Assembly: GCA_002255985.1 (NCBI GenBank)
Contig: NKIR01000001.1
Location: 62,001-126,000, forward strand
DNA length: 64,000 nt
Direction of reading: 5' to 3'
Source of the DNA: Sphingomonadaceae bacterium PASS1
GTDB taxonomy: Bacteria; Pseudomonadota; Alphaproteobacteria; Sphingomonadales; Sphingomonadaceae
Below the pieces are notes generated by a model. That model saw only the letters and a list, made by a program, of their open reading frames with translations. It was not told where the DNA came from and did not search any database. The position numbers and the translations under genes were made by a program. This document shows positions 1 through 64,000 of this stretch, in pieces; position 1 is the stretch's first letter, and the number at the start of each line of letters is the position of its first letter.

Positions 1-257
1 CCGATCAGAATATGATCCGCGCCTGCTTTGCCCTTGGCGGCGAGCATTTCCTGCGCAAGAGCACGAAAGCGGCGGCGCATGCGGTTGCGGATGACGGCGT
101 TACCGACTTTTTTGGTGATGGTGATGCCTAGCCGGATTGCAGGGCTTTCGTCCTGTCTGTCGCGAACCAGCAAAACAAAACCGGGAGTTGCATATCGCTT
201 CCCCCGGTTGGCGGCCAGAAAGTCTGACCTTTTTTTGATGACGCTGTAACCGCGCAT
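1..257 (-). CDS. rnpA: Ribonuclease P protein component (3' end outside the window)
   Basis: Protein cofactor of RNase P, which removes 5' leaders from pre-tRNAs. About 85 residues are visible before the window edge. Visible family motifs are KKRSDFLAANRG near the N-terminus, RLGITITKKVGNAVIRNRMR (the RNR signature with its basic helix) and RRRFRALAQE. The frame continues open to base 1, so the C-terminus is missing. It lies 23 bases after rpmH on the same strand, the usual rpmH-rnpA pair. The frame is open upstream into rpmH; the ATG at 257 is chosen because it sits a few residues before the conserved block. Confidence 0.93.
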   Translation of the reverse strand, partial: MRGYSVIKKRSDFLAANRGKRYATPGFVLLVRDRQDESPAIRLGITITKKVGNAVIRNRMRRRFRALAQEMLAAKGKAGADHILI

Positions 258-280
258 TTCGCGGTCCGCCTGCTCGGGGA

Positions 281-415
281 TTAAGCCGAGAGTTTCTTGC
301 GGCCGCGTGCGCGACGTGCGTTCAGGATGTTGCGGCCAGCGGCGGTTGACATACGGAGACGAAAACCGTGGCGACGGGCACGCACGAGATTGCTCGGCTG
401 AAAAGTGCGCTTCAT
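281..415 (-). CDS. rpmH: 50S ribosomal protein L34
   Basis: Protein of the large ribosomal subunit. The 44-residue sequence starts [19 protein letters not shown] and ends in a run of Arg/Lys residues ([11 protein letters not shown]), which is the family pattern over its full normal length. It is short enough to be missed by ORF finders with a 60-residue cutoff. It is followed on the same strand by rnpA. Confidence 0.97.
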
Positions 416-530
416 GACTGTAATCCTTAAATTTTTTGCGTCTTGAAATGAAAAGGGCCGCCGAATCTGCGCAGCGACCGCTTCTGTTGCAGTGGCCGAT
501 ACGGTCCGAAAGGCTAAAAGTCAACACAGG

Positions 531-881
531 TCAGGGCATTTTCATGTCTATGTCGTCGCGGCGGAACAGGTACAGGATATCGCGTTTGATGTCGGGAAAG
601 GGCGGGCGGCCTTTGACCTTGTTGCGCCGCAGTGCCCAATTTGCCCAACGCGCATATTCGGGATGGATCTTTGAAAGCCGCGAATATCGCTTCTTTGCCC
701 AAAGCGAATGCTTGAGGACCACGCCGAGCCCGATGATAAACTGCGCTAGTCCGCCTGGGCCTGGAAGCCAACTGATAGCTGGCGCCGCAACGATCAGTGC
801 CCAACCTAAAATGACCATCGACCAGCGATAGGCAGGCAAATCGCTCCAGCTTTTTCGTTTCGAGGGATGCATATGCATCAT
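531..881 (-). CDS. Small membrane protein, PGPGW type
   Basis: A 116-residue protein with two hydrophobic segments (about residues 19-36 and 44-58) separated by SWLPGPGGL, which resembles the PGPGW motif of a family of small putative transmembrane proteins of unknown function. The C-terminal half is basic and probably cytoplasmic. In-frame Met codons at residues 2 and 4 are alternative starts. It lies upstream of rpmH-rnpA on the same strand with about 115 bases between. Function is unknown; the family assignment is from the motif only. Confidence 0.7.
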   Translation of the reverse strand: MMHMHPSKRKSWSDLPAYRWSMVILGWALIVAAPAISWLPGPGGLAQFIIGLGVVLKHSLWAKKRYSRLSKIHPEYARWANWALRRNKVKGRPPFPDIKRDILYLFRRDDIDMKMP

Positions 882-1040
882 GTGGGATAGCGGAACGGGT
901 GTTGCAAGTTCATGTCAGCGCCAAGCCGTTTTCGCAAAAGTGTAAAATCTTTAGCATTGTCAGTAATAGCCAGCATTCATTCACGGTTTCGCCGCAATAG
1001 GGCTGTATTACCCTCTCTTAACGTTTATGATGAAAGCTTC

Positions 1041-1442
1041 ATGACAACCGCTCACCTGCATCTTCACCGTATAGGCGTACTGCCTTCAGACATCGACTTC
1101 ATGGGGCATGTAAACAATGCGCGCTACCTGAACTGGGTGCAGGATGCGGTGCTCGCGCATTGGAATAAGCTTGCCCCGCCTGAGGCCGCTGCAAAATATC
1201 TGTGGGTCGCGTTGAAGCACGAAATTACTTACAGGAAGCCGGCTTTTCTTGATGATGTCGTTATCGCTTCCGTCGTTCTTGAAAAAGTGCAAGGCGCCCG
1301 GTCGTTTTATGAAACGATCATCAAACGCGGTGAAGACGTGTTGGCGGAGGTCAAATCAAGCTGGTGCTGCATCGAGGCTGAAACACTTCGTCCAGCGCGT
1401 ATTGCGGCGGACATTCAGGCGTATTTTTTCCAGAAGGATTAA
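1041..1442 (+). CDS. Acyl-CoA thioesterase, hotdog fold (YbgC/FadM-like)
   Basis: Predicted 4-hydroxybenzoyl-CoA-thioesterase-type enzyme that hydrolyses acyl-CoA thioesters in the cytoplasm. The 133-residue length fits a single hotdog domain. The DIDFMGHVNNARYLNW block near the N-terminus holds the Asp and the GHVNN loop typical of the family active site. The frame is open upstream to 912, but the ATG at 1041 puts the conserved block at the usual distance from the start. It is monocistronic, diverging from the PGPGW gene. The substrate cannot be told from sequence. Confidence 0.82.
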   Translation: MTTAHLHLHRIGVLPSDIDFMGHVNNARYLNWVQDAVLAHWNKLAPPEAAAKYLWVALKHEITYRKPAFLDDVVIASVVLEKVQGARSFYETIIKRGEDVLAEVKSSWCCIEAETLRPARIAADIQAYFFQKD

Positions 1443-1455
1443 TTGCGCGCGCCGG

Positions 1456-2226
1456 TTAAAAGATCGGGTCGTTTGCGCTATCATCCAGCGGCGTAACGGC
1501 CGCATGAATTCCGCACTCAACCTTGTCCCAGCCCTTCCAGCGACCCGAGCGCGGGTCTTCGCCCGCCGAGACCTTCGTGGTGCAGGGTGAGCAGCCAATC
1601 GACGGATAGCCCTGTTCCACCAGAGGATGCACAGGCAGCGCGTGCTCGGACATATAGGCTTCGATCCTAGCCTTGTCCCAATCTGCAAGCGGGTTGACCT
1701 TCAGGCGGCCTTCCTCGATCTCGAAACGTGGCAGCGCTTTGCGGGTTGCGGACTGAAAGGCTTTTCGGCCCGTAAACTGGGCATCAAAACCCGCAAGCGC
1801 AGATTTCAGCGGAAGGACTTTACGAATTTCGCAGCATCCATCGGGATCATAAGACCAGCGCAGGCCAGTTCCGTCCTTTTGCGTCAGATGCGCAGGGTCG
1901 GGGGTTATGATGCGCAGGTCCAGTAAGCCGAGGATATTGCGCAGTTCCTCGCGATAGGTAATCGTCTCCGGAAAATGCTTCCCGGTGTCGAGAAATAATA
2001 TAGGCGTGGCGGGGTCAATGCTGGCAATTAAATGCAGCAAAACGGCGCTCTCTGCGCCGAAGCTGGAGACTATCGCCGCATCACCCAGCATATTTTCACG
2101 CAGCAAGACGGTCAGCATCTCGATCGTATCGTGCCCACGGAACATGTTGTTGAGACGAACGGCGTCCGCCTCCGTGTAACGTGGTGCGGTGTTGATACGG
2201 TCGGCGATGCGAACCTGTTCACCCAT
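1456..2226 (-). CDS. cysH: Phosphoadenylyl-/adenylyl-sulfate reductase
   Basis: Reduces activated sulfate (APS or PAPS) to sulfite with thioredoxin. The 256-residue protein has the PP-loop SSFGAESAV (about 54-62), LDTGKHF, a CC pair at 131-132, a second pair GCSPC at 212/215 and the ECGIH catalytic Cys at 238. Having both Cys pairs is the mark of the [4Fe-4S]-containing enzymes that normally use APS, so APS is the likelier substrate (inference). Its start overlaps the end of the DUF934 gene by 8 bases; it is the last gene of the sulfite-reduction operon. Confidence 0.94.
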   Translation of the reverse strand: MGEQVRIADRINTAPRYTEADAVRLNNMFRGHDTIEMLTVLLRENMLGDAAIVSSFGAESAVLLHLIASIDPATPILFLDTGKHFPETITYREELRNILGLLDLRIITPDPAHLTQKDGTGLRWSYDPDGCCEIRKVLPLKSALAGFDAQFTGRKAFQSATRKALPRFEIEEGRLKVNPLADWDKARIEAYMSEHALPVHPLVEQGYPSIGCSPCTTKVSAGEDPRSGRWKGWDKVECGIHAAVTPLDDSANDPIF

Positions 2227-2641
2227 GCCGTAGCTTCCAAACCGGAATCGCGGAGTCCGCGGCCTTTTGGTAAAACTGGTCGTAGGTTGAAAGCGCGCGC
2301 GCGACTGCTTCGGGATTTAACGACGCTTCGGGTGCAAAGCTGTCAAAACCACAGCGACGCATGAACGCAATTTGGTCAACCAGAACATCGCCCTGCGCGC
2401 GCAGTTCGCCGGTATATCCAGCTTCACGCAAGATGCGCGCGGAACTGTAGCCGCGCCCGTCGCGATATTTCGGAAACGCAACTTCGATAAGCGTGAGCCG
2501 ATCTAGAAAAGGGATCAGTGCGCGTGCATCATCATCGGGTTCAAGCCGGACCGCGGTTGCGTTCGACTGATCCAAAAAGGCATCGAGCGTAACCGATGGC
2601 TGTTCGGTGACTTCATCCGTGCGATAGCGAAACTCAACCAT
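2219..2641 (-). CDS. DUF934 family protein, sulfite reductase operon
   Basis: A 140-residue protein matching the DUF934 family, which is habitually encoded between sulfite reductase and cysH in proteobacteria and is thought to assist sulfite reduction; no reaction has been assigned to it as far as I know. The ATG at 2641 was chosen because it overlaps the last codons of cysI (8 bases) and leaves out a poorly conserved upstream extension. The conserved stretch is FPKYRDGRGYSSARILRE with ELRAQGDVLVDQ after it. Confidence 0.85.
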   Translation of the reverse strand: MVEFRYRTDEVTEQPSVTLDAFLDQSNATAVRLEPDDDARALIPFLDRLTLIEVAFPKYRDGRGYSSARILREAGYTGELRAQGDVLVDQIAFMRRCGFDSFAPEASLNPEAVARALSTYDQFYQKAADSAIPVWKLRHG

Positions 2642-4262
2642 AGATCGCCTCCTTAAATGGTTCGAGGCCGACACGGCGATATGTGTCGATGAAACGTTCA
2701 TCGCCTTCACGAAGGGTCTTGTAGACCTCGGTGGCTTTCTCGACCGCGTCGACAACGCCGTCTTCATCAAAGCCCGGGCCAATGATTTTCCCGATGCTAA
2801 CGTCTTCCGCGCCAGAGCCGCCGAAGGTCAGCTGATAATTCTCGACACCCTTCCGGTCGACACCCAATATGCCGATATGACCCGCATGGTGATGCCCGCA
2901 TGCATTGATGCAGCCGGAGATTTTGAGCTTCAGTTCGCCCAAATCGCGTTGCCGGTCCATGTCAGCAAAGCGCGTCGCAATTTTCTGCGCGACCGGGATC
3001 GAACGGGCGTTGGCAAGGCTGCAATAATCGAGGCCGGGGCAGGCGATGATATCGCTGATCAGATCAAGATTGGCATCTGCCAGATCGGCATTGCGCAATA
3101 CTTGCCACACAGCGTGCAGATCACGTTTGGCCACATGTGGCAGGACGATGTTCTGCGCATGGGTGACGCGCAATTCGTCAAAGCCATATTGCTCGGCAAG
3201 GTCAGCCATCACATCGATTTGCGCCGATGTGGCATCGCCCGGGATACCGCCAATGGGCTTCAGGCTGATGTTGACGATCGCGTAACCGGTTTGCTTGTGT
3301 GGCTTGACGTTCTGATCAAGCCAAACCGCGAAATCGGGGTCACTGCGATCGGGCTCCACGTCTGCTGCGTCAAATGCAGGCGGTGCAAAGAAGGCGCTGA
3401 TGCGTTCCAGCTCTGCCAACGGCGGATCGATACCCAGCGTTTTGACATGGGCGAATTCTTCCGCAACCTGACGGCGATATTCGTCTGCACCAATTTCGTG
3501 GACGAGTATCTTGATACGCGCTTTGTAGATATTGTCGCGGCGGCCATAGCGATTGTACACGCGCAAGCACGCTTCGATATAGCTCAGCAAATCGTCGGCT
3601 TTGACGAACGGATTGATTTCGGGCGCAATCATTGGTGTACGGCCCATGCCGCCACCTACGAATACGCGCGCACCCAATTCGCCATTTTGGCGGACAAGCT
3701 CTAGCCCGATGTCATGCAAGCGCATGGCGGCACGATCTTCGGGTGAGGCGATAACCGCAATCTTGAACTTACGCGGCAAATAGCTGAATTCAGGGTGGAA
3801 TGTGGACCATTGGCGCAGCAATTCCGCCCAAGGACGCGGATCAGCAACTTCATCCGCCGCCGCCCCTGCATATTGGTCCGACGAAATGTTGCGAATGCAA
3901 TTGCCGCTGGTTTGAATGGCATGCATTTCAACCGTTGCCAGTTCTTCCAACAGATCCGCGCATTCCTCAAGCTTGATCCAGTTATACTGGATATTCTGGC
4001 GCGTTGTGAAATGGCCGTAATCGCGGTCATATTTGCGGGCGATATGCGCGAGCATCCGCATCTGCCGGCTGTCGAGCGTGCCGTAAGGAATGGCAACGCG
4101 CAGCATATAGGCATGCAACTGCAGATACAGACCGTTCATCAGCCGCAATGGCTTGAACTGGTCTTCCGTAATCTCTCCAGCGATACGCCGGTTTACCTGA
4201 TCGCGAAATTCGGCAACGCGCGCATCGACGATCGATTGGTCGAAATGGTCATATTTATACAT
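2634..4262 (-). CDS. cysI: Sulfite reductase hemoprotein (nitrite/sulfite reductase family)
   Basis: Six-electron reduction of sulfite to sulfide in cysteine synthesis. The 542 residues carry the siroheme/[4Fe-4S] ligands CPGLDYC (Cys408, Cys414) and GCINAC (Cys451, Cys455), and TSGNCIRN near residue 118-125, which fits the substrate/siroheme-binding region. No CysJ flavoprotein is encoded next to it, so a ferredoxin-type donor is likely (inference). A nitrite reductase role cannot be excluded by motif alone, but the cysH neighbour argues for sulfite. It overlaps the DUF934 gene and follows DUF2849 directly. Confidence 0.92.
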   Translation of the reverse strand: MYKYDHFDQSIVDARVAEFRDQVNRRIAGEITEDQFKPLRLMNGLYLQLHAYMLRVAIPYGTLDSRQMRMLAHIARKYDRDYGHFTTRQNIQYNWIKLEECADLLEELATVEMHAIQTSGNCIRNISSDQYAGAAADEVADPRPWAELLRQWSTFHPEFSYLPRKFKIAVIASPEDRAAMRLHDIGLELVRQNGELGARVFVGGGMGRTPMIAPEINPFVKADDLLSYIEACLRVYNRYGRRDNIYKARIKILVHEIGADEYRRQVAEEFAHVKTLGIDPPLAELERISAFFAPPAFDAADVEPDRSDPDFAVWLDQNVKPHKQTGYAIVNISLKPIGGIPGDATSAQIDVMADLAEQYGFDELRVTHAQNIVLPHVAKRDLHAVWQVLRNADLADANLDLISDIIACPGLDYCSLANARSIPVAQKIATRFADMDRQRDLGELKLKISGCINACGHHHAGHIGILGVDRKGVENYQLTFGGSGAEDVSIGKIIGPGFDEDGVVDAVEKATEVYKTLREGDERFIDTYRRVGLEPFKEAIYG

Positions 4263-4263
4263 A

Positions 4264-4560
4264 TCAGATTATCCAGTCGCCTGCCGCTGGGTCAGCGGGT
4301 TTCAATGTAAGGTCTGGCCGCACAGTCGGCCCAAGTGCACGGACCCTGTCCTTGATATGCGCGGGGCGTGGCCCTTGGGGTGTTGCAACCGCGTCGATGA
4401 TGTACGGCGCGTTCACACGGCGTGCGCCTTCCTCGGCATGCAGCACGGCTTCGCCATGCTCACCAACATCAACCGCATCTTCAACATGGAGCGACCAGCC
4501 ATTGCCCGTCCACCAGGTAACAGCGCCTGATCCCAATTCATTTCCAGTAAGTAACTTCAC
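4264..4560 (-). CDS. DUF2849 family protein
   Basis: A 98-residue soluble protein of the DUF2849 type, found in alphaproteobacteria between cobA/cysG and the sulfite reductase gene. Its start overlaps the cobA stop by 4 bases (ATGA) and its stop lies one base before the cysI start, so translation is probably coupled. The sequence has SGAVTWW near the N-terminus and a PxxI...PRPAHIKDRVRA segment. Function is unknown; a role in sulfite reductase expression or assembly is inferred from context only. Confidence 0.82.
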   Translation of the reverse strand: MKLLTGNELGSGAVTWWTGNGWSLHVEDAVDVGEHGEAVLHAEEGARRVNAPYIIDAVATPQGPRPAHIKDRVRALGPTVRPDLTLKPADPAAGDWII

Positions 4561-5324
4561 GCAATTTTCTCCGCCTGTTTGGCAAAATGTTTGAGCCGGT
4601 TTTTGGCATCTGATTTGAGGACAACGTCGCCGACAACGATGATCGCAGGTGATTGGACGCCCTCACGTTTAATCATGTCGCCCAAATCGGTGAGGATCGT
4701 TTGCATCGCGCGCGCATCGGGCCGCGTCGCGCGTTCGAGCACGGCAACGGGCGTATCGGGTGACAAGCCATCGGAAATCAGCTTTTCGGTAATATCCGCA
4801 GCGGTTGCAACGCCCATGTAAATGACGAGCGTGCGACCTTTACCGGCAAGGCCAGCCCAATTCTGGTCGGTCAGGCCCTTGCACTGCCCAGCGACGAAGG
4901 TGACGGCGCTGGAGGCATCGCGGTGGGTGAGTGGCAGCATAGTCGCCGCAGCGCCGCCCATTGCCGCAGAGATGCCGGGCACAACCTCAACATCTATTCC
5001 GGCATCACGGCAGGCTTCGGCTTCTTCGCCACCGCGTCCAAAAATGAATGGATCGCCACCCTTTAACCGGACAACCACCCGGCCAACCTGCGCCTCACGC
5101 ACCAGAATGTCGTTAATGCCGTCCTGCGGTACTGAATGGCGCGACCGGCTTTTTGCGACTGAAATCAGGCGTGCGGATGGGCTAATCAGCGCCATAATCG
5201 CGGCGTCGACAAGGCCATCATGCACAACAACGTCGGCCGAAGAGATTAGCCGCGCAGCCTTCACCGTCAGCAGGTCGGGGTCACCGGGGCCAGCGCCCAC
5301 CAAATAGACTCGTGCTTTTTCCAT
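4557..5324 (-). CDS. cobA: Uroporphyrinogen-III C-methyltransferase
   Basis: SAM-dependent methylation of uroporphyrinogen III to precorrin-2, the first step to siroheme, which CysI needs. The 255 residues show VGAGPGDPDLLTVKAARL at the N-terminus, VRLKGGDPFIFGRGGEE (the second SUMT signature) and VVPGISAA. It is the first gene of the minus-strand operon cobA-DUF2849-cysI-DUF934-cysH. The dehydrogenase/ferrochelatase module found in fused CysG is absent, so it must be encoded elsewhere. Confidence 0.94.
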   Translation of the reverse strand: MEKARVYLVGAGPGDPDLLTVKAARLISSADVVVHDGLVDAAIMALISPSARLISVAKSRSRHSVPQDGINDILVREAQVGRVVVRLKGGDPFIFGRGGEEAEACRDAGIDVEVVPGISAAMGGAAATMLPLTHRDASSAVTFVAGQCKGLTDQNWAGLAGKGRTLVIYMGVATAADITEKLISDGLSPDTPVAVLERATRPDARAMQTILTDLGDMIKREGVQSPAIIVVGDVVLKSDAKNRLKHFAKQAEKIA

Positions 5325-5480
5325 TACGCCAAAATGGACGGCCGCCGTCCAAGCTTCAAAACAGGATTAGTTGGCCATGGGTTAGAAGAACTTTATCGGT
5401 GCCGATTTTTAAGCGGTACCCTCACTCGCCACAGCCGCTTGCCCGTTTCGCCTAATCAGGTCCGCAGACTTTTTCAATTA

Positions 5481-6866
5481 TCAGCCTTCATGCTGCAAAG
5501 CTTTCCCCAAGCCCTGAATATGCGCGAGTTTTTGATATAAAGGTTGCCAGTCATCCTTTTGGGCAATGGTGTCCCAAATCATCTCGACCTCATCGATCAA
5601 CATCGAGCAGACGGGGTTGCTTGCCCAATAATCGTCCGATGCGTTCACTGGCCCATAACTGCGCAAGATGTCTTCAAATGCGGCTTGGTCTGCCGCGTTG
5701 GTTGCGAATGCGCCTGTCCTTCCACCTCTGTAGCCATGGAAAAATGCGGCGATGGGAATTTGATCACGGACCATCGCGCGTTCGGCGGCTTCGACAAGAC
5801 GCTTATCCTCGTCTTCGCCCTTCGACACAACGCCCAGTCGCCACAAAAATCGGCGAATGACCGACTGTTGATAGAGGTTGGGAAAGCGTTCAAGTGCGGC
5901 AATCAGCGGCGGCGCGTCCGACACCAATCGCAGCGCCACCGCGAGTTGGCCAAGGTTCCAATGCAAGGCTTCGGCTTGCCGCCCGAACGCATAAAGTCCG
6001 GATTGATCGAAATAGGCTGCCGTAAAGCTTGGGTCCCATTTTTCGGTGAAACGCCATGGGCCATAGTCAAAGCTTTCGCCCGTGATGTTGATATTGTCGG
6101 TGTTGAGGACGCCGTGGACGAAGCCTGCGACCATGTATGAACCGGCAAGGTCGGCTACGCGATCCACCGCGAGCCCCAACAACTGTGCTGCGGGGTTGTC
6201 CGAAACCTCGACGCAGTAGAGATGCTCGAGGCAATAATGGATGAGCTTGTGCATAAGCGCCGCGTTGCCTTCCGCCGCGATGCGTTGGAACGTCCCGAAA
6301 CGTATATGGCTATGGCTGAGCCGCACCATAACGGCGGATCTGGTGGGCGAAGGCTCATCCCCGCGGATCAATTCTTCGCCGGTTTCAATCAGCGAGAATG
6401 TTTTGGAGGTGTTGACCCCAAGCGCCTCCAGCATTTCGGTCGCTAATATCTCACGCACGCCACCTTTCAGGGTGAGCCTTCCGTCGCCGCGCCGACTATA
6501 TGGGGTGGTGCCGGAACCCTTTGTCCCAAGGTCGAGTAGCCGGTCGTGGCCATCGCGCAGCTGTGCGAACAGAAATCCACGTCCATCGCCAATATCGGGA
6601 TTGTACACACGGAACTGGTGCCCGTGATACCTCAGGGCCAAAGGTTCGGGCATGTTATCGGGAAGCTGTTCAAAACGCCCGAAATGGCGGAGCCATGCCG
6701 CGTCGTCATATCCATCAAGCCCAACAGTTGCCGCCCAACGGTCGTTGCGAAAACGCAATTTTGTTTCGGGGAAGTTGGCCGCGCGCACCGGATCACCAAT
6801 TTTTTCGCCTAGACTGGCGATTTGCGGATCAGGACGGTAGGGAGAGTGCATAGGTTCTATAATCAT
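5481..6866 (-). CDS. selO: Protein adenylyltransferase SelO (YdiU/UPF0061)
   Basis: Pseudokinase-fold enzyme that AMPylates proteins, linked in E. coli to oxidative-stress responses. Its 461 residues are close to the usual bacterial length of about 480. Recognisable parts are RYHGHQFRVYNPDIGDGRG, the nucleotide loop GTKGSGTTPYSRRGDGR and HGVLNTDNINITGESFDYGP (active-site DN). The bacterial form lacks the C-terminal selenocysteine of mitochondrial SelO; this one ends QGLGKALQHEG. The ATG at residue 6 (base 6851) is an alternative start. It diverges from the glycosyltransferase gene. Confidence 0.93.
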   Translation of the reverse strand: MIIEPMHSPYRPDPQIASLGEKIGDPVRAANFPETKLRFRNDRWAATVGLDGYDDAAWLRHFGRFEQLPDNMPEPLALRYHGHQFRVYNPDIGDGRGFLFAQLRDGHDRLLDLGTKGSGTTPYSRRGDGRLTLKGGVREILATEMLEALGVNTSKTFSLIETGEELIRGDEPSPTRSAVMVRLSHSHIRFGTFQRIAAEGNAALMHKLIHYCLEHLYCVEVSDNPAAQLLGLAVDRVADLAGSYMVAGFVHGVLNTDNINITGESFDYGPWRFTEKWDPSFTAAYFDQSGLYAFGRQAEALHWNLGQLAVALRLVSDAPPLIAALERFPNLYQQSVIRRFLWRLGVVSKGEDEDKRLVEAAERAMVRDQIPIAAFFHGYRGGRTGAFATNAADQAAFEDILRSYGPVNASDDYWASNPVCSMLIDEVEMIWDTIAQKDDWQPLYQKLAHIQGLGKALQHEG

Positions 6867-6903
6867 TCAAAGCATCTGGGCGGTGCAAGAAAGAAAGGCA
6901 AGT

Positions 6904-8052
6904 ATGGCGGCGGTCCGCATCCTCCATTTGCACAGCAGCTTTAACCTTGGCGGTCAGGAATCGCGCACGGTTCGTCTTATGAACCATTTTGGCGGTCAGG
7001 CCGAACATACCGTTTTGTCGGCTGTCGATGACGCCTTTGGCGCTGCCGACGCGATTGACCGGCGTGTCAAAGTCCAGTTTCCGAAAGATGCGGCACCCTC
7101 GCTTAAAGGCATGCCAGCTATTGGGCGCTATCGTCGGCTTGCCCAGTTTATGAAAAAATTCCATCTCGTTTTGACGTATAATTGGGGCGCGATGGATGGG
7201 GTGATGGCGCATACGTTGTTCACGCGGAGCATGAACTTACCGCCATTGATCCACCATGAAGACGGGTTCAACGATGATGAAGTCGACCGGCTGAAACAGC
7301 GGCGGAACTGGTTTCGCACGATTGCGTTGCAGCGTTCGAATTCGCTGGTCGTCCCTTCGAAAACGCTTGAGCATATCGCCCGAACCATATGGCATCAGCC
7401 GCTGGACAAGATTTGTCGGTTCCCCAATGGCATCGATACCGACCATTTTAACCGGCGGCCGCAGCGCGGATCTTTTCCGGGTTTTCAGAAACGCGATGGC
7501 GAGATTGTTGTCGGCACGATCGCCGGGCTACGCGCCGTCAAAAATCTTCCGCGGCTTGTTCGTGCGGTTGCTGCGGCGGGGCCAAATGTTCGGCTCGCGA
7601 TTGTGGGCGACGGGCCAGAGCATGGAGCAATCATGGCAGAGGCAGAACGCCTTGGTATCGCAGACCGTGTGATGATGCCCGGCTTCTTACGTGACCCGGC
7701 GCGCTATATTCGCCTGTTCGATATTTTTGCGTTGTCGTCGGATAGCGAGCAATATCCGATCTCGCTTGTGGAGGCGATGACGAGCGCCCTTCCGGTGGTT
7801 TCCACGGACGTTGGCGACGTACGAACTATCGCCGCAAGTGAAAACCGTCCCTTCATCGTCCCGCGCACCGACGAGGCGTCTTTGGCGGAAGCCATTAGAG
7901 AGCTGGCAAATGATGCCGGACTTCGGGAAAAACTGGGCACCGCCAACCGCGCTCTGGCTTGTGCACTATATGATGAAGAGACAATGTTTGCGCGTTATCG
8001 GCAGCTATATGGTTCCGCCATGAAACGTGCCGATTTTGCGCGACAAAGCTAG
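6904..8052 (+). CDS. GT4-family glycosyltransferase
   Basis: A 382-residue GT-B-fold glycosyltransferase. The N-terminal LHLHSSFNLGGQESRTVRL is the glycine-rich acceptor-side loop. The C-terminal donor domain has VGTIAGLRAVKNLPRLVRA, VGDGPEHG and the EX7E-type segment SDSEQYPISLVEAMTSALPV. ATG 6904 follows an AAGAAAGGCAAG ribosome-binding region; a GTG at 6883 is possible. It resembles glycosyltransferases associated with PEP-CTERM/XrtA loci and may act in the exopolysaccharide system encoded 12 kb downstream. That link and the sugar specificity are inference. Confidence 0.85.
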   Translation: MAAVRILHLHSSFNLGGQESRTVRLMNHFGGQAEHTVLSAVDDAFGAADAIDRRVKVQFPKDAAPSLKGMPAIGRYRRLAQFMKKFHLVLTYNWGAMDGVMAHTLFTRSMNLPPLIHHEDGFNDDEVDRLKQRRNWFRTIALQRSNSLVVPSKTLEHIARTIWHQPLDKICRFPNGIDTDHFNRRPQRGSFPGFQKRDGEIVVGTIAGLRAVKNLPRLVRAVAAAGPNVRLAIVGDGPEHGAIMAEAERLGIADRVMMPGFLRDPARYIRLFDIFALSSDSEQYPISLVEAMTSALPVVSTDVGDVRTIAASENRPFIVPRTDEASLAEAIRELANDAGLREKLGTANRALACALYDEETMFARYRQLYGSAMKRADFARQS

Positions 8053-8117
8053 ATAATTGCGATAGCGCGCCAGCACGCTGAACGGCGCTTTTGACATAAA
8101 TATTGGGGGTTGTGATT

Positions 8118-9521
8118 GTGTTCAAGGGTCTGAAACCCATTATCTATGGTGGCCGCGAAGTCTGGCCGTTGGTCGAAGGTGGAAAGGGCGTTGCCGCTAC
8201 CAATCACGCAAGTTCTGGCGCATGGGCCGCCGCCGGCGGCATTGGGACTGTGTCGGCGGTTAATGCCGATAGCTATGATGAAAATGGCGAGATGATCCCG
8301 CAGGTTTTCCTCGGGAAAACACGCGCGGAACGTCATGAAGAGCTGGTGGAATACGGCATCCGAGGCGGCATCGCGCAGGTTCGCCTGGCGCATGAAATGG
8401 CCAATGGCAAAGGTGCCATCAATATCAACGTGCTTTGGGAAATGGGCGGATCGCAGCGCATTTTGCACGGCATATTGGAAGCGACCAAGGGGATGGTTAC
8501 CGGCGTCACATGTGGCGCGGGCATGCCCTACAAGCTTTCCGAAATCGCGGCGCAATATGGCGTATATTATCTGCCTATCGTTAGCTCCGCGCGTGCATTC
8601 CGTGCGTTGTGGAAACGCGCGTATCACAAGGTGCCCGAATGGTTGGGCGCGGTGGTTTACGAAGATCCGTGGTTGGCCGGTGGTCATAACGGTCTTTCCA
8701 ACGCGGAAGACCCACGTAGCCCTGAAGATCCCTATCCACGCGTAAAAGCACTGCGTGATGTCATGCGCGTCGAAGGGATTTCGGACGACGTGCCGATCGT
8801 CATGGCGGGCGGCGTATGGTTCTTGCGCGACTGGGATAACTGGATTGATAATCCAGAGCTTGGGCAAATCGCATTCCAGCTGGGTACGCGGCCATTGCTC
8901 ACGCAAGAAAGCCCTATTCCACAGGGTTGGAAAGACGCGCTGACGAAAATTCCTGAAGACGGCGTGCTGTTGCATCAGTTTTCGCCAACAGGTTTCTATT
9001 CAAGCGCGGTCATCAATCCGTTCCTGCTTGAGTTGCAGGCCCGTTCAGAACGTCAGATTGCGTATGTGCAGGCCGCTGATGCGGAACACACCGCGCAGCT
9101 TGATGTCGGCGTGAAGGGCAAGAATTTTTGGGTGAAGCCTGCGGACCTGATGAAGGCACGCGAATGGGATGCACGCGGGTTTACGGTCGCTTTGAAGACG
9201 CCGGATAATACATTGGTCTTTGTGACGCCGCCGTCGGGCGAAGTCATTCGCAAGGACCAAAAGGATTGCATGGGCTGTCTGTCGCATTGCGGATTTTCGT
9301 CGTGGAAGGACCATGACAATAATTCGACTGGCCGCCTCGCCGATCCGCGTAGCTTCTGCATTCAAAAGGCATTGCAGAACATTGCGCACGGCGCGCCCAT
9401 CGACGAAAACCTGATGTTCGCGGGGCACAGCGCCTATCTGTTCGGCAAGGACCCGTTCTATTCGAACGGGTTCGTCCCGACTGTGCAGCAGTTGATGGAC
9501 CGCATCCTGACGGGCGATTGA
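8118..9521 (+). CDS. Nitronate monooxygenase-like NAD(P)H-dependent flavin oxidoreductase
   Basis: FMN-dependent TIM-barrel enzyme related to 2-nitropropane dioxygenase. At 467 residues it is longer than the typical 310-360. The N-terminal NHASSGAWAAAGGIGTVSAV, the GVTCGAGMP turn and VPIVMAGGVWF (phosphate-binding) mark the barrel. Beyond it is an extra C-terminal part with cysteines 384, 387, 391 and 414 (DCMGCLSHCGF, then SFC). The GTG at 8118 lies 8 bases after GGGGG and matches the expected FKGLKPI start. The physiological substrate is unknown. A strong hairpin follows the stop. Confidence 0.82.
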   Translation: MFKGLKPIIYGGREVWPLVEGGKGVAATNHASSGAWAAAGGIGTVSAVNADSYDENGEMIPQVFLGKTRAERHEELVEYGIRGGIAQVRLAHEMANGKGAININVLWEMGGSQRILHGILEATKGMVTGVTCGAGMPYKLSEIAAQYGVYYLPIVSSARAFRALWKRAYHKVPEWLGAVVYEDPWLAGGHNGLSNAEDPRSPEDPYPRVKALRDVMRVEGISDDVPIVMAGGVWFLRDWDNWIDNPELGQIAFQLGTRPLLTQESPIPQGWKDALTKIPEDGVLLHQFSPTGFYSSAVINPFLLELQARSERQIAYVQAADAEHTAQLDVGVKGKNFWVKPADLMKAREWDARGFTVALKTPDNTLVFVTPPSGEVIRKDQKDCMGCLSHCGFSSWKDHDNNSTGRLADPRSFCIQKALQNIAHGAPIDENLMFAGHSAYLFGKDPFYSNGFVPTVQQLMDRILTGD

Positions 9522-9541
9522 CCCCAGGTTACATTACCGAA

Positions 9542-9579
9542 ATAGCCCTTGGTCGCATAGCGTTGCGACCAAGGGCTAT
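9542..9579. terminator. Perfect 16-bp hairpin, probable terminator
   Basis: Inverted repeat with 16 perfectly paired bases on each side (9542-9557 and 9564-9579) around a 6-base loop, starting 20 bases after the flavin oxidoreductase stop. The strand after it (ATAATGTTAC) has no long T run. The mirror side has one base then TCGG, so rho-independent termination is likely but not textbook. It sits between convergent genes (the amtB stop is at 9665) and could serve both. Confidence 0.7.
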
Positions 9580-9664
9580 ATAATGTTACAATGTGCCTTT
9601 GCAGAGCAGCCCCACGGGCGCCACTGCCGTATGCGCTGATGCATTAGGCCAAGTCAGGGCCAGC

Positions 9665-10975
9665 TTAATCCAAATCCCAAGCGCGTTCGCCATGGCTTGA
9701 AATATCAAGTCCATCGCGCTCTTGATCTTCGCTGACACGCATCGGCACAATCATCGACACCATATAGCCGATGATGAGCGTCACCACGGCTGAATAGGCG
9801 CCGACGATAGCCACGGCTTTCACCTGAATCCACAATTGCGATGCCATTCCCGCACCTTCGGCATAGCCAACGCCGCCAAGCGCCTCGCTTGCAAAGACGG
9901 CCAGCAGGACGGAACCAAGAATTCCGCCGATACCATGCACTGCAAAAACGTCGAGCGAGTCATCGATTTTCAGCGCGCCTTTGACAAGGCCAACAAACCA
10001 GAAGCAGACGACGCCTGCCAATATGCCGAGAATTATCGCGCCGCCGGGGCCAATCACCCCTGCTGCGGGCGTTATCGTGGCAAGTCCAGCGACTGCGCCC
10101 GTTGCAAAGCCGACTGCGGTGGCCTTGCCGACCTTGATACGTTCAATCATTAGCCAGACAATCGCTGCCACCGAAGCCCCGACATGGGTGTTGATGATGG
10201 CGCTGGCGGCAGCGTCATTTGCCGCCAAAGCCGATCCGCCGTTGAAGCCAAACCAGCCGACCCAGAGGAGGCCGGCACCGGCCAATGTGAGCGCGGGGCT
10301 ATGCGGGAGCATTAGCGTTCTGGGAAAGCCAATGCGCTTGCCAAGCATGAGCGCGACAACAAGCGCTGAAATGCCCGCTGTGGTGTGCACAACAATGCCA
10401 CCTGCGAAATCGATGACGCCCTGTTCGGCCAGAAAACCGCCGCCCCAAACCCAGCGGGTTACGGGAACATAAATCAGCAGCGACCATAAGGCACTGAAAG
10501 CCACCACCCAGCCAAAGCGAGCGCGTTCAACCCATGCACCGACGATAAGGGCAGGGGTGATGATCGCAAATGTCATCTGGAAAAGCGCAAAGGCAAGCTC
10601 GCCTGTTGTCTGCCCCTCGCGGACAGAATCGAGCAAGCCATTGAACATGAAATTTTCAAGCGAGCCAATGAAGCCGTTGCCGTTGACCGAAAAGGCGAGG
10701 CTGTAGCCAATGACAATCCAGATCACCGAAGCGATAGCGGCAATTGCGCCGCATTGAACGAGAACCGACAAGAAGTTTTTAGCGCGGACCAGTCCGCCAT
10801 AAAATAGTGCAAGCCCAGGAAGTGTCATCATCAACACGAGGGCCGATGCCGTCAATATCCACGCGCTATCGCCGCTGTTTGTTTCAGGGATGGCGACCAT
10901 GCCCGTCTGTGCCATCGCTGGCGTTGACATGACTGCGCTTAAAACCAGCGCTGCTTGCACAAATTTCTGGATCAT
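9665..10975 (-). CDS. amtB: Ammonium transporter, Amt/MEP family
   Basis: Inner-membrane trimeric ammonium channel. The 436 residues begin with a cleavable-looking signal (MIQKFVQAALVLSAVMSTP, then AMAQ), followed by about eleven membrane segments. Family marks are LMMTLPGLALFYGGLVRAKN in the first helix and the two pore histidines in VVHTTAGISALV and AVHGIGGILGS. The ATG at 10975 is chosen because the signal peptide begins there; the frame extends upstream to 11032. No glnK (PII) gene is adjacent, although the pair is usual in proteobacteria. The C-terminal cytosolic tail is SEDQERDGLDISSHGERAWD. Confidence 0.94.
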   Translation of the reverse strand: MIQKFVQAALVLSAVMSTPAMAQTGMVAIPETNSGDSAWILTASALVLMMTLPGLALFYGGLVRAKNFLSVLVQCGAIAAIASVIWIVIGYSLAFSVNGNGFIGSLENFMFNGLLDSVREGQTTGELAFALFQMTFAIITPALIVGAWVERARFGWVVAFSALWSLLIYVPVTRWVWGGGFLAEQGVIDFAGGIVVHTTAGISALVVALMLGKRIGFPRTLMLPHSPALTLAGAGLLWVGWFGFNGGSALAANDAAASAIINTHVGASVAAIVWLMIERIKVGKATAVGFATGAVAGLATITPAAGVIGPGGAIILGILAGVVCFWFVGLVKGALKIDDSLDVFAVHGIGGILGSVLLAVFASEALGGVGYAEGAGMASQLWIQVKAVAIVGAYSAVVTLIIGYMVSMIVPMRVSEDQERDGLDISSHGERAWDLD

Positions 10976-11076
10976 AATCTTCCCTGCCCGCTTATTTGCC
11001 ACGTCTCTAGGCGCGGCGTAACAAAGCCTCAAGGCAGAAAATTACGATTAACCTACCGCAATCGAAAGAAAATTGC

Positions 11077-12075
11077 TTATTGCCAGCCCTCAAGCACCTG
11101 ATCGGGCGGTCGGTGGCCGTCGGCCCATACGCGGATATTTGTAATCACGCGCTCGCCCGATGCTTCGCGGCCCTCGAATGTGGCACTCCCCAAATGCGGA
11201 AGCAGCACCGCGTTGGGTATGCTCAAGAACCGCGAGTCGACGGCGGGCTCATGCGTGTACACATCAAGCCCTGCGCCCGCGATACGACCACTTTGCAGTG
11301 CCTCGATCAATGCGTCTTCATCGATCAATTCACCGCGTGAGCTGTTGATGACATAAGCATTGGGTTTCATATGCGCGATGCGTTCAGCGTTGATGATTTT
11401 GTCTGTGTCTGCCGTCAACGGACAGTGCAGCGTGATGATGTCCGAACGGGCCACCAGCCGGTCGATGTCGGGTTCGAACGTGACGCCCAGTTCATCTTCA
11501 ACGCTGGCGGGCAAACGGCTGCGTTTGTTGTAAATGATATTCATGCCAAATTCCTTGGCGCGCATGGCTACGGCCTCACCGATACGGCCAAGCCCGATAA
11601 TGCCCAGCGTCTTGCCACCAATGCGGTGACCCAGCATGCCAGTGGGGCTCCAGCCGCTCCATTCGCCATTGCGCATGGCCCGGTGTCCTTCGCCAAGCCG
11701 GCGGGGCACGTTCAATATGAGTGCCATCGTCAGGTCAGCAGTGTCGTCCGTAAACACGCCGGGCGTGTTCGTCACCATGATGCCCTTGGCCTTTGCTGCG
11801 GCCAAATCGATGTGATTAACCCCAGCGCCATAGCTCGCAATCAATTTCAGACGCTGCGGGGCGGCGGCAATGATGCTGGCATCGATGGAGTCCGTGACGG
11901 TCGGCACGAGTACGTCGCAGTCCGCCATGGCGGCGACAAGCGCGTCGCGGGTGAGGGGGGTGTCATCGGCATTAAACCGGGTATCGAACAGTTCCGCCAT
12001 GCGCTTTTCAACAGCAGGAAGAAGCGTGCGGGTGACGCGGACAGATGGACGTTCAATGCGGCTAAGTTCGGGCAT
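11077..12075 (-). CDS. D-2-hydroxyacid dehydrogenase
   Basis: NAD(P)-dependent reduction or oxidation of a 2-hydroxy/2-keto acid, of the glyoxylate/hydroxypyruvate reductase-like group. In the 332 residues one sees GAGVNHIDLAAAKAKGI, the Rossmann loop GIIGLGRIGEAVA, the catalytic Arg in INSSRGELIDE, a Glu in DVYTHEP and the catalytic His in LLPHLGSAT. It is a single gene diverging from the SH3-protein gene. Substrate specificity cannot be fixed from these motifs. Confidence 0.88.
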   Translation of the reverse strand: MPELSRIERPSVRVTRTLLPAVEKRMAELFDTRFNADDTPLTRDALVAAMADCDVLVPTVTDSIDASIIAAAPQRLKLIASYGAGVNHIDLAAAKAKGIMVTNTPGVFTDDTADLTMALILNVPRRLGEGHRAMRNGEWSGWSPTGMLGHRIGGKTLGIIGLGRIGEAVAMRAKEFGMNIIYNKRSRLPASVEDELGVTFEPDIDRLVARSDIITLHCPLTADTDKIINAERIAHMKPNAYVINSSRGELIDEDALIEALQSGRIAGAGLDVYTHEPAVDSRFLSIPNAVLLPHLGSATFEGREASGERVITNIRVWADGHRPPDQVLEGWQ

Positions 12076-12150
12076 GGCAGTGACTAAAGCCGATTATATG
12101 ACAAGGTCAAGACAGGATGGTTGCGCTGCCTGCTGCGCTTACGGTATAGA

Positions 12151-12657
12151 ATGAAAACGGTGGTAAAAATTATGGCTAATCAACACAATTCGATCGTGCG
12201 TTGCGGCGCATTGGCGCTCGTGCTTTTTGGAGCTGCGTCTGCCGCTGGGCAGGCCCAACAAAAGCCGCCTTATTGGGCCTCAATTTCGAAGCCAGAGGCG
12301 CGAATGCGTACGGGCCCCAGCACTGAGTTCCCCGTTACATGGGTGTATAAACGCGAAAACTTGCCCGTGAAGGTGGTGGCGGTGCACAGCGTATGGCGCA
12401 AGGTCCAAGACCCCGATGGCGAGCAGGGATGGCTTCATGTCCGCTTGCTGAGCCCGAAGCGGGCTGCCATCGTAATCGGCAAGGATATTGGCGGATTGCG
12501 TGACGCGCCCGAAGCCAACGCGCATATATCATGGCGCGTTGAACCCGGTGTGGTCGGGATTATTGAAGAATGTGAAAAGGGCTATTGCCGCTTCGAAACC
12601 GAAGGGCGCTATGGTTATATTGAAACGGCACGCATCTGGGGCGACGAGGCCCCCTGA
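12151..12657 (+). CDS. Periplasmic SH3-domain protein
   Basis: A 168-residue exported protein. The N-terminal hydrophobic stretch CGALALVLFGAASAAGQAQQ looks like a signal peptide, followed by two bacterial SH3-like repeats. The first contains EARMRTGPSTEFPVTWVY and QGWLHVRLLS; the second contains GGLRDAPEANAHISWRVEPG and GRYGYIETARIWG. Such domains often bind peptidoglycan or peptides. The ATG at 12172, 8 bases after GGTGG, is an equally good start. It converges on atpC with only 17 bases between stops. Confidence 0.75.
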   Translation: MKTVVKIMANQHNSIVRCGALALVLFGAASAAGQAQQKPPYWASISKPEARMRTGPSTEFPVTWVYKRENLPVKVVAVHSVWRKVQDPDGEQGWLHVRLLSPKRAAIVIGKDIGGLRDAPEANAHISWRVEPGVVGIIEECEKGYCRFETEGRYGYIETARIWGDEAP

Positions 12658-12668
12658 GATATAACGCG

Positions 12669-12684
12669 CGAGGCTTAAGCCTCG
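12669..12684. other. 16-bp perfect palindrome over the atpC stop
   Basis: The sequence CGAGGCTTAAGCCTCG is a perfect palindrome that includes the atpC stop codon and lies 12 bases past the SH3-gene stop. It could fold in RNA from either strand with a tiny or opened loop, and may help end both transcripts. It may also be chance in a stretch where atpC ends EAA-like codons. Confidence 0.35.
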
Positions 12685-12935
12685 ACGCGCTCCGCCAGAA
12701 CGGTCAGGCCGCTTTCATTCACTTCTGCAAAGCCACCAGCGATGATGAGGCGCTCGGGTGTTGCGCCTTGCGTCACGTAAATCTCAAGCGCGGCATCGTT
12801 ACGCAGCGTGCTCATCATTGGGCTGTGGCCCTCAAGTACACCAAAATCGCCCTCACTACCCGGAACGACGACCATATAGACGTCGTCCGAGCGGTAGAGC
12901 TTTTCAGGTGTTACGAGTTCGAAACGAAGTGCCAT
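12675..12935 (-). CDS. atpC: ATP synthase F1 epsilon subunit, short form
   Basis: Epsilon subunit of the F1 stalk. Only 86 residues: the N-terminal beta-sandwich is complete ([34 protein letters not shown], and the [16 protein letters not shown] block), but the C-terminal helical hairpin of the 130-140-residue form is absent. Since that hairpin is the part that inhibits ATP hydrolysis in E. coli, another inhibitor is likely used (inference). It follows atpD by 6 bases as the last gene of atpHAGDC. Confidence 0.93.
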
Positions 12936-12941
12936 AATGGC

Positions 12942-14546
<1,605 letters not shown>

Positions 14547-14580
14547 TTAAAGCGCTTCTGCGCCTGCGTTTACTCTGTTG

Positions 14581-15462
14581 CTACAGTGCTTCCGCACCAG
14601 CAATAATTTCGATAAGTTCAGTGGTAATCGCCGCCTGACGCGTGCGGTTATATTGGATAGTCAGCTTGTTGATCATGTCGCCCGCATTGCGCGTTGCATT
14701 GTCCATTGCGGTCATTTTTGAACCCTGCTCGGACGCAGCATTTTCGCGGTTTGCGCGAAGCAACTGGACGGCAACATTGCGCGGCAGCAAGTCAGCGAGG
14801 ATTTCTTCCTCGTCTGGCTCGTATTCAACGGTTGCAGAAACGGCTAAGGCATCGCCTCCACCCGCGCTGACGGCGACGGGCATCAGCTGAATTTGCGTCG
14901 GCGTCTGTGTAAGCACGTTTTCGAACTTGCTGAAGAACAGATGCGCGACATCAAATTCGTCCGCTTCAAAACGTGCAGTCAGATCTTCACCCCATGCTTG
15001 AACATCAGCGTAAGCGAGCTTACCCAAATCGCCTGGTTCAATGCTGTGGATGATATCGCCAAGGAAAGTCCGGCTGAGCTGGTCGCGGCCTTTCTTTCCG
15101 ATGGTATAGAATTTGACGGTCTTGCCTTCGGCCTTCAATACCTCTGCCTGACGGCGGGCAAGACGGACGATGTTGGTGTTGAATGCGCCCGCAAGGCCCT
15201 TGTCGCTGGTGGCGACAACGAACAGATGCACGTCGCTTTTGCCGGAACCAGCAAGCAGCTTCGGCGATTGTGGGCCGACCGTTACTTTCGACGCGATGCT
15301 TGATACGACCGCTTCCAGTCGTTCGGCATATGGGCGTGATGCTTCAGCAGCTTCGGTTGCCCGACGCAGTTTCGCAGCAGCGACCATTTTCATCGCCTTA
15401 GTGATCTTCTGGGTCGATTTGACCGAGTTGATCCGCATTTTGAGGGCTTTTAAACTTGCCAT
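14581..15462 (-). CDS. atpG: ATP synthase F1 gamma subunit
   Basis: Central rotor shaft of F1. The 293 residues have the N-terminal helix MASLKALKMRINSVKSTQKI with TKAMKMVAAAKLRRA, and the C-terminal helix NDxTxNAxxMI-like MTAMDNATRNAGDMINKLT ending in NRTRQAAITTELIEIIAGAE. Length is normal. It lies between atpA and atpD; the 84-base gap from atpA carries a GC-rich double hairpin. Confidence 0.96.
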   Translation of the reverse strand: MASLKALKMRINSVKSTQKITKAMKMVAAAKLRRATEAAEASRPYAERLEAVVSSIASKVTVGPQSPKLLAGSGKSDVHLFVVATSDKGLAGAFNTNIVRLARRQAEVLKAEGKTVKFYTIGKKGRDQLSRTFLGDIIHSIEPGDLGKLAYADVQAWGEDLTARFEADEFDVAHLFFSKFENVLTQTPTQIQLMPVAVSAGGGDALAVSATVEYEPDEEEILADLLPRNVAVQLLRANRENAASEQGSKMTAMDNATRNAGDMINKLTIQYNRTRQAAITTELIEIIAGAEAL

Positions 15463-15477
15463 CTTGGTTCCCGTGTT

Positions 15478-15535
15478 CCCCGGCGCAGGCCGGGGTCCAG
15501 TTTATCGTTGTGGTCCGTGCCCCGGCCTTCGCCGG
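15478..15535. repeat. Paired GC-rich hairpin repeat inside the atp operon
   Basis: In the atpA-atpG gap there are two short GC-rich stem-loops: 15478-15484 with 15489-15495 (7 bp, 4-base loop) and 15522-15526 with 15531-15535 (5 bp, loop CTTC). The two units are roughly inverted copies of each other (CCCCGGC..GCCGGGGTCC against GGTCCGTGCCCCGGC), so the whole stretch could also form one long hairpin. This looks like a dispersed intergenic palindromic element of the kind common in sphingomonads. It may tune atpA versus atpG levels. Confidence 0.55.
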
Positions 15536-15546
15536 AGATCAGTGAA

Positions 15547-17651
<2,105 letters not shown>

Positions 17652-17873
17652 GCGTTGAAGTCCTTAAATGTACAACTGATGTATTTGCTGAGCCAGCCGA
17701 AAGGTTGCCCTTTCTCTAGCTTCGCCGCGCGCCTAGCAGGGCTTTTGTTGCGATGCAAGACGCGGAATTGAGTTCATCGCATGCTGTTGCGGTCACAAAC
17801 TTATTCTGGTGATGCAAACTGGCGTTGCGCGGCAATCGAAAACACGTGCAATGCGGCTTTAGAGGAGACGAAG

Positions 17874-18551
17874 ATGGGCGAAATGATTCGGATGACAATG
17901 TCGGACGGCGCGGAAATTGCCGTCTACCATGCCTTGCCAAATGGTGAGCGGCGTGGTGGCCTAGTGCTGGTGCAGGAAATCTTTGGCGTGACGGAACATA
18001 TCCGCGAGCTTTGCGATGAATATGCCGCAGATGGCTATGAAGTTTTGTCACCTGCTATTTTTGATCGCGAGCATCCCGGTTTTGAGGCTGATTATACGGG
18101 ACCCGATTATAACCGCGCGACGGAATTGGCGCGCGAGCTTCATCCATTTGCACAGTCGCTGGATGATGTGCAGATGTGCATTGATGCGTTGAAGGATAAA
18201 GGTCCGGTTTTCATCACCGGATATTGCTATGGTGGTTCAGTGGCTTGGGCACTTGCCGGCATCAGCGATGATCTTGCGGCCGCCAGTTGCTATTATGGCA
18301 GTCTCGTGCCGACAATATATGCAGACCAGACGCCCAAATGCGCCACAATCGCGCATTTTGGCAGATATGACCAAGGCATCCCAATGGAAGGTGTCGAGGC
18401 GCTTATCGACAAGGCGCACCCCACCGCGCAGATATTTGTTTACGACGCCAACCATGGGTTCAATTCGGACCGGCGCAAAGACTATCATGAAGACAGTGCC
18501 GATCTGGCGCGGGGGCGGACCCTGGCTTTGTTCCACGCATGTGGCGGCTAA
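17874..18551 (+). CDS. Dienelactone hydrolase family protein
   Basis: Alpha/beta hydrolase of the carboxymethylenebutenolidase type. The 225 residues have the Cys nucleophile in ITGYCYGGSVAW (Cys118), an acid in FGRYDQGIP (Asp166) and His194 in YDANHGFNSD, matching the Cys-Asp-His triad of the family. ATG 17874 follows GAGGAGACGAAG, a good ribosome-binding site. The natural substrate is unknown, since many such genes sit outside chloroaromatic pathways as this one does. The next gene starts 26 bases on. Confidence 0.88.
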   Translation: MGEMIRMTMSDGAEIAVYHALPNGERRGGLVLVQEIFGVTEHIRELCDEYAADGYEVLSPAIFDREHPGFEADYTGPDYNRATELARELHPFAQSLDDVQMCIDALKDKGPVFITGYCYGGSVAWALAGISDDLAAASCYYGSLVPTIYADQTPKCATIAHFGRYDQGIPMEGVEALIDKAHPTAQIFVYDANHGFNSDRRKDYHEDSADLARGRTLALFHACGG

Positions 18552-18577
18552 ACTGGATAGCAAAGGGACATTTGGGT

Positions 18578-19111
18578 ATGACGCCAAGCGCGTGGAAAAA
18601 TGGCGGTGCAGGGGTAACAATCCGCTGGGCGGTGGTGGATACCGTGCTCGGCAAGATGCTGCTTGGCGCGACCGATAAAGGCATATGCCGCCTGTCATTC
18701 GATGAAGATGAGGACGCGCTGCAACGCCGGTTTCCAAACGCAGATATCATTGCCGGGGGCAGTGCGATCGCGCATCTGGTAAGGGGCGCCATTGCGGCGA
18801 TCGAGAACCCTGCACACATGCCGGACTTGCCGCTGGACGTGGCGGGCACTGCATTTCAGCAGGCCATCTGGAACGAGCTCAATCGTATCCCGGCGGGTGA
18901 AACACGAACATATGCAGATATCGCCGCTGCGGTGGGCAAGCCAAAGGCCGTCCGTGCAGCGGGAAGTGCCAATGGCGCGAATAACGTCGCGGTGCTCATC
19001 CCTTGTCATAGGGTTATCCGCAGCGACGGTTCGCTTGGCGGCTATGCATATGGCTTGGAACGAAAACAGGCATTGCTGGACAAAGAACGCGCACAGGACC
19101 GTTTATTTTAA
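18578..19111 (+). CDS. ogt: Methylated-DNA--protein-cysteine S-methyltransferase
   Basis: Suicide repair enzyme that takes alkyl groups from O6-alkylguanine. The 177 residues have the acceptor cysteine in IPCHRVIRSDGSLGGYAYG (Cys143), the helix-turn-helix region FQQAIWNELNRIPAGETRTY and the Asn-hinge ANGANN. The start TPSAWKNGGAGVTIRWAVV resembles the linker and start of the C-terminal domain of Ada proteins, but no AdaA/AraC part is encoded upstream. It probably pairs with the hydrolase gene in one transcript. Confidence 0.92.
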   Translation: MTPSAWKNGGAGVTIRWAVVDTVLGKMLLGATDKGICRLSFDEDEDALQRRFPNADIIAGGSAIAHLVRGAIAAIENPAHMPDLPLDVAGTAFQQAIWNELNRIPAGETRTYADIAAAVGKPKAVRAAGSANGANNVAVLIPCHRVIRSDGSLGGYAYGLERKQALLDKERAQDRLF

Positions 19112-19417
19112 TAAGCGCACGATAGACAGCGTATGCATCAGCAAATTTGGCGCCGTAAAATGCGACCATTGGTTGCCGGAGAGAAACTTCTTCTTGCGTT
19201 AATCATTATTTGAAACCGCTTATATCGAATATCGTACATAAACAGACAGTTGGCATTTTGTCCTAAATCGGGACTGCGCCGTTTTGGCGACGAAATAATG
19301 GTTAATCCTAACGGTCTGTTCACCCTTTTCCGCCATAGCGAAGTCCAATCTGCGATGATTGCACCTGCGTGAGCCGCGCAGAGGCTTTCACAAGCTGCAG
19401 CGAAAAGGGACGATGAG
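19112..19417. promoter_or_regulatory. 306-base leader region of the exopolysaccharide locus
   Basis: Longest non-coding stretch in the window, between the methyltransferase stop and the export lipoprotein start. It has an AT-richer first half (around 19200-19300), as expected for a promoter region, and ends with GGGACGATGAG just before the ATG (Shine-Dalgarno GGGA...GATGAG). I saw no convincing sigma-54 site, riboswitch or strong hairpin; the best short dyad is CGCC-GTTTT-GGCG near 19277. Confidence 0.45.
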
Positions 19418-20062
19418 ATGCAAAAATTGAGGAAAATCAGGCTGCTGCTGGCGCTCGGTGCAGGTGCATCTGCATTGACAGGCTGTGGTTCTGTTGCCGG
19501 TGGTCCGCAGCTGCCGCAAGCGCCAACCGTCTCCGTTCGCGAAGGCCCTGGCGAAGATTATATGATCGGCCCGCTGGATCAGTTGACGATATTCGTGTGG
19601 CGCAACCCCGAGTTGGGCGCGAAGGTACAAGTTCGCCCTGATGGTCGCATAACCACGCCGCTGATTACAGATATGCCAGCGGTTGGCAAAACACCGACGA
19701 TGCTGGCGCAGGATATCAAGCTTCAGCTGTCGCAATATATCAATGAACCGATTGTGTCGGTGATCGTCAACGAATTTGCTGGAACCACGTCGCAGCAAGT
19801 CCGCATCGTCGGCGCGACGGAGAAGCCCGCATCGATTCCGTATCGCGCCAATATGACCGTGCTCGACGCGATGATCGCAGTGGGTGGCCTGTCCCAATAT
19901 GCCGCAGGCAACAAAGCACGGCTTATCCGCCATAATAAAGGCACGGGCCGCCAACAGGAATATTCGCTGCGGTTGGGTGACTTGCTGAAGCGCGGCGACA
20001 GTCGGGCCAACGTGCTGCTTCAACCCGGCGACGTTATCATCATTCCTGAAAGCATGTTTTGA
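19418..20062 (+). CDS. XrtA-system polysaccharide export lipoprotein (Wza-like)
   Basis: Predicted outer-membrane polysaccharide export component. The 214 residues have a lipoprotein signal with lipobox LTGC (Cys about residue 24), then the Poly_export domain (DYMIGPLDQLTIFVWRNPEL, VRPDGRITTPLI) and a SLBB domain (VRIVGATEKPASIPYRANM, VLLQPGDVIIIPE). It is a short form with one SLBB repeat, as in PEP-CTERM/EpsH-associated loci. First gene of the locus, 35 bases before the chain-length gene. Confidence 0.9.
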   Translation: MQKLRKIRLLLALGAGASALTGCGSVAGGPQLPQAPTVSVREGPGEDYMIGPLDQLTIFVWRNPELGAKVQVRPDGRITTPLITDMPAVGKTPTMLAQDIKLQLSQYINEPIVSVIVNEFAGTTSQQVRIVGATEKPASIPYRANMTVLDAMIAVGGLSQYAAGNKARLIRHNKGTGRQQEYSLRLGDLLKRGDSRANVLLQPGDVIIIPESMF

Positions 20063-20097
20063 TCCGCCCTTAAGTCGCAGAAAGCCCAAATTTCGTT

Positions 20098-21600
20098 ATG
20101 ACGAGCCTTTACGATGAGTTCCGGATTGCCGTCCACAGCGTGTGGAACCGCCGCTGGCTGGCGCTCGCCGTGGCTTGGGGCGTTTGCCTGATCGGCTGGC
20201 TCATCATCGCGATGATTCCCAACAAATATGAATCAAAAGCGCAAATTCAGATCCGGACGCAAACATTGTTGTCGGATCAGGTGGGCATTGACCCGCAGGA
20301 CCAGCGCAAGAATATCCAGCAAATTGGACAGACATTGATTTCATCGGGCAACCTCGAGAAGGTTATTCGCGGAACGGAACTTGGCGCTTCTGTTGCAACG
20401 CCTGCGGAGATGGCGGCCAAGATTGAGGCGCTGCGAACCAACATTGAAGTGAAGCCTGAACAAGATGATTTCTTTGCCATTTCGGTTAAGCAATCGAGCG
20501 GCAAGCTGGCGCGTGATATTGTACAAAAACTGATAGATGTCGCCGAAGACGACAGCATTGCGGGCGACCGCACGGAAATGGGCCAGACGCTGCGTTTCCT
20601 GGATGCGCAGATCGTCGACCGGACTAAAGAGCTTCAGGAAGCCGAAGCGAAGCGTGTTGCATATGAAACGCAGAACCTTGGCCTTTTGCCTGGCGTCGGT
20701 TCCGTGTCGCAGCGGATTGAAGCTTCTCGCGCTGAACTTGGCCAGATTGACTCGCAGCTTATTCAAGCCAGCAGCGCGCTGGCTGCACTGAACGGGCAGC
20801 TTGCAGGTACGCCATCGACATTGAACAGCCCAGCCATGGGCGGAGGCGCACCCACCGCGCTTGCCCAAGCACAGGGCGAACTCGCGTCCATGCGTGCCCG
20901 TGGGTTTACGGATCAACATCCAGATGTTGTCAGCATCAAAAGCCAGATCGCGAACCTGCGTGCACAGGGCGGCGGGGCATCGGGGGCTGGTGGAAATCGT
21001 TCCCCCAATCCAGCTTACAGCGCGCTTCAGTCGATGCGCGCCGAACGCCAAGCTGCCGTTACTGTGCTTCAAGCACGTAAAAGTGCACTGCAGTCAGATA
21101 TGACGCAACTGGCGGCAAAGCAGACGGCTGAGCCGGGCGTTGCTGCCGAATATCAGCGCATCAGCCGCGATTATGAGGTCAAGAAAGAGCAATATGACAA
21201 GCTGCTCGTCAACCGTGACCAGATAAGGTTGCGCGGTCAGGTGGAATCGCAAACCGATGCGGTACAGTTCCGTGTGGTAAAAGAACCATCATTCTCAAAC
21301 GTACCTGCCGCACCGAACCGGCCATTGCTGTTAGCGGCTATACTGATTGTTGGAATTGGCGCTGGTGTCGGTACGACTTTCGCCTTGGGCCATGTGCAGA
21401 CCAGCTTTCCCACAGCGGATAAGCTTGAAAAGGCGAGTGGTCTGCCGGTTATCGGTTCGATTTCGCAAATGCTGACAAGCGCGGAACGAACCCAGCGCAA
21501 ACAGAAGATGAAACTCTTTTATGGCGCGACTGGGGGCCTTTTCGGGTTTTGTGCGTTGCTGGTGGTTGCTGAGTTCGTCCAGCGCGGCTTAACGGCGTGA
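20098..21600 (+). CDS. XrtA-system chain-length determinant protein (Wzz-like)
   Basis: Inner-membrane co-polymerase that sets polysaccharide length. The 500 residues have an N-terminal membrane segment (about 21-40, LALAVAWGVCLIGWLIIAMI), a long periplasmic coiled-coil region (about 160-390), the Pro-rich motif SNVPAAPNRP just before a second membrane segment (about 408-428), and a third hydrophobic stretch at the C-terminus. No kinase domain is fused; the kinase is the next gene, 13 bases downstream. Length and layout match the PEP-CTERM-associated Wzz family. Confidence 0.9.
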   Translation: MTSLYDEFRIAVHSVWNRRWLALAVAWGVCLIGWLIIAMIPNKYESKAQIQIRTQTLLSDQVGIDPQDQRKNIQQIGQTLISSGNLEKVIRGTELGASVATPAEMAAKIEALRTNIEVKPEQDDFFAISVKQSSGKLARDIVQKLIDVAEDDSIAGDRTEMGQTLRFLDAQIVDRTKELQEAEAKRVAYETQNLGLLPGVGSVSQRIEASRAELGQIDSQLIQASSALAALNGQLAGTPSTLNSPAMGGGAPTALAQAQGELASMRARGFTDQHPDVVSIKSQIANLRAQGGGASGAGGNRSPNPAYSALQSMRAERQAAVTVLQARKSALQSDMTQLAAKQTAEPGVAAEYQRISRDYEVKKEQYDKLLVNRDQIRLRGQVESQTDAVQFRVVKEPSFSNVPAAPNRPLLLAAILIVGIGAGVGTTFALGHVQTSFPTADKLEKASGLPVIGSISQMLTSAERTQRKQKMKLFYGATGGLFGFCALLVVAEFVQRGLTA

Positions 21601-21613
21601 GAGGGCGAACGAC

Positions 21614-22546
21614 ATGAACAAGCATAGCTCCATCAAATCCAAAGGCTCACTGATTGAACGGGCGTCCGAATTATATGATTTCGGTGCGGCTTTTCGCAAT
21701 GGTTCGGGCAACGCGCCGGAGCAGGTAGGGGAAGGTGAGCCGGCAGTGGAAGCAATTGCTGAAGCTGCTGTGCCAAAACCTCCCGCGACCGTTGTGCCGC
21801 ATCAGCAAGCGACCTTTGCCGCAATTGACCGGGCCCGTCTTGCATCGTGCAATTTGATCGTTCCGGACGGACCAGTAACTGGCCTATCCGAAGAATTTCG
21901 CATCGTTAAGCGTCAGCTTTTGCTTGCTGCGCGCGGCGGCAAGGGTGTCGACGCGGTACCGCATGGTGAACGCATCCTTGTTTGTTCTGCCAATCCCGAC
22001 GAAGGCAAAACCTATTGCGCAATCAATCTCGCGCTGTCGATGGCGAGCGAGAAGGACAATCGCGTTTTACTCATCGATGCCGATTTCGCAAAACCAAGCG
22101 TATTGAAAACGCTGGGTATCGAAAATCGCGCTGGTTTGATGGATGCTTTGGCCGATGGCACATGTGACGTTGAGTCATTGGTCATTGCCACCGACATTCC
22201 AGGGTTATCGATCCTGCCGGCGGGCAGCCACACGCATCATGATACCGAATATCTGGCGGCTTCGCGGACAGCGGACATTATCGATCAATTGACGCGGCAT
22301 GATCCTTCGCGGATCATCATTTTTGATTCGCCGCCAGCACTGGCTGCGTCGCCTGCGTCTGTCCTTGCCCTGCATGTCGGGCAGACGTTGATGGTCGTCC
22401 ACGCGGATGTGACAACAGACAGCGCCCTGCGTGATGCTCTTAGCCTGCTGAACGGGTGCGAGCATGTACAACTGCTGCTGAACCGAACCAAATTCTCCCC
22501 GACAGGACGCCGGTTTGGAAACTACTACGGATACGGAGCATCATGA
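21614..22546 (+). CDS. XrtA-system tyrosine autokinase (BY-kinase)
   Basis: Cytoplasmic bacterial tyrosine kinase partner of the Wzz-like protein. The 310 residues carry Walker A CSANPDEGKTYCA (about 124-136), Walker A' VLLIDADFAKPS (about 151-162) and Walker B IIIFDSPPA. The tail NYYGYGAS holds a small tyrosine cluster suited to autophosphorylation. The first 70 residues are low-complexity. The stop overlaps the start of the barrel gene (ATGATG), so translation is likely coupled. Confidence 0.92.
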   Translation: MNKHSSIKSKGSLIERASELYDFGAAFRNGSGNAPEQVGEGEPAVEAIAEAAVPKPPATVVPHQQATFAAIDRARLASCNLIVPDGPVTGLSEEFRIVKRQLLLAARGGKGVDAVPHGERILVCSANPDEGKTYCAINLALSMASEKDNRVLLIDADFAKPSVLKTLGIENRAGLMDALADGTCDVESLVIATDIPGLSILPAGSHTHHDTEYLAASRTADIIDQLTRHDPSRIIIFDSPPALAASPASVLALHVGQTLMVVHADVTTDSALRDALSLLNGCEHVQLLLNRTKFSPTGRRFGNYYGYGAS

Positions 22547-24252
22547 TGCTCAAGCCGTTATTCAAATCCCTTCTTGTGGCAGGGGTCATGCTGATGCCAG
22601 CCCACGCAATGGCGCAACAGATCAATTCTGATTGGTCGCCCGCGGACAGTTCCTACAGTGATGCCGGGACTGCGGAGCCAGTGTCCGAAGCGCCTGTCCA
22701 GAAATCCCGTGGAGGTCGTCAGGGCCCACGCGTTGACGTCACGCCTTATATCGAAGCGCAGCAGGTGATTGTTGCTGATTTGAAAAATGGTGGTGACGTC
22801 CTGACCTATTCGACGGTCGCCGCTGGCATCGATGCGTCGGTTGCCACACGACAGGCCCAAGCGCAGGTCAGTCTGCGTTATGAACGGCGTATCGGTTACG
22901 ATAATGGTGTTGCCGATCAGGATAATGTGACCGGACTTGCGCGCGGATCGCTGGCGCTCACGCGGAACTTCAGCGTTGAAGCTGGCGGTGTCGCCGCGCG
23001 GACGCGCGTTGATGGCCGGGGTGCTGCGCCGACCAATCTGGTGGGCAATCCCGACAATGTGACTCAGGTCTATTCGGTTTACGCTGGACCAACTTTCACC
23101 TCACAAGTCGGCGATCTCACTGTCAACGCAGCCTATCGCGCCGGTTATACGAAGGTCGAGAACCAGAACAATGTCGTGTTGCCTGCTGGCCAGCAGCGCT
23201 TTGACCAGTTTGACGATAGTGTTAGCCAAGTTGCTACCGCGTCTGTTGGCATGCAGCCCGGTGTGCTTCCAATTGGTTGGGCGGTCAGCGGAAGCTGGCA
23301 GCATGAAGATGCAGGTCAACTCGACAACCGCTTCGACAGCAAATTTGCGCGCGCTGATATAACCGTTCCAATTTCGCCATATTTCGCTGTTGTCGGCGGG
23401 GTCGGATATGAAAACATCACGATCAGCGAACGCGATGCCGTGCGCGATACAGCGGGCAATGCTGTTGTCGGCAGCGATGGTCGATTGGTCACGGATGCCG
23501 CATCGCCGCGCCTTGTAGCCTATCAAACCGATGGGTTGATCTGGGATGTCGGCGTGTCATGGCGTCCAAGCCCCCGTACCTCGTTTGAGGCACGGTATGG
23601 TCGGCGCTATGGGTCGGATAGCTATATCGGCAGCTTAAGTTATCAGCCGGGTCGCGACTGGGCGGTCAACGTGTCCGTTTACGACACTGTTTCGGGCTTT
23701 GGCAGTTCGCTGAACAATAGCCTGGCGTCCTTGCCAACGCAGTTTCGGAGTGCGCGAAACCCGTTGTCTGGTGACATTAGCGGTTGTGCCTTTGGCCAGA
23801 CCGGCGGCTTTTGTTTGGATAATGCGTTACAAAATGCGTCGTCAGCTGCGTTCCGTCAGCGCGGTGTTTCGGCGGCTTTCAGTGGCACCAATGGCGGCTG
23901 GGATAGCGGCGTTGCTGTTGGATATAACCAGCGCAAATTTATCGCATCGCAGATTGGTGCGCAGGCGCAAATTGACGGTCTGAAGAACGACAATTATTAC
24001 GCTGTCGCTTATCTTGGAACAAACATCGACCGTCGGACGCGCTTTGAATCCAATGTGTACGCAAGCTATTTTGATCCCGGCGCTGCCGGAGCGCCCGATG
24101 CGCTCTCAACAGGCGCCAATGCCGCGCTCTACCGTCAGATTATTCGGGGATTGTCTGCATCTGCGGCGGTTGGTCTCGACAGTTACAAGCAAGAAGATTT
24201 AGATGGCGAGCTGACAGCCTCTGCGCTGCTTGGCCTGCGCTACAGTTTCTAA
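22543..24252 (+). CDS. XrtA-system outer-membrane beta-barrel protein
   Basis: A 569-residue exported protein. A signal peptide ends at AHAMAQ, followed by a short Pro/Ser-rich part and a long body of alternating strands rich in aromatic residues (YERRIGYDNG, AYRAGYTKVE, FEARYGRRYGSDSY), ending LGLRYSF with the C-terminal Phe expected of barrels. It resembles the uncharacterised barrel found in PEP-CTERM/XrtA loci, possibly the outer-membrane pore or an anchor for polysaccharide. A second ATG at 22546 is an alternative start. Specific function is unproven. Confidence 0.85.
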   Translation: MMLKPLFKSLLVAGVMLMPAHAMAQQINSDWSPADSSYSDAGTAEPVSEAPVQKSRGGRQGPRVDVTPYIEAQQVIVADLKNGGDVLTYSTVAAGIDASVATRQAQAQVSLRYERRIGYDNGVADQDNVTGLARGSLALTRNFSVEAGGVAARTRVDGRGAAPTNLVGNPDNVTQVYSVYAGPTFTSQVGDLTVNAAYRAGYTKVENQNNVVLPAGQQRFDQFDDSVSQVATASVGMQPGVLPIGWAVSGSWQHEDAGQLDNRFDSKFARADITVPISPYFAVVGGVGYENITISERDAVRDTAGNAVVGSDGRLVTDAASPRLVAYQTDGLIWDVGVSWRPSPRTSFEARYGRRYGSDSYIGSLSYQPGRDWAVNVSVYDTVSGFGSSLNNSLASLPTQFRSARNPLSGDISGCAFGQTGGFCLDNALQNASSAAFRQRGVSAAFSGTNGGWDSGVAVGYNQRKFIASQIGAQAQIDGLKNDNYYAVAYLGTNIDRRTRFESNVYASYFDPGAAGAPDALSTGANAALYRQIIRGLSASAAVGLDSYKQEDLDGELTASALLGLRYSF

Positions 24253-24266
24253 AAGGCAATCTAGCA

Positions 24267-25412
24267 ATGTACGATCAATTTTACGGTCTCACCGGTCGCC
24301 CGTTTCAGCTGACCCCTGATCCGCATTATTATTTTGAAAGCATCACGCATCGCAAAGCGCTGTCCTATCTGGGATATGGCTTGGCGCAGGGTGAAGGCTT
24401 CATTGTGATAACGGGCGAAGTCGGTGCAGGCAAATCAACGCTCGTTAGCCATTTGATGCAGTCGGTCGACAAAACGCGGCTAACAGCGGCAACGATTGTC
24501 ACCAGCCATTTGGACGGCCTTGATCTGGTCCATATGGCTGCGGCGGCCTTTGGTATCGATACAAGGGGACTTGACAAGGCATCTACGCTGAAGAGCATCG
24601 AAAACTTCCTACATGCAGAAGCGCGCACCGGTCGCCGTTGCTTGTTGGTCGTTGATGAAGCACAAAATCTGTCAATCGATGCGCTTGAAGAACTGCGCAT
24701 GTTATCGAACTTCCAGCTGGGTTCGTCTGCGTTGCTGCAGATATTCCTTTTGGGTCAGCCGGAGTTTCGTGATCTTGTGCGTGATGCGCCGGAGCTCGAG
24801 CAGCTTCGCCAACGCGTGATCGCCACGCACCATCTTGAACCCATGCACGCGAAGGAAGTCGAACCATATATCATCCACCGCTTGTCGCGTGCGGGCTGGA
24901 ACGGAAATCCATCCTTTACCCCCGATTCCTTTGCGACCCTTTTTGACGAAACGGGCGGCATGCCGCGCAAGTTAAATACGCTGATGAACCGTGTCATGCT
25001 GATGGGCGCTGTCGAGCAAACTACGCGAATTGACGCGCCCCTCGTCGAGGCAGTTGTTGCAGATATGGCGGGCAAACCCTTTGCGTATGAAGAACCGCTT
25101 TGGGCCACTCGAGAGCCTGAAATGGAGATTGTGGCCGAAATCGAAGCCGCCCTTGCGTCCGTTGCCGAAGTTGAACCAGCGCTTGACGAAATCAAAGCAT
25201 TCACTGCGGACGCCAAAGCGGTCGAGGAAGTAGGTCGCATTGAAACGCCTGCTTTCGATGCCGAAGTCCTCATCTCGCGCATCGCCGCGCTCGAACAGCG
25301 CGTGTCCGAACAGGATGACGCTTTACGCCGCGTTCTGTCCACCATGATCGATTGGATGGACAAAGAAGGCAATGTTGAGGCGCGGTTGGGACATAAAAAC
25401 GAAGCGGCTTGA
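24267..25412 (+). CDS. XrtA-system AAA ATPase (ExeA/GspA-like)
   Basis: A 381-residue ATPase of the secretion-ATPase type found in PEP-CTERM loci. It has MYDQFYGLTGRPFQLTPDPH at the start (typical of this family), Walker A ITGEVGAGKSTLV (about 48-60), Walker B CLLVVDEAQN (about 125-134) and a sensor region GMPRKLNTLMNR. The last 100 residues are acidic and end in a predicted short coiled coil (RIAALEQRVSEQDDALRRV). Its role in polymer assembly is not established. It lies 14 bases after the barrel gene. Confidence 0.9.
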   Translation: MYDQFYGLTGRPFQLTPDPHYYFESITHRKALSYLGYGLAQGEGFIVITGEVGAGKSTLVSHLMQSVDKTRLTAATIVTSHLDGLDLVHMAAAAFGIDTRGLDKASTLKSIENFLHAEARTGRRCLLVVDEAQNLSIDALEELRMLSNFQLGSSALLQIFLLGQPEFRDLVRDAPELEQLRQRVIATHHLEPMHAKEVEPYIIHRLSRAGWNGNPSFTPDSFATLFDETGGMPRKLNTLMNRVMLMGAVEQTTRIDAPLVEAVVADMAGKPFAYEEPLWATREPEMEIVAEIEAALASVAEVEPALDEIKAFTADAKAVEEVGRIETPAFDAEVLISRIAALEQRVSEQDDALRRVLSTMIDWMDKEGNVEARLGHKNEAA

Positions 25413-25445
25413 CGCCCTTGGCGCGAATGAAAGGATGAATGGCTG

Positions 25446-26291
25446 GTGCGTAACGCGATTTCCGTCGACGTTGAAGACTGGTTCCAGGTGGGCGCGTTCG
25501 AAACCGTTATCGCACGCGACAACTGGGCTACGCTTGAATGCCGTGTGGAGCGCAACACTGATGCCGTTTTGGAACTATTCAACGAAGCTGGCGTAAAAGC
25601 GACCTTCTTCGCGCTTGGTTGGGTCGGCGAACGATATCCTGCATTGATGCGCCGCGTGGTGGATGCCGGGCATGAAATCGCCAGCCACGGTTACAGCCAT
25701 GATCGGGTATTCACTTTCACCCCGCAGCAATTTGCCGATGACATCGCGAAGACGCAGAACATCCTCGAAGATGCAACTGGCCACGCTGTGACCGGTTACC
25801 GCGCACCCAGCTTTTCCATCGATCAACGTACACCATGGGCCCACGAGATTTTGGCGGAGCACGGCTATGCCTATTCATCGAGCGTGGCGCCCATCAAGCA
25901 CGACCATTATGGCTGGGCGTCGGCCCAGCGTTTCGCATTCCGTCCGGTGTCGGGCAGCAATTTTGTCGAGATGCCGGTCACGACGGTTGAGCTGGGGTCG
26001 AGGCGCCTTGCCGCTGGCGGCGGCGGTTTCTTCCGGATTTTGCCTTACGCCTTTTCGAAGTGGGCGTTGCGTAAAGTGAATGTCCATGATTGCCGGCCAG
26101 CAATCATCTATTTCCATCCATGGGAAATTGATCCCGGCCAACCCCGCGTGGCAAATGCGCCGCTCAAGTCAAAGCTGCGGCATTATACGCGGCTTAACAA
26201 TATGGCCGACAAATTGCGGCGGCTAACCGGCGACTTTCAATGGGAACGGTTGGATGCCATTGCAGCGTTGGAGCGGGCGCGGCTGTCATGA
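25446..26291 (+). CDS. XrtA-system polysaccharide deacetylase
   Basis: NodB-fold carbohydrate esterase predicted to remove acetyl groups from the polymer. Starting at GTG 25446, the 281 residues have ISVDVEDWFQVGAFE (metal-site Asp pair), HEIASHGYSHDRV (the two metal His) and VTGYRAPSFSID. It lacks a signal peptide, as is usual for the PEP-CTERM-associated subfamily, so the site of action is unclear. Its stop overlaps the next start (ATGA). Confidence 0.9.
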   Translation: MRNAISVDVEDWFQVGAFETVIARDNWATLECRVERNTDAVLELFNEAGVKATFFALGWVGERYPALMRRVVDAGHEIASHGYSHDRVFTFTPQQFADDIAKTQNILEDATGHAVTGYRAPSFSIDQRTPWAHEILAEHGYAYSSSVAPIKHDHYGWASAQRFAFRPVSGSNFVEMPVTTVELGSRRLAAGGGGFFRILPYAFSKWALRKVNVHDCRPAIIYFHPWEIDPGQPRVANAPLKSKLRHYTRLNNMADKLRRLTGDFQWERLDAIAALERARLS

Positions 26292-27361
26292 ACGCGCCCT
26301 TGTTACGGCAACAGACGACGGTGCGGCTGGCAGATTTATCCGATCCAGCCGAGGTTGCGTCGCTTGAAAAATGGCTTGCGGTTCAACCCGATGCCTTGCC
26401 GTTCCACCAACCCAATTGGCTTATGGCTGTCGAGCAAGGTACCGGCCAACAAGCGTATATGTTGGTTGCACAATCACATGACGGCATAGCGGGGGTGCTA
26501 CCATTCCATCTGATACATTCGCCTATGTTCGGGCGTGCGCTTGTTTCGTCGGGCTTTGCCGTCGGCGGGGGTATCTTGACGCGTGATCCAGCAGCGGGAC
26601 GCCGTCTGGCAGCAGAGATATGTGTACTTGCCGAACGATGGAGTTGCCCATCGGTGGAACTCCGCGGCGGCTGGCTGCCCCGGGGCCAGCGTTGGACCGA
26701 AAAACGTAATGCATACGCCAATTTTATCAGGCCATTGCAAGCCGATGACGATGCGGAGCTTTTGGCGATTCCGCGTAAGCAGCGCGCCGAAGTGCGCAAG
26801 GCGTTGGATAATGGGCTGACTTTCGAGATTGGTCGTACAGCCCGTGATATCGACTGGCATTACGCCACCTATGCCGAAAGTGTCCGAAATCTTGGAACGC
26901 CGGTTTTCCCAAAAAGCCTGATGGAAGCTACGCTGCGGCAATTTGGCGCGGATGCCGATATCTTAACCGTGCTGCACGACGGCAGGCCAGTGGCGAGCGT
27001 CATGAGCCTGTATCACCGCGCGACGGTTATGCCCTATTGGGGCGGGGGCGTGTGGGACGCGCGTCGGCTTCGTGCCAATGACCTTATGTATTATGCGTTG
27101 ATGAACCACGCGCGGCAAAGGGGATGCATGCATTTCGATTTTGGCCGTTCAAAGGTGGGATCAGGCGCATATCATTTTAAGAAAAGCTGGGGGTTTGAAC
27201 CGGAGCCACTGGCCTATGCGTTCTACACACATGATGGTCAGGTCCCGCGTGATATCAATCCCAATAGCCCTAAATACCGGGCGCAAATCGCCCTTTGGCA
27301 GAAACTGCCATTGGCCGTGACCAACCGGCTCGGCCCATGGATTTCCAGAGGCCTCGGATGA
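26288..27361 (+). CDS. XrtA-system FemAB-like acyltransferase
   Basis: A 357-residue protein of the FemAB/GNAT-like fold found in PEP-CTERM/XrtA loci. Visible conserved parts are FHQPNWLMAVEQGTG, IPRKQRAEVRKALDNGL, GTPVFPKSLMEATLRQFG and HFDFGRSKVGSGAYHFKKSW. Relatives transfer aminoacyl groups to peptidoglycan peptides; here the target may be the polysaccharide, but this is not shown. The ATG at 26288 overlaps the deacetylase stop and its own stop overlaps the next start, so three genes are tightly coupled. Confidence 0.88.
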   Translation: MNAPLLRQQTTVRLADLSDPAEVASLEKWLAVQPDALPFHQPNWLMAVEQGTGQQAYMLVAQSHDGIAGVLPFHLIHSPMFGRALVSSGFAVGGGILTRDPAAGRRLAAEICVLAERWSCPSVELRGGWLPRGQRWTEKRNAYANFIRPLQADDDAELLAIPRKQRAEVRKALDNGLTFEIGRTARDIDWHYATYAESVRNLGTPVFPKSLMEATLRQFGADADILTVLHDGRPVASVMSLYHRATVMPYWGGGVWDARRLRANDLMYYALMNHARQRGCMHFDFGRSKVGSGAYHFKKSWGFEPEPLAYAFYTHDGQVPRDINPNSPKYRAQIALWQKLPLAVTNRLGPWISRGLG

Positions 27362-28557
27362 TGCAGGAGATACTGTTTCTCGCGCATCGTGTTCCATGGC
27401 CGCCCGACAGGGGCGACAAGATCCGGTCGCATCATATCCTGAATTATCTCGCTGAAATGGCACCGGTGCATATCGGCGCCTTCGCTGATAATTACCACGA
27501 TATGGGGTTCGCTGCCGCAATGGGTGCAAGCGTCGCGTCCAGCCATGTTGAAATCCGAAGCAAGCCGACATGGCTGGCGGGTGCTGAGGCCATGCTTATG
27601 GGAAAGCCGGTTTCCATCGCCAGCTTTGCCAGCGCGTCAATGGCGGCATGGGTTCGCGGCGTGCTGGCATCGCGCCCGATTAACCACATTTTATGTTTCT
27701 CCGGCCAAATGGCGCAATATGTTCCAGCTGACTTTACCGGTCGTTTCGTCATGGACTTTGTCGATGTCGATAGCGCCAAGTTTGAAAGCTACGCCGATAC
27801 GGGCAATCCGGTCATGCGTTGGGTTAATGCGCGGGAAGGGCGATTGCTCTCGGCATTCGAACGCGATGTCGCAATGCGCGCAGATGTAAGCCTGTTCGTC
27901 AGCGATGCAGAGGCCGGGCTTTTTCGCGCCCGAAGTGGCGTCAGCGCGGTTCGCGCGCTTGGCAACGGCATCGATTCGGTCTTTTATGATCCGGAAGGCG
28001 CCTTCCGTAGGCTTCATCCGCCCTTTGCTGATGCGTTAATCGTCTTCACTGGACAGATGGATTACCGCCCGAATATTGAGGCTGTGACGATATTCGCGAC
28101 CGAAGCGATGCCCATCATTCGGGCCGCCAATCCTGAAGCAACCTTTGCCATTGTTGGCCGTAATCCCACTGCTGCCGTGTCTGGTCTGTCGGCTTTGCCG
28201 GGGGTACAAGTCACTGGCGCAGTAGATGACGTCCGCAGTTGGCTCGCCGCCGCCGATGTTGTGGTCGCGCCGCTGCGCACGGCGCGTGGTATCCAGAATA
28301 AAGTGCTTGAGGCGATGGGGATGGGAAAGCCCGTTGTGGCTTCTCCAGCTGCGGCAGAGGGCATAGATGCACAGGCAGGTACCCATTTCTATGTCGAGGA
28401 TAATGCTCAGGCAGAAGCCGCGCGGGTGTGCGCTTTGCTTGCGGATGCGAAAGCGATGCAACGGGTCGGCCGTGCGGCACGGGCGCATGTCATTGCGCAT
28501 TATGGATGGGACCAGCAGCTCGCGCCACTCAAGCAAGTAATAAGCGAGATTCCATGA
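27358..28557 (+). CDS. XrtA-system GT4-like glycosyltransferase
   Basis: A 399-residue GT-B glycosyltransferase. The N-terminus EILFLAHRVPWPPDRGDKIR is the hallmark of the PEP-CTERM-associated subfamily. The C-terminal donor part has VFTGQMDYRPNIEAV, PLRTARGIQNKVLEAMGMGK (the donor-binding Glu region) and KPVVASPAAAEGI. The start overlaps the FemAB stop (ATGATG) and the stop overlaps xrtA (ATGA). Which sugar it adds is unknown. Confidence 0.9.
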   Translation: MMQEILFLAHRVPWPPDRGDKIRSHHILNYLAEMAPVHIGAFADNYHDMGFAAAMGASVASSHVEIRSKPTWLAGAEAMLMGKPVSIASFASASMAAWVRGVLASRPINHILCFSGQMAQYVPADFTGRFVMDFVDVDSAKFESYADTGNPVMRWVNAREGRLLSAFERDVAMRADVSLFVSDAEAGLFRARSGVSAVRALGNGIDSVFYDPEGAFRRLHPPFADALIVFTGQMDYRPNIEAVTIFATEAMPIIRAANPEATFAIVGRNPTAAVSGLSALPGVQVTGAVDDVRSWLAAADVVVAPLRTARGIQNKVLEAMGMGKPVVASPAAAEGIDAQAGTHFYVEDNAQAEAARVCALLADAKAMQRVGRAARAHVIAHYGWDQQLAPLKQVISEIP

Positions 28558-30083
28558 CCTTTGCATCAACCTTGCAAAGTTTGGCCGCGCGATCTGCGAT
28601 GACGCGATGGCAACGAGCGCTGATTGGGCTTGGCATTGCATGGGGCCTGTTGCTTGTCATATTCCGGCAGGATGCAGCCGACATGGCAGGTATCTGGTGG
28701 AACAGCTCGACCTTCAACCATTGCCTTCTGATCGTGCCAGTCCTCGGATGGCTGGTGCACCAGCGCAAAGAGCAATTGGCGGCACTCACACCGCAATCCT
28801 GGGCACCTGGGCTGATGTATGTCGCAGCGGGCGCTTTTGGGTGGCTGCTTGGTGATGCTGCAGCGCTTGCGGTTGCCCGACAGCTCGGGCTGATCATGAT
28901 GTTGCAGGGTGCCGTGGTTTTGATGTTTGGCCCAAATGTCGCGCGCGGGTTGCTATTCCCCTTATTCTACATGTTCTTCCTGCTGCCTATTGGCGAAGAG
29001 GTTGTGCCAGTCCTTCAGACGGTTACGGCGCAAATGTGCATGACATTGCTGGGCTGGGTTGGCATCCCCGCGCGTCTCGACGGGATATTCATCACGACGC
29101 CAACCGGCTATTTCCGCGTCGCTGAGGCATGTTCAGGCGTAAAATTCCTCATCGCGATGATGGCTTACGGTGTTCTTGTTGCCAATCTGTGTTTCAACAG
29201 TTGGCCGCGCCGTGTTGCATTTCTGGTGGTCTGCGTCGCCGTGCCGATATTGGCGAACGGGGTGCGTGCATTTTCAACAATTTACATCGCGCATGTCCAA
29301 GGCATCGGATTCGCCGCCAGCCTTGACCATGTGATCTATGGCTTGGTGTTTTTCGGCATCGTCATTGCTCTGGTAATGGCGGCAGGCTGGCGCTTTTTTG
29401 ACCGCCGACCTGATGCGGATGCATTTGACCCCGCCCTGCTTCAGGGACCTGTTCGACACACGCTAAGCATCAAGCAGGCCCTGGGTGCTTTATTGCTGGC
29501 CGCCTTGGTACCTTTTGGCTGGTCGGCGTATGTGTCCGCCCGTTCGTCGCCCGTTCCAGACCGTATCGTCCTGCCCAATGTGGTGGGGTGGGACATCGTT
29601 CCTTATAGTCCCAAGGTTCATTGGATGCCGCGTTTTGTGGAAGCGAGCCACTATCTTTCGGGGCGCTACCGCAACGCTGCGGGGCAGGAGGCTGACCTGT
29701 TTGTTGTGGTGTACGACCGGCAGAGCGAAGGCCGCGAACTGGTCGGGTTCGGACAAGGCGCGGTGGACCCTAATGGTCATTGGTCATGGTCCGCAAATCT
29801 GCCTGCACCGGCATCAGGACGCGCCGAACGTATCCAAACAAAGGGCGCGGTCCGTGACGTTGTAAGCTTCTACCGCGTGAACGGGGTGACAACCGGATCG
29901 GCAGCGCGCGTAAAGCTCGCAACGCTTCAGGCACGGCTGTTAAATGGCAATCAACAGGCGGTTGCCATTCTTGTTTCTGCAGAGAACGAGGCGGACACAC
30001 CCGCGCGTCCGGTCGTCGATGTATTTGTCTCCGCCTTGGGCGATGTTGATAAAGTGGCTGACCGCTTCGCCGGTTTACGTTAG
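28554..30083 (+). CDS. xrtA: Exosortase A fused to an EpsI domain
   Basis: Inner-membrane cysteine transpeptidase predicted to cut PEP-CTERM sorting signals and hand proteins on to the envelope. The 509 residues comprise an N-terminal exosortase domain of about eight membrane segments (1-285) with the active-site Cys193 (EACSGVKFL), Arg238 (ANGVRAF) and His259 (LDHVIYG). A C-terminal EpsI-like periplasmic domain follows (about 310-509). All three catalytic residues are present. It is embedded in the polysaccharide genes with ATGA coupling upstream. Confidence 0.94.
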   Translation: MTFASTLQSLAARSAMTRWQRALIGLGIAWGLLLVIFRQDAADMAGIWWNSSTFNHCLLIVPVLGWLVHQRKEQLAALTPQSWAPGLMYVAAGAFGWLLGDAAALAVARQLGLIMMLQGAVVLMFGPNVARGLLFPLFYMFFLLPIGEEVVPVLQTVTAQMCMTLLGWVGIPARLDGIFITTPTGYFRVAEACSGVKFLIAMMAYGVLVANLCFNSWPRRVAFLVVCVAVPILANGVRAFSTIYIAHVQGIGFAASLDHVIYGLVFFGIVIALVMAAGWRFFDRRPDADAFDPALLQGPVRHTLSIKQALGALLLAALVPFGWSAYVSARSSPVPDRIVLPNVVGWDIVPYSPKVHWMPRFVEASHYLSGRYRNAAGQEADLFVVVYDRQSEGRELVGFGQGAVDPNGHWSWSANLPAPASGRAERIQTKGAVRDVVSFYRVNGVTTGSAARVKLATLQARLLNGNQQAVAILVSAENEADTPARPVVDVFVSALGDVDKVADRFAGLR

Positions 30084-30092
30084 AGGCGCGGC

Positions 30093-31985
30093 ATGTGTGG
30101 CATTGCCGGTATTTTTCACTTGGAGACTGCCAAGCCCGTTGATCCTGAAAGGGTGAAGCGGATGACGGACGCCATCGCGCACCGTGGCCCCGATGGATCG
30201 GGCGTGTGGACTGCGCCCGGCGTTGGACTTGGGCATAGGCGGCTGTCGATTATCGATGTGGAGGGCGGCGCGCAACCGATGCACTCGGATGACGGCGTGC
30301 TGACACTTACCTTCAATGGTGAGATTTATAACTTCCGTGCGTTGCGTCAGGAACTCGAGGCGGCCGGACATGCATTTCGCACGCACAGCGACAGCGAAGT
30401 CATCTTGCACGGGTGGCGGCACTGGGGCGCCGATTGCGTTTCGCATTTTCAGGGCATGTTTGCTTTCGCCATTCACGATGCGCGCACCAAGCAGTTGTTT
30501 ATGGCACGCGATCGTGTCGGCGTTAAGCCGTTATTCTACGCGCCAATTGCGGATGGCAGTGTGTTGTTTGGGTCGGAGCTTAAGGCGTTAACCGCGCATC
30601 CGGCATTGCGGCGCGATATCGACCTGTCCGCCGTCGATGATTTCATGGCTTTTGGCTATGTGCCGGATCATGCCTGCATATTGCACGGCGTGAAAAAGCT
30701 GCCTGCGGGACATCATCTGACGCTGCAACAAGGCAGCCCATTGCCTGCGCCGACGCAATATTGGGATATTGATTATTCGAAACGGGCGCGCGGCAGCCAA
30801 TCGGAGTTGTCCGAAGAACTGCTGCGTTTGCTGCGCCAATCTGTCACCTCGCGCATGGTGACCGATGTGCCATTGGGTGCATTTCTGTCGGGTGGTGTAG
30901 ATAGCAGCGCCGTGGTCGCGATGATGGCAGAGGCATCGCGGCAGCCAGTGAAGACATGCTCGATCGGTTTTGACGTCGCTGCGGTGGACGAGCGTGCCTA
31001 TGCCGAACGGATCGCGCGCCGGTTTGCGACCGACCACCGGTCGCGCGAGGTCGCTGCAGATGACTTTGGCCTGATCGATACGCTTGCTTATCATTTTGAC
31101 GAGCCCTTCGCCGATGCCTCCGCTTTGCCCACATATCGGGTGTGCGAATTGGCGCGTGAAGAGGTCACTGTGGCTTTGTCGGGCGATGGAGCCGATGAGG
31201 CTTTGGCCGGGTATCGGCGCCATATGTTCCACCATAAGGAAGAACAGATCCGCAGCGTGCTGCCGCAATCCTTGCGTGGTCCATTGTTTGGCGGTCTGGG
31301 TAAGGTCTATCCAAAGGCTGATTGGGCACCGCAGTCGTTGCGCGCCAAAACGACATTGCTTTCACTCGGACGCAGTGGACCCGAGGGCTATACCGACGCG
31401 GTTAGCCTGACGAACCCCGCGGTGCGCCATAGACTCTACTCCGAACGTATGCGCAGCTTGGTCGGCGTGTATCGGGCCGAAACCTATATGGAGCAGCTGA
31501 TGACCCATGCGCCAGCGCGCAGCGGCCTTGATCAGGCGCAATATGCCGACATGAAGATGTGGTTGCCGGGCGACATATTGACTAAGGTTGACCGCATGAG
31601 CATGGCTGTTGGTCTGGAAGCACGCGAGCCATTGTTAGACCATCACTTGCTGGAATTTGCGGCAAGCCTGCCCGAGAAAATGCGTATCCGCAGCGGGCAG
31701 GGCAAATGGTTGCTGAAAAAGACGATGGAACCCTATTTGCCCAGCGACATATTGTACCGACCCAAAATGGGCTTTGTAACGCCAATCGATGCGTGGTTCC
31801 GTGGGCCATTGGCGCCGCAGGCACGCGCTCTTTCAACAAGCTTGATGTTTTCGCAAATGGACCTGTTTGACAGCAAGGCCATCGCGCAAGCGGCCGAAGA
31901 TCATATATCGGGCCGGACCAATAATGGGCGGCTGTTGTGGCAGCTTGTGATGCTTGAAAAATCGCTCAACAAGCTGTTTGCTTAA
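30093..31985 (+). CDS. XrtA-system asparagine-synthase-like amidotransferase
   Basis: Glutamine-dependent amidotransferase of 630 residues. Cys2 in [11 protein letters not shown] is the class II glutaminase nucleophile, with [10 protein letters not shown] and [11 protein letters not shown] nearby. The synthetase half has the PP-loop [31 protein letters not shown] and [15 protein letters not shown]. It is the form that sits at the end of PEP-CTERM/XrtA loci and may amidate a sugar acid or a peptide rather than make asparagine (inference). Its TAA shares bases with the stop of truA on the other strand. Confidence 0.92.
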
Positions 31986-32722
31986 GGGTAGATTGCCCGC
32001 ACAAAATACAGGCCTTCAGGTGGTGCATTTTCCGCCAAGGCGGAACGGTCTGCCGCATCAAGCGCAGCCTGCAAATCGTCGGCGGTCCATCGGCCAAGCC
32101 CAACGGCCACAAGGCAACCCACCATCGACCGCACTTGGTGATGTAGGAATGACAAGGCCGCAGCCTCGACGATCACATGCTGCCCTTCGCGGCGGACGTT
32201 CAATCGTTCGAGCGACTTGACCGGGCTTGCCGATTGGCATGCCGTCGACCGGAAGGTCGTGAAATCATGCACGCCCACCAAAATTTGCGCCGCTGCGTGC
32301 ATTGCGTCAGCGTCAAGGTGCGGGCCAACGCGCCACACCCGGCCCTTTTCAAGTGTTAGCGATGCGCGGCGATTGAGGATGCGATATTGGTAGGACCGGC
32401 CAATGCAGCTGTAACGCGCATGCCAGTCGTGGGTGACTTCTTCGCAATGCAATATCGCGATGGGGTGCGGCCGCAAATGGGCGTTGATGGCTTCCATCAA
32501 TCGGAACGATGATAGTCCTTTTTCCACATCGACATGCGCGCGCATGCCCAATGCGTGGACGCCGGCATCGGTGCGGCCTGCGCTATAGACCAATGTCTTT
32601 TCGCCAGTGGTTTTGAATATAGCCTCTTCGATGGCGCCTTGGACCGAAGGGCCATGGTCTTGCCATTGCCAGCCCATATAGGGGCCGCCGTCAAATTCGA
32701 TGGTGAGCGCAAAACGGGTCAT
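31982..32722 (-). CDS. truA: tRNA pseudouridine(38-40) synthase
   Basis: Makes pseudouridine at positions 38-40 in the anticodon stem-loop of tRNAs. The 246 residues have [14 protein letters not shown] at the start, the catalytic Asp in [14 protein letters not shown] and the C-terminal [14 protein letters not shown] block. The start overlaps the fmt stop (ATGA). Its stop and that of the amidotransferase share a TTAA on opposite strands. Confidence 0.95.
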
Positions 32723-33624
32723 TGCAGGATCGTGCCCGCCGGGATTGCCTTGCCACGCAGCAAGTCTGCGGTCGGCATTGCGGGTTTGCCGGCACGTTGG
32801 ATCAGGGTGGGACAGATCGCATCAACGCCGCATGCGATGGTCAGCCGATCGTCCGAAATTGTACCGGCTGTGCTAGCTCCAGCAACGATGTCCGCCGCAA
32901 GCACCCGATATCTCTCGCCTTCAAATTCGAACCATGCACCCGGCGCGGGGTTGAATGCGCGTATCTGTCGTTCGACCGCTTCGGCGGACATTGAAAAATC
33001 CAATTTGGTTTCTGCCTTGTCGATTTTGGCAGCATAGGTCACGCCATCATCCGGTTGCGGCACGGCAGGGTGGGCATTGAGGTCAGATAATACCCGCACC
33101 ATCAATTCTGCGCCAAGGTCGGCCAGCTCGCTCGTGAGCATGCCCGTGGTATTGTGTCCGATTTCGAGTTCGGTTGTTGCGCGAACAGGGCCGGTATCGA
33201 GGCCTGCTTCCATTTGCATGACCATGACGCCTGTTGTGGCGTCCCCTGCCAAAATAGCACGCTGAACCGGCGCCGCACCGCGCCAGCGTGGCAACAGCGA
33301 GCCGTGAATGTTGAGGCAGCCCTGCCGTGGCGCATCCAAGATCGATTTGGGCAGGATAAGGCCATATGCCGCGACAATTGCGGCGTCGAGGTCAAGCGCG
33401 GCAAATTCAGCTGCTGCATCGTCCTGTCGCAGGGACAGCGGGGTGCGTACATGCAAACCCAGTTCCTCGGCACGCCGTTGTACGGCGGACGGCGTAAGCT
33501 TTTTACCGCGGTTCGCGGGGCGGGGCGGCTGCGAATATACGGCAACCACATCATGCCCAGCGGCAACCAGCGCGTCGAGCGCTGGCACGGCAAATTCGGG
33601 TGTTCCCATGAAGGCAAGACGCAT
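32719..33624 (-). CDS. fmt: Methionyl-tRNA formyltransferase
   Basis: Formylates initiator Met-tRNA with 10-formyl-THF. From ATG 33624 the 301 residues start [20 protein letters not shown] and carry [19 protein letters not shown] (the formyl-THF-binding Asn-His and the SLLP loop) and the [12 protein letters not shown] segment with the catalytic Asp. The frame is open upstream to 33819, but the family start is at 33624. It diverges from recR-def, so formylation and deformylation genes are back to back. Confidence 0.96.
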
Positions 33625-33666
33625 CGTCACTTTTCCTTTGTTCGAAAGCCCCCTAAGACCCGCAGC

Positions 33667-34263
33667 ATGGCATCGCAAGAAATAGACGCATTGGCACAGG
33701 CATTGTCGAAATTGCCAGGACTCGGCCCACGCTCGGCACGGCGGGTCGTGCTGCACCTCATGAAAAAGCGTGAAAGCGTTTTGATGCCACTTTTGCGCGC
33801 GTTGGAGCAGGTCGAACAACGGCTTGTCGTGTGCAGCACATGCGGAAATATCGATACCGGTAACCCCTGCGGCATTTGCGTCGATCCGCGCCGCGATATC
33901 CGTTCCATCTGTGTTGTTGAGGACGTATCCGATTTGTGGGCGCTGGATCGCTCGCGGCTATTTCCGGGTAAATATCATGTGCTGGGTGGCCGTTTATCTG
34001 CATTGGATGGCGTTCGGCCGGAGGATTTGAACATCGAAGGCTTGGTCAGCCGTGTTGCATTGGGTGGCGTCGATGAAGTCGTACTGGCCATGAATGCCAC
34101 GTTGGAGGGGCAGACAACCGCGCATTACCTCGCGGAACGGCTTGAACAATTTCCTATACGCTTGACCCAGTTGGCGCATGGCGTACCCGTTGGCGGTGAG
34201 CTTGATTATCTGGACGATGGCACTTTGGCACAAGCATTGCGCGCCAGACGTCCAGTCGGTTGA
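33667..34263 (+). CDS. recR: Recombination protein RecR
   Basis: Member of the RecFOR pathway, loads RecA at gaps. The 198 residues have the HhH segment [18 protein letters not shown], the four-cysteine zinc finger [16 protein letters not shown] and a Toprim domain ([33 protein letters not shown]). The frame is open far upstream across fmt on the other strand; ATG 33667 is the family start. Confidence 0.95.
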
Positions 34264-34294
34264 TTTATCGAACGACCGTCCCTATCTGCGACCC

Positions 34295-34852
34295 ATGGCC
34301 ATATTACCTATTCTTGAAGTGCCCGATCCGCGGCTGAAAACCATCTCGACGCCTGTCGAGAAATTTGATGCGGATTTGAAAACGCTCGTCGATGACATGA
34401 CCGAAACGATGTACGCCGCGCCCGGTATCGGGCTGGCCGCTATTCAGGTCGGGGTCCCCAAACGCCTGTTGGTCATCGATTTGCAGGATGAGGAAGGTGA
34501 GGGTGATGTGCCCGTTCGCAACCCGCGGGTATTTGTGAATCCGGAAATATTGGATCCTTCGAACGAACACAGCCTGTGCAACGAAGGCTGCCTTTCCGTC
34601 CCTGACCAATATGCAGAAGTGGAGCGCCCTGCGCAAATCCGTGCACGCTGGCAGGACCTTGATGGCAAAGTCCATGAAGAGACGATGACGGGTCTTATGG
34701 CGACCTGCCTCCAGCACGAGATGGACCATCTCGAAGGCATCTTGTTCATTGACCACCTGTCACGATTAAAGCGTCAGATGGTGCTCAAGAAAATCGAGAA
34801 AGCCCGCAAAATGTTTGGCGGCCATGTCCATAATGAGCATTGCCGCCACTAA
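34295..34852 (+). CDS. def: Peptide deformylase
   Basis: Metal hydrolase that removes the N-formyl group from new proteins. The 185 residues contain all three motifs: GIGLAAIQVG, EGCLSVPDQY (metal-ligand Cys) and QHEMDHLEG (HExxH). It follows recR by 31 bases, on the opposite strand to fmt. Length is normal. Confidence 0.96.
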   Translation: MAILPILEVPDPRLKTISTPVEKFDADLKTLVDDMTETMYAAPGIGLAAIQVGVPKRLLVIDLQDEEGEGDVPVRNPRVFVNPEILDPSNEHSLCNEGCLSVPDQYAEVERPAQIRARWQDLDGKVHEETMTGLMATCLQHEMDHLEGILFIDHLSRLKRQMVLKKIEKARKMFGGHVHNEHCRH

Positions 34853-34860
34853 ATTGCGTT

Positions 34861-34880
34861 AGCCGGACAAGCCCCCGGCT
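34861..34880. terminator. Weak hairpin between convergent def and the lipoprotein gene
   Basis: AGCCGG (34861-34866) pairs with CCGGCT (34875-34880) around an 8-base loop in the 40-base gap between two convergent stops. The plus strand after it reads TGATCCGCCTCGTTATTTTG, with only a short T run. Position supports a terminator; the structure alone is weak. Confidence 0.35.
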
Positions 34881-34892
34881 TGATCCGCCTCG

Positions 34893-36062
34893 TTATTTTG
34901 GGAATTGCGTCGGCGCGGGGCTTATTGTCACGAACTTGCCCGACTGAATTTCCTGCACCTCAAGCATACGCTCTGTGAGTCCATTGGGCATGAAGCGGAA
35001 TGCGCCATCAACGCCGATGAAGCCTTGCGGATCGGTAAGCTGCGCAACGGGGAATTTCGTCCCCGGACGCCAGTCACGTGCCACCCGCGCGATCAAAAGC
35101 ACCGAATCATAGCCAAGGCTGGAAAGCCGCAGTGGCGCTTTGCCAAACCGTGCCCGATATTTGGCGGCATATTGGGTATATAGCGTGTCAGAGACGCTCG
35201 CAAACCAACCGCCATACATGGCCGGGCTACCCGCCAATGACCCATCGATATTCCACAAATCGGTGCCTAGAATTTTTGCATTGCGCATCCCGTTGCGCCG
35301 AAGTGCGGGCACCAATGTCACCCCTGCACGGCCACTATCGGCAATCAGGACAGCATCAATCTGACCCACTTTTGCCAGCCGGCGCGCCGCTGCATCCGCA
35401 GAAGATGTCGTTCCATCGGATTCTTCAATGGCAACAAGGGTACCGCCTGCGCTGCGCACTGAAGAGGTCAGGTTCGATTGCGCACGCTGGCCATATACAT
35501 TGGTCGAAACGACGCCTGCAATGCGGTTATACCCTTGCGAACGGGCGTAACGGACAACGCGGTCGATGGATTGATTGGGCAAATGGCCAAGCAAGAACAC
35601 ATTTTGTCCGGCAACACCGACATCGTTGGAAAAGCTGATGATCGGCACAGCTGCGGTACGCGCGACTGCGGCAGCCTCCACAACATCGTCGCCACGCAAC
35701 GGGCCCAATATGACCTTGTTCCCATCAGCAATGGCGCGCTTTGCGGCTGCGGCGACTCCGGTGCCGGTGTCGTAGGTGATCATGAGGATGTTGGTCGCTT
35801 TGGTGTCGGCCAGTGCAAGCGCGGTCGCGTTGGCGATAGATTGGCCAACGTCGCCGTCGGGACCAGTCACCGGCAACAGCAACGCCACGCGGTGCATTCC
35901 GTCCAGCGGGTCCTCGGACACCACAGGTGGTGGCCCGTTGGCTCCACGCGGGACGGCGGCGCAGGCCGCGAGCAAAACGACCGAAGCCAAAACCAGCAGC
36001 TTTTTGATCTGTCCTGCTAAAGCTTGCGGCGTTGCGCCGCTTGCTGCAATGGTTGTGCTCAT
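34893..36062 (-). CDS. Penicillin-binding protein activator / LpoA-like lipoprotein
   Basis: Periplasmic-binding-protein-fold lipoprotein of 389 residues. A signal peptide ends in the lipobox LLAAC, then a type I periplasmic-binding fold (VALLLPVTGPDGDVGQSIAN, VILGPLRGDDVVEAA, YDSVLLIARVARDW). Such proteins next to rsmI and yraN are annotated as LpoA-like activators of peptidoglycan synthases, but binding to a PBP is unproven here. ATG 36062 lies after AAGGGA; an in-frame ATG at 36086 is the alternative. It diverges from rsmI. Confidence 0.85.
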   Translation of the reverse strand: MSTTIAASGATPQALAGQIKKLLVLASVVLLAACAAVPRGANGPPPVVSEDPLDGMHRVALLLPVTGPDGDVGQSIANATALALADTKATNILMITYDTGTGVAAAAKRAIADGNKVILGPLRGDDVVEAAAVARTAAVPIISFSNDVGVAGQNVFLLGHLPNQSIDRVVRYARSQGYNRIAGVVSTNVYGQRAQSNLTSSVRSAGGTLVAIEESDGTTSSADAAARRLAKVGQIDAVLIADSGRAGVTLVPALRRNGMRNAKILGTDLWNIDGSLAGSPAMYGGWFASVSDTLYTQYAAKYRARFGKAPLRLSSLGYDSVLLIARVARDWRPGTKFPVAQLTDPQGFIGVDGAFRFMPNGLTERMLEVQEIQSGKFVTISPAPTQFPK

Positions 36063-36095
36063 GAATTTTCCCTTGGGTAGAAGCATATAAATCAG

Positions 36096-36926
36096 ATGAT
36101 GTTCGAGTCGGGCTTATATGTCGTTGCGACACCAATCGGCAACCTTGCAGATATGTCACAACGGGCGATTGATCTGCTGGAAGCCGCAGAAATTGTAGCT
36201 GTAGAAGACAGCCGGGTAACCGGTAAATTGTTGCACCATCTTGGCCTGAAGAAAAAGATGCGGCGATATAACGACCATAGTGGCGAGGCAGAGCGCGAGT
36301 CACTGGTAGCCGCTGCGCGCGGCGCGGTCGTTGCGCTGGTATCGGACGCAGGGACGCCGTTGATTTCAGACCCCGGTTACAAACTCGTGCGCAGCGCACG
36401 CGAGGTAGGCGTGCCGGTATTCACGATCCCCGGTGCAAGCGCGGTTACGGCGGCGTTATCGATTTGCGGTTTGCCGACAGACCGTTTTCTGTTTGCCGGC
36501 TTCCTTCCCAATAAAGCCAAGGCGCGTATCGAAACGTTGACGGAGCTGGGTCAGGTAAAGGCGACATTGGTTTTCTACGAGGCGGGCCCCCGTCTTGCTG
36601 CGTCGCTTTCCGCGATTGCGGAGACCTATGGCGACCGTGAAGTGGCCGTCGCGCGGGAACTGACCAAGAAATTTGAAGAGGTTGTAACGGGCACCGCATC
36701 CGAACTTGCCACGCGTTATGCTGCGCAGGAACCAAAGGGTGAAATCGTCCTGATCATTGGTCCGCCGGCGGATGACGTTGTATATGATACAGGCGATGTG
36801 GACACAGCATTGCGCGAAGCACTGGATACGATGTCCGCCGCCAAGGCCGCTGGCGTCATTGCCAAGCGTTTCGGGCTGGAACGTAGCGACGTCTATATGC
36901 GTGCTACGCAACTGAAGTCGCAGTGA
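36096..36926 (+). CDS. rsmI: 16S rRNA (cytidine(1402)-2'-O)-methyltransferase
   Basis: SAM-dependent 2'-O-methylation of C1402 in 16S rRNA. The 276 residues show GLYVVATPIGNLADMSQRAI, VEDSRVTGKLLHHLGLKKKM, LVSDAGTPLISDPGYKLV and IPGASAVTAALSICGL, all hallmark blocks of this tetrapyrrole-methylase-fold family. It overlaps yraN by 4 bases (GTGA). Confidence 0.95.
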   Translation: MMFESGLYVVATPIGNLADMSQRAIDLLEAAEIVAVEDSRVTGKLLHHLGLKKKMRRYNDHSGEAERESLVAAARGAVVALVSDAGTPLISDPGYKLVRSAREVGVPVFTIPGASAVTAALSICGLPTDRFLFAGFLPNKAKARIETLTELGQVKATLVFYEAGPRLAASLSAIAETYGDREVAVARELTKKFEEVVTGTASELATRYAAQEPKGEIVLIIGPPADDVVYDTGDVDTALREALDTMSAAKAAGVIAKRFGLERSDVYMRATQLKSQ

Positions 36927-37273
36927 ACCGGTTTGCCGCAGAAAAATTGGGGCGGCGGGGCGAAAATATTGCTGCCTGGTTTTTGCGGTTAAAGGGATGG
37001 CGGGTCGTCGCAACGCGTGTGAAGACGCCGCGCGGCGAAGTCGACTTGATCGCGCGACGCGGCAAAACCATTGCGTTCGTCGAAGTAAAAGCGCGCGCAA
37101 ATGTGCGTGACCTCGCCACCGCGATTGACGCTTACAGATTACGCCGCGTTGCAGCTGCGGCAGAAATTCTGCTCCCGAAATATGGAAAAGAATGCGAAAA
37201 TATGCAGATAGACGTGATTATGGTTGCGCCATGGCGTTGGCCGAACCATCTGCCAAACGTCTGGCACGGATAA
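36923..37273 (+). CDS. YraN family protein (UPF0102)
   Basis: A 116-residue protein with a predicted nuclease-like fold. It has KLGRRGENIAAWFLRLKGW, the RGEVDLIARRGKTIAFVEVK motif (Asp, and Glu-x-Lys, the restriction-endonuclease-like signature) and a C-terminal QIDVIMVAPWRWPNHLPN. No biological role is firmly known. It starts at GTG 36923 overlapping the rsmI stop, and is followed by gshB. Confidence 0.9.
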   Translation: MNRFAAEKLGRRGENIAAWFLRLKGWRVVATRVKTPRGEVDLIARRGKTIAFVEVKARANVRDLATAIDAYRLRRVAAAAEILLPKYGKECENMQIDVIMVAPWRWPNHLPNVWHG

Positions 37274-37283
37274 GGACAAGCAA

Positions 37284-38246
37284 ATGGCAATACAAATGGC
37301 GGTCCAGATGGACCCGATGGACGGCATCAATATTCATGGCGACTCCAGCTTTGCGCTGATGCTTGCTGGCCAATCGCGCGGCTATGACATTTGGCATTAT
37401 GATGTGATGTCATTGACGCTAGACGCCAATGACCGGCTAACCGCGCTCGCACATCCAGTGCATGACCTCCAGCGCGTCGAGGGTGCACATTATCGGTTCG
37501 GCGCGCCACAGCGCATTGATTTGGGCTCTGACATTGACGTCGTGCTGATGCGGCAGGATCCGCCATTTCACGTGGGCTATATCACCGCGACCCATTTGCT
37601 CGAACGTATCGAGCATGAGACGTTGGTGGTCAACAACCCTGCCAGCGTGCGCAATGCGCCGGAAAAAGTCATGGTGCTCGACTATCGCAAGTTCATGCCA
37701 CCGACGCTGATTACGCGTTCACTTGATGAAGTGCGTGCGTTTCAAAAGGAACATGGCGCGATTGTCGTCAAGCCGCTGCATGGCAATGGCGGCAAGGCCA
37801 TTTTCCGGATTGAAGCCGATGGCAGCAATGTCGGTGCGCTGTTTGAGGTGTTCAATTCGACATGGCCCGAACCACATATGGTGCAGCCATTCCTGCCCGA
37901 CGTTGCGAAGGGCGATAAGCGCATCGTTCTCATAGACGGCGCAGTCACAGGGGCTATCAACCGCCGTCCGGGTGAAGGCGAATTCCGGTCCAACCTTGCC
38001 GTGGGTGGTAGTGCCGAAGCAACGTTATTGACCCCGGAGGAGCTGGAAATTTGCGCTGCGATGGGGCCACGTTTGAAGGAACTTGGGCTGATATTCGTCG
38101 GCATTGATGTCATTGGCGGAAAATGGCTGACGGAAATCAACGTAACCTCGCCAACGGGTATCGTCGCGATTGACCGCTTCAATGGCACCGATACCGCCGC
38201 CAAAATACTCGATGCCATTGAACGCAGGCTTGCCGGCCGGGGTTAA
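37284..38246 (+). CDS. gshB: Glutathione synthetase
   Basis: ATP-grasp ligase adding glycine to gamma-glutamylcysteine. The 320 residues have MDPMDGINIHGDSSFALML at the start, VVKPLHGNGGKAIFRI (ATP-binding loop), KGDKRIVLIDGAV and FVGIDVIGGKWLTEINVTSP (metal ligands). Length is normal. The stop overlaps the dedA start by one base (TAATG). Confidence 0.95.
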   Translation: MAIQMAVQMDPMDGINIHGDSSFALMLAGQSRGYDIWHYDVMSLTLDANDRLTALAHPVHDLQRVEGAHYRFGAPQRIDLGSDIDVVLMRQDPPFHVGYITATHLLERIEHETLVVNNPASVRNAPEKVMVLDYRKFMPPTLITRSLDEVRAFQKEHGAIVVKPLHGNGGKAIFRIEADGSNVGALFEVFNSTWPEPHMVQPFLPDVAKGDKRIVLIDGAVTGAINRRPGEGEFRSNLAVGGSAEATLLTPEELEICAAMGPRLKELGLIFVGIDVIGGKWLTEINVTSPTGIVAIDRFNGTDTAAKILDAIERRLAGRG

Positions 38247-38896
38247 TGGAAGACTGGATTATCAGGCTCGTCGAATGGGGGCATTATTGGGGCGTGGCCC
38301 TGCTGATGCTGCTGGAGACGGTTTTCCCGCCCGTCCCGTCAGAGGTCATTATGACCGTGGCGGGTGTGTCCGCGGCGCGCGGCAATATGAGCCTTTGGGG
38401 CACGATCGCGGCTGGAACCGCAGGCGCAATGCTTGGCAACTGGCTGTGGTATTGGTTGGCCATCAAGTTTGGCGAAGCGCGGATGCATCTGTTTATCGAC
38501 CGCTACAGCCGATGGCTCACGCTTGACTGGGCAGAGATCGAACGCGGTCACGGGCTGTTTCGTAAGCATGGGCCAATCATCGTGCTTGTGGCGCGCATGT
38601 TGCCCACGCTGCGTTCTTTGATTTCGATTCCCGTTGGTTTGTTCGGTATGTCGCTGCGGCGTTTTCTGGTTTTCTCCACGATTGGAACGGCGGGGTGGAG
38701 CGCGGCTCTCGCCTCCGGTGGCTATTTTTTGGGCTCACAATTTGACGATATCGAAAAGTGGCTTGGGCCTTTGTCGACGGTCATCATGGTCGGCATATTG
38801 GGGACTTATGTTTGGCGTCTGGCGCGCTGGAAGCCCGGCCCTACGCCCGTGCCTGCGCTCGTGGATGCGCGTTCTGATACTCATCCAGAAGCATAG
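38246..38896 (+). CDS. DedA family membrane protein
   Basis: A 216-residue inner-membrane protein of the DedA family, some members of which flip undecaprenyl phosphate or other lipids. Family motifs are ETVFPPVPSEVIMTVAG, GNWLWYWLAIKFGEARM, and FRKHGPIIVLVARMLPTLRS (the conserved R-x-x-P region) with IPVGLFGMSLRRFLVFSTIG. Its 3' end overlaps the 3' end of convergent xerC by 56 bases. Confidence 0.9.
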   Translation: MEDWIIRLVEWGHYWGVALLMLLETVFPPVPSEVIMTVAGVSAARGNMSLWGTIAAGTAGAMLGNWLWYWLAIKFGEARMHLFIDRYSRWLTLDWAEIERGHGLFRKHGPIIVLVARMLPTLRSLISIPVGLFGMSLRRFLVFSTIGTAGWSAALASGGYFLGSQFDDIEKWLGPLSTVIMVGILGTYVWRLARWKPGPTPVPALVDARSDTHPEA

Positions 38897-39737
38897 CCGT
38901 ATCGACAGCGGTATAGATTTGCGTTGATGACAGGCTGCTGTGGCCGAGAAGTTCCTGAAGACAGCGCAGGTCTGCACCCCCCGCGAGCAAATGCGTTGCA
39001 AAGCTGTGGCGCAAGGCATGCGGCGTCGTGCGTTCCGATAGGCCAAGCCGCATGCGCGCACCTTGCACTGCGCGGCGCACAAGTGCGGGCGCCAATGGCC
39101 CACCGCGCGCGCCGCGAAACAATGGCTGGTCGGCAGTCATTGGATAAGGGCACAGCGCAATATATTCCTGAATAGCGGTGCGGACTTGATCGAGCAGCGG
39201 CACAATGCGCGTCTTGTTACGCTTTCCGGTGACGCGCAGTGTCGTGCCAAGCGGTAAGACATCGCCATTTAGCCCCGTCGCTTCGCTCACGCGCAGGCCG
39301 CTGCCGTAGAGCAGGAGAAGCAACGCCCAGTCACGTGCGCCAACCCAGCCATCGTTCGCGCTTTCTGCGACGTCATCCGCCAGTGCGAGAACATCGTCGG
39401 GGTTTACGGGGCGGGGCAGGCTGCGTTGCACGCGCGGGCCCTTCATAGCGGGCAGGGTCGCGTTGTCGCCCAGTGCAAAGCGCAAAAAGTGACGGATGGC
39501 GGACAATTCGCGTGCGGTGGACCGGTTGGTAAGTCCATCGCCACGCCGGTCCGCCAAAAAGGCGCGCATATCAGCGGCGGAAATTTTCATCAGCGTTGCG
39601 CGGTCGACTGCCGACCCCCAGTGCAATTGCAGAAAAGCGGTAAGCCGATCTGCCGTGGCATGATAGGCGCGGACACTATGCGGCGACATCCGGCGATTGT
39701 CGGTCAGGAACGTCAGATATTCGGCGAGCAGTGACAT
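38841..39737 (-). CDS. xerC: Tyrosine recombinase XerC
   Basis: Site-specific recombinase for chromosome dimer resolution with XerD. The 298 residues have the SAM-like N-terminal domain and the catalytic set: Arg in GSGLRVSEATGL, Lys in RVTGKRNKTRIVPL, HALRHSFATHLLAGGADLR, LLGHSSLSSTQIYT with the nucleophile Tyr. The XerD partner lies at 60.6 kb, so the two are separate genes. The last 56 bases overlap dedA. Confidence 0.9.
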   Translation of the reverse strand: MSLLAEYLTFLTDNRRMSPHSVRAYHATADRLTAFLQLHWGSAVDRATLMKISAADMRAFLADRRGDGLTNRSTARELSAIRHFLRFALGDNATLPAMKGPRVQRSLPRPVNPDDVLALADDVAESANDGWVGARDWALLLLLYGSGLRVSEATGLNGDVLPLGTTLRVTGKRNKTRIVPLLDQVRTAIQEYIALCPYPMTADQPLFRGARGGPLAPALVRRAVQGARMRLGLSERTTPHALRHSFATHLLAGGADLRCLQELLGHSSLSSTQIYTAVDTAMLLDEYQNAHPRAQARA

Positions 39738-39752
39738 TATGCCGTCATGCTA

Positions 39753-40913
39753 TCAGGCGGCAGCATCTGCCTCAACCGCTACTATTTGCGGCAGGATCGC
39801 ATCCAGCAACGGCATGCCTTGCGGCGTGACCGTGAAGCGGTCGCCGTTGCGGGTGATGAGGCCAAGGCGCGCGATTTTGTCGACAGCCGTGAAATCCAGC
39901 ATCTTGTCCGCAGCGATATTCGTGCGTGATGACAGCCGCTCAAGGCTGATGCCCTCGCTCAACCGCAGTCCCATGAGCAAGCTTTCGGTTGCACGGCTTG
40001 CGGGGTCGAGATGATCTTCACTGCTGATGCCATGCGCATTCCGGTTCACTGCAGACAGAAAATTCTCTGGTTTTTTATGGCGTTGCGTCGCACATTTCAG
40101 ACGCCGTCCATGTGCGCCGGGGCCTATGCCGATATAATCATCATAGCGCCAATAACTCAAATTATGGCGGCTTTCATGCCCCGCCCGCGCATGGTTGCTA
40201 ATCTCATAGGCCGCCATGCCCGCCGCGCGCGTCATGTCATGCGATATTTCATAGAGTGTCGCCGCATCGTCATCGTCGGCGGGGGTGAAGTGTCCCTTGC
40301 GAACGAGCGTTTCGAACCTTGTGCCTACCTCAATCGTCAACTGATATAGCGACATATGATCGGTGCCGAAGGACAATGCGCGCCGAAGCTCCGCCTCCCA
40401 TTGTGCGGCTGTTTGTTCGGGCCGCGCATAAATCAGGTCGATATTGACGCGGCCGAAATGCTGCTGCGCAACCGTGAGGGCATCGAGGCTTTCTGCAACG
40501 GAATGTGCACGCCCCAAAAAGGCCAAGGCCGCGTCGTCGATCGATTGCAGGCCAAGCGACACGCGGTTGACGCCAGCTTTGGCCAAATCGGCGAAGCGGG
40601 ATGCCTCAACCGAGGACGGGTTCGCCTCAAGTGTAATCTCGATATTGTCGGCAAAGCCCCAATGTTGCGCAGCGGCGTCAATCAACGCGGCGACCGTTGA
40701 CGGCGGCATCAACGATGGCGTGCCGCCGCCGAAGAAAATGGAACTCAGCTTGCGGCCATGCGTCAACGCCGCTTCGTGGGCCATATCCGCCAACAATGCC
40801 GCGCACCACGCGTCTTGGTCGACGCTTTCCCGCACATGGCTGTTGAAATCACAATAAGGGCATTTGGAAATGCAAAAGGGCCAGTGGATATAGAGGGCGA
40901 GCGGATTTGACAT
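39753..40913 (-). CDS. hemW: Heme chaperone HemW (radical SAM)
   Basis: Radical-SAM, HemN-like protein that handles heme, not a true coproporphyrinogen oxidase. In the 386 residues the cluster motif is CISKCPYC (Cys14, 18, 21) with CDFN after it, then IFFGGGTPSLMPPSTV and the LGLQSIDDAALAFLGRAHS block, and a C-terminal HemN domain (TESLLMGLRLSEGISLE). The Cys of HemN at the N-terminal extension is absent, matching HemW. Next genes on this strand upstream are rdgB and rph. Confidence 0.93.
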   Translation of the reverse strand: MSNPLALYIHWPFCISKCPYCDFNSHVRESVDQDAWCAALLADMAHEAALTHGRKLSSIFFGGGTPSLMPPSTVAALIDAAAQHWGFADNIEITLEANPSSVEASRFADLAKAGVNRVSLGLQSIDDAALAFLGRAHSVAESLDALTVAQQHFGRVNIDLIYARPEQTAAQWEAELRRALSFGTDHMSLYQLTIEVGTRFETLVRKGHFTPADDDDAATLYEISHDMTRAAGMAAYEISNHARAGHESRHNLSYWRYDDYIGIGPGAHGRRLKCATQRHKKPENFLSAVNRNAHGISSEDHLDPASRATESLLMGLRLSEGISLERLSSRTNIAADKMLDFTAVDKIARLGLITRNGDRFTVTPQGMPLLDAILPQIVAVEADAAA

Positions 40914-40930
40914 TCGAGGTTTACCTTAGC

Positions 40931-41051
40931 CCTGAGCCGGCAGTGCGGAGCACTGCCGAAAAGTCGAACGGTGCGTCTCGTTCAACCACCGTGCTTGACT
41001 GATGGCCGCCCTTCGACGGTCGCAGCCACTGCGTGACTGCTGCTCTGGGCT
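40931..41051. repeat. Degenerate palindromic element
   Basis: The gap between rdgB and hemW has a perfect 8-bp hairpin (40939-40946 with 40950-40957, loop GGA). It is flanked by outer near-complements AGCCCTGAGC and GCTCTGGGCT, and by CCCTTCGACGG/AGTCGAACGG-like pieces. This resembles a decayed copy of the dispersed GCCCTTCGACAAGCTCAGGG-type repeat common in sphingomonads. It could also fold in the rdgB-hemW transcript. Confidence 0.4.
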
Positions 41052-41076
41052 ACGGTCTGGTCAGATGTGGCGCCTG

Positions 41077-41703
41077 TCAAAAAACGGCCTCAACCAATTT
41101 GCGGAACGCGTCTGCCCGATGGCTCATGGCATGTTTTTCCGCCGGGTCCAGTTCCGCAAAAGTGTGCGTGCGGTCGGTTGGCACAAACACGGGATCATAG
41201 CCAAAGCCCAACGTACCGCGCGGAGGCCATGTCAGGCTGCCTTGTACGCGGCCTTCGAACAGTTCTTCATGACCATCGGGCCATGCAAGCGCGAGGGTGC
41301 AGATAAAATATGCGCTTCGGTCGGTATCTGGGCCAAGCTCGGCCAATTTGCCCTCGACTTTACCCATTGCCATATACCAGTCGCGTCCTGGGCCCCCTTC
41401 GAACCGCTGCTTTTCCGCCCAGTCCGCTGTGTACACACCAGGTGCGCCGCCAAGCACGGCCACGCAAAGACCGCTGTCATCCGCCAAGGCGGGCAGGCCC
41501 GATCCTTGGGCAGAGGCATGGGCTTTCAGCAGTGCATTTTCGGCAAAGCTCGTCCCCGTCTCTTCGGGCTCGGGCAAGCCAAGCTCACCCGCCGACACCG
41601 GTTCGATACCGAAGGGCGCCAGCAAGGCGCGGATTTCACGCACCTTGCCCACATTGTGGCTGGCGATGACAAGCTTGCCGGGCTGCAATTTGCGATGGGT
41701 CAT
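41077..41703 (-). CDS. rdgB: XTP/dITP diphosphatase (RdgB/HAM1)
   Basis: Hydrolyses non-canonical purine nucleoside triphosphates to monophosphates and keeps them out of DNA. The 208 residues have [18 protein letters not shown] (triphosphate loop), [34 protein letters not shown] (catalytic Asp) and [18 protein letters not shown]. It lies between rph and hemW on the same strand, as in many alphaproteobacteria. Confidence 0.95.
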
Positions 41704-41725
41704 ATATTCTTGCCTTGAACCATAT

Positions 41726-41753
41726 TGTCACCCCCGCTTTCGCGGGAATGACA
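41726..41753. repeat. Intergenic palindromic repeat between rph and rdgB
   Basis: TGTCACCCCCGC-TTTC-GCGGGAATGACA forms a 12-base stem with two mismatches. The sequence matches the common dispersed alphaproteobacterial repeat seen as TGTCATTCCCGCGAAAGCGG and its variants. It lies in the 75-base gap after rph and could be a transcript-processing or terminating structure as well as a mobile-repeat remnant. Confidence 0.6.
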
Positions 41754-41778
41754 TGGACGTTTAAAGTGCCAAATGCGG

Positions 41779-42492
41779 TTACTTCACCGCTTCAGCTTGC
41801 ACCGCGAATATCCGGTCGGTGCCCATGCGTGCGAGACGGAGCAAGCGCAGCAGGCTCTCCTCATCATAGGTCGCACCTTCGGCGGTCGCTTGTACTTCAG
41901 CGATCTGTCCGCCTTCAATTAGGACAAAGTTCGCATCAGCGTCAGCGCTCGAATCTTCGATATAGTCGAGGTCAAGCACGGGCGTTCCATTGACGATGCC
42001 GCAGCTGATGGCGGCGACGCGGCCGCTGATTGGGTCTTCCTTAATCGCACCCGAAGCAAGCAGGCCATCGACCGCAAGCCGCAAGGCTACCCATGCGCCG
42101 GAAATAGCTGCGGTCCGTGTTCCGCCGTCGGCTTGCAACACATCACAATCGATTGTGATCTGATGCTCGCCAAGCTTTTTCATATCTACGACAGCGCGTA
42201 AAGAACGACCAATAAGACGTTGAATTTCTTGTGTTCTGCCTGACTGCTTGCCCTTTGCCGCTTCGCGCTGACTGCGGGTATGCGTCGCGCGTGGGAGCAT
42301 CGAATATTCCGCTGTTACCCAACCTTCACCCTTGCCGCGCAACCATGGCGGAATGCGATCTTCGACGCTTGCGGTGACAAGCACGCGGGTGTCGCCAAAG
42401 CAGATGAGGCAGCTGCCCTCTGCATGCTTGGTGAAATGGGTTTCAATCGAAATGGCGCGCATTTCGTCGGGCGCACGGCCTGATGGACGCAT
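41779..42492 (-). CDS. rph: Ribonuclease PH
   Basis: Phosphorolytic 3' exonuclease that trims tRNA precursors. From ATG 42492 the 237 residues have [37 protein letters not shown] (phosphate loop), [20 protein letters not shown] with [16 protein letters not shown], and [21 protein letters not shown] longer frame upstream to 42735 overlaps hrcA and is not conserved. It diverges from hrcA. Confidence 0.95.
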
Positions 42493-42573
42493 GATAGTCT
42501 CCTGATAATGGGTTGAAGGACGCAATAGCTTGCCCCGCTTGCTTTGCAAGCGCGCTGCGCTAAACCAGCAAAC

Positions 42574-43617
42574 GTGAGCCAAATTCCAATCAATGAACTG
42601 AACGACCGCACGCGCGTCATCTTCCGGATGGTGGTCGAAAGCTATTTGGACAATGGTGCGCCGGTGGGGTCGCGAACGATCTCCAAATTTGCGGGCCTTA
42701 ATTTGTCTCCGGCCTCCATTCGCAATGTGATGCAAGATTTGGAAGAGGCAGGACTGCTTGCCTCACCGCACACCAGCGCTGGCCGTGTGCCCACCGAGAG
42801 CGGGCTTCGTCTTTTTGTCGACGGCATGATGCAGTCGGCTGAACCGTCGATGGAAGAACGCCGTGCGATTGAATCGCAAATCATGGGCGATGGGCCAATT
42901 GAGGAAGCGTTGGCGGCGGCAACGTCGGTTTTGTCGGGGCTATCGGCCTGTGCCGGAATCGTGCTTGTCCCCAAACGCGATGCCGTGTTGAAGGCATTCA
43001 ACTTTGCGCGTCTATCGCCGACCCAAGTTCTGGCCATCATGGTCGGTTCGGACAACAGCGTCGAAAACCGGTTGGTTGCGATTGACCCTGCTGTTTCCGA
43101 TTCGGCGCTGGTTGAAGCGTCCAATTACATCTCGGCCCGATTGTCGGGTTTGACCTTGTCAGAGGCGCTTGAGCATCTTGATCGCGAAATTCGGGCGGAA
43201 CAGGCGGAGCTTGACGCGGCAAGCCAGAAGCTCGTGCGCGATGGTCTGGCGATCTGGTCGCTCGATGCCAATGACCGGCCTGTCCTGATTGTGCGCGGTC
43301 AATCGAACCTGATTGACGACGCCGCAGCCGCGGACCTTGATCGGGTGCGCCAGTTGCTCGACGAATTGGAAAGCAAGGAAGAAATCGCGCGTTTGGTCGA
43401 CAGTGCCCGCGATGCGCAATCGACTCGGATCTTCATTGGTTCAGAGAATAATCTGTTCTCGCTGTCCGGCTCCTCGGTCATCGCTGCGCCTTATCGTGAG
43501 GCGGGTGGCAAGGTGGTCGGTGTCGTGGGCGTCATTGGCCCGACACGGCTCAATTATGCCCGCATCGTCCCGATGGTCGATTTCACGGCACAGGCGCTCA
43601 GCCGCTTAATAAAGTGA
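42574..43617 (+). CDS. hrcA: Heat-inducible transcription repressor HrcA
   Basis: Repressor of class I heat-shock genes through CIRCE elements. The 347 residues starting at GTG 42574 contain the winged-helix part ([60 protein letters not shown]) and the C-terminal GAF-like part ending [19 protein letters not shown]. An in-frame TTG lies at 42544. No CIRCE inverted repeat is visible before hrcA, grpE, dnaK or dnaJ, so its target (usually groESL) must lie elsewhere. grpE follows after 88 bases. Confidence 0.95.
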
Positions 43618-43624
43618 CGCACGG

Positions 43625-43652
43625 CTTGATGAAACCGAATTGGTTTCTATAT
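43625..43652 (+). promoter_or_regulatory. Sigma-32 (RpoH)-type promoter before grpE
   Basis: CTTG at 43625-43628, a 17-base spacer and TCTATAT at 43646-43652 match the alphaproteobacterial RpoH pattern CTTG-N17/18-CYTATnT except for one base (T for the first C). It lies about 54 bases before the grpE ATG. Within the spacer and -10 lies a 6-bp inverted repeat GAAACC-GAATT-GGTTTC (43631-43647). Confidence 0.6.
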
Positions 43653-43705
43653 GCGCAAAGCAACAGGCGGCATAAGTGCCGCAACAATCATGGGTTAATC
43701 AGGTT

Positions 43706-44281
43706 ATGACGGACAAGAATACAGAATCTGCAGATGCAGCAGCAGAAAAGGAATTGGAAGGCGTGCCAGAGCATATGAAGGAAGACGCCTCAGAAGCGAC
43801 CGACTCCGCCGACGCCAAAATTGCCGCGCTCGAAGACGCGCTTGCTACGGCACAGCAAGAAGTTCTGTATGCGCAGGCCGAAACCCAAAATGTGCGCCGC
43901 CGTATGGAAAAGGAAGCGCAAGATGCGCGCGCTTATGCCGCAACCGGCTTTGCCCGCGACGTCTTGTCCGTCTCAGACAATTTGGCACGTGCATTGGAAG
44001 CCATCCCCGCCGAAATGCGCGAGAGTGAATCAATGAAACCGCTCGTCATTGGCCTTGAAGCCACTGGCCGCGAACTCGACAGCGTCTTTGCCAAAAACGG
44101 CATCACCCGCATCGCCGCAATGGGCATGCCGCTTGATCCGAACCAGCATCAGGCGATGGTCGAAATCCCAAGTGCGGATGCCGCACCTGGTACGATCGTT
44201 GCGGAAATGCAGGCGGGTTATATGATCAAGGATCGCTTGCTGCGCCCTGCATTGGTCGGGGTGGCGAAGGCACCAGAATAA
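43706..44281 (+). CDS. grpE: Nucleotide exchange factor GrpE
   Basis: Exchanges ADP for ATP on DnaK. The 191 residues have an acidic low-complexity N-terminus, a long coiled-coil (about 35-80, ENVRRRMEKE-like AETQNVRRRMEKEAQDARA), the VSDNLARALEAIPAEMRES region and the C-terminal beta domain signature MPLDPNQHQAMVEIPSADA with MIKDRLLRPALVGVAK. ATG 43706 follows CAGG and is preferred to an upstream GTG at 43676. Confidence 0.94.
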   Translation: MTDKNTESADAAAEKELEGVPEHMKEDASEATDSADAKIAALEDALATAQQEVLYAQAETQNVRRRMEKEAQDARAYAATGFARDVLSVSDNLARALEAIPAEMRESESMKPLVIGLEATGRELDSVFAKNGITRIAAMGMPLDPNQHQAMVEIPSADAAPGTIVAEMQAGYMIKDRLLRPALVGVAKAPE

Positions 44282-44361
44282 GGGCTGGGGAATAGTCCCT
44301 ACGCGGGAATGCCGAAGTTCGGGGGTGGTCTCATTGGCCGCTCTCCGCTATCGCCGTGTCC

Positions 44362-45759
44362 ATGACCAAAGCGGCATTCTCAACCATAGGCCAATCCCCT
44401 TGGCGCCATGAGCTTCGGGCGACGTTGCTGCTCGCGTGGCCGATGATCCTGTCGAACCTGACGATGATGCTGATCGGCGTAACCGACGTCATTTTGCTGG
44501 GCTGGCTTGGGCCGCGTGCGTTGGCGGCGGGTGCTTTGGGGCACAACCTCGCCATTTTCTGCGCGATTTTCTGCATGGGTTTAATCACGGCCACGGCGCC
44601 GATGATGGCATCTGAAAAAGGCCGCATGGCGCATTCGGTGCGCGATATTCGGCGGACCTTTCGGCAGGGTCTTTGGGTATGCTGCACGGTCATGGTGCCG
44701 GTGTGGGCATTTTTATGGAATGCCGAAGCCATCCTGATTGCGACGGGTCAGCAAGCGGATCTCGCCGCCGACGCTGCGGTGTTTGTGCGGGCCTATATGT
44801 GGTCCATATTGCCGTTCCTCGGATTTCTCGTTCTGCGCAATTTTGTCGCGGCGCTGGAAAAGCCAGTCTGGGCAACCATCGTCGCGTGCGGAGCAGTGCT
44901 GTTAAATGCCGTTGTCAATTACGGCCTAATTCTCGGTAACTTTGGCTTGCCGCAATTGGGGCTGGTCGGAGCGGGCATTGGCAGCACGATTACCAATGTC
45001 GTGCAGTTCGGGGTCATGGCTCTCGTCGTCACCTTCCATCCGAAATTTCGCCGCTACCATTTATTCGGACGCTTCTGGCGTGCGGATTGGCGGCGGTTTC
45101 GCGAGATATGGCGTTTGGGATTGCCGATTGGGTTCACGATGGGTTTCGAAGGCGGCGTGTTTGCACTCGCTATCCTGTTGATGGGGCTGATAAACGAGGC
45201 GTCGGTTGCGGCACATGCGATCGCCCTCCAAATCGCGTCGCTCACCTTCATGGTGCCCATGGGGCTGGGGCAGGCCGCGACGGTGCGTGTCGGCCTTGCT
45301 TATGGCCGGCGCGACGCGGTTGCGATCACACGCGCAGGCTGGACCGCTTTCGTGCTGGGGACCGGATTTATGGCGGTCATGGCGCTTGGCATTTATTTGT
45401 TTCCAGAGGCGCTGATTGGTATTTTCGTCACCCCCGTCGATGCCGCAACGCGCCAAGTGTTTGACCTTGCTGTCAGCTTCCTGCTGGTGGCCGCGATATT
45501 CCAGATTGTCGATGGCGCGCAGGTTGTCGGCGCGGGCATGTTGCGTGGACTGCACGATACCAAAGTCCCGATGTACTTTGCAGCGTTCGGATATTGGGTG
45601 GTCGGCATCGGTGTAGGTGCTTGGCTTGCGTTTCGGGCAGGTTGGGACGGCGTCGGTGTGTGGACCGGCCTTGCGGCCGGACTTGCGCTTGTGTCGGTAT
45701 TGATGCTCGTCCGCTGGTCGATGCGGGCGCGGCTCGGGTTGCTGCCTTCAGAAGCTTAA
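44362..45759 (+). CDS. MATE family efflux transporter
   Basis: Cation-coupled multidrug exporter with twelve predicted membrane segments in 465 residues (ATG 44362; a GTG at 44356 is also possible). Typical MATE segments are RATLLLAWPMILSNLTMMLI, GVTDVILLGWLGPRALAAG, and the mirrored second half with AAHAIALQIASLTFMVPMGL followed by GQAATVRVGLAYGRRDAV. Substrates are unknown; the gene sits between grpE and a HELVH-motif gene with no functional hint. The last 12 bases overlap the convergent gene. Confidence 0.92.
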   Translation: MTKAAFSTIGQSPWRHELRATLLLAWPMILSNLTMMLIGVTDVILLGWLGPRALAAGALGHNLAIFCAIFCMGLITATAPMMASEKGRMAHSVRDIRRTFRQGLWVCCTVMVPVWAFLWNAEAILIATGQQADLAADAAVFVRAYMWSILPFLGFLVLRNFVAALEKPVWATIVACGAVLLNAVVNYGLILGNFGLPQLGLVGAGIGSTITNVVQFGVMALVVTFHPKFRRYHLFGRFWRADWRRFREIWRLGLPIGFTMGFEGGVFALAILLMGLINEASVAAHAIALQIASLTFMVPMGLGQAATVRVGLAYGRRDAVAITRAGWTAFVLGTGFMAVMALGIYLFPEALIGIFVTPVDAATRQVFDLAVSFLLVAAIFQIVDGAQVVGAGMLRGLHDTKVPMYFAAFGYWVVGIGVGAWLAFRAGWDGVGVWTGLAAGLALVSVLMLVRWSMRARLGLLPSEA

Positions 45760-46218
45760 TATGCCATCATATTGCGACAATGGCGGCGCTCCTGGAACCT
45801 TTGCACCGTTCCGCAACAGGAATATGTGCCGGACAATCTCGGCCTGCTGCTCAATCCCGTATTGTTCAAGCTTCCATCCGGGTTTCAGGCTGTAATCATA
45901 GCGACAGAACGGGTGACGCCGCAGCGGCAGGCATATGCCTTTTTGGTGTTGCCACACATGCACCAGCTCGTGAATGAAGTGGCCTTGCAATCCAAGGTCG
46001 CGGTCGCAAAAATCGGCGCAGAATAGTTCGCTTTTCGGGTGGAACCACAAATGACCGTTGGGCGCCATGGTGACCCGGCGGGGTTGAAACCACCAATATT
46101 TGCGATTGTGAATCCGGATCCGCTGATAATCCAGCGCCGAGCCGAACACAGATTCCGCCACCGCCCGCTCACGGACCGTCATTGGCCGGCCGGATTTATG
46201 CGGGCCGAATATGCTCAT
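45748..46218 (-). CDS. Putative zinc metallopeptidase-like protein with HELVH motif
   Basis: A 156-residue protein of unknown family role. It has a clear HExxH metal-binding motif, FIHELVHVWQHQ (His83, Glu84, His87), and no signal peptide. Around it are GHLWFHPKSELFCADFCDRD and YGIEQQAEIVRHIFLLRNG; Glu in EQQAE may be a third ligand. Similar proteins in sphingomonads carry names such as vgr-related protein, but I know of no proven activity. The end overlaps the MATE gene by 12 bases. Confidence 0.7.
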   Translation of the reverse strand: MSIFGPHKSGRPMTVRERAVAESVFGSALDYQRIRIHNRKYWWFQPRRVTMAPNGHLWFHPKSELFCADFCDRDLGLQGHFIHELVHVWQHQKGICLPLRRHPFCRYDYSLKPGWKLEQYGIEQQAEIVRHIFLLRNGAKVPGAPPLSQYDGILSF

Positions 46219-46231
46219 TCCAGATCCATTT

Positions 46232-46302
46232 CGTCATCCCGAACTTGTTTCGGGATAACAAACAACGGTGGCGCGTTATCCTGAAACAAGTTCAGGATGA
46301 CG
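46232..46302. repeat. 28-bp imperfect inverted repeat (REP-like element)
   Basis: Arms 46232-46259 and 46275-46302 match at 26 of 28 positions as inverted copies, with a 15-base centre. Each arm is itself a palindrome-like CGTCATCCYGAACTTGTTTC followed by RGGATAAC, the sequence of a dispersed repeat familiar from sphingomonad genomes. It lies between the HELVH-motif gene (start 46218) and the copper chaperone gene (stop 46329), both on the minus strand. A run of seven A follows on the plus strand. Confidence 0.75.
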
Positions 46303-46328
46303 AAAAAAATATTGGAAAAGGGCATGCC

Positions 46329-46802
46329 CTAGCCGTCAATTGCCTTTTTCTCGTCCGGGTCAGTGCCGTCGACTTCCTGCACGCGGGCTTTCACCAATAT
46401 GCGGACATTGTTGGAGAACAGAAATTCAGCTTCGATCTCGCCAAGGCGGCGGGGGATAAGGTTGACGCCCCACATCATCACATGCTTGCCACCTTTTTTG
46501 AAGGCGACGGTTTCGGCTGCGGGAATGCGGACGCGTTGCAGGGGCGCCATGGACACTGCCCCCGTTTTCGGATCCACCGTAACATCGTGCATTTCAACGC
46601 GGATGGCTGATGGCGAACTAACGCGCAGCAAATAGACATCTTCGGGGCCGCCATAGACGTTGAAGTGAAATGCCGACGGATTGCTGTCGACCGGCGATAG
46701 CGTGAGGACTGCCTCTTTGACCTTTAGCTGCGGTGTGGGGCCGCACGAGCTCAGTAATAGCGCGCTTGCTGCGGCTGCAACTGTGAATATCCGTCGGTTC
46801 AT
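46329..46802 (-). CDS. Copper chaperone PCu(A)C-like lipoprotein
   Basis: Periplasmic copper carrier that delivers Cu(I) to cytochrome oxidase in relatives. The 157 residues have a lipoprotein signal with lipobox LLSSC (Cys about 20) and the PCu(A)C ligand pattern: Met-His in VEMHDVTVDPK, Met in GAVSMAPL, and His-x-Met in KKGGKHVMMWGVN. Ends with a charged EVDGTDPDEKKAIDG. No oxidase gene is nearby. It diverges from dnaK with 211 bases between starts. Confidence 0.88.
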   Translation of the reverse strand: MNRRIFTVAAAASALLLSSCGPTPQLKVKEAVLTLSPVDSNPSAFHFNVYGGPEDVYLLRVSSPSAIRVEMHDVTVDPKTGAVSMAPLQRVRIPAAETVAFKKGGKHVMMWGVNLIPRRLGEIEAEFLFSNNVRILVKARVQEVDGTDPDEKKAIDG

Positions 46803-46882
46803 ATGATCCTCGTTTCGGCATTGGCTTTGTTGTCCAAAGCCGGGACTGTGTCTACTTTTTCCCTATCTAGGGTTGCCGAAGT

Positions 46883-46910
46883 CTTGTGCCAAGAGATTTG
46901 GCACCTATAT
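46883..46910 (+). promoter_or_regulatory. Sigma-32 (RpoH)-type promoter before dnaK
   Basis: CTTG at 46883-46886, a 17-base spacer and CCTATAT at 46904-46910 are a full match to the alphaproteobacterial RpoH consensus CTTG-N17/18-CYTATnT. It is about 104 bases before the dnaK ATG. The spacer is itself a perfect 6-bp inverted repeat around 5 bases, TGCCAA-GAGAT-TTGGCA (46887-46903). Confidence 0.7.
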
Positions 46911-47013
46911 CGCCGCTACAAGGTTGCATTACGGGAAAACACCGGTGCCTGATAGGGCCGGACCGTAAGTGGCCAGTAAGCGTTCAATTTTAAAATTTCG
47001 GGGTAAAGTTTTT

Positions 47014-48918
47014 ATGGCTAAAGTTATTGGTATCGACTTGGGCACGACAAACAGCTGCGTTGCGGTAATGGACGGCGGCAAGCCCAAGGTCATCGAGAAT
47101 GCTGAAGGCGCACGTACGACGCCATCGATCGTGGCCTTTGCTAAGGACGGTGAGCGCCTGATTGGACAACCTGCAAAGCGTCAGGCTGTGACCAATCCGG
47201 AAAGCACAATTTACGCGGTGAAGCGCCTTATCGGCCGCCGCTTTGACGACCCGATGACCAAGAAGGACATGGGCCTCGTCCCCTACAGCATCGTCAAGGG
47301 TAAGACCGGCGATGCATGGGTTAAGGCAGGCGGCGAAGAATATTCGCCATCGCAGATTTCCGCGTTCATCCTTCAAAAAATGAAGGAAACGGCAGAAGCC
47401 TATTTGGGCGAAACCGTAACGCAGGCCGTTATCACGGTTCCCGCTTACTTCAACGACGCCCAGCGTCAGGCGACGAAGGATGCTGGCCAGATTGCGGGTC
47501 TTGAAGTTCTGCGCATCATCAACGAGCCAACCGCCGCTGCGCTTGCATACGGCATGGACAAGGATGAGAACAAAACCATCGCGGTCTATGACCTTGGTGG
47601 CGGTACATTCGACATCTCGATCCTCGAAGTCGGCGACGGCGTGTTTGAAGTGAAGTCCACCAATGGTGACACGTTCTTGGGCGGTGAAGATTTCGACAGC
47701 GTGCTCGTTGAGCATTTGGCAGCCGATTTCAACAAGGTCGAAGGCATTGACCTGACCAAGGACAAGCTCGCGCTTCAGCGTTTGAAGGAAGCCGCTGAAA
47801 AGGCGAAGATTGAACTGTCATCGACACAGACAACTGAAGTCAACTTGCCGTTCATCACCGCTGACCAAAATGGTCCAAAGCATTTGGTGAAGACGATCAC
47901 CCGTTCCGACCTTGAAAAGCTGGTGGATGACCTCATCAAGCGCACGTTGGAGCCTTGCAAAAAGGCTTTGGCTGACGCTGGTTTGAAGGCGGATGCCATT
48001 GACGAAGTCGTCATGGTTGGCGGCATGACCCGCATGCCAAAGGTACGTGACGTTGTTAAGGCGTTCTTCGGCAAGGAACCACACACCGGCGTGAACCCTG
48101 ACGAAGTTGTTGCCATGGGCGCAGCTATTCAGGCAGGCGTATTGCAGGGCGACGTTAAGGACGTGTTGTTGCTGGACGTAACACCGCTGTCGCTTGGCAT
48201 CGAAACGCTCGGTGGTGTGTTCACCCGCATGATTGACCGTAACACGACAATCCCAACGAAGAAGAGCCAGGTTTACTCGACTGCGGAAGATAACCAGAAT
48301 GCGGTTACCATCCGCGTGTTCCAGGGCGAGCGTGAAATGGCGGCGGATAACAAGCTGCTCGGCAATTTCGACCTTGTCGGAATTCCACCCGCACCGCGCG
48401 GCGTGCCGCAGGTTGAAGTGACATTCGATATCGATGCCAACGGCCTCGTCAGCGTAACCGCAAAGGACAAGGGCACGGGCAAGGAACAGCAGATCAAGAT
48501 CCAGGCTTCGGGTGGTTTGTCCGACGCCGACATCGATCAGATGGTCCGTGACGCCGAAGCCTTCGCTGAAGAAGACAAGAAACGTCGTGAGGCTGCCGAA
48601 GCCAAGAACAATGCCGAAAGCCTTGTGCACACCACGGAAAAGCAGCTCGAAGAGCATGGCGACAAGATTGACGCTGCGCTGAAGGGCGAAATCGAAGCGG
48701 CTGTTGCGGAAACCAAGACTGCCATCGAAGGTGGTGATGCAGAAGCGATGAAGGAAAAGGCAACTGCCTTGGCGCAAATCGCGATGAAGCTTGGTGAAGC
48801 CATCTACAAGGAAGAGCAAGCCGCGGCATCGCCGGGCGCTGCGACCGAAGAAGCTCCTGCGGACGACAATGTTGTCGATGCAGAATTCTCCGAAGTCGAA
48901 GACGACAAGAAAGACTGA
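47014..48918 (+). CDS. dnaK: Chaperone DnaK (Hsp70)
   Basis: ATP-driven chaperone. The 634 residues start [20 protein letters not shown] and include [20 protein letters not shown], the [16 protein letters not shown] motif, the linker [19 protein letters not shown] and the C-terminal lid ending in acidic [11 protein letters not shown]. Normal length. In-frame sequence before ATG 47014 (to 46969) does not fit the family. Transcription likely begins at the sigma-32 promoter at 46883-46910. Confidence 0.98.
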
Positions 48919-48932
48919 TGTTGAAAATTCCC

Positions 48933-48962
48933 GACCGTCGCCAGCGAAATGCAGCGACGGTC
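48933..48962. other. Hairpin between dnaK and dnaJ
   Basis: GACCGTCGC (48933-48941) pairs perfectly with GCGACGGTC (48954-48962) around a 12-base loop, 15 bases after the dnaK stop. No T run follows (AGGAAGCCGG), so partial termination or protection of the upstream message is more likely than full stop. This would let dnaK exceed dnaJ, as is usual. Confidence 0.6.
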
Positions 48963-48985
48963 AGGAAGCCGGGGGGTGGTCAGTC

Positions 48986-50110
48986 ATGAATCTTGACATC
49001 GATTATTACGAATTGTTGGAAGTCGAGCGGACAGCGGACGAAAAGACGCTGAAGTCCGCCTATCGCCGGATCGCGATGGAATGCCATCCCGACCGCAATC
49101 CCGGCTGCGACAAATCCGAAGCCAGATTTAAAGCGGTCAGCCAGGCCTATGATGTCCTGAAAGATCCGCAAAAGCGTGCGGCCTATGACCGTCTTGGTAA
49201 AGCCGCATTTGAAAATGGCGGCATGGGCGGCGGCGGCCAAGGTGGCGCAGGCTTTGGTGACTTTTCCGACATATTCGAAAGCTTTTTTGGCGATGCCTTT
49301 GGCGGACGCCAGCGTGGCCCCGCACGCGGTGCAGACTTACGCTACGATCTCGAGATTTCGCTTGATGAGGCGTTCCACGGCAAGGATGCCGAGATCACCA
49401 TCGACGTGGCGACGGTTTGCGGCACCTGTGAAGGTTCAGGCGCAACCCCGGGTTCGGGTAAGCGCCGTTGCAACCTGTGCGCGGGTCACGGCAAGGTGCG
49501 CGCGCAGCAGGGGTTCTTCGTCGTCGAACGGACATGTCCAACCTGTCATGGTCGGGGCGAGGTTATCGAAGACCCCTGCCGTGTCTGTGCTGGCGAAGGC
49601 CGCAAGGACGAACGCAAGACCATATCCGTAAATATTCCGCCTGGCGTCGATGAAGGCACCCGCATTCGGGTTGCGGGCAAAGGCGAAGCTGGGCCTTATG
49701 GCGCGGCGGCTGGTGACCTTTACATCTTCATCCATCTGTCACGGCACAAGGTGTTCGAGCGCGACGGCACGACATTGTTCTGCCGTGTGCCCGTAAGCTT
49801 CACCACAGCGGCGCTGGGCGGAGAAATCCGTATTCCGGGCCTTGATGGTGCCGAGCATATCATCATCGTTCCAGAGGGCATCCAGTCGGGTAAACAGCTT
49901 CGCCAGCGTGGGGCAGGGATGCCCGTCCTGCAAGGACGCGGACGCGGCGATATGGTCATCCAAATCGATGTTGAAACGCCGTCCAAATTGTCAGCGCGCC
50001 AGAAAGAAATATTGCGTGAGTTCCGTGAAACCGAAACCGGTGAGGAATGCCCGCAGTCGACTGGCTTTTTTGATAAGCTCAAAGGGATTTGGGACGGCAT
50101 CGCGACGTGA
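48986..50110 (+). CDS. dnaJ: Chaperone DnaJ (Hsp40)
   Basis: Co-chaperone of DnaK. The 374 residues have the J domain with HPD (AMECHPDRNPG), a Gly/Phe-rich linker (about 75-110), the four CxxCxGxG repeats (CGTCEGSG, CNLCAGHG, CPTCHGRG, CRVCAGEG) and the C-terminal substrate domain. ATG 48986 follows GGGGGGTGG. The start NLDIDYYELLEVERTADE matches the family start. Confidence 0.97.
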   Translation: MNLDIDYYELLEVERTADEKTLKSAYRRIAMECHPDRNPGCDKSEARFKAVSQAYDVLKDPQKRAAYDRLGKAAFENGGMGGGGQGGAGFGDFSDIFESFFGDAFGGRQRGPARGADLRYDLEISLDEAFHGKDAEITIDVATVCGTCEGSGATPGSGKRRCNLCAGHGKVRAQQGFFVVERTCPTCHGRGEVIEDPCRVCAGEGRKDERKTISVNIPPGVDEGTRIRVAGKGEAGPYGAAAGDLYIFIHLSRHKVFERDGTTLFCRVPVSFTTAALGGEIRIPGLDGAEHIIIVPEGIQSGKQLRQRGAGMPVLQGRGRGDMVIQIDVETPSKLSARQKEILREFRETETGEECPQSTGFFDKLKGIWDGIAT

Positions 50111-50174
50111 TTGCGGTGCGTGCCAAGCGCGCGCAGGTTCGTTGAAACGGTCTTCGGTGTGTTGAAATGAAGGC

Positions 50175-52514
50175 TCAGCTTTCGATCTGGTCAATCTCAT
50201 TCCGCAATGATGCGATGAGCGGCTGGACATATTTCAGCCGATCTTGCTCCTCATCCAATATCGCGTGGAAGACGAGCCTTTTGTAAGCCCGCACCCTGTT
50301 TTCGGCGACGTCATGACCGGCGGGAAGGGAAGACACCAAAATGTCGATGAGCCGTTCCGCGCCGTGCAAACGCCCCCACAGATAATCATTCTCGCGGTAA
50401 GACCGGCTGAAAAACGCGCCGAAATTGTTGAATTCTATGCCCTTCAACGTGGCAGCAGCGCCACCTTGGCGAATGGAGTTGCAGTCTTCGGGTGAAATGC
50501 GGTCCACTTTGACGGGGTCAAATTCGTCGAACCCTTCGTCCTGCAACAATGGCAAGGTCGCGATATCGTACAGCGCATAACCCAGATAGCCGAGCAGCAT
50601 GGCCCGGCGTGCCTCAACCGGCAGTGCGAGGACCGCGGCGCACAATATCGCATCCACACGCAGGTCTGTTTGGACGAGGTCGCGCTGTGCCGCCAAATGT
50701 TTCATGAGCCCGGCCGGATTGGTGACGCCTGCCTTTGCGGCAACGGCAAAATCGACACCGAGGAATTCGGCCGTTTCCAGATCCAGATACATCGCCAGAC
50801 AGCGATAAATGGCATCACGGATCTGCATGATGTCGCTTTCGGGTACGTCGATGACATTTTCGACCTCTTCCGTCAGATGCCGTGCGAGGAAGCGGAGCCG
50901 GCGAATTCTGAACCGTAGGTCATGCGTGCCAAAGAAGGCGATGGACTGTTTGGTGGCTTGCTTGCCGCTGTCATGCGGCATGCTGTCCAATCCCCGTGTC
51001 CTGATTTCGGACCACAAAGCGGTCCTCAGGTCCCGGAAAAACCCGTTGTTTGCATCGGGCAGACTGCGACGCGCGGTCGCCACAATGTCGTCGACGACGC
51101 CCGCAAGCTTTAAATGGCCATAAGCACGATAGCTGAAGCCAGCGGCAAGTATCGCCTTTTCCTGCGCAGATTGGCGCCATTTTTGCATACGGACCGCAGT
51201 CGGCTGGCTCAGGAACCAAGTCTTGCCCAGCAGTGCCTCGACGGTGGTTTCGACTTCGTTCCGTAGGCTGTCGATCACCTGTCGCATCCGTTCGATCCGT
51301 TCCGACCGGCCCATGATTTTTTCCAAGCTATCGCGGATCGGTTGTTCCCGCGGGATGTTGGATGTCGCGCCAAATATCGTTGCGAAAAAGCTGGGGGGTT
51401 TGCGCGGGTTCTCCGCGCTGCCATCTGCGTTGCGCCGACCGAAGCGGAAACTTGGGCGGCCGGGCTTTGGGTCAATGTAGACAAAGCGGCGGTCGACTTC
51501 GCGGCGCGCGGGGCGGTTGCGCAGGGCGGCAATCGCCTGATTAAACGGCGCGTTGGCGAGCACCGAACCGTCAATCAGCATGGTGTCTTCCGCTGCATTG
51601 GCGGCAAATTGCTGCGGCAATATGCGTTTCAGAAATGTGTTCCGCCCGAGCCATGGTACATTTTCGCGTGCCAGCAATCGGTCAAGCTCACGCACCGAAA
51701 AGGGCGGAAACGCACCTGGGAAGCTCGCGGTCGCACGTGCCGCAAAGATAAGTTCGGCCATATCAGCAAGGCCGGTCCGGCCGCGTGTCGAAAAGTCGAC
51801 GGTGATCCGGTGTTCAGACTCCGTCACCTCGGGCGGACTGTTCAACCGCAAGACTTGATCATGCCCGTTAAAATCGGTGACCGTCACAAACAGGTCGAGC
51901 GGTTGGTTGATGGGCAAAAGCGGCGATCCGGCTTTACTCGCCGCCATGGCCTTCAACGCATCCAACAATAGCTTGGAAAACACGTTGCCGCCAAAGGGTG
52001 GCGCGAACCAGCGGGCACGAACGAAGCGCGATAGCTTGGTTGCCACCTCGTCCTGTGCTTCCTTCGCAACCGTCCGTTCAACAGTCCCGCCGCGCCGCCG
52101 CAATATCATCCACGCTATCGGTGTCGCCCAAAATTTGGAGAAGCGCGACAGCGGGCGGGCATCGGGGTCAAGCAGGACATCGACATCGGCCATTTCAAGC
52201 CACATGTCGGTCAGCGGCTCCAGCGACTGCCCTGTGACAATCGCTTGGGACAGAAATATGCCGTTAATGCCGCCCGCGCTTGAGCCGGCGATAATATCGG
52301 TCAGCACGCGAAGCTTCGTTCCGCTGACTTGTGATATTTCGGCGAGTAAGTCGTGATAGACGGACTCGCTGCCCCGGGCGGCAGGCGCTGCATCATGGAA
52401 TGCGCGGCTGGCGCGAACCATATGCCAAATCTCGCGCGTGACGCCATGCATGTAGATGGCAAGGCTTACCCCGCCATAACAAATGAGCGCTAGCCGAAGT
52501 TCTTTTTCACGCAT
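50175..52514 (-). CDS. Large patatin-like phospholipase (DUF3376-type)
   Basis: A 779-residue lipid acyl hydrolase. The N-terminal patatin domain has LICYGGVSLAIYMHGV (oxyanion loop), the nucleophile elbow IIAGSSAGGINGIFLS (GxSxG, Ser79) and the dyad Asp in MLIDGSVLANAPFNQA. A long C-terminal part (about 400-779) of the kind named DUF3376 follows, with no known function. From ATG 52514 it starts MREKELRLALICYGG. No signal peptide. It diverges from radA by 93 bases. Bacterial patatins range from virulence lipases to membrane-turnover enzymes, so the role is open. Confidence 0.87.
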   Translation of the reverse strand: MREKELRLALICYGGVSLAIYMHGVTREIWHMVRASRAFHDAAPAARGSESVYHDLLAEISQVSGTKLRVLTDIIAGSSAGGINGIFLSQAIVTGQSLEPLTDMWLEMADVDVLLDPDARPLSRFSKFWATPIAWMILRRRGGTVERTVAKEAQDEVATKLSRFVRARWFAPPFGGNVFSKLLLDALKAMAASKAGSPLLPINQPLDLFVTVTDFNGHDQVLRLNSPPEVTESEHRITVDFSTRGRTGLADMAELIFAARATASFPGAFPPFSVRELDRLLARENVPWLGRNTFLKRILPQQFAANAAEDTMLIDGSVLANAPFNQAIAALRNRPARREVDRRFVYIDPKPGRPSFRFGRRNADGSAENPRKPPSFFATIFGATSNIPREQPIRDSLEKIMGRSERIERMRQVIDSLRNEVETTVEALLGKTWFLSQPTAVRMQKWRQSAQEKAILAAGFSYRAYGHLKLAGVVDDIVATARRSLPDANNGFFRDLRTALWSEIRTRGLDSMPHDSGKQATKQSIAFFGTHDLRFRIRRLRFLARHLTEEVENVIDVPESDIMQIRDAIYRCLAMYLDLETAEFLGVDFAVAAKAGVTNPAGLMKHLAAQRDLVQTDLRVDAILCAAVLALPVEARRAMLLGYLGYALYDIATLPLLQDEGFDEFDPVKVDRISPEDCNSIRQGGAAATLKGIEFNNFGAFFSRSYRENDYLWGRLHGAERLIDILVSSLPAGHDVAENRVRAYKRLVFHAILDEEQDRLKYVQPLIASLRNEIDQIES

Positions 52515-52607
52515 GCCGATGGTGTGACAGCGCCAACGGTCGTGCGCAAGCACCGATGCGTGCTTTTTACGGCTTGAGTTCTTGATATGTTCTGATAGTT
52601 TCCGCTT

Positions 52608-53972
52608 ATGGCAAAGGCAAAGCGCAAATATGTATGTCAGGCATGCGGTTCGGAAGCGAACCGCTGGCAGGGGCAATGTGACGACTGCGGCGAATGGAAT
52701 ACGCTGGCGGAAGAAGCGAGCGCGACGGTCTTTGAGCTGAAGCATCATTTGCATTCGGGCGGACGTTCTGTGGAACTGTCGGGGCTGAACACCGACATCA
52801 AACTACCTGATCGCGCCTCGACCGGCATCGCTGAATTCGACCGTGCGTTGGGTGGGGGCCTTGTTCCGGGTTCAGCGACTTTGCTGGGCGGTGACCCGGG
52901 CATTGGTAAGTCTACTTTGTTGTTGCAGGCGGCGGCCAATTTGGCGCGGCGTGGACTTAGCGTTGCGTATATTTCGGGCGAAGAGGCGGTTGACCAAGTG
53001 CGTTTGCGCGCACGGCGGCTTGGGCTCGGCGATGCGCCGGTGCAATTGGCGGCCGCAACGTCGGTCCGCGACATATTGACGACGATGGGGAAGGGCGCGC
53101 CGCCCGCCTTGTTGGTGATTGACTCGATTCAGACGATGCATAGCGATTTGATTGAAGGCGCCCCGGGCACCGTCAGCCAAGTGCGGGCATCGGCGCAAGA
53201 GCTGATCCGTTTTGCCAAAGAGCGTGGCTCTGCATTGATGCTCGTTGGCCATGTCACCAAAGACGGAACGATTGCCGGCCCACGCGTGCTTGAACATATG
53301 GTTGATACGGTGTTGGCGTTTGAAGGTGAGCGAAGCCACCAATATCGCATATTGCGCGCATCGAAGAACCGCTTTGGCGGCACCGATGAGATTGGCGTTT
53401 TCGCCATGGCGGAAGAGGGCCTGACCGAGGTTGGCAACCCAAGCGCATTGTTCCTGACCGACCGTGCCGAACAAGTGACCGGTGCAACGGTGTTTCCGGC
53501 GTTGGAAGGCACGCGGCCAGTGCTCGTTGAAATTCAGGCGCTTACCGTGCGCCTATCCAGCGGTGCCACGCCGCGCCGCGCGGTGGTCGGATGGGACAGC
53601 GGACGGCTCGCCATGATATTGGCGGTGTTGGAGGCGCGCTGTGGCCTAAGCTTTTCGACTGCTGAAGTATATCTGAACATCGCTGGCGGGTATCGCATTT
53701 CGGACCCTGCGGCGGACCTTGCGGTCGCGGCAGCGCTGGTATCTGCCCTTGCCGAGCGGCCGTTGCCGTCGGATGCTGTCCTGTTTGGGGAAGTCGCCTT
53801 GTCTGGCGAAATTCGTCCCGTCGCACATGGCGCATTGCGCTTGAAGGAATCGGCCAAGCTTGGCTTCAGCCGCGCACTTGTTCCGCCATCGGTGAAGGGA
53901 CAGTCGGGAATTTCAACGCAAGAGTTCCGCACGCTGGCCAATCTCGTTGACCATATGCTGGGACGTCACTAA
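52608..53972 (+). CDS. radA: DNA repair protein RadA
   Basis: RecA-like branch-migration helicase. The 454 residues have the N-terminal zinc finger CQACGSEANRWQGQCDDCGE, Walker A GGDPGIGKSTLLLQ, the KNRFG motif ASKNRFGGTDEIGVF and a C-terminal Lon-like domain (VYLNIAGGYRISDPAADLAV, LFGEVALSGEIRPV). Normal length. cvpA follows 117 bases later. Confidence 0.95.
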   Translation: MAKAKRKYVCQACGSEANRWQGQCDDCGEWNTLAEEASATVFELKHHLHSGGRSVELSGLNTDIKLPDRASTGIAEFDRALGGGLVPGSATLLGGDPGIGKSTLLLQAAANLARRGLSVAYISGEEAVDQVRLRARRLGLGDAPVQLAAATSVRDILTTMGKGAPPALLVIDSIQTMHSDLIEGAPGTVSQVRASAQELIRFAKERGSALMLVGHVTKDGTIAGPRVLEHMVDTVLAFEGERSHQYRILRASKNRFGGTDEIGVFAMAEEGLTEVGNPSALFLTDRAEQVTGATVFPALEGTRPVLVEIQALTVRLSSGATPRRAVVGWDSGRLAMILAVLEARCGLSFSTAEVYLNIAGGYRISDPAADLAVAAALVSALAERPLPSDAVLFGEVALSGEIRPVAHGALRLKESAKLGFSRALVPPSVKGQSGISTQEFRTLANLVDHMLGRH

Positions 53973-54089
53973 ATCTGTTTTTAGGCCATGTCATATGCGA
54001 CGGAAATCAGGCGGCCTTGCGGCTTGAATGGCGATATTAGCGCACTGCGGACGAGGTGCGACGAATTATAGATTGGGCAGCAGCGTTAA

Positions 54090-54614
54090 ATGACCGCACT
54101 TGATACCATTGTATTTTTCCTAATCGGCAGCGGAGCCATTTTCGGCTTCTTGCGCGGTTTTGTGCAAGAAACGCTGTCGATGATTGCATGGATATTGGTT
54201 ATCGCTGCCGTTCGCGTCCTGCATGCCCCTGCGACGTCTGCGCTGGCGGAAACCATTGGTTCGGAAACAAGCGCGGCTATTGTGGCGTTTCTGTCTATTG
54301 TCATCGTCATCTATGCACTCGGCAGATGGATCGCAAAATCGCTTGGCGCGCGATCGCGCAAATCGCTTTTGGGGCCATTTGACCGTGTCTTGGGTTTTGG
54401 TTTCGGAATGTTGAAGGGGCTGATGATGGCGACCCTCATATTCCTGTTGCTCGTCATGGGTTATGGCATGTTCGTCGGCGCGGATGAGGCGCGCCCCGAA
54501 TGGATGACACAATCACGCACCTATCCACTTCTGAACGCCAGCGGGACAGCCATGTCCGATTTCGTTCGGGAGAACAGCGGGGCCGACGACGAAGCCGCGG
54601 GAACCAACGAGTGA
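54090..54614 (+). CDS. cvpA: CvpA family membrane protein
   Basis: Inner-membrane protein of 174 residues, named for colicin V production and linked in some bacteria to bile-salt and envelope stress resistance. Four hydrophobic segments (about 5-20, 28-45, 65-85, 105-128), with GFLRGFVQETLSMIAWILV and FDRVLGFGFGMLKGLMMATL as family marks. The acidic C-terminal tail is cytoplasmic or periplasmic. Its TGA overlaps the GTG of the NifU-like gene. Confidence 0.9.
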   Translation: MTALDTIVFFLIGSGAIFGFLRGFVQETLSMIAWILVIAAVRVLHAPATSALAETIGSETSAAIVAFLSIVIVIYALGRWIAKSLGARSRKSLLGPFDRVLGFGFGMLKGLMMATLIFLLLVMGYGMFVGADEARPEWMTQSRTYPLLNASGTAMSDFVRENSGADDEAAGTNE

Positions 54615-55045
54615 GCGATTCCGCTCTATACAATCGCGACATACTTCGCCTCGCGACCGCATTGGTCGCAAATGACCGCCTTGAAAATCCCGACGGGTCG
54701 GCAGAGGTCCGATCCCCGGTTTGCGGAAGCCGGATGCAGGCAGATGTCATGACCGACGCAAGCGGGCATATACGCGGGCTGGCCTTGCGCGCAAACGCCT
54801 GCGCCTTGGGTCAGGCCTCGGCTGCCATTTTGCGACAGAATGCCGACGGGTTGAGCCTATCGATGCTGAATGAACTGCGCGACGGCATTGCGCATGCATT
54901 AAAGCGTGAGGGCGCGATGCCCGATATTTGGCCTGAACTGGATTTGCTTTCCGCGGCAAGTGATTATCCGTCACGACATGCGGCCATCTTGCTGCCCTAT
55001 GATGCGGTTCTGGCTGCGGCGCAGAATATCAAAGAAAAAAGCTGA
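54611..55045 (+). CDS. NifU/IscU-like iron-sulfur scaffold homologue lacking the third cysteine
   Basis: A 144-residue protein of the IscU-like fold. Two scaffold cysteines are in SPVCGSRMQADV (Cys38) and ANACALGQAS (Cys64), but the third position, normally R-x-x-C near residue 125, reads YPSRHAAILLPYDAV, without Cys. It starts at GTG 54611 overlapping cvpA; the frame extends upstream without conserved sequence. It may be a degenerate or specialised scaffold rather than a normal SufU/IscU (inference). No other Fe-S assembly gene is close. Confidence 0.75.
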   Translation: MSDSALYNRDILRLATALVANDRLENPDGSAEVRSPVCGSRMQADVMTDASGHIRGLALRANACALGQASAAILRQNADGLSLSMLNELRDGIAHALKREGAMPDIWPELDLLSAASDYPSRHAAILLPYDAVLAAAQNIKEKS

Positions 55046-56831
55046 TGGAGGACGCGCCGCATAATCTTGTTGCGGACGTGATGCTCGGCGGGGTTGTCTT
55101 GCTGGGCGCAGCGCTGATATCCGTTCTTATTTTCCGCCGCCTCGGCCTTGGTGCTGTGCTCGGGTATCTGGCTGCCGGTATCGCCATCGGTCCGGATGGT
55201 CTTGGCCTAATCGGCGCGCCAGAGACGATATTGGCCTATTCGGAAATCGGCATCATATTGCTCTTTTCCTCGTCGGGTTGGAACTATCGCCCAGCCGGTT
55301 GTGGCTGTTGCGCAGGGATATTTTGTTGTTCGGTCCGCTGCAGGTGACGCTCTGTGGCCTTGGCATGTTTGCGATCATTCGCTTCGCCATGCCGACCTTC
55401 AGTTGGGAAGCGGCGTTGGTGCTTGGCCTGCCGCTTGCCTTATCATCCACCGCGCAGGTCCTGCCGCTGCTGCAATCGCGTGGCCGCATGAAAACCGACT
55501 ATGGCGAAAAAAGCTTCTCCATCCTGTTGTTTCAGGACATTTCGATTGTCCCATTGCTGACGATTGTCGCCGCATTGTCGCGTGCACCGGCAGATGACGG
55601 CGCCATTACGGGCTGGCGGCTGGTTCTATATGCGGTCCTCGCCATATTGGGGCTGGTGCTCGCCGGGCGCTGTTTGCTGTCGCCATTGTTGCGGCTTGTC
55701 GGCAAGATTTCCGAACGTGAACTGTTCATTGTCACGGGGCTGTTCACGGTTTGCGTGAGCGCGGCGGTCATGCAGTCGATTGGCGTGTCGCCTGCATTGA
55801 GGGCGTTTGTTGCAGGCGTGATGCTGGCAGAATCGCCGTACCGGCATGAGCTTGAGGCGGATATTGATCCGTTTCGATCGATCCTGCTGGGTCTGTTTTT
55901 CCTTGCGGTCGGCATGTTGCTCGATGTTGACGTCATTCTTGCCCAGCCGCTATTTGTTGCGGGGCTTGCGCTGGCGTTGGTCACCGTCAAAATTGCCATC
56001 ATCTTTGCGCTTGGCCGGTTCTTTGGATTGAAGAGCAAGCCGTCCATCATCATGGCCATGCTGTTGAGCCAGGGCGGGGAATTCGCATTTGTGTTGTTCA
56101 CTGCGGCGCAGCAAGCGTTGTTGATTGAGCCGGAGGCTGCGAGCCTATTTGGCGCGGTGGTAACGCTGTCGATGGCGTCGACGCCTTTCTTGATGATTAT
56201 TGCCGGCAAGCTGGCGGCACATAAGCCCAAAAGTGCCGCCCAGCTTGATGACCCTGCGTTGGCTTCGCAAGCCAATGTGATCATCGTTGGCCATGGCCGG
56301 TTCGGGCAACAGGTGTCGCAGATTATGCAGGCCGCGGGCCGGTCGGTCACGCTCATCGATATTAACCCACGGACAATCGACACAAGCGGCGAATTTGGTG
56401 TCAAAGTCTTCTACGGCGATGGAACACGCATTGATTTGTTGCAGCGGGCAGGGGGCGAGGACGCGCAGGCGATATTCTTCTGCATCGACGACCGGCACAT
56501 GACCGCAGAGTCATTGATGCCCGTGCGTGAGACATTTCCACGCACCAAGCTGTTTGTGCGCGCATATGACCGGCAACAGGCGCTGGCGTTAATGGAAGAT
56601 GACGGCATCAGTATTATCCGCGAGCTATTTGAATCGTCGATCCGCATGTCGGTCGATGCGCTCAAGTTCTTCGGAACTGAACGCGAGGCTATTCATGAGA
56701 TCGTCGCCGAATTCCGCCGGCGCGACCGAAGCCGACTAAAAGCGCAGTTCTCCAGCGGCGATATGCACGCCGGTAAACAGCATAGCTTTGGCGGTGATGA
56801 TTCGGATGATTTCCTGATCGCTCAGGATTGA
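55045..56831 (+). pseudogene. Monovalent cation:proton antiporter (CPA2, KefB/KefC-like) with a frameshift
   Basis: Membrane antiporter with a C-terminal TrkA-N domain. The N-terminal part (55045 to about 55265) reads IGPDGLGLI and SEIGIILLF, then leaves frame. The family continuation LFLVGLELSPSRLWLLRRD is encoded in another frame from about 55264 and runs intact to 56831, with a Rossmann VIIVGHGRFGQQVSQ and FGVKVFYGDGTR. The whole span is 1787 bases, 2 more than a multiple of 3, so one base seems missing near CTCTTTTCCT (55261-55270). The rest is intact, so this is either a very recent mutation or a sequence error. It starts on the last base of the NifU-like stop and ends 10 bases into convergent aroB. 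Confidence 0.88.
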
Positions 56832-57928
56832 GCTTCATCGTCGAGGAAGGCCGCGACGTCATCCAGTACAACGTCCTTGGACAGGAAGGTTTGCCCTATG
56901 CCTCGCGCGAGCAAGAAGGGCAAAGTGCCGCCGCTCATTTTTTTGTCATGCCGCATATAATCCACCAGCAACGCGCCGTTCGCGGTGACGCCAGCATCTG
57001 AAAGCGTGGTGGGTAAGCCGGCCGCCTTCAGCAGCTGCGACACGCGCTTGGCATCTTCTACGGAGCACAGGCCAAGCCGGACGGAATACCGAAACGCCAG
57101 CGCCATGCCCGCTGCGACGGCTTCGCCGTGGAACAGTCTATCGGAAAAACCTGTGTCGGCTTCCAACGCATGGCCAAAGGTATGGCCCAGGTTCAACAGT
57201 GCCCGTGTGCCCGTGCGTTCGGTCTCGTCAGCGGCGACGATGCGCGCTTTGGATTGAACCGATGTTATGATGGCCCGTGCGCGAATGGCGGGGTCTCCGG
57301 CAAAGAAACTGTCCAGATTGTCTTCGCAATATCGGAAGAATTCGGGATCATCGATCAGGCCATATTTGACCACTTCGGCAAAGCCAGCCGCCAATTGGCG
57401 TGGCGGTAGAGTCGACAACAATTCAGGGTCGATCAGCACCAATGCGGGCTGATGAAATGCACCGACGAGGTTTTTGCCTGCCACACTGTTGATCGCGGTC
57501 TTGCCACCGACGCTGCTGTCCACTTGCGCCAGCAAGGTCGTCGGGATTTGCACGAACGAACAGCCGCGCTTCACAATATGCGTTGCAAAACCCGTGATGT
57601 CGCCGACAACACCGCCGCCTAACGCGATGACATGATCGCTGCGTTCTACATGCTGTGATAGCATCCAGTCGGTCAGCTTTTCCAGCTCAGCCCAGCTTTT
57701 TCCAGCCTCACCCGCGGGCAAAATATACACCGCCATTCTCACGCCAGCGGCGGAGAGCACGACTTCAATCGCAGGCCAGACAGCGCGGGCAACATTTTCG
57801 TCTGTGACCACCAACAACCGGTTGTCGCGCGTATAAGGAAGCAGATATTCTGGCGCCTGTGCCATTAAGCCCGCACGGACATGAATGTCATAAGGTGCAT
57901 TGGTCAGGTCGACGGAAATGACGGTCAT
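56822..57928 (-). CDS. aroB: 3-dehydroquinate synthase
   Basis: Second step of the shikimate pathway, DAHP to dehydroquinate, NAD- and Zn-dependent. The 368 residues have VIALGGGVVGDITGFATHIV, FVQIPTTLLAQVDSSVGGKT and the metal-site region LNLGHTFGHALEADTG with HGEAVAAGMALAFRY. The start overlaps the aroK stop by 4 bases, the usual aroK-aroB pair. Confidence 0.96.
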   Translation of the reverse strand: MTVISVDLTNAPYDIHVRAGLMAQAPEYLLPYTRDNRLLVVTDENVARAVWPAIEVVLSAAGVRMAVYILPAGEAGKSWAELEKLTDWMLSQHVERSDHVIALGGGVVGDITGFATHIVKRGCSFVQIPTTLLAQVDSSVGGKTAINSVAGKNLVGAFHQPALVLIDPELLSTLPPRQLAAGFAEVVKYGLIDDPEFFRYCEDNLDSFFAGDPAIRARAIITSVQSKARIVAADETERTGTRALLNLGHTFGHALEADTGFSDRLFHGEAVAAGMALAFRYSVRLGLCSVEDAKRVSQLLKAAGLPTTLSDAGVTANGALLVDYMRHDKKMSGGTLPFLLARGIGQTFLSKDVVLDDVAAFLDDEAQS

Positions 57929-58488
57929 TGGGCAAGGGCCTTCAGGATATTTTCAACGGTCCGCATATGCGGCGATGTATCGCTGCGAATATGGATATTG
58001 GCCGTCGCATAAAGCGGGTTGCGAGTCTTGCCAAGTTCCGTCAGGACTTCAATAGGGTCCTTATCCTTTAGCAAAGGCCGGTGGCTGCGCCGACCAACGC
58101 GGTCGGCCAGTACTTTTACGTCCGCGTCCAGCCAAATCGATATCGCGCGCTCCAATATCAGTGCGCGGGTGTCCGCATTGACGAACGCGCCGCCGCCTGT
58201 GGCGATAATCTTTGGCGCACCCTCGACAAGCCGCGCGATAACCCGTCGCTCTCCATCGCGAAAATAGCCTTCGCCGAACTTTTCGAATATTTCGGAAATG
58301 GAAAGTCCCGCGGCACGTTCAATTTCATCGTCAGCATCGGCAAAAGGCACGTTCAACCGGGCAGCTAGGCGTTTTCCAATGCTGCTTTTGCCCACGCCCA
58401 TCATCCCGACCAGAACGACCGGCCGGTCAATTACCTGGTCAGTTACTGTTCGGTCGTTGCCGATTTTTTGTTCATCGTTTCCGGGCAT
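57925..58488 (-). CDS. aroK: Shikimate kinase
   Basis: Phosphorylates shikimate with ATP. From ATG 58488 the 187 residues have a short non-conserved lead, the P-loop VLVGMMGVGKSSIGKRLAAR, the shikimate-binding DADDEIERAAGLSISEIFE and GEGYFRDGERRVI, IIATGGGAFV and the lid RVGRRSHRPLL. The frame runs upstream to 58539 without conserved sequence. It diverges from the small membrane-protein locus by 65 bases. Confidence 0.95.
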   Translation of the reverse strand: MPGNDEQKIGNDRTVTDQVIDRPVVLVGMMGVGKSSIGKRLAARLNVPFADADDEIERAAGLSISEIFEKFGEGYFRDGERRVIARLVEGAPKIIATGGGAFVNADTRALILERAISIWLDADVKVLADRVGRRSHRPLLKDKDPIEVLTELGKTRNPLYATANIHIRSDTSPHMRTVENILKALAQ

Positions 58489-58553
58489 TGCGACACCGCC
58501 TATATATCGGCTATTCCCAACCCGAAAGTAATTTGCCACTTGTCCGGAAAATT

Positions 58554-58746
58554 ATGGAAAAGCATTATATTACACAAGGCCCCAAGAGCGGCGGACGTAA
58601 AAACGGGGTTTTTGCGCTTTCTAATTGTTGCGGCAGTGGCATTTGGCTTGCTACTCTGGCGTGCATGGTTAGGCGGTGAACAACTTATGCAGATAAGAGA
58701 AATTGCAGTGCAGCCCCAAACATTTGAAACAGGTTCGCGTCATTGA
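58554..58746 (+). pseudogene. Small single-pass membrane protein, probably frameshifted
   Basis: From ATG 58554 one frame reads MEKHYITQGPKSGGRKNG, a plausible hydrophilic N-terminus, but then ends quickly without a recognisable segment. One base on, another frame reads FLRFLIVAAVAFGLLLWRAW (a clear membrane segment) followed by GEQLMQIREIAV, with a stop at 58744-58746 that overlaps the TTG start of the next gene. The switch falls at the homopolymer pair GGGG-TTTTT (58605-58613), where one extra base would explain it. Joined, they give a protein of about 63 residues. The alternative is a TTG start at 58540 in the second frame, needing no frameshift. No family is recognised. Confidence 0.4.
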
Positions 58747-60554
58747 CTGATAAAATAACAAAAGGCGGGCTTTTGGCGGCAGCCGCTGTCGTCCTCGCAT
58801 TTGCTTTGCCCGCATTGGGGCAGCAGGGTCCGGAGTCACTTCTTCCCGAAGGCTTTGGCGACCCCGCGCCGTCAGCACCCAATAACCCCGCGCGTCCTTC
58901 GTCTTCTCCAACACCGTCAACCGCCAAGACCGGAACATCATCGGCAAACCCGGCATCGGCTGAAGTCAGTGGGGACACTGTGGCGGACGAAACGGACGCG
59001 GCAGATGATGAAGACGACGCACAAGAAATGGTCGTTCGGTATGACGTTCCACCTGCTGCGCGTCGTTCCCTCAATGCAATTGGCATTATCTCCGAAACAT
59101 CGGGTGGATTTCCAGCCGCGTCGTTTGGCGTGACCAGTGGCGTTTTCCTTAAACAGGTTGTCGAACGCACATCGGGTCCAATCGCGTCGCGTTGGGGCAG
59201 TATCATGGCACGGCGGTTGCTCGCCAGCCGGACCAATACGCCACAGGGAGTAAACGGCGCGGACTGGACCGCAGAACGGGCGTGGCTGTTGCTGCGCATG
59301 GGAGACTCAGTTGTCGCACGTGGGCTTGTTCAGCAAGTCGACGCTGGCAACTATACCAAACGGCTTCATGAGGTTGCGATGCAGACCTATCTCGCCAATG
59401 GCGACCTGGCGGGCATATGTCCTTTGACGGAAGGCGGCGTTCGCCTTGTGAACAGCGGGCGTTGGAAAATGTCGCGCGCTATTTGTGCTTCGCTCGCTGG
59501 CGAACAAGGGAGCGCAACGGGGTTCATCAATCAGGGACGCTATCAGGGCTGGGTTCGGGGTGTCGATTATCTCTTAACCGAAAAGGCCGTGGGTGCGGGC
59601 ATCAATGGTCGCCGGTCGGTTAAAATCGAATGGGATGGCGTTGAGGGGATGAACCCATGGCGCTTTGGTTTGTCCGCCGCCGTTGGTCTTGAGCCACCGG
59701 AGCAGTTGTTCAGCAAGAGCGGCCGCCAGATTAACGGATGGCGTGCGCAATTGCCCATGTTTGCACCCGCCATACGCGCCAAATACGCACCCGGTGCCGC
59801 GGCGCTTGGGGTATTTTCCAACCGCGATATGGTCGATCTCTATGCGCAGGTTCTTGATGATCCCGATGCGCCTGACGCGATGAAAACGCAGGCTGAAAAT
59901 CTGGGTAATGCTTACACGGCATCCGGCGATTCCGGAAAAGTCTCGGCGATGGCGTCGATTTGGGGCGCAGAGCGGACGGGTGCGGACTATCTGGCGGCGC
60001 TTGTCATGACGGCACGGGCGGCAGCGCTTATAGACCCAAGTGCAGACCATGTTGGGCAGGCGGATGGGTTGATTGCATCTATGCTGACGGCTGGGCTTGA
60101 TCGTTCGGCGGCGCGATGGAGCAATATCGTCTCCGGCGGGTCGCTTGGTTGGGCGCTTGTCACCTTGGGCGCACCCGGCCGCGTTACTCTGGCGGATTAT
60201 GGCGATCTCGATGAATTTTACGGCAATGACGACAGCGTTGAAGGGCATAAGTCCGGGCTTTTGCTTGCCGGACTTGCCGGGCTGGGCCGCGTTGAATCCG
60301 GCGCACGCACTGATTTTGCGGGCGATCTGAAGATAAACATTGCGCGGCAAACGGCTTGGTCAAAAGCGATTACGGCCGCCGCAGATCGCGGTGAGCAAGG
60401 CACGGTCGCGCTGATGGCGATTGCTGGAATGCAGGCACCGTCATGGGCTTCGGTGCCTGCGCATCATGTATATTATATCGTGCGTTCGCTGCGTCAGGTG
60501 GGTCTTGAGGCGGAAGCGCGGATGATTGCGGCCGAAGCGGTCACCCTTGGGTGA
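58743..60554 (+). CDS. Large exported protein of unknown function
   Basis: A 603-residue protein starting at TTG 58743. A signal peptide (GGLLAAAAVVLAFALPALGQ) is followed by a Pro/Ser/Thr- and Asp-rich linker (about 30-95) and then a long, mostly helical-looking body with repeated Ala/Leu/Gly patterns (AERAWLLLRMGDSVVARGLV, MTARAAALIDPSADHVGQAD, LLAGLAGLGRVESGA). These resemble TPR-like or Sel1-like helical repeats only loosely. No catalytic motif is visible. It overlaps the small membrane ORF by 4 bases (TTGA) and xerD follows 31 bases on. I do not recognise the family; homologues seem to be kept next to xerD-accA in sphingomonads (recollection, not checked). Confidence 0.75.
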   Translation: MTDKITKGGLLAAAAVVLAFALPALGQQGPESLLPEGFGDPAPSAPNNPARPSSSPTPSTAKTGTSSANPASAEVSGDTVADETDAADDEDDAQEMVVRYDVPPAARRSLNAIGIISETSGGFPAASFGVTSGVFLKQVVERTSGPIASRWGSIMARRLLASRTNTPQGVNGADWTAERAWLLLRMGDSVVARGLVQQVDAGNYTKRLHEVAMQTYLANGDLAGICPLTEGGVRLVNSGRWKMSRAICASLAGEQGSATGFINQGRYQGWVRGVDYLLTEKAVGAGINGRRSVKIEWDGVEGMNPWRFGLSAAVGLEPPEQLFSKSGRQINGWRAQLPMFAPAIRAKYAPGAAALGVFSNRDMVDLYAQVLDDPDAPDAMKTQAENLGNAYTASGDSGKVSAMASIWGAERTGADYLAALVMTARAAALIDPSADHVGQADGLIASMLTAGLDRSAARWSNIVSGGSLGWALVTLGAPGRVTLADYGDLDEFYGNDDSVEGHKSGLLLAGLAGLGRVESGARTDFAGDLKINIARQTAWSKAITAAADRGEQGTVALMAIAGMQAPSWASVPAHHVYYIVRSLRQVGLEAEARMIAAEAVTLG

Positions 60555-60585
60555 TATTCAAGGCAGCGGCGCCTGATCGACGGAT

Positions 60586-61512
60586 ATGAGCGCGACGGAC
60601 CGCGATCTGATAGCGCGCTTCATTGAAATGATGGCGGCTGAGCAGGGCGTTGCTGCAAACACCAGCGCTGCCTATGCGAGCGACTTGCTGGCGGCTTCCA
60701 GCCTGACCAGTGGAAAGCTCGCACATGCCAATGCCGATATGTTGGTGACGCTTTCAAGCCATTGGCGCGACCTTGCCAACAGTTCAGTCGCGCGCAAATC
60801 ATCGGTACTCCGGCGCTTTTTCGCGTTTTTGCATGAGGAGGGTTTTCGCGCTGATAATCCGTCCGCCGCTTTGCCCAAGCCGGCGCAAGTGCGCGCGCTG
60901 CCGAAGATCCTTGATACGGCGGAGGTCGATCTTTTGTTCGCCGCAATCGAGGCGAAGCTTGCGCAGCCCGCGCCTGCGTCCACGGATTATCGGCTGTCAG
61001 CGCTGATTGAGCTGCTCTACGGCTCCGGCTTGCGTGCGACCGAGCTGGTTGCGCTGCCGCGAAGTGCGATCGTGTCGGACAAGCCGTTCATTATCGTCAA
61101 GGGCAAGGGCGCGAAGGAACGGATGGTCCCCATTTCAAATCGTGCGCGGCAGGCGGTTGGAACATGGCTTGCGTTCGTTCCGGAAAAGTCGCGCTTTTTG
61201 TTTCCGTCGCGCGCGGGGCATATTAGCCGTATTCGGCTGTTTCAGATTATCAAGGCGCTCGCGGCCCAATCCGGTTTAGATCCGGCCAAGGTCAGCCCCC
61301 ATGTCCTGCGGCATGCCTTTGCAACGCATCTTTTGGCGGGCGGTGCGAACCTAAGGGCGCTTCAGGCGATGTTGGGCCATGTCGATATCGCCACCACGCA
61401 AATTTACACGCATGTGGACAGCAGCCGTCTGGTGGAATTGGTCAACCGCAGGCACCCGCTGGCAATGCGCACGTTGACCCGTGGCGCGACAGGCTCTAAC
61501 CGGCAATCATGA
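60586..61512 (+). CDS. xerD: Tyrosine recombinase XerD
   Basis: Partner of XerC in dimer resolution at dif. The 308 residues have the N-terminal SAM-like domain (AANTSAAYASDLLAASSLTS), Arg in LLYGSGLRATELVAL, Lys in IVKGKGAKERMVPIS, HVLRHAFATHLLAGGANLRA and MLGHVDIATTQIYTHVDSSR with the nucleophile Tyr. Its TGA overlaps the accA ATG. XerD rather than XerC by the YTHV-x-x-x-R ending and by the accA neighbour. Confidence 0.9.
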   Translation: MSATDRDLIARFIEMMAAEQGVAANTSAAYASDLLAASSLTSGKLAHANADMLVTLSSHWRDLANSSVARKSSVLRRFFAFLHEEGFRADNPSAALPKPAQVRALPKILDTAEVDLLFAAIEAKLAQPAPASTDYRLSALIELLYGSGLRATELVALPRSAIVSDKPFIIVKGKGAKERMVPISNRARQAVGTWLAFVPEKSRFLFPSRAGHISRIRLFQIIKALAAQSGLDPAKVSPHVLRHAFATHLLAGGANLRALQAMLGHVDIATTQIYTHVDSSRLVELVNRRHPLAMRTLTRGATGSNRQS

Positions 61513-62453
61513 TGGTATATCTTGAATTCGAAAAACCTGTAGCTGCTTTGGAAGCACGTATTATTGAACTGCAGGATGCAGCGCGCGAAAGCGACATCGA
61601 TGTCAGCGCCGAAATTGGCAAGTTGCGCGACAAAGCGGATAAGCAGCTTAAGGACACGTACGCAAACCTGACTGCGTGGCAGAAAACGCAGGTCGCGCGC
61701 CACCCTGAACGACCGCATTTCAAACATTTCATGGCGTCGATATTTGAAGATTTCATGCCCTTGGCCGGCGACCGCGCATTTGGCGACGATCAGGCCATTA
61801 TCGGCGGGCTCGCCCGACTCAACGGTCGGCGCGTCATGGTCATTGGCCATGAAAAGGGTGACGATACGCAAAGCCGTATTCGCCATAATTTCGGTATGGG
61901 GAAGCCAGAAGGCTATCGCAAAGCCATCCGGCTGATGGAACTGGCCGACCGGTTCGGTATTCCTGTGGTTAGCCTGGTGGATACATCGGGTGCGTTTCCG
62001 GGTATTCAGGCCGAAGAGCGCGGTCAGGCCGAAGCCATCGCCCGCTCCACAGAAAAATGCCTCGCGCTTGGCGTGCCCATGATCGCCTGCATCGTGGGAG
62101 AGGGCGGTTCGGGCGGCGCGGTCGCACTTGCGGCTGCGGACCGCGTCTTGATGTTTGAATATGCCGTATACTCCGTCATTTCTCCTGAAGGTTGCGCGTC
62201 GATCCTCTGGCGGACAGGCGACAAGGCGGCTGATGCTGCGCAGGCCATGAAGATGACTGCCGATGATTTGAAAGCGCTTCGGATTATCGACCGAATCGTC
62301 AAAGAACCTATTGGCGGTGCGCATCGCGACCATGCGCTTGCGGCTGCATCGCTTGCGAAAGCGATCGACGAAGAAATTGAAGCGCTCTCTTCGTTTTCGT
62401 CGAAGGAGCTTCTGCAACAACGCCGTGCAAAGTTCTTGGCGATGGGTGCGTAA
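61509..62453 (+). CDS. accA: Acetyl-CoA carboxylase carboxyltransferase subunit alpha
   Basis: Transfers carboxyl from carboxybiotin to acetyl-CoA, first step of fatty-acid synthesis. The 314 residues have MVYLEFEKPVAALEARI, HPERPHFKHFMASIFEDFM, FGMGKPEGYRKAIRLM, LVDTSGAFPGIQAEERGQAE and EGGSGGAVALAAADRVLMFE. Normal length. The accD partner is not in the window. A second in-frame ATG lies at 61512. Confidence 0.96.
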   Translation: MMVYLEFEKPVAALEARIIELQDAARESDIDVSAEIGKLRDKADKQLKDTYANLTAWQKTQVARHPERPHFKHFMASIFEDFMPLAGDRAFGDDQAIIGGLARLNGRRVMVIGHEKGDDTQSRIRHNFGMGKPEGYRKAIRLMELADRFGIPVVSLVDTSGAFPGIQAEERGQAEAIARSTEKCLALGVPMIACIVGEGGSGGAVALAAADRVLMFEYAVYSVISPEGCASILWRTGDKAADAAQAMKMTADDLKALRIIDRIVKEPIGGAHRDHALAAASLAKAIDEEIEALSSFSSKELLQQRRAKFLAMGA

Positions 62454-62553
62454 CCATATTCAGTTGTTGCACATGTTGCAGCGGCACAAGAATTTACGTC
62501 GGTGCACACGATAATGTGATAAATTAGGTTTTCCTGACTTTAGGAGGACATGG

Positions 62554-64000
62554 ATGCGCTATTCGAAAATTGTTATGGCTGCTGGCGCGGTAATCCTTGG
62601 ATTGACGGCAATGGTTGGCAGTCTTCCGGTAGATGCAAAAACAAAGCAGCCCGTCGCGCCGCGTGCATTCAGCGCCCAGGAAAAGGCAGAGGGCGCTAAA
62701 TATCATTCGGAAATTCTGAAAGAATTTGGCGGTCCGATGCAGAGCCCGCAGACGGCCTATGTTGTGCGGGTTGGCAAAAACATTGCGGCACAATCCGGCC
62801 TCGGCAATTCGCAGGATGATTTCAACGTCACCTTGCTGAACTCTTCCGTGAACAACGCTTTCGCGCTTCCGGGCGGCTATGTTTACATTACGCGCCAACT
62901 GGTTGCCTTGTGCAATAGCGAGGCGGAGATGGCGGGCGTATTGGGCCATGAAGTCGGACACACCGCCGCGCGCCACAGCGAAAAACGCCAAAACAACGCC
63001 ACATTTGCCAACATATTGGGCATAGGCGGCACGATTTTGGGTTCAGTTCTTGGCGATTCCGCTGGATGGCTTGGCGCTGTCGGCGTTGGGCTTAAGCAAT
63101 ATGCGGGCCCGCTCGCACAAGTTTTCAGCCTGAAATATTCGCGGACACAGGAAGAGGAGGCTGATGACTTCGGCATCCGATATCTGAGCAACGCGGGCTA
63201 TGACCCAAGCGCATTATCATCGATGCTGAATGCGCTGGCCTTGCAGACGAGCCTTGATTCACGGGTCGCTGGCCTTGGTGACAATGCGGTGCCCGAATGG
63301 GCCAGTACGCACCCCGATCCCGCGCGGCGTGTTGTCCGTGCGGCCATGCGGTCAAAATCCTATCCAGCCAGCAATGTGCGCAACGCCGACGCCCACTTCG
63401 CCGCCATTGACGGCATGCTCTATGGTGACGATCCGGATCAGGGCGTCATTGAGGGGCAGGCATTCATCCATCCGCAATTAAAAATGCGGTTCACAGCGCC
63501 AACCGGGTTTGGCATTCAAAACGGAAATGAATCCGTCTCCATAAATGGCAACACTGGCAAGGCGATGTTCACCGCAGCGGCGTTCGACGGCAATGTTGAT
63601 GCGTATATCAGCAATGCGTTTAAATCTGTTGCCGGCAAAAACATGGACATTCCAGTCCGCGATATCCGCAGGACAACCGTTAATGGCATTCCGGCATTTT
63701 ACGCCCGCAGCGTCGTCAATACGCAGCAGGGGCAGCGCGCGGTATCCGTCTTTGCGTATGAATGGTCATCCAACATAGCATATCATTTTGTGACCATTAC
63801 CGCCGCCAATGCGCGCCCTTTTGATGGCATGTTTGAAAGCATGTCGCGATTGAGCCATACGCAAGCAGCAGAGGTGAAGCCACGCAAATTACGCGTGGTG
63901 ACGGTGGGACGTTCTGACACTATAGCGTCGCTGGCAAAGCGGATGGCATACCCGTCGCTGCAGACCGAACGGTTCCTTGCGCTGAATGGGTTGACCCCAA
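62554..64000 (+). CDS. M48 family metalloprotease (3' end outside the window)
   Basis: Exported zinc peptidase of the BepA/LoiP-like group. The signal segment (KIVMAAGAVILGLTAMVGSL) is followed by the catalytic HEVGHTAARH (HExxH, His132-His136) and the third ligand Glu in SRTQEEEADDFGIRYL. A later region of about 200 residues is not part of the peptidase, and the last visible 35 residues (VVTVGRSDTIASLAKRMAY, FLALNGL) look like a LysM-type peptidoglycan-binding repeat. ATG 62554 follows TAGGAGG by 7 bases, a near-perfect ribosome-binding site. The frame is still open at base 64000, so 482 residues are a minimum. Confidence 0.9.
   Translation, partial: MRYSKIVMAAGAVILGLTAMVGSLPVDAKTKQPVAPRAFSAQEKAEGAKYHSEILKEFGGPMQSPQTAYVVRVGKNIAAQSGLGNSQDDFNVTLLNSSVNNAFALPGGYVYITRQLVALCNSEAEMAGVLGHEVGHTAARHSEKRQNNATFANILGIGGTILGSVLGDSAGWLGAVGVGLKQYAGPLAQVFSLKYSRTQEEEADDFGIRYLSNAGYDPSALSSMLNALALQTSLDSRVAGLGDNAVPEWASTHPDPARRVVRAAMRSKSYPASNVRNADAHFAAIDGMLYGDDPDQGVIEGQAFIHPQLKMRFTAPTGFGIQNGNESVSINGNTGKAMFTAAAFDGNVDAYISNAFKSVAGKNMDIPVRDIRRTTVNGIPAFYARSVVNTQQGQRAVSVFAYEWSSNIAYHFVTITAANARPFDGMFESMSRLSHTQAAEVKPRKLRVVTVGRSDTIASLAKRMAYPSLQTERFLALNGLTP

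Follow-up and report, generated by a model that had tools for sequence, protein, structure and literature searches.

Periplasmic TPR-like solenoids such as LpoA and CpoB act in peptidoglycan synthesis and cell division. Together with NlpI, these proteins are among the closest described systems for a gene, here called X, in a stretch of 64,000 nucleotides from Sphingomonadaceae bacterium PASS1 (contig NKIR01000001.1, positions 62,001 to 126,000), which as a whole is referred to as the window. Like NlpI, LpoA (N-domain) and CpoB/YbgF, X is predicted to be an exported solenoid of helical hairpins without an enzyme motif, presumably serving as a protein-protein platform in the envelope. It differs from them in sequence, to which there is no match, and in its gene neighbourhood, and unlike the lipoproteins NlpI and LpoA it has no lipobox. 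PPR/TPR folds (designed PPR 5i9f, PPR10 4m57) share the hairpin repeats of about 34 residues and are the best structural matches of X, but at E-values of 0.007–0.025 and a TM of about 0.15–0.2 only; PPR proteins bind RNA in organelles, whereas X has a secretion signal and a conserved cysteine pair. The C-terminal domain of FimV/HubP (TIGR03504) gives marginal E-values only, in homologues and not in the window member. The actual orthologues of X are the aroK-xerD intergenic genes of Alphaproteobacteria, for which no Pfam or NCBIfam family, name or literature was found. X represents a new class-wide family within a known kind, the periplasmic helical-repeat proteins. The locus comprises the following genes:

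57925–58539, reverse strand: aroK, divergent, a conserved flank of X
58554–58746, forward strand: eroded gene of a small bitopic membrane protein, with a transmembrane segment from about 58609 and homologues class-wide
58743–60554, forward strand: X, predicted exported TPR-like alpha-solenoid protein, 603 amino acids, TTG start, stop codon included
60586–61512, forward strand: gene of a xerD-like tyrosine recombinase, beginning 31 bp beyond the X stop codon
61509–62453, forward strand: accA, overlapping the end of xerD by 4 bp

The 603-codon frame of X opens with TTG; a stop lies five codons upstream, and there is no earlier in-frame start. Two bases of this TTG also belong to the TGA that ends the small frame before it (58468–58746), an overlap already recorded in the preliminary description of this DNA. 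The TTG start, the weak upstream context and the broken state of the neighbouring small ORF in the PASS1 genome may suggest a spurious or decaying frame that merely resembles a gene. Against this stand a dN/dS of about 0.1, a frame that is open over its full length in congeners, and homologues at the same locus throughout the class. These comparative data had already ruled out such a reading, to which we assign practically no probability, and X looks like a genuine gene for an unstudied envelope component, not an isolated ORF.

Among 40 relatives searched, X was detected in 23 of 24 congeners, the sole congener without it being 72% complete, and weak matches came from three genomes that belong to two other families within the order. 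A profile of 40 rows detected X in 200 of the 290 class genomes sampled (150 of 290 with an earlier profile of 14 rows). In about 30% of this sample, some genomes of 4–8 Mb included, X was not detected, and hence X is not universally required. Outside the class no member was found in a draw of 299 genomes of the phylum, all 61 positives being class members. X mostly occurs in single copy per genome at a fixed locus. Where dS was measurable, dN/dS against close relatives is 0.08–0.11, in most comparisons slightly above the values of xerD and accA; X is under strong purifying selection. Two X-like matches carry in-frame stops (G499:C3:215507–216316 and G501:C33:167372–168184); these are possible pseudogenes and belong to one family (f53).

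All examined congener loci have the order aroK (divergent), X, xerD, accA as far as the contigs extend. In distant class members X is flanked by aroK and xerD with few exceptions, and accA is the usual third neighbour. The gene in the window shows this family arrangement, with a divergent aroK upstream and xerD downstream. The placement of X ahead of xerD and accA had been reported before; it is kept in relatives, and the conserved place beside aroK, xerD and accA holds well beyond Sphingomonadales. From the spacing we infer co-transcription of X with xerD and accA. Promoter and terminator signals around the locus show no excess over shuffled sequences, and thus provide no operon evidence either way.

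The protein encoded by X may be divided as follows:

58743–58820, forward strand: signal peptide, residues 1–26, with signal peptidase I cleavage predicted after ALG and no lipobox
58830–58865, forward strand: mature N-terminal motif PESLLPEGFGDP, residues 30–41, defined by alignment conservation
58866–59042, forward strand: low-complexity linker, residues 42–100, rich in Pro/Ala/Ser and then acidic, of variable length and gapped in alignments
59043–60551, forward strand: predicted all-alpha solenoid, residues 101–603 (AlphaFold2)
59256–59654, forward strand: predicted TPR-like helical hairpins, residues 172–304 (AlphaFold2 helix boundaries)
59418–59420, forward strand: codon of Cys226, invariant in alignments
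59484–59486, forward strand: codon of Cys248, invariant in alignments, putative disulfide partner of Cys226

As read by eye, the signal peptide is MTDKITKGG-LLAAAAVVLAFALPALG, followed by QQG, with ALG-QQG at the cut and no lipobox cysteine. Its start position and hydrophobic stretch are kept in aligned homologues. The cysteine at position +1 that characterizes TPR lipoproteins is absent, the only cysteines of X being residues 226 and 248. Based on these features, X is predicted to be cut by signal peptidase I and retained in the periplasm. Among Sphingomonadales the adjoining motif, PESLLPPGFG(D/E)P, hardly varies; class-wide it relaxes to P-x-x-(L/I)-x-P. S32, P35, G37 and F38 are invariant among 51 aligned sequences, and P30 is conserved at 90% or more in an alignment of 40 sequences from across the class. 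The linker that follows is free to vary, and retention of so short a stretch at the tip of a disordered tether points to a putative docking peptide. The body is rich in Ala, Gly and Leu (96, 69 and 53 residues). Signal peptide, low-complexity linker and Ala/Leu-rich body, all named in the preliminary description, are present at 58743–60554.

An AlphaFold2 model built from 51 aligned sequences has a whole-chain mean pLDDT of 86.1 and a pTM of 0.81, with 471 residues at pLDDT of at least 90. Residues 1–97 are disordered in the model (pLDDT below 50), and residues 98–603 are all-helical, mostly at pLDDT above 90. Tandem antiparallel helix pairs of about 34 residues occupy residues 172–304, where hairpins start at 172, 206, 239 and 273 (spacing 33–34); the autocorrelation of hydrophobicity peaks at a lag of 33. 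Residues 98–603 are predicted with confidence to form one alpha-solenoid with TPR-like hairpin spacing. Structure prediction had been proposed earlier as a check for a TPR- or Sel1-type solenoid, and it returned the TPR type. A Foldseek search of the model against solved structures (PDB) gave no match at E of 0.001 or below. The best matches are PPR proteins, with E from 0.007 and TM-scores of about 0.15–0.25, so the resemblance to known folds is generic. The NlpI structure 8xup appears at rank 45 only, with E 0.55. It follows that the kind of fold is known and that the superhelix has no close solved relative.

All 40 members aligned from across the class have Cys226 and Cys248, as a rule with no other cysteine outside the signal peptide. 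Their spacing is 22–23 residues in 38 of the 40 members and 29 or 33 in the other two; the window protein likewise has its pair in the N-terminal half of the solenoid, at a spacing of about 22. In the AlphaFold2 model Cys226 is placed on helix 222–235 and Cys248 on helix 239–251, about equidistant from the intervening turn. Two invariant cysteines facing each other across neighbouring helices suggest a putative disulfide that would pin two neighbouring hairpins together.

Searches of Pfam, NCBIfam and PDB sequences gave no match for the window protein; for 40 diverse homologues, Pfam and NCBIfam yielded marginal matches only: a weak match to TPR_19 in one of the 40 (E 0.0018) and one to FimV_Cterm (TIGR03504) in two of the 40 (best E 0.0054), the window protein having neither. 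It reaches no model of the Pfam TPR clan at the curated threshold, and in the Pfam-A scan neither X nor its 40 homologues matched a Sel1 model. Foldseek detected no significant fold match (E of 0.001 or below) to a solved TPR lipoprotein of the NlpI, LpoA or BamD type. Membership of a known family was rejected, nothing convincing having appeared in Pfam, NCBIfam, PDB sequences or Foldseek against PDB. X cannot be placed in any TPR lipoprotein family described so far, since lipobox, sequence match and fold match are all lacking; a confident match of this sort, named beforehand as the result that would overturn the initial interpretation, did not occur. Domain fusions were dropped as a functional clue, the longer frames of G080 and G043 being same-frame upstream read-through. 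No literature on the gene was found in open-access papers. A paper on Dinoroseobacter vesicles (PMC7901474) was set aside as a lead; it does not mention aroK, and the X locus was not identified in it. An annotation of X-like proteins as 'antifreeze glycopeptide polyprotein' was not found in papers and was not used.

A few invariant or nearly invariant polar and aromatic residues (R157, R158, R179, W459) may hint at an enzyme whose active site within an alpha-superhelical fold has escaped recognition. However, the invariant residues are chiefly Gly, Pro, Cys, Trp, Leu and Arg, a class-wide catalytic set of His, Asp, Glu or Ser is missing, and there is no match to an enzyme family. Hence, we regard an enzymatic function as very improbable, in line with the absence of a recognizable enzyme motif stated at the outset, which searches of Pfam, NCBIfam and PDB sequences bore out.

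Based on this dataset, we hypothesize that periplasmic scaffold or adaptor proteins form an uncatalogued family in Alphaproteobacteria, with X as its Sphingorhabdus representative, a reading that we consider probable. X would be exported, cleaved by signal peptidase I and left in the periplasm. There, the motif at the mature N-terminus may dock to one partner and the disulfide-pinned solenoid may bind a second in the envelope, with the Pro-rich and acidic linker as a possible long, flexible tether. By analogy with NlpI, LpoA or CpoB, X could serve as a bridge without enzymatic activity during assembly or remodelling of the envelope. Of the initial interpretation, export, the absence of a known family, the TPR-type solenoid and the conserved place stand; the envelope housekeeping role that it had derived from that place is a reasonable inference.

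In a narrower form of the adaptor reading, X would take part in peptidoglycan synthesis or division as an LpoA- or CpoB-like subunit or regulator, placed beside xerD as both act at septation. TPR-like periplasmic solenoids in such a role are known, and xerD is a fixed neighbour. However, proximity is weak evidence when aroK, and often accA, are conserved beside X to the same degree; of 18 sampled genomes that lack MreC, 5 have X, and many genomes with MreC do not; and no peptidoglycan-binding or PBP-docking domain was found in X or its homologues (Pfam, NCBIfam). We consider this narrower role possible but rather unlikely. The phyletic pattern with MreC, namely X in those 5 of 18 MreC-less genomes, also led us to reject a strict tie of X to the Rod system (MreB/MreC). 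The helical-repeat periplasmic architecture of the AlphaFold2 model would likewise suit a scaffold for the assembly or transport of an exported polymer or outer-membrane protein, in the manner of AlgK or BamD. This appears less likely still, as no polysaccharide or secretion genes adjoin X (its neighbours being aroK, xerD and accA) and X lacks the lipid anchor that AlgK and BamD have.

For the broader scaffold or adaptor role, a candidate partner is encoded immediately upstream. The 92-amino-acid small ORF of the window (TTG at 58468) opens inside the 5′ end of aroK, and its relevant part is the transmembrane segment from about 58609. Compared with the three closest relatives (L062, L063, L093), a one-base insertion at about 58611, within a homopolymer-like stretch of A, G and T (58599–58616), breaks the frame that begins at ATG 58554. 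Further damage to the small gene is seen in other freshwater congeners. The frame break could be erosion or an assembly error; an antiporter gene in the same window (55045–56831) is likewise split.

In most Sphingomonadales the small frame ends close before X or overlaps its start, and the protein consists of a short basic segment, one transmembrane helix and a conserved tail, GGEQPQ.RVEK.IPAEKLG. Class-wide it has about 46 amino acids (range 40–60 residues) and ends in ..FLATWDIPAPT..VEKVLPDDRFPR. Its last residues often overlap the start of X in another frame, and conservation of NDRFP may therefore partly reflect X; WDIPAP and VEK precede the overlap. The conserved tail beyond the membrane segment (WDIPAP...VEK..P) should face the periplasm. 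Examples of the gene between aroK and xerD are L037:3377–3514 (reverse strand), L061:3425–3562 (reverse strand) and L096:3777–3962 (forward strand).

Neither Pfam nor NCBIfam holds a model for the small membrane protein; a profile built here matches 190 of 290 class genomes. Among the genomes listed that lie outside the profile set, the match lies −20 to +98 nt from X in 20 of 20. Both proteins were detected in 161 genomes, X only in 39, the small protein only in 29 and neither in 61, counts that include weak matches of the small protein, not all of them confirmed at the locus. Fisher's test gives P 3e-15, a value not to be taken literally, being calculated over related genomes and uncorrected for phylogeny. 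Five genomes with the small protein only were read (L176, L177, L178, L179, L183); they have the order aroK, small gene, xerD, and in them X was lost or never gained and the small gene retained. In the PASS1 lineage, the small gene is broken and X is kept. The idea of a strict pair, in which X requires the small protein, was dropped, as each is found alone.

The small bitopic protein is the likeliest inner-membrane partner of X in most of the class, and would probably act on the membrane side of the proposed bridge. More tentatively, and with less than even expectation, we suggest that most Alphaproteobacteria carry, between aroK and xerD, an overlooked ancestral two-protein envelope module, in which a bitopic micro-protein with the WDIPAP...VEK..P tail and a disulfide-pinned periplasmic TPR-like protein would form a class-specific bridge in envelope assembly or division. 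With one copy at a constant position in most of the class, and with no name, domain model or solved relative, X exposes a blank in what is known of the alphaproteobacterial envelope. Family libraries likewise lack the membrane protein of 40–60 residues, which was detected in roughly two thirds of class genomes. The present alignments suffice for a Pfam-level model.

The antiporter gene of the window encodes a sodium/proton exchanger with a TrkA_N domain (55045–56831, forward strand). Its frame is broken near 55278, either in reality or by assembly error, into the parts 55045–55347 and 55278–56831, which match consecutive portions of PF00999 (profile positions 4–61 and 60–372).
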